Made by a program: the position numbers and the translations under genes | Shown here: in pieces, positions 1 through 7,484 of the stretch | How the letters are laid out: the number at the start of each line of letters is the position of its first letter | Position numbering within the stretch: the first letter of the stretch is position 1 | Notes under the pieces: model-generated | What the model was told of the DNA's origin: nothing | Database searches by the model: none | Seen by the model: the letters and a program-made list of their open reading frames with translations, nothing else | Source of the DNA: DASVDK01 sp036381125 [NCBI: Thermodesulfobacteriota bacterium] | GTDB taxonomy: Bacteria > DASVDK01 | Length of the DNA: 7,484 nt | Direction: 5' to 3' | NCBI GenBank assembly: GCA_036381125.1 | Contig: DASVDK010000365.1 | Coordinates: forward strand, 1 to 7,484

Positions 1-1
1 G

Positions 2-541
2 GAGGGGACCGGCCAGCGGCCCTTCACCCCGCTCGAGCGCCGGGTGCGCGAGATCGACCGGGCGCTGCCCGAGGGCGGCGCGATGCGGTTCCTCGAGTTC
101 CCGGACGGCGACCTCGCCTGCATGATCACGAGCGGCGGGGCCGGTCTCGCCGTGCTCGGCAGCCTCGTCGCGATGGGCGGTCGGCCGGCGACCGCCTTCG
201 ACATCACCCCCGGGCCCGCGGGGCCGATGGAGGAGAAGCTCTACCGCGTGACGCGCACGATCCTCGAGCGCCCCGGGCTCCGCGGCCTGCTCGCCGGCGG
301 CAACGTCAAGAACTTCACCCGGGTCGACGTCCACGTGCGCGCCATCGTGCGCGCGCTCGCCGACGGCGGCGTCGACGCCCGGCGCTTTCCGGTCGTCCTG
401 CGGTTCGCCGGGCCGGGCATGGAGGCGGCGCGCGAGGCGGCGCGCGACGTGCCCGGGCTCGAGCTGTACGAGGACGACACGTCGCTCGAGCAGGCGGTTC
501 GCCGCATCCTCGAGCGGATCCGGGGGGCGGCGGCGCGGTGA
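2..541 (+). CDS. Succinyl-CoA synthetase beta-like (ADP-forming acyl-CoA ligase) subunit, 5' partial
   Basis: This is the C-terminal 179 residues of an ATP-grasp/CoA-ligase beta subunit. The frame is already open at base 2, so the true start lies off the window; a GTG at 44 is internal. The protein would join a carboxylic acid to CoA at the expense of ATP, as a heteromer with the next gene's product in the cytoplasm. The visible part aligns from memory with the second half of SucC: the CM-x-GAGLA loop appears as ACMITSGGAGLAV (about 116-154), and the C-terminal Rossmann-like ligase domain follows. The SucC loop containing FGGI-x-RCD is replaced by GGNVKNFTRVD (296-328), and the VGGGA segment by an ITPGPAG segment. 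Those changes suggest a substrate other than succinate; malate-CoA ligase and other NDP-forming acyl-CoA synthetases are alternatives. Its stop overlaps the next start by four bases (GTGA), a sign of translational coupling. Confidence 0.85.
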   Translation, partial: EGTGQRPFTPLERRVREIDRALPEGGAMRFLEFPDGDLACMITSGGAGLAVLGSLVAMGGRPATAFDITPGPAGPMEEKLYRVTRTILERPGLRGLLAGGNVKNFTRVDVHVRAIVRALADGGVDARRFPVVLRFAGPGMEAAREAARDVPGLELYEDDTSLEQAVRRILERIRGAAAR

Positions 542-1437
542 GCATCCTGCTCGACGGGAGCACCCGGGTGCTGGTGCAGGGCATCACCGGCCGGGAGGCG
601 AGCCTCCACGTTCCGTACATGCAGCGGTACGGGACGCGAATCGTCGCCGGCGTCTCGCCCGGCAAGGGGGGCGGCGAGGTCCACGGCGTGCCGGTCTACG
701 ACACGGTGCGCGACGCCGTGCGGGCGCACGAGGTCGACCTCGCCGTGCTCTTCGTCTCGGCCCGCTTCACCCGCGACGCCGCCCTCGAGACGATCGAGTC
801 GCGCGTGCCGGTCGCCGTCCTCCTCGCCGAGGGGGTCCCGCACCACGACGCGGCGGAGATCGTCGAGCGGGCGCGCGAGGTGGGGGTGCGGGTGATCGGG
901 CCGAACTCCCAGGGGATGATCAGCCCGGGCAAGGCGAAGGTGGGCGGCACCGGCGGCGACCGGCCCGACCTGATCTTCCGGCCCGGCCCGGTCGGCGTCA
1001 TCTCGCGCAGCGGCGGGATGGGCGCCGAGGTGGCGATGGCGCTGACGAAGGCCGGGATCGGCCAGAGCACGTACGTCGCCATCGGCGGGGATCTCGTCAT
1101 CGGCAGCGAGTACACCGACCTCCTGCCGCTCTTCGACGCCGACCCCGACACGCGCGCCGTCGTCCTGTTCGCGGAGCCGGGGACGGGTCGGGAGGAGGCC
1201 GCCGCGGAGTTCATCGCGCGGACCGGCTTCGCCAAGCCGGTGGTCGCGTTCGTCTCGGGGGAGATCCTCGAGCGCCTGCCGCGCGGGATGCACTTCGGGC
1301 ACACCGGTGCCCTGATCGAGGCCGGCCTCGGGCGGCCGTCGCAGAAGAAGGCGGCGCTCCGGGCGGCCGGCGTGCGGATCGCCGAACGCTTCGACGACAT
1401 CGTTCCGCTCGTCCGCGAGGCGCTGGCGGAGCGTTGA
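538..1437 (+). CDS. Succinyl-CoA synthetase alpha-like, CoA-binding ligase subunit
   Basis: This 299-residue protein matches SucD in length (about 290) and in architecture: an N-terminal CoA-binding Rossmann domain (GITGREASLH, about residues 16-25, and PGKGG near 42-46), then a ligase domain carrying the phosphohistidine. The catalytic histidine is best placed at His255 in GHTGALIEAG, and the partner glutamate at Glu213 in FAEPGTG, where SucD has GEIGG. Two conserved SucD loops differ: GPNCPG is GPNSQG (121-126, Cys replaced by Ser124), and SRSGTLTYE is SRSGGMGAE (156-164). The enzyme should cycle phosphate from ATP through the histidine to an acyl phosphate and then to acyl-CoA, together with the beta subunit encoded just upstream. 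The GTG start is set by the four-base overlap with that gene and by the SucD-like opening MSILLDG. The gene precedes a TTT transporter, which suggests it activates the imported acid. The family is sure; the substrate is unknown. Confidence 0.9.
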   Translation: MSILLDGSTRVLVQGITGREASLHVPYMQRYGTRIVAGVSPGKGGGEVHGVPVYDTVRDAVRAHEVDLAVLFVSARFTRDAALETIESRVPVAVLLAEGVPHHDAAEIVERAREVGVRVIGPNSQGMISPGKAKVGGTGGDRPDLIFRPGPVGVISRSGGMGAEVAMALTKAGIGQSTYVAIGGDLVIGSEYTDLLPLFDADPDTRAVVLFAEPGTGREEAAAEFIARTGFAKPVVAFVSGEILERLPRGMHFGHTGALIEAGLGRPSQKKAALRAAGVRIAERFDDIVPLVREALAER

Positions 1438-1448
1438 GCACTCAACCC

Positions 1449-1455
1449 AAGGAGG
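1449..1455 (+). promoter_or_regulatory. Strong ribosome binding site for tctC
   Basis: AAGGAGG lies eight bases before the ATG at 1464. It decides the start against an in-frame TTG at 1434, which would add ten residues ahead of the signal peptide. It is the best Shine-Dalgarno match in the operon, as expected if the binding protein is made in excess over the permease subunits. Confidence 0.85.
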
Positions 1456-1463
1456 CATGCCGC

Positions 1464-2429
1464 ATGAGCCGTATCAAGCTGGTCGCCGTCGGACTGGCCG
1501 TCGCGTTCGCCGCGATGCACGGGGTCGCGCACGCGCAGACGGCGTTCCCCACGAAGCCGGTGAGGATCCTCGTCCACACGGCGGCCGGGTCGGGCAGCGA
1601 TCTCATGGCCCGCGAGCTCGGCAAGGTGCTCGAGGGGCACCTTGGACAGCCGGTGGTGATCGAGAACAGGACCGGCGGCGGCGGCGCCGTCGCGCTGACC
1701 CACCTGCTCGGCCAGCCGGCGGACGGCTACACCGTGTCGGTGATCACGATGAGCCAGATCATGACGATGGCGGCCGGCCGGCTCGGGCAGATCCGCCAGC
1801 CCGATCAGCTCACCTGGCTCGCGCGCGTCCAGGGCGATCCGATCCTGATCGTCGTGCGGACCGACTCGCCGCTCAAGTCGGTGCGGGACCTCAACGCGAG
1901 GGTGAAGGAGGCGGCCGCGAGCGGCAACCTGCTCAAGATCGGCTCGTACGGCCGCAAGACGCACTACGAGGCCGCCGTGCTGGACTACGCGCAGGCGGTC
2001 GGGGCCCGCGTCAACTACATCGCCTACGAGGGGACGCCCGAGATCCTGCGGGCCGTGCTGGGCGGCGAGATCGACGTCGCCTTCGCTCCGGCGAGCGGGA
2101 GCATGGCGAACCTCGAGGGGGGCACCATCAGGCCGCTGGCGTCCCTCAGCGCGGGGCCGGTGCCCGGGCTGGCGGCCGTGCCGACGCTCAAGGAGTCGGG
2201 CATCGACGTGGTCGTCATGCAGTACCGCGGCCTGGTCGCGAAGCCGGGGATGCCGGCCGAGGTGCTCGCGAAGTGGGAGACGGCGCTCAAGGCCGCGGTG
2301 GTCGACCCGAGGCTCGCGAAGGCGACGGAGCAGGAGGGGATGGTCCTGCTCGCCGACGTCGGGCACGAGGCGCTCCTGCCGATCGTCACGCGGGAGTTCG
2401 AGAAGGCGAAGGCCGCGCTCGGGCAGTAA
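1464..2429 (+). CDS. tctC: TctC/Bug-family periplasmic solute-binding protein of a tripartite tricarboxylate transporter
   Basis: This 321-residue extracytoplasmic receptor binds a carboxylate in the periplasm and delivers it to the TctBA permease. A Sec signal peptide spans residues 1-24: MSRIK, a hydrophobic core, then AHA before the cleavage site, so the mature protein begins QTAFPTKPVR. The FPTKPVRI opening followed by a small-residue, Gly/Ser-rich loop ending in Asp46 (AAGSGSD, 40-46) and an Ala-Arg is the first ligand-binding loop of Bug proteins; many relatives have PGGGSD there. Further family features are GQPVVIENRTGGGG (about residues 64-77), the GEID-VAFAPASG segment in the middle, and an LKESGIDVVV segment before the last helices. 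Length is typical of Bug proteins (about 320). Bug receptors bind many acids (citrate, tricarballylate, glutamate, nicotinate, terephthalate), so the ligand cannot be named. Its stop overlaps the tctB start by one base (TAATG). Confidence 0.93.
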   Translation: MSRIKLVAVGLAVAFAAMHGVAHAQTAFPTKPVRILVHTAAGSGSDLMARELGKVLEGHLGQPVVIENRTGGGGAVALTHLLGQPADGYTVSVITMSQIMTMAAGRLGQIRQPDQLTWLARVQGDPILIVVRTDSPLKSVRDLNARVKEAAASGNLLKIGSYGRKTHYEAAVLDYAQAVGARVNYIAYEGTPEILRAVLGGEIDVAFAPASGSMANLEGGTIRPLASLSAGPVPGLAAVPTLKESGIDVVVMQYRGLVAKPGMPAEVLAKWETALKAAVVDPRLAKATEQEGMVLLADVGHEALLPIVTREFEKAKAALGQ

Positions 2430-2893
2430 TGGGCGCGAGCGTGCTCGACAGGCCGGTCGCGGTCGCCCTGACCGCGGCCGGCCTCGTCTACTTCTGGCTG
2501 GCCTCGCGGCTGCTCGTCTCGGACGGGCCGGGCTCGGCGCTCTTCCCGATGGCCGTGGGGGCGGTCTGGGTCGGCGGGTCGGTCCGGTACCTCCTCGGCG
2601 CATGGCTGCGGCCGGCCGGCGACCGGGGGGCGTGGGCCGAACTCGGCCGGGAGGTGCGCCAGGCGACGGTGTACCTGCTGCTCCCGCTCGCCTGCTACCT
2701 CGCCCTGCTCCCCTGGCTCGGGTACCCGGCGGCCACCTGGGGGTGCGCGGCCTGGATGATCCGCACGCTGTCGGAGCGGCCGCGGCACCCGCTCGTGCCG
2801 ATGGCCCAGGGCGCGCTCGTCGCGGGCGTCCTCTACCTGGTCTTCGGCGGGCTCCTCGGCGTCGCGCTGCCCCGCGCGGCGCTCGCCGGGTAG
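2429..2893 (+). CDS. tctB: TctB-family small membrane subunit of a tripartite tricarboxylate transporter
   Basis: This 154-residue protein has four to five predicted hydrophobic segments (about residues 10-30, 37-60, 77-98, 98-112 and 122-146), the length and topology of TctB. It pairs with TctA in the inner membrane as the small, poorly conserved permease subunit. The ATG at 2429 shares its A with the TAA stop of tctC, which fixes the start: re-initiation on TAATG is common in TTT operons. The reading frame is open for about 970 bases upstream through tctC because of the high GC content, so an automated caller could place the start far too early. A Pro-rich, charged stretch near residues 60-77 forms a cytoplasmic or periplasmic loop. 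The assignment rests mostly on topology and on lying between clear tctC and tctA genes; little direct sequence signature can be cited. Confidence 0.87.
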   Translation: MGASVLDRPVAVALTAAGLVYFWLASRLLVSDGPGSALFPMAVGAVWVGGSVRYLLGAWLRPAGDRGAWAELGREVRQATVYLLLPLACYLALLPWLGYPAATWGCAAWMIRTLSERPRHPLVPMAQGALVAGVLYLVFGGLLGVALPRAALAG

Positions 2894-2917
2894 CCGGGCG
2901 CGCGGGAGGGGCCGCGG

Positions 2918-4423
2918 GTGGCCTCCGGGGTCGACACGCTCGCCGCGCTCTACGGCGGCCTCCTCACGGCGCTCTCGCCGGGGAACCTGCTCGCCTGCCT
3001 GGCCGGGGCGTTCCTCGGGCAGCTCGTCGGCATCGTCCCGGGCATCGGGCCGGTCGGCGGCATCGCGCTCCTGCTCCCCATGATCTACGGTCAGGAGCCG
3101 GTCGCCGCGCTCATCATGCTGGCCGGCATCTACTACGGCGCGATGTACGGCGGGACGGTCACCTCCGTCCTCATGAAGATCCCGGGCGAGAACTCCTCGG
3201 TCCTCACGGCGCTCGAGGGGTACGAGATGGCGAGGGCGGGGCGCGCCGGCGCCGCGCTCGGCATCGCCGCCTTCGGCTCCTTCATCGCCGGCAACGTCGG
3301 GATGCTCCTGCTCGCGCTGTTCATCGTCCCGTTGTCGGCCGTGGCGGTCGGCTTCGGGAGCGTCGAGTACGCGGCGCTGATGTGCTTCGCCCTCTCGGCC
3401 GTGTCGGTGCTCGCCGCCGAGGCCGCCGTCAAGGGGCTCATCAGCGCCGTGATGGGGCTCGCCCTCGCGACCGTCGGGCTCGACAGCGGCACCGGCGCGC
3501 TCCGCTTCACGTTCGGCATCCCCGAGCTGGTCGAAGGGATCGACTTCGTGGTGGTGGCGATCGGGCTCTTCGCCCTCCCCGAGCTCTGCGCCATCGTGGA
3601 GCGGCGGGGGGCCGGCGCGCTGCTCGAGCGCCACGGCTACGGTCGCCTGCGCGACCTCTGGCCGAGCGTCGCCGACTGGCGGCGGTCGGCATGGCCGATC
3701 GCGCGCGGATCGCTGATCGGCTTCGCCACCGGCGTGCTGCCCGGCGCCGGCGCCACCATCGCCGCCTTCCTGTCGTACGGCGCCGAGAAGCGGCTCTCGC
3801 GGCGACCGGAGGCGTTCGGCCGGGGCGCCATCGAGGGGGTGGCCGGACCGGAGTCGGCCAACAACGGCGCCGTCGCCGGCTCGCTCGTGCCGATGCTCGC
3901 CTTCGGGATCCCCGGCTCGGCCACCACGGCGATCCTCCTGACCGGGTTCACGATCGTCGGCATCCAGCCGGGCCCCCGGCTGTTCGTCGACCACGGGCCG
4001 GTCGCCTGGGCGCTCATCGCCTCGATGCTCGTCGGCAACCTGATCCTCCTCCTGCTGAACGTGCCGCTGATCGGGCTGTCGGTCCAGCTCCTCAGGCTGC
4101 CGGCCAACGTCATGGTGGCCACCGTGGTGATGGTGGCGGCGGTCGGCGTCTTCAGCCTGCGGACGAGCCTCTTCGACCTCTGGGTCCTCCTCCTCTCGGG
4201 CGTGGTCGGCTACGTCATGCACAAGGTCAGGATGCCGGCGGCGCCGCTGCTGCTGAGCCTCGTGCTCGCCCCCCTCTTCGAGCGCAACCTGCGGCGGAGC
4301 CTCGAGCTGGGCGGCGCGCCGATCTTCCTCGAGCGGCCGGTCGCGCTGGCCCTCCTGGCGCTCTCCCTGGCGATCTGGCTCTGGCCCGTTGTCGCCCGGC
4401 TCCTCGCGCGCCGCGCCCGCTGA
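2918..4423 (+). CDS. tctA: TctA-family large permease subunit of a tripartite tricarboxylate transporter
   Basis: This 501-residue polytopic inner-membrane protein is full length for TctA (about 500). It is the channel subunit that moves the carboxylate inward, driven by an ion gradient. The two TctA signatures are both present: GIVPGIGP at residues 38-45, followed by GGIALLLPMIYG and LIMLAGIYYGAMYGG, and the second-half counterpart GVLPGAGAT at 272-280, followed by FLSYGAEKRLS. The inverted-repeat arrangement typical of the family is therefore intact. The segment GPESANNGAVAGSLVPML and the following FGIPGSATTAILL are also strongly TctA-like. The GTG start has a G-rich Shine-Dalgarno (GGGAGGGG, 2904-2911) six bases ahead, and the N-terminus (a helix, then LSPGNLLACLAGAFLGQLVG) fits the family. 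It follows tctB by 24 bases and ends the operon; a convergent gene begins 20 bases after its stop. Confidence 0.95.
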   Translation: MASGVDTLAALYGGLLTALSPGNLLACLAGAFLGQLVGIVPGIGPVGGIALLLPMIYGQEPVAALIMLAGIYYGAMYGGTVTSVLMKIPGENSSVLTALEGYEMARAGRAGAALGIAAFGSFIAGNVGMLLLALFIVPLSAVAVGFGSVEYAALMCFALSAVSVLAAEAAVKGLISAVMGLALATVGLDSGTGALRFTFGIPELVEGIDFVVVAIGLFALPELCAIVERRGAGALLERHGYGRLRDLWPSVADWRRSAWPIARGSLIGFATGVLPGAGATIAAFLSYGAEKRLSRRPEAFGRGAIEGVAGPESANNGAVAGSLVPMLAFGIPGSATTAILLTGFTIVGIQPGPRLFVDHGPVAWALIASMLVGNLILLLLNVPLIGLSVQLLRLPANVMVATVVMVAAVGVFSLRTSLFDLWVLLLSGVVGYVMHKVRMPAAPLLLSLVLAPLFERNLRRSLELGGAPIFLERPVALALLALSLAIWLWPVVARLLARRAR

Positions 4424-4425
4424 CA

Positions 4426-4442
4426 CCCCGGACGGCCCGGGG
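4426..4442. terminator. Candidate hairpin terminator between convergent genes
   Basis: CCCCGG (4426-4431) and CCGGGG (4437-4442) form a perfect 6-bp stem around the loop ACGGC, in the 19-base gap between the tctA stop and the polyketide synthase stop. On the + strand the hairpin is followed by a T-containing tract (CCTTTCCGTTTTCC, 4448-4461) contributed by a repeat unit, which would help termination for tctA. There is no uninterrupted T run, and the - strand side lacks one altogether, so this is only a candidate. Confidence 0.35.
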
Positions 4443-4461
4443 TCAGGCCTTTCCGTTTTCC
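4439..4461 (+). repeat. Solitary copy of the GGGGTCAGG repeat inside the polyketide synthase 3' end
   Basis: These 23 bases match the units at 6367-6439 with two changes from the first unit: GGTCTTT has become GGCCTTT, and CCATTTT has become CCGTTTT. The second change is shared with the third tandem unit. The - strand of this copy reads in frame with the polyketide synthase and supplies its TGA stop (4445-4443). GGGG follows, giving a flanking 7-bp inverted repeat CCCCGGA (4426-4432)/TCCGGGG (4459-4465). Confidence 0.85.
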
Positions 4462-5543
4462 GGGGAGGTCGAGCCGGAGGCCCGCTCCGGAAAGCCGAGC
4501 CAGGCCCCCTCGGCCGAGAAGCCGGGGCCGACCGCCACGAGAATGCCGTGCGCGCCGGGCGGCGGAGGCCGCCTGGCGAGCGTCTCCTCGAGGACGAAGA
4601 GGATGGTCGCGGACGAGAGGTTGCCGTTCTTCCGGAGGACCTCCCGCGACATCCGCACCTGGTCGTCGGAGAGGCCGAGCCCCTTCTGCGCCACGTCGAT
4701 GACCCGCCGGCCGCCGGCGTGGATCATCCAGGCGGCGACCTCGTCGGGCGCGAGGCCGGCACGGGCGAGGAGGCGGCCGACCACTCCCCGCACCATGTCG
4801 CCCGCCACGAACGGCACCTCCCGGACGAGGTAGAGCTTGAGCAGGCCCTCGGGGTTCTCGTTGTCGTAGCCCATGATGTCGCGGTACTCCGGCCTCACGT
4901 CGGAGGCGAAGGCGCGAAGCGCGATCCCGGGGCCGCGATCGGCCAGCAGCGCCGCGGCCGCCCCGTCCGCGAAGATGGCGTTGCCGACGACGGTGCCGAG
5001 GTCGCGCTCGTCGAGGTGGTAGGTCGCGGAGCAGACCTCGGTGGCGACGACCAGCGCGCGACTCCCCGGGTGGGCCCTGACGAAATCCGCCCCCCGCTGC
5101 AGCGCCGACACCGCGCTGGCGCAGCCCATGCCGAGCAGGTTCGCCCGCTCGATCTGCCCGCCGCGGAACCCGAGCGCCTCGATGATGCGGGTATCGAGGC
5201 CGGGGCAGGTGTAGCCGGTGCACGAGGTGGCCACGATGCAGTCGACGGCGTCGATGGCGACGCCTGCCCGGTCGAGGCACTGGCGGGCCGCCTCGGCGCC
5301 GAGCCGGACCGCCCACTCCCGGTAGCGCCGGTTCCGCTCGCCGGGCGTCTCGTCGGCGGTGAAGGCGGCGAGGTCGGCAATGGCGAGCGCCCGTTCGTCG
5401 ATCGACTCGTCGAAGAACCGGGCGAGCCTGCGCTGAACCGCCGGAGACCTGTAGACCGTCCGGGCGTAGGCGAGGAGCTCGGACTGCCGGTAGCGATGGG
5501 GCGGGGTGGCGGTGCCGAGCGCGACGATGCGAGGCGCGTCCAT
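4443..5543 (-). CDS. Type III polyketide synthase (chalcone/stilbene synthase superfamily)
   Basis: This 366-residue thiolase-fold enzyme extends an acyl-CoA starter with malonyl-CoA units and cyclises the chain, without an acyl carrier protein. The catalytic triad is complete: Cys141 in NLLGMGCASAV, His275 in WMIHAGG and Asn308 in RKNGNLSSA. The VGPGFSAEGAWL segment near the C-terminus corresponds to the GFGPG loop of chalcone synthases. SCTGYTCPGLD (107-117) is also typical of bacterial type III synthases; the Asn in the third motif separates it from thiolases. Length is close to the 350-390 of the family. The stretch GYDNENPEGLLKLYLVREVP (225-244) departs from the better known alkylresorcinol and alkylpyrone synthases, so the product cannot be called. 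The ATG at 5543 has no good Shine-Dalgarno but a TAGAGT six bases upstream, perhaps giving a leaderless message. The final residues PENGKA and the stop are encoded by the GGGGTCAGG repeat. It is convergent with tctA and divergent from the DUF1054 gene. Confidence 0.92.
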   Translation of the reverse strand: MDAPRIVALGTATPPHRYRQSELLAYARTVYRSPAVQRRLARFFDESIDERALAIADLAAFTADETPGERNRRYREWAVRLGAEAARQCLDRAGVAIDAVDCIVATSCTGYTCPGLDTRIIEALGFRGGQIERANLLGMGCASAVSALQRGADFVRAHPGSRALVVATEVCSATYHLDERDLGTVVGNAIFADGAAAALLADRGPGIALRAFASDVRPEYRDIMGYDNENPEGLLKLYLVREVPFVAGDMVRGVVGRLLARAGLAPDEVAAWMIHAGGRRVIDVAQKGLGLSDDQVRMSREVLRKNGNLSSATILFVLEETLARRPPPPGAHGILVAVGPGFSAEGAWLGFPERASGSTSPENGKA

Positions 5544-5549
5544 GTCGGC

Positions 5550-5555
5550 ACTCTA
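5550..5555 (-). promoter_or_regulatory. Candidate -10 box for a leaderless polyketide synthase transcript
   Basis: On the - strand TAGAGT ends six bases before the ATG at 5543. This is the spacing seen when the A of the start codon is the first transcribed base. The absence of a Shine-Dalgarno upstream of this ATG supports the idea. No -35 element is recognisable. Confidence 0.3.
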
Positions 5556-5608
5556 CCGCGCGCCGGGAGGACCGGTGTGGTCCCCGCCCCGAAACGCGAC
5601 GCCCACGC

Positions 5609-5614
5609 TACAAT
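5609..5614 (+). promoter_or_regulatory. Candidate -10 box for the DUF1054 gene
   Basis: TACAAT, a near-consensus -10, stands out in very GC-rich DNA 23 bases before the ATG at 5638. It leaves room for a short leader carrying the purine-rich GAGGGAGGGA (5626-5635). No clear -35 hexamer lies 16-18 bases upstream. The 94-base gap between divergent genes is where promoters for both are expected. Confidence 0.4.
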
Positions 5615-5637
5615 GCGCACCCACGAGGGAGGGACGC

Positions 5638-6357
5638 ATGCGCGCCACGACGTCACGCGCCGGGACGATTGCGTTCGCCGGCTTCGAGCCGGCCGATTAC
5701 CAGGTCTTCGCCATCAAGGACTTCGCGAAGGGGATGGCGTCGCTCCGCGCGCGCGTCTCGCCGAAGCTGGCCGCGCTGGGCGAGGCGCTCGGGCCCCGGC
5801 TCTCGGCAGCCGTGGGCGAGCCGTTCTTCGCGCACGTGGCGAAGCACATGCGCCGTTCGGTCAACACGCCGACCGAGACCTGGGTCGCGCTCGGCCGCGA
5901 TCCGAAGAAGTACAAGATGTACGCCTTCCTCGGCGTCGTCGCGAGCGGCCGCGGCATCGACGTGCGGCTCGTCCTCAAGGACGAGGCCGCGGGCGACAAG
6001 CGGACGCTGGCCGACGCAATCCTCCGCGAGCGCCGGCGGCTCGCCGACCTGTTCGCCGCGCTCCCGGACCTCGGCTGGTTCCTCGGGCTCCCCGGCAAGC
6101 CGCGCAAGGCGGCCGAGCCGCCGCTGCCCGTGACCCGGCTCCCCGAGGGCTTCTGGGAGGAGGTGGCCGAGGGTCTCCGAACGCGTGCGGCGAGTCTCTT
6201 CGACGTCGGCTTCGCCTGGCCGCGCACCGACCGCCGCCTGGCCGGCCCCGAGTTCGAGCGCATGGCGCTGCGCGCCATGGTCTCCCTGTACCCCCTCTAC
6301 CGCCTCGCCACGACCCCCGGGGCGCGGCTCGACGGCCGGCCGACCCGCTCCGCGTAG
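5638..6357 (+). CDS. DUF1054 (UPF0637, YktB-like) family protein
   Basis: This is a 239-residue soluble protein of unassigned function. The match to the YktB family is recalled from conserved positions: a start with FxxxDYQVFAI, then RVSPKLAALGEALGPRLS, and above all HVAKHMRRSVNTPTETWVAL (residues 66-85), which mirrors HVAKHARRSVNPP-x-DTWVAF of the Bacillus proteins. A long middle helix (about 120-142) and a C-terminal FERMALRAMVSLYPLYRLA (206-224) resemble the family's terminal LLPLYR segment. Family members are about 205-215 residues; the extra length lies around 150-170 and at the tail. The ATG at 5638 is preferred over an in-frame ATG at 5506, because that one would overlap the divergent polyketide synthase and the Shine-Dalgarno (GAGGGAGGGA) sits just before 5638. 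No membrane segment or signal peptide is visible. A repeat array starts two bases after its stop. The family is best known from Firmicutes, so its presence in this high-GC background is unusual. Confidence 0.75.
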   Translation: MRATTSRAGTIAFAGFEPADYQVFAIKDFAKGMASLRARVSPKLAALGEALGPRLSAAVGEPFFAHVAKHMRRSVNTPTETWVALGRDPKKYKMYAFLGVVASGRGIDVRLVLKDEAAGDKRTLADAILRERRRLADLFAALPDLGWFLGLPGKPRKAAEPPLPVTRLPEGFWEEVAEGLRTRAASLFDVGFAWPRTDRRLAGPEFERMALRAMVSLYPLYRLATTPGARLDGRPTRSA

Positions 6358-6358
6358 C

Positions 6359-6444
6359 ATTTCCACGGGGTCAGGTCTTTCCATTTTCCTGGGGGTCAGG
6401 TCTTTCCATTTTCCACGGGGTCAGGTCTTTCCGTTTTCCACGGG
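6359..6444 (+). repeat. Three tandem 25-bp units of the GGGGTCAGG repeat with a leading remnant
   Basis: Units begin at 6367, 6392 and 6417, each exactly 25 bases apart. Each has a 23-base body opening GGGGTCAGGTCTTTCC, continuing with A or G, four T and CC, and the first two are followed by a two-base spacer (TG, then AC). A remnant ATTTCCAC precedes the first unit (6359-6366) and CACGGG follows the third. The first two bodies are identical and the third has one change (A to G at 6433). The unit is not self-complementary, so it is neither a palindromic REP nor a CRISPR repeat with variable spacers. All units have the same orientation as the solitary copy at 4439. The array fills most of the 130-base gap between the convergent DUF1054 and prenyltransferase genes. 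Confidence 0.92.
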
Positions 6445-6487
6445 CGGCAGCCGGCTCGTCCCGCGCTTCACCGCGGTGGGATCCCCC

Positions 6488-7339
6488 CTAGGTGCCCTGC
6501 ACGCGGCGCTGCAGGACGAGGGTGAGGGCGAAGCCGGCCACCCCGCCGAGCGCGAGCGCGCCGCCGCCGTGCAGGGCGATCAGGAGCCCGTCGAGGAGCG
6601 AGATGCCGGCGATGAGGCTCGCGACGGCGTGCGGGATGAACGGGGGCCTGCGGACCAGGAGCGACACGGCCCGGACGGTCCAGAGCGCGAGCGCCGCCGC
6701 GAGCGCCAGGGCAAGGAGGCCTCCGGCCGGCGCTCGCGCGGCGTAGTAGACGAGCGGGCCGGCCAGGCAGGCGAGCGGCCAGAGCCCCTTCACCTCGGTG
6801 AGGGTCTCCTGCTTCGCCGCGTAGGTGAGGCCGACCAGGTAGGCGAAGAGCGCCGCGGCACCGACGGCCGCCGCCCCGCCAACCCTCCCCGACGCGGCGA
6901 GGGCGGCCGTCACGTAAACGAGCACCCGGCAGAGCCCCATGAGGAGCGGGGAGAACGGGTTGCCCTTGTGCCACGCGTCGTAGACGACGACGGCGGCCCC
7001 GAGCGCCGCGCCCGCGCCGGCGGCCCGCGGCCCGCCTGCGGCGGCGACCAGGGCGAGGCCCGCGCCGAGGAGGGCGAACCCCACGGCGAACGCCTCGCGG
7101 GCGGCGACGCGACCCGACGGGATCGGCCGCTCGGGGCGCATCGCGGCGTCCCATCTCCGGTCGAAGGCGTCGTTGAGGAACATTCCGCCGAGATAGAACG
7201 CCGAGAGCGCGGCGACGAGCGCGCCGAGCCGGCCGGGTGACACCTGGCCGCCCGAGAGCACGACCCCGGCCAGGACGTTCGTCCAGACGGTCGGCAGGTT
7301 CGAGACCCGCCCGAGCTCGAGGTAGGCGCGGCGCCTCAC
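6488..7339 (-). CDS. UbiA-family membrane prenyltransferase (EboC-like)
   Basis: This 283-residue integral membrane protein of the UbiA superfamily would transfer an isoprenyl chain to an acceptor, usually an aromatic ring, using Mg-bound prenyl diphosphate at the inner membrane. The first Asp-rich motif is complete, NDAFDRRWD (56-64), followed by RPERPIPSGRV as in many UbiA enzymes. The helix-loop YDAWHKGNP (120-128) carries the conserved Lys125. At the second Asp-rich site, where DxxxD is usual, this protein has Glu178 and Glu182 (KQETLTEVKG). Eight to nine hydrophobic helices fill the rest. The opening LELGRVSNLPTVWTNVLAG and the MGLCRVLVY segment recall the EboC subgroup, from memory. The GTG at 7339 is the only start codon in this frame near the family N-terminus and has GAAGGAAG (7354 to 7347) before it; the frame stays open to the window edge, so a longer protein is not excluded. 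The start lies in a hairpin loop. Acceptor and prenyl donor are unknown. Confidence 0.88.
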   Translation of the reverse strand: MRRRAYLELGRVSNLPTVWTNVLAGVVLSGGQVSPGRLGALVAALSAFYLGGMFLNDAFDRRWDAAMRPERPIPSGRVAAREAFAVGFALLGAGLALVAAAGGPRAAGAGAALGAAVVVYDAWHKGNPFSPLLMGLCRVLVYVTAALAASGRVGGAAAVGAAALFAYLVGLTYAAKQETLTEVKGLWPLACLAGPLVYYAARAPAGGLLALALAAALALWTVRAVSLLVRRPPFIPHAVASLIAGISLLDGLLIALHGGGALALGGVAGFALTLVLQRRVQGT

Positions 7340-7347
7340 GGCGCCGC
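7328..7347 (-). promoter_or_regulatory. GC hairpin with GUGA tetraloop holding the prenyltransferase start codon
   Basis: On the - strand GCGGCGCC-GTGA-GGCGCCGC forms a perfect 8-bp GC stem closed by a GUGA loop, which fits the GNRA tetraloop pattern. The first three loop bases are the GTG start at 7339. The Shine-Dalgarno-like GAAGGAAG abuts and slightly enters the 5' arm. Such a fold would hinder initiation unless a ribosome arriving from upstream opened it. The TGA within the loop would be the stop of a frame coming from upstream, the usual layout for coupled genes. Confidence 0.55.
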
Positions 7348-7380
7348 TTCCTTCAACGGCTCGCGGCCGGCGTCCGCTCC

Positions 7381-7428
7381 GGCCGGGGTGAACCCGGCCT
7401 CCGCTCGTCGGCGCGCCTGCGGCGCGCC
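7381..7428. repeat. Two perfect GC palindromes upstream of the prenyltransferase
   Basis: GGCCGGG and CCCGGCC pair around GTGAA at 7381-7399, and GGCGCGCC occurs twice around TGC at 7410-7428, giving a perfect 8-bp stem. Neither is followed by a T run on either strand, so they are not standard terminators. Together with the two start-codon-type hairpins they make four stems in about 145 bases, a density not seen elsewhere in the window. The interval 7340-7484 otherwise holds no gene I can support. Confidence 0.6.
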
Positions 7429-7451
7429 AACCGCCTGAGGCCGCTCGCCTC

Positions 7452-7473
7452 GGCGGCGCCTCACGGCGCCGCC
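7452..7473 (-). repeat. Second copy of the GUGA-loop hairpin
   Basis: Twenty bases (7453-7472) are identical to 7328-7347, exactly 125 bases away and in the same orientation; here the stem gains one more G-C pair, to 9 bp. On the - strand GGAGG (7476 to 7472) precedes the loop GTG at the same distance as in the first copy. The frame ending at the TGA in this loop reads ARLEAAP back to the window edge, and the frame ending at the first copy reads EPLKEAAP. This may be the 3' end of an upstream gene duplicated with the hairpin, but only eight codons are visible. Confidence 0.7.
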
Positions 7474-7484
7474 TCCAGCCGGGC

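What the first reader, a model, noticed from the sequence alone, without database searches (positions are those of the whole stretch)
4439..6444. Polyketide synthase and DUF1054 genes bracketed by same-orientation copies of one short repeat
A 23-base unit lies at 4439-4461, and three more, with exact 25-base spacing, lie at 6367-6439. All point the same way. Between them is exactly one divergent gene pair, and both ends of the segment fall within a few bases of gene stops. Direct repeats around a roughly 2-kb two-gene segment suggest that it arrived as a unit or can be lost by recombination. From memory, CCTGACCCC-type short repeats are abundant in many bacterial genomes and are sometimes linked to Y1/REP-type transposases, which could spread them without a neighbouring transposase. 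That link is recalled, not shown here.
Basis: partly seen in the sequence, partly recalled or inferred. Interest (0 to 1): 0.6.

Follow-up and report, generated by a model that had tools for sequence, protein, structure and literature searches.

The report
Ordinary intergenic repeats, not cassette borders
Four copies of a 23-base repeat sit in the two gaps where neighbouring genes end facing each other; they look like members of a known kind of small scattered bacterial repeat, and nothing found here shows that the two genes between them move as a unit.

Summary
Four 23-nt units lie at 4439-4461, 6367-6389, 6392-6414 and 6417-6439, all on +, the last three 25 bp apart.

The cassette reading is not supported. 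The two repeat sites are the two convergent gaps among the window's eight genes (TctA/type III PKS and DUF1054/UbiA). A divergent pair must lie between successive convergent gaps, so the bracketing is forced; two independent sites sharing an orientation means little. The left copy supplies the PKS stop codon.

The unit begins GGGGTCAG, fitting GGGGWSAS, the motif published for terminal repeats of TIRYT (Y1/HuH) transposases, some of which form scattered families (PMC3733652). The motif alone is weak: shuffles give 3.7 matches, 4 seen. Repeats with the same head and other tails occur in unrelated viral contigs, as arrays or inverted pairs; a scrambled control found none.

No host genome is held. 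The exact unit was absent from GTDB contigs and IMG/VR. No Y1 gene was found in 38 viral records searched, about 15 holding such repeats. Membership is probable, not shown. Ordinary; low interest.

The parts
4439..4461 (+). Single repeat unit; gives the PKS gene its last five codons (ENGKA) and its TGA stop
6360..6444 (+). Tandem array, period 25, 3.4 copies, with a partial unit at its left end
6367..6389 (+). Repeat unit, commonest form
6392..6414 (+). Repeat unit, commonest form
6417..6439 (+). Repeat unit, 1 mismatch
4424..4442 (.). Convergent gap between TctA and PKS, 19 bp
6358..6487 (.). Convergent gap between DUF1054 and UbiA, 130 bp, of which 85 bp is the array
4443..5543 (-). Type III polyketide synthase (Chal_sti_synt); nearest NCBIfam model DpgA, 238 bits, under its cut-off of 425
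5638..6357 (+). DUF1054 (PF06335) protein
2918..4423 (+). TctA, left neighbour
6488..7339 (-). UbiA-type prenyltransferase, right neighbour

Best explanation
The four units are copies of a small scattered intergenic repeat of the TIRYT/REP-like kind: a fixed head (GGGGTCAGG..TT) plus a lineage-specific tail. They were most likely copied into the genome in trans by a Y1 (HuH, single-strand) transposase encoded elsewhere, and survive mainly just behind gene ends, where they do least harm. One landed at the 3' end of the PKS gene and now supplies its stop codon; another landed behind DUF1054 and was multiplied to a 25-bp tandem array. The two genes between the sites are unrelated to the repeats. 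Shown: the units, their position and the stop codon; same-head repeats in other lineages. Inferred: the transposase, the copying in trans, the tandem multiplication and the selection on position.
For: Units and array. Both sites in convergent gaps. Published behaviour of REPs: most convergent-gap REPs lie under 20 bp from both ORF ends, and REP ends often give stop codons; terminal repeats of TIRYT genes share GGGGWSAS, some form repeat families, many as dimers or clusters (PMC3733652 sections 15, 16). Passages of PMC6006769: 20 of 26 TIRYTs fall in TnpAREP subclass 2.1, which takes 291 of 292 RAYT group 1 sequences. Same head with other tails in IMG/VR: 7 stretches with two GGTCAGGTCTT in tandem, 6 of them window-like and one (L014) not; scrambled control 0; L010 with five inverted pairs, 23-nt arms and 9-nt loop in the pairs tabulated; L035 with nine direct copies and two inverted.
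Against: GGGGWSAS alone is not enriched: 4 matches against 3.71 expected. The exact unit (four Y/R forms) was not found in GTDB contigs or IMG/VR, nor a looser form in IMG/VR. No Y1_Tnp in 38 viral records, though most are fragments. 0 of 11 plasmid Y1 loci had GGGGTCAG inverted repeats; several had GTAG-like ones. The window has only direct copies and no strong hairpin (DNA fold z-scores -1.5 to +0.7), whereas TIRs are by definition inverted.
Confidence: 0.7

Rival explanations
1. Cassette: PKS and DUF1054 came in, or can be lost, as a unit between same-orientation repeats.
For: Direct copies on both sides of a 1.9-kb two-gene segment; PKS codon usage deviates about 4 sd.
Against: The bracketing is forced by convergent-gap placement; orientation agreement of two independent sites has even odds; the left copy is inside the PKS coding end; TctC, outside the segment, deviates nearly as much and DUF1054 not at all; no transposase or recombinase among the eight genes; by reading, no flanking target duplication longer than 4 bases.
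Confidence: 0.07
2. Local functional elements: the units are transcription terminators or protein-binding sites for the convergent gaps.
For: Both sites lie behind gene ends; one weak terminator-like match at 6388-6400.
Against: Two terminator-like matches in the region against 0.8 (sd 1.0) in shuffles; no stable hairpin; no Rfam match.
Confidence: 0.12
3. Plain tandem-repeat growth of a chance sequence plus one related copy, with no mobile origin.
For: The array is a simple period-25 repeat; minisatellites with GGGGTCA words are common in other hits.
Against: A 21-of-23 match 1.9 kb away is not explained by slippage; shuffles give no match; same-head repeats recur in other lineages.
Confidence: 0.08

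Closest known systems
TIR repeats of TIRYT transposases (TIRtrons; TnpAREP subclass 2.1, RAYT group 1; PMC3733652, PMC6006769)
   Same: GGGGWSAS at the end of the unit (GGGGTCAG), short unit, clustered copies, intergenic
   Different: No transposase or inverted pair in the window; the window's copies are all direct; published TIR sequences are in figures that are not held, so no letter-by-letter comparison was made
REP sequences with GTAG or CGTC tag (PMC3733652)
   Same: Position next to 3' ends in convergent gaps, stop codon supplied by the repeat, tandem (head-tail) arrangement known
   Different: No GTAG/CGTC tag at the unit's end and no palindrome within the unit
REPIN-like inverted pairs in viral contig L010
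   Same: 13-base head GGGGTCAGGTCTT, 23-nt unit, intergenic
   Different: Another tail, and inverted pairs with a 9-nt loop

Membership tests
TIRYT terminal-repeat family | Motif GGGGWSAS in the repeat | tested here: met
   All four units start GGGGTCAG; these are the only matches on both strands, but shuffles expect 3.71, so weak
TIRYT terminal-repeat family | Inverted copies flanking a Y1/HuH transposase gene in the genome | not testable with these tools
   No host genome held. No Y1 family among the window's eight proteins; 0 of 38 viral records
TIRYT terminal-repeat family | Many dispersed copies in one genome | tested here: inconclusive
   Two sites in 7.5 kb; genome-wide count not possible; exact unit 0 in GTDB contigs
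GTAG/CGTC REP | Unpaired GTAG or CGTC tag next to a palindrome | tested here: not met
   No tag at the unit ends by reading; no stable hairpin
REPIN | Two units in inverted orientation forming a hairpin | tested here: not met
   Four of four copies direct
Composite transposon or cassette | Mobility gene or target duplication at the ends | tested here: not met
   No such family among the eight genes; no flanking duplication over 4 bases by reading
Composite transposon or cassette | Empty site in relatives | not testable with these tools
   PKS query found no relative in genome contigs; both genome scans used

The most novel reading that the evidence does not exclude
GGGGTCAGG-headed units may form a widespread subclass of TIRYT-type repeats that spread as direct tandem arrays (25 bp here and in L009, 23 bp in L035) and not only as inverted pairs, implying that the single-strand transposase can make head-to-tail copies.
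Probability: 0.15. Interest if true: 0.45.

Novelty: new member of a known kind. Interest (0 to 1): 0.17.

Why it matters
It shows how two placements of a common kind of repeat in convergent gaps can look like a bracketed cassette. If membership is confirmed, the head-plus-variable-tail pattern could help to trace which Y1 transposase spreads which repeat across lineages, and tandem arrays would need explaining.

Tried and rejected
Host genome: not held. Relatives by PKS protein in genome contigs: 124 stretches matched a peptide pattern, none encodes a relative. Exact unit with Y/R in genome contigs and viral contigs: 0 and 0; looser form in viral contigs: 0. The 16-base start of the unit gave 6 viral stretches, none of which continues with the window's tail: taken as chance. 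Plasmids and phages with the array: 6 plasmid records at E about 9, no phage. Plasmid searches with the L010 and L009 repeats: only E of 1 or more. Window segment 4427-7345 in plasmids: 6 records, all matching only the UbiA end of the query, best coverage 18%. PKS and DUF1054 proteins in plasmids: distant relatives only, all under 60% identity.

Three-unit arrays of GGGGTCAGG in viral contigs: 26 stretches. By my reading only L035 and L040 resemble the window clearly; most of the others are 7-, 12-, 13- or 14-base minisatellites and I do not count any of them as support. In one search, L014 was set aside for the same reason, leaving 6 of 7; L008, L009, L011 and L012 look like one lineage, so these are about three independent cases. 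In one search (10 stretches), 4 were already known.

The alignment holds 11 hand-picked units chosen because they carry the searched head, so its invariant columns are no evidence.

Literature: searches for GGTCAGGTCTT (14 papers), GACCTGACCCC (11) and GGGGTCAGG (183, 40 listed) showed no title about a bacterial dispersed repeat of this kind; none of those papers was opened. PMC3733652: abstract, section list, sections 15 and 16 and passages; PMC6006769: passages; PMC8266576: abstract and section list.

Full report
Observation. The right-hand group is a period-25 array of 3.4 copies at 6360-6444. It is poorer in G+C than the window: 54% against 74%.

Surroundings. The window encodes, by Pfam: a citrate-binding/CoA-ligase beta-type fragment, a CoA-ligase alpha-type protein, TctC, TctB, TctA (all +), a type III PKS (-), DUF1054 (+) and a UbiA-type prenyltransferase (-). 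Five gene gaps of 19 to 130 bp remain (TctC and TctB overlap, as do the first two genes). Two gaps are convergent, one is divergent. The single unit overlaps the first convergent gap and the end of the PKS gene; the array fills most of the second.

Why the bracketing is not evidence. Along a chromosome a convergent gap is always followed by a divergent one before the next convergent gap. Repeats that sit in successive convergent gaps therefore always bracket exactly one divergent junction. If two placements fall at random in the non-coding 293 bp, both are in convergent gaps with probability about 0.26 (149 of 293, squared; my arithmetic), or about 0.1 if the 85-bp array is subtracted from both. 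Published REPs favour this position: in two genomes most convergent-gap REPs lie under 20 bp from both ORF ends (PMC3733652 section 15). The array counts as one placement, so the agreement in orientation is that of two sites.

Left copy and PKS. The complement of the unit gives the last five residues ENGKA and the stop codon TGA of the PKS gene. The DpgA model ends at residue 348 of 366, so the end of the protein lies beyond the conserved part. Whether the stop was changed by an insertion cannot be said without relatives. The same paper reports that REP ends often give stop codons to flanking ORFs.

Repeats elsewhere. The exact unit was not found in genome contigs or viral contigs. Two copies of GGTCAGGTCTT within 3-30 bases were found in 7 viral stretches, a scrambled pattern of the same composition in none. 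Six of the seven resemble the window's arrangement by reading: L008, L009, L011 and L012 share arrays with 25-bp steps, L013 has two copies and an inverted one, and L010, a phage structural region (major head protein, head-tail adaptor and minor tail protein), holds five inverted pairs. L035 has nine direct copies and two inverted copies of another variant at 5095-5564, in what appears to be a convergent gap, though this rests on a simple ORF scan with overlapping ORFs. So the head recurs and the tail differs.

Link to a transposase. Di Nocera et al. (PMC3733652 section 16) describe Y1 transposases flanked by terminal inverted repeats, several sharing GGGGWSAS, with some of these repeats forming moderately abundant families in dimers or clusters. 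Passages of PMC6006769 place 20 of 26 such transposases in TnpAREP subclass 2.1. The window's units start GGGGTCAG. Against this: the motif is short and its count equals chance; no Y1_Tnp was found in 38 viral records, of which about 15 hold window-like repeats by my reading; and 11 plasmid Y1 loci found with RayT-type queries had no GGGGTCAG inverted repeats, one having a single GGGGTGAG on one side, while several had GTAG-like repeats. These plasmid transposases may simply belong to other subclasses; that was not tested.

Other readings. Codon usage gives no clear sign of a foreign pair. No stable hairpin, no clear terminator and no Rfam family was found.

Verdict. Membership is inferred from position, head motif and relatives, and remains open until the host genome is searched.

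Noticed in passing
L010:1-7381: Phage structural genes with five inverted GGGGTCAGGTCTT pairs in or near gene gaps, together with GTAG-like repeats (GTAGGGTGGGCTGAGCCCACC).
   Followed up: partly
L008, L009, L011, L012 and single copies in L017-L022: Viral contigs of similar sequence with GGGGTCAGGTCTTGAA units, in four of them in arrays; several have palindromic CTGTAC-type words upstream that look like SOS boxes (recalled, not tested).
   Followed up: partly
L037-L039, L045, L057, L059, L060: Minisatellites of GGGGTCA (7 bases) or GGGGTCAGGTCT (12 bases); probably unrelated to the window's repeat.
   Followed up: no
window 4443-5543 and 6488-7339: A type III PKS and a UbiA-type prenyltransferase (nearest models SCO3242 family and EboC, both under cut-off) lie close together; a shared pathway is possible but untested.
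   Followed up: no
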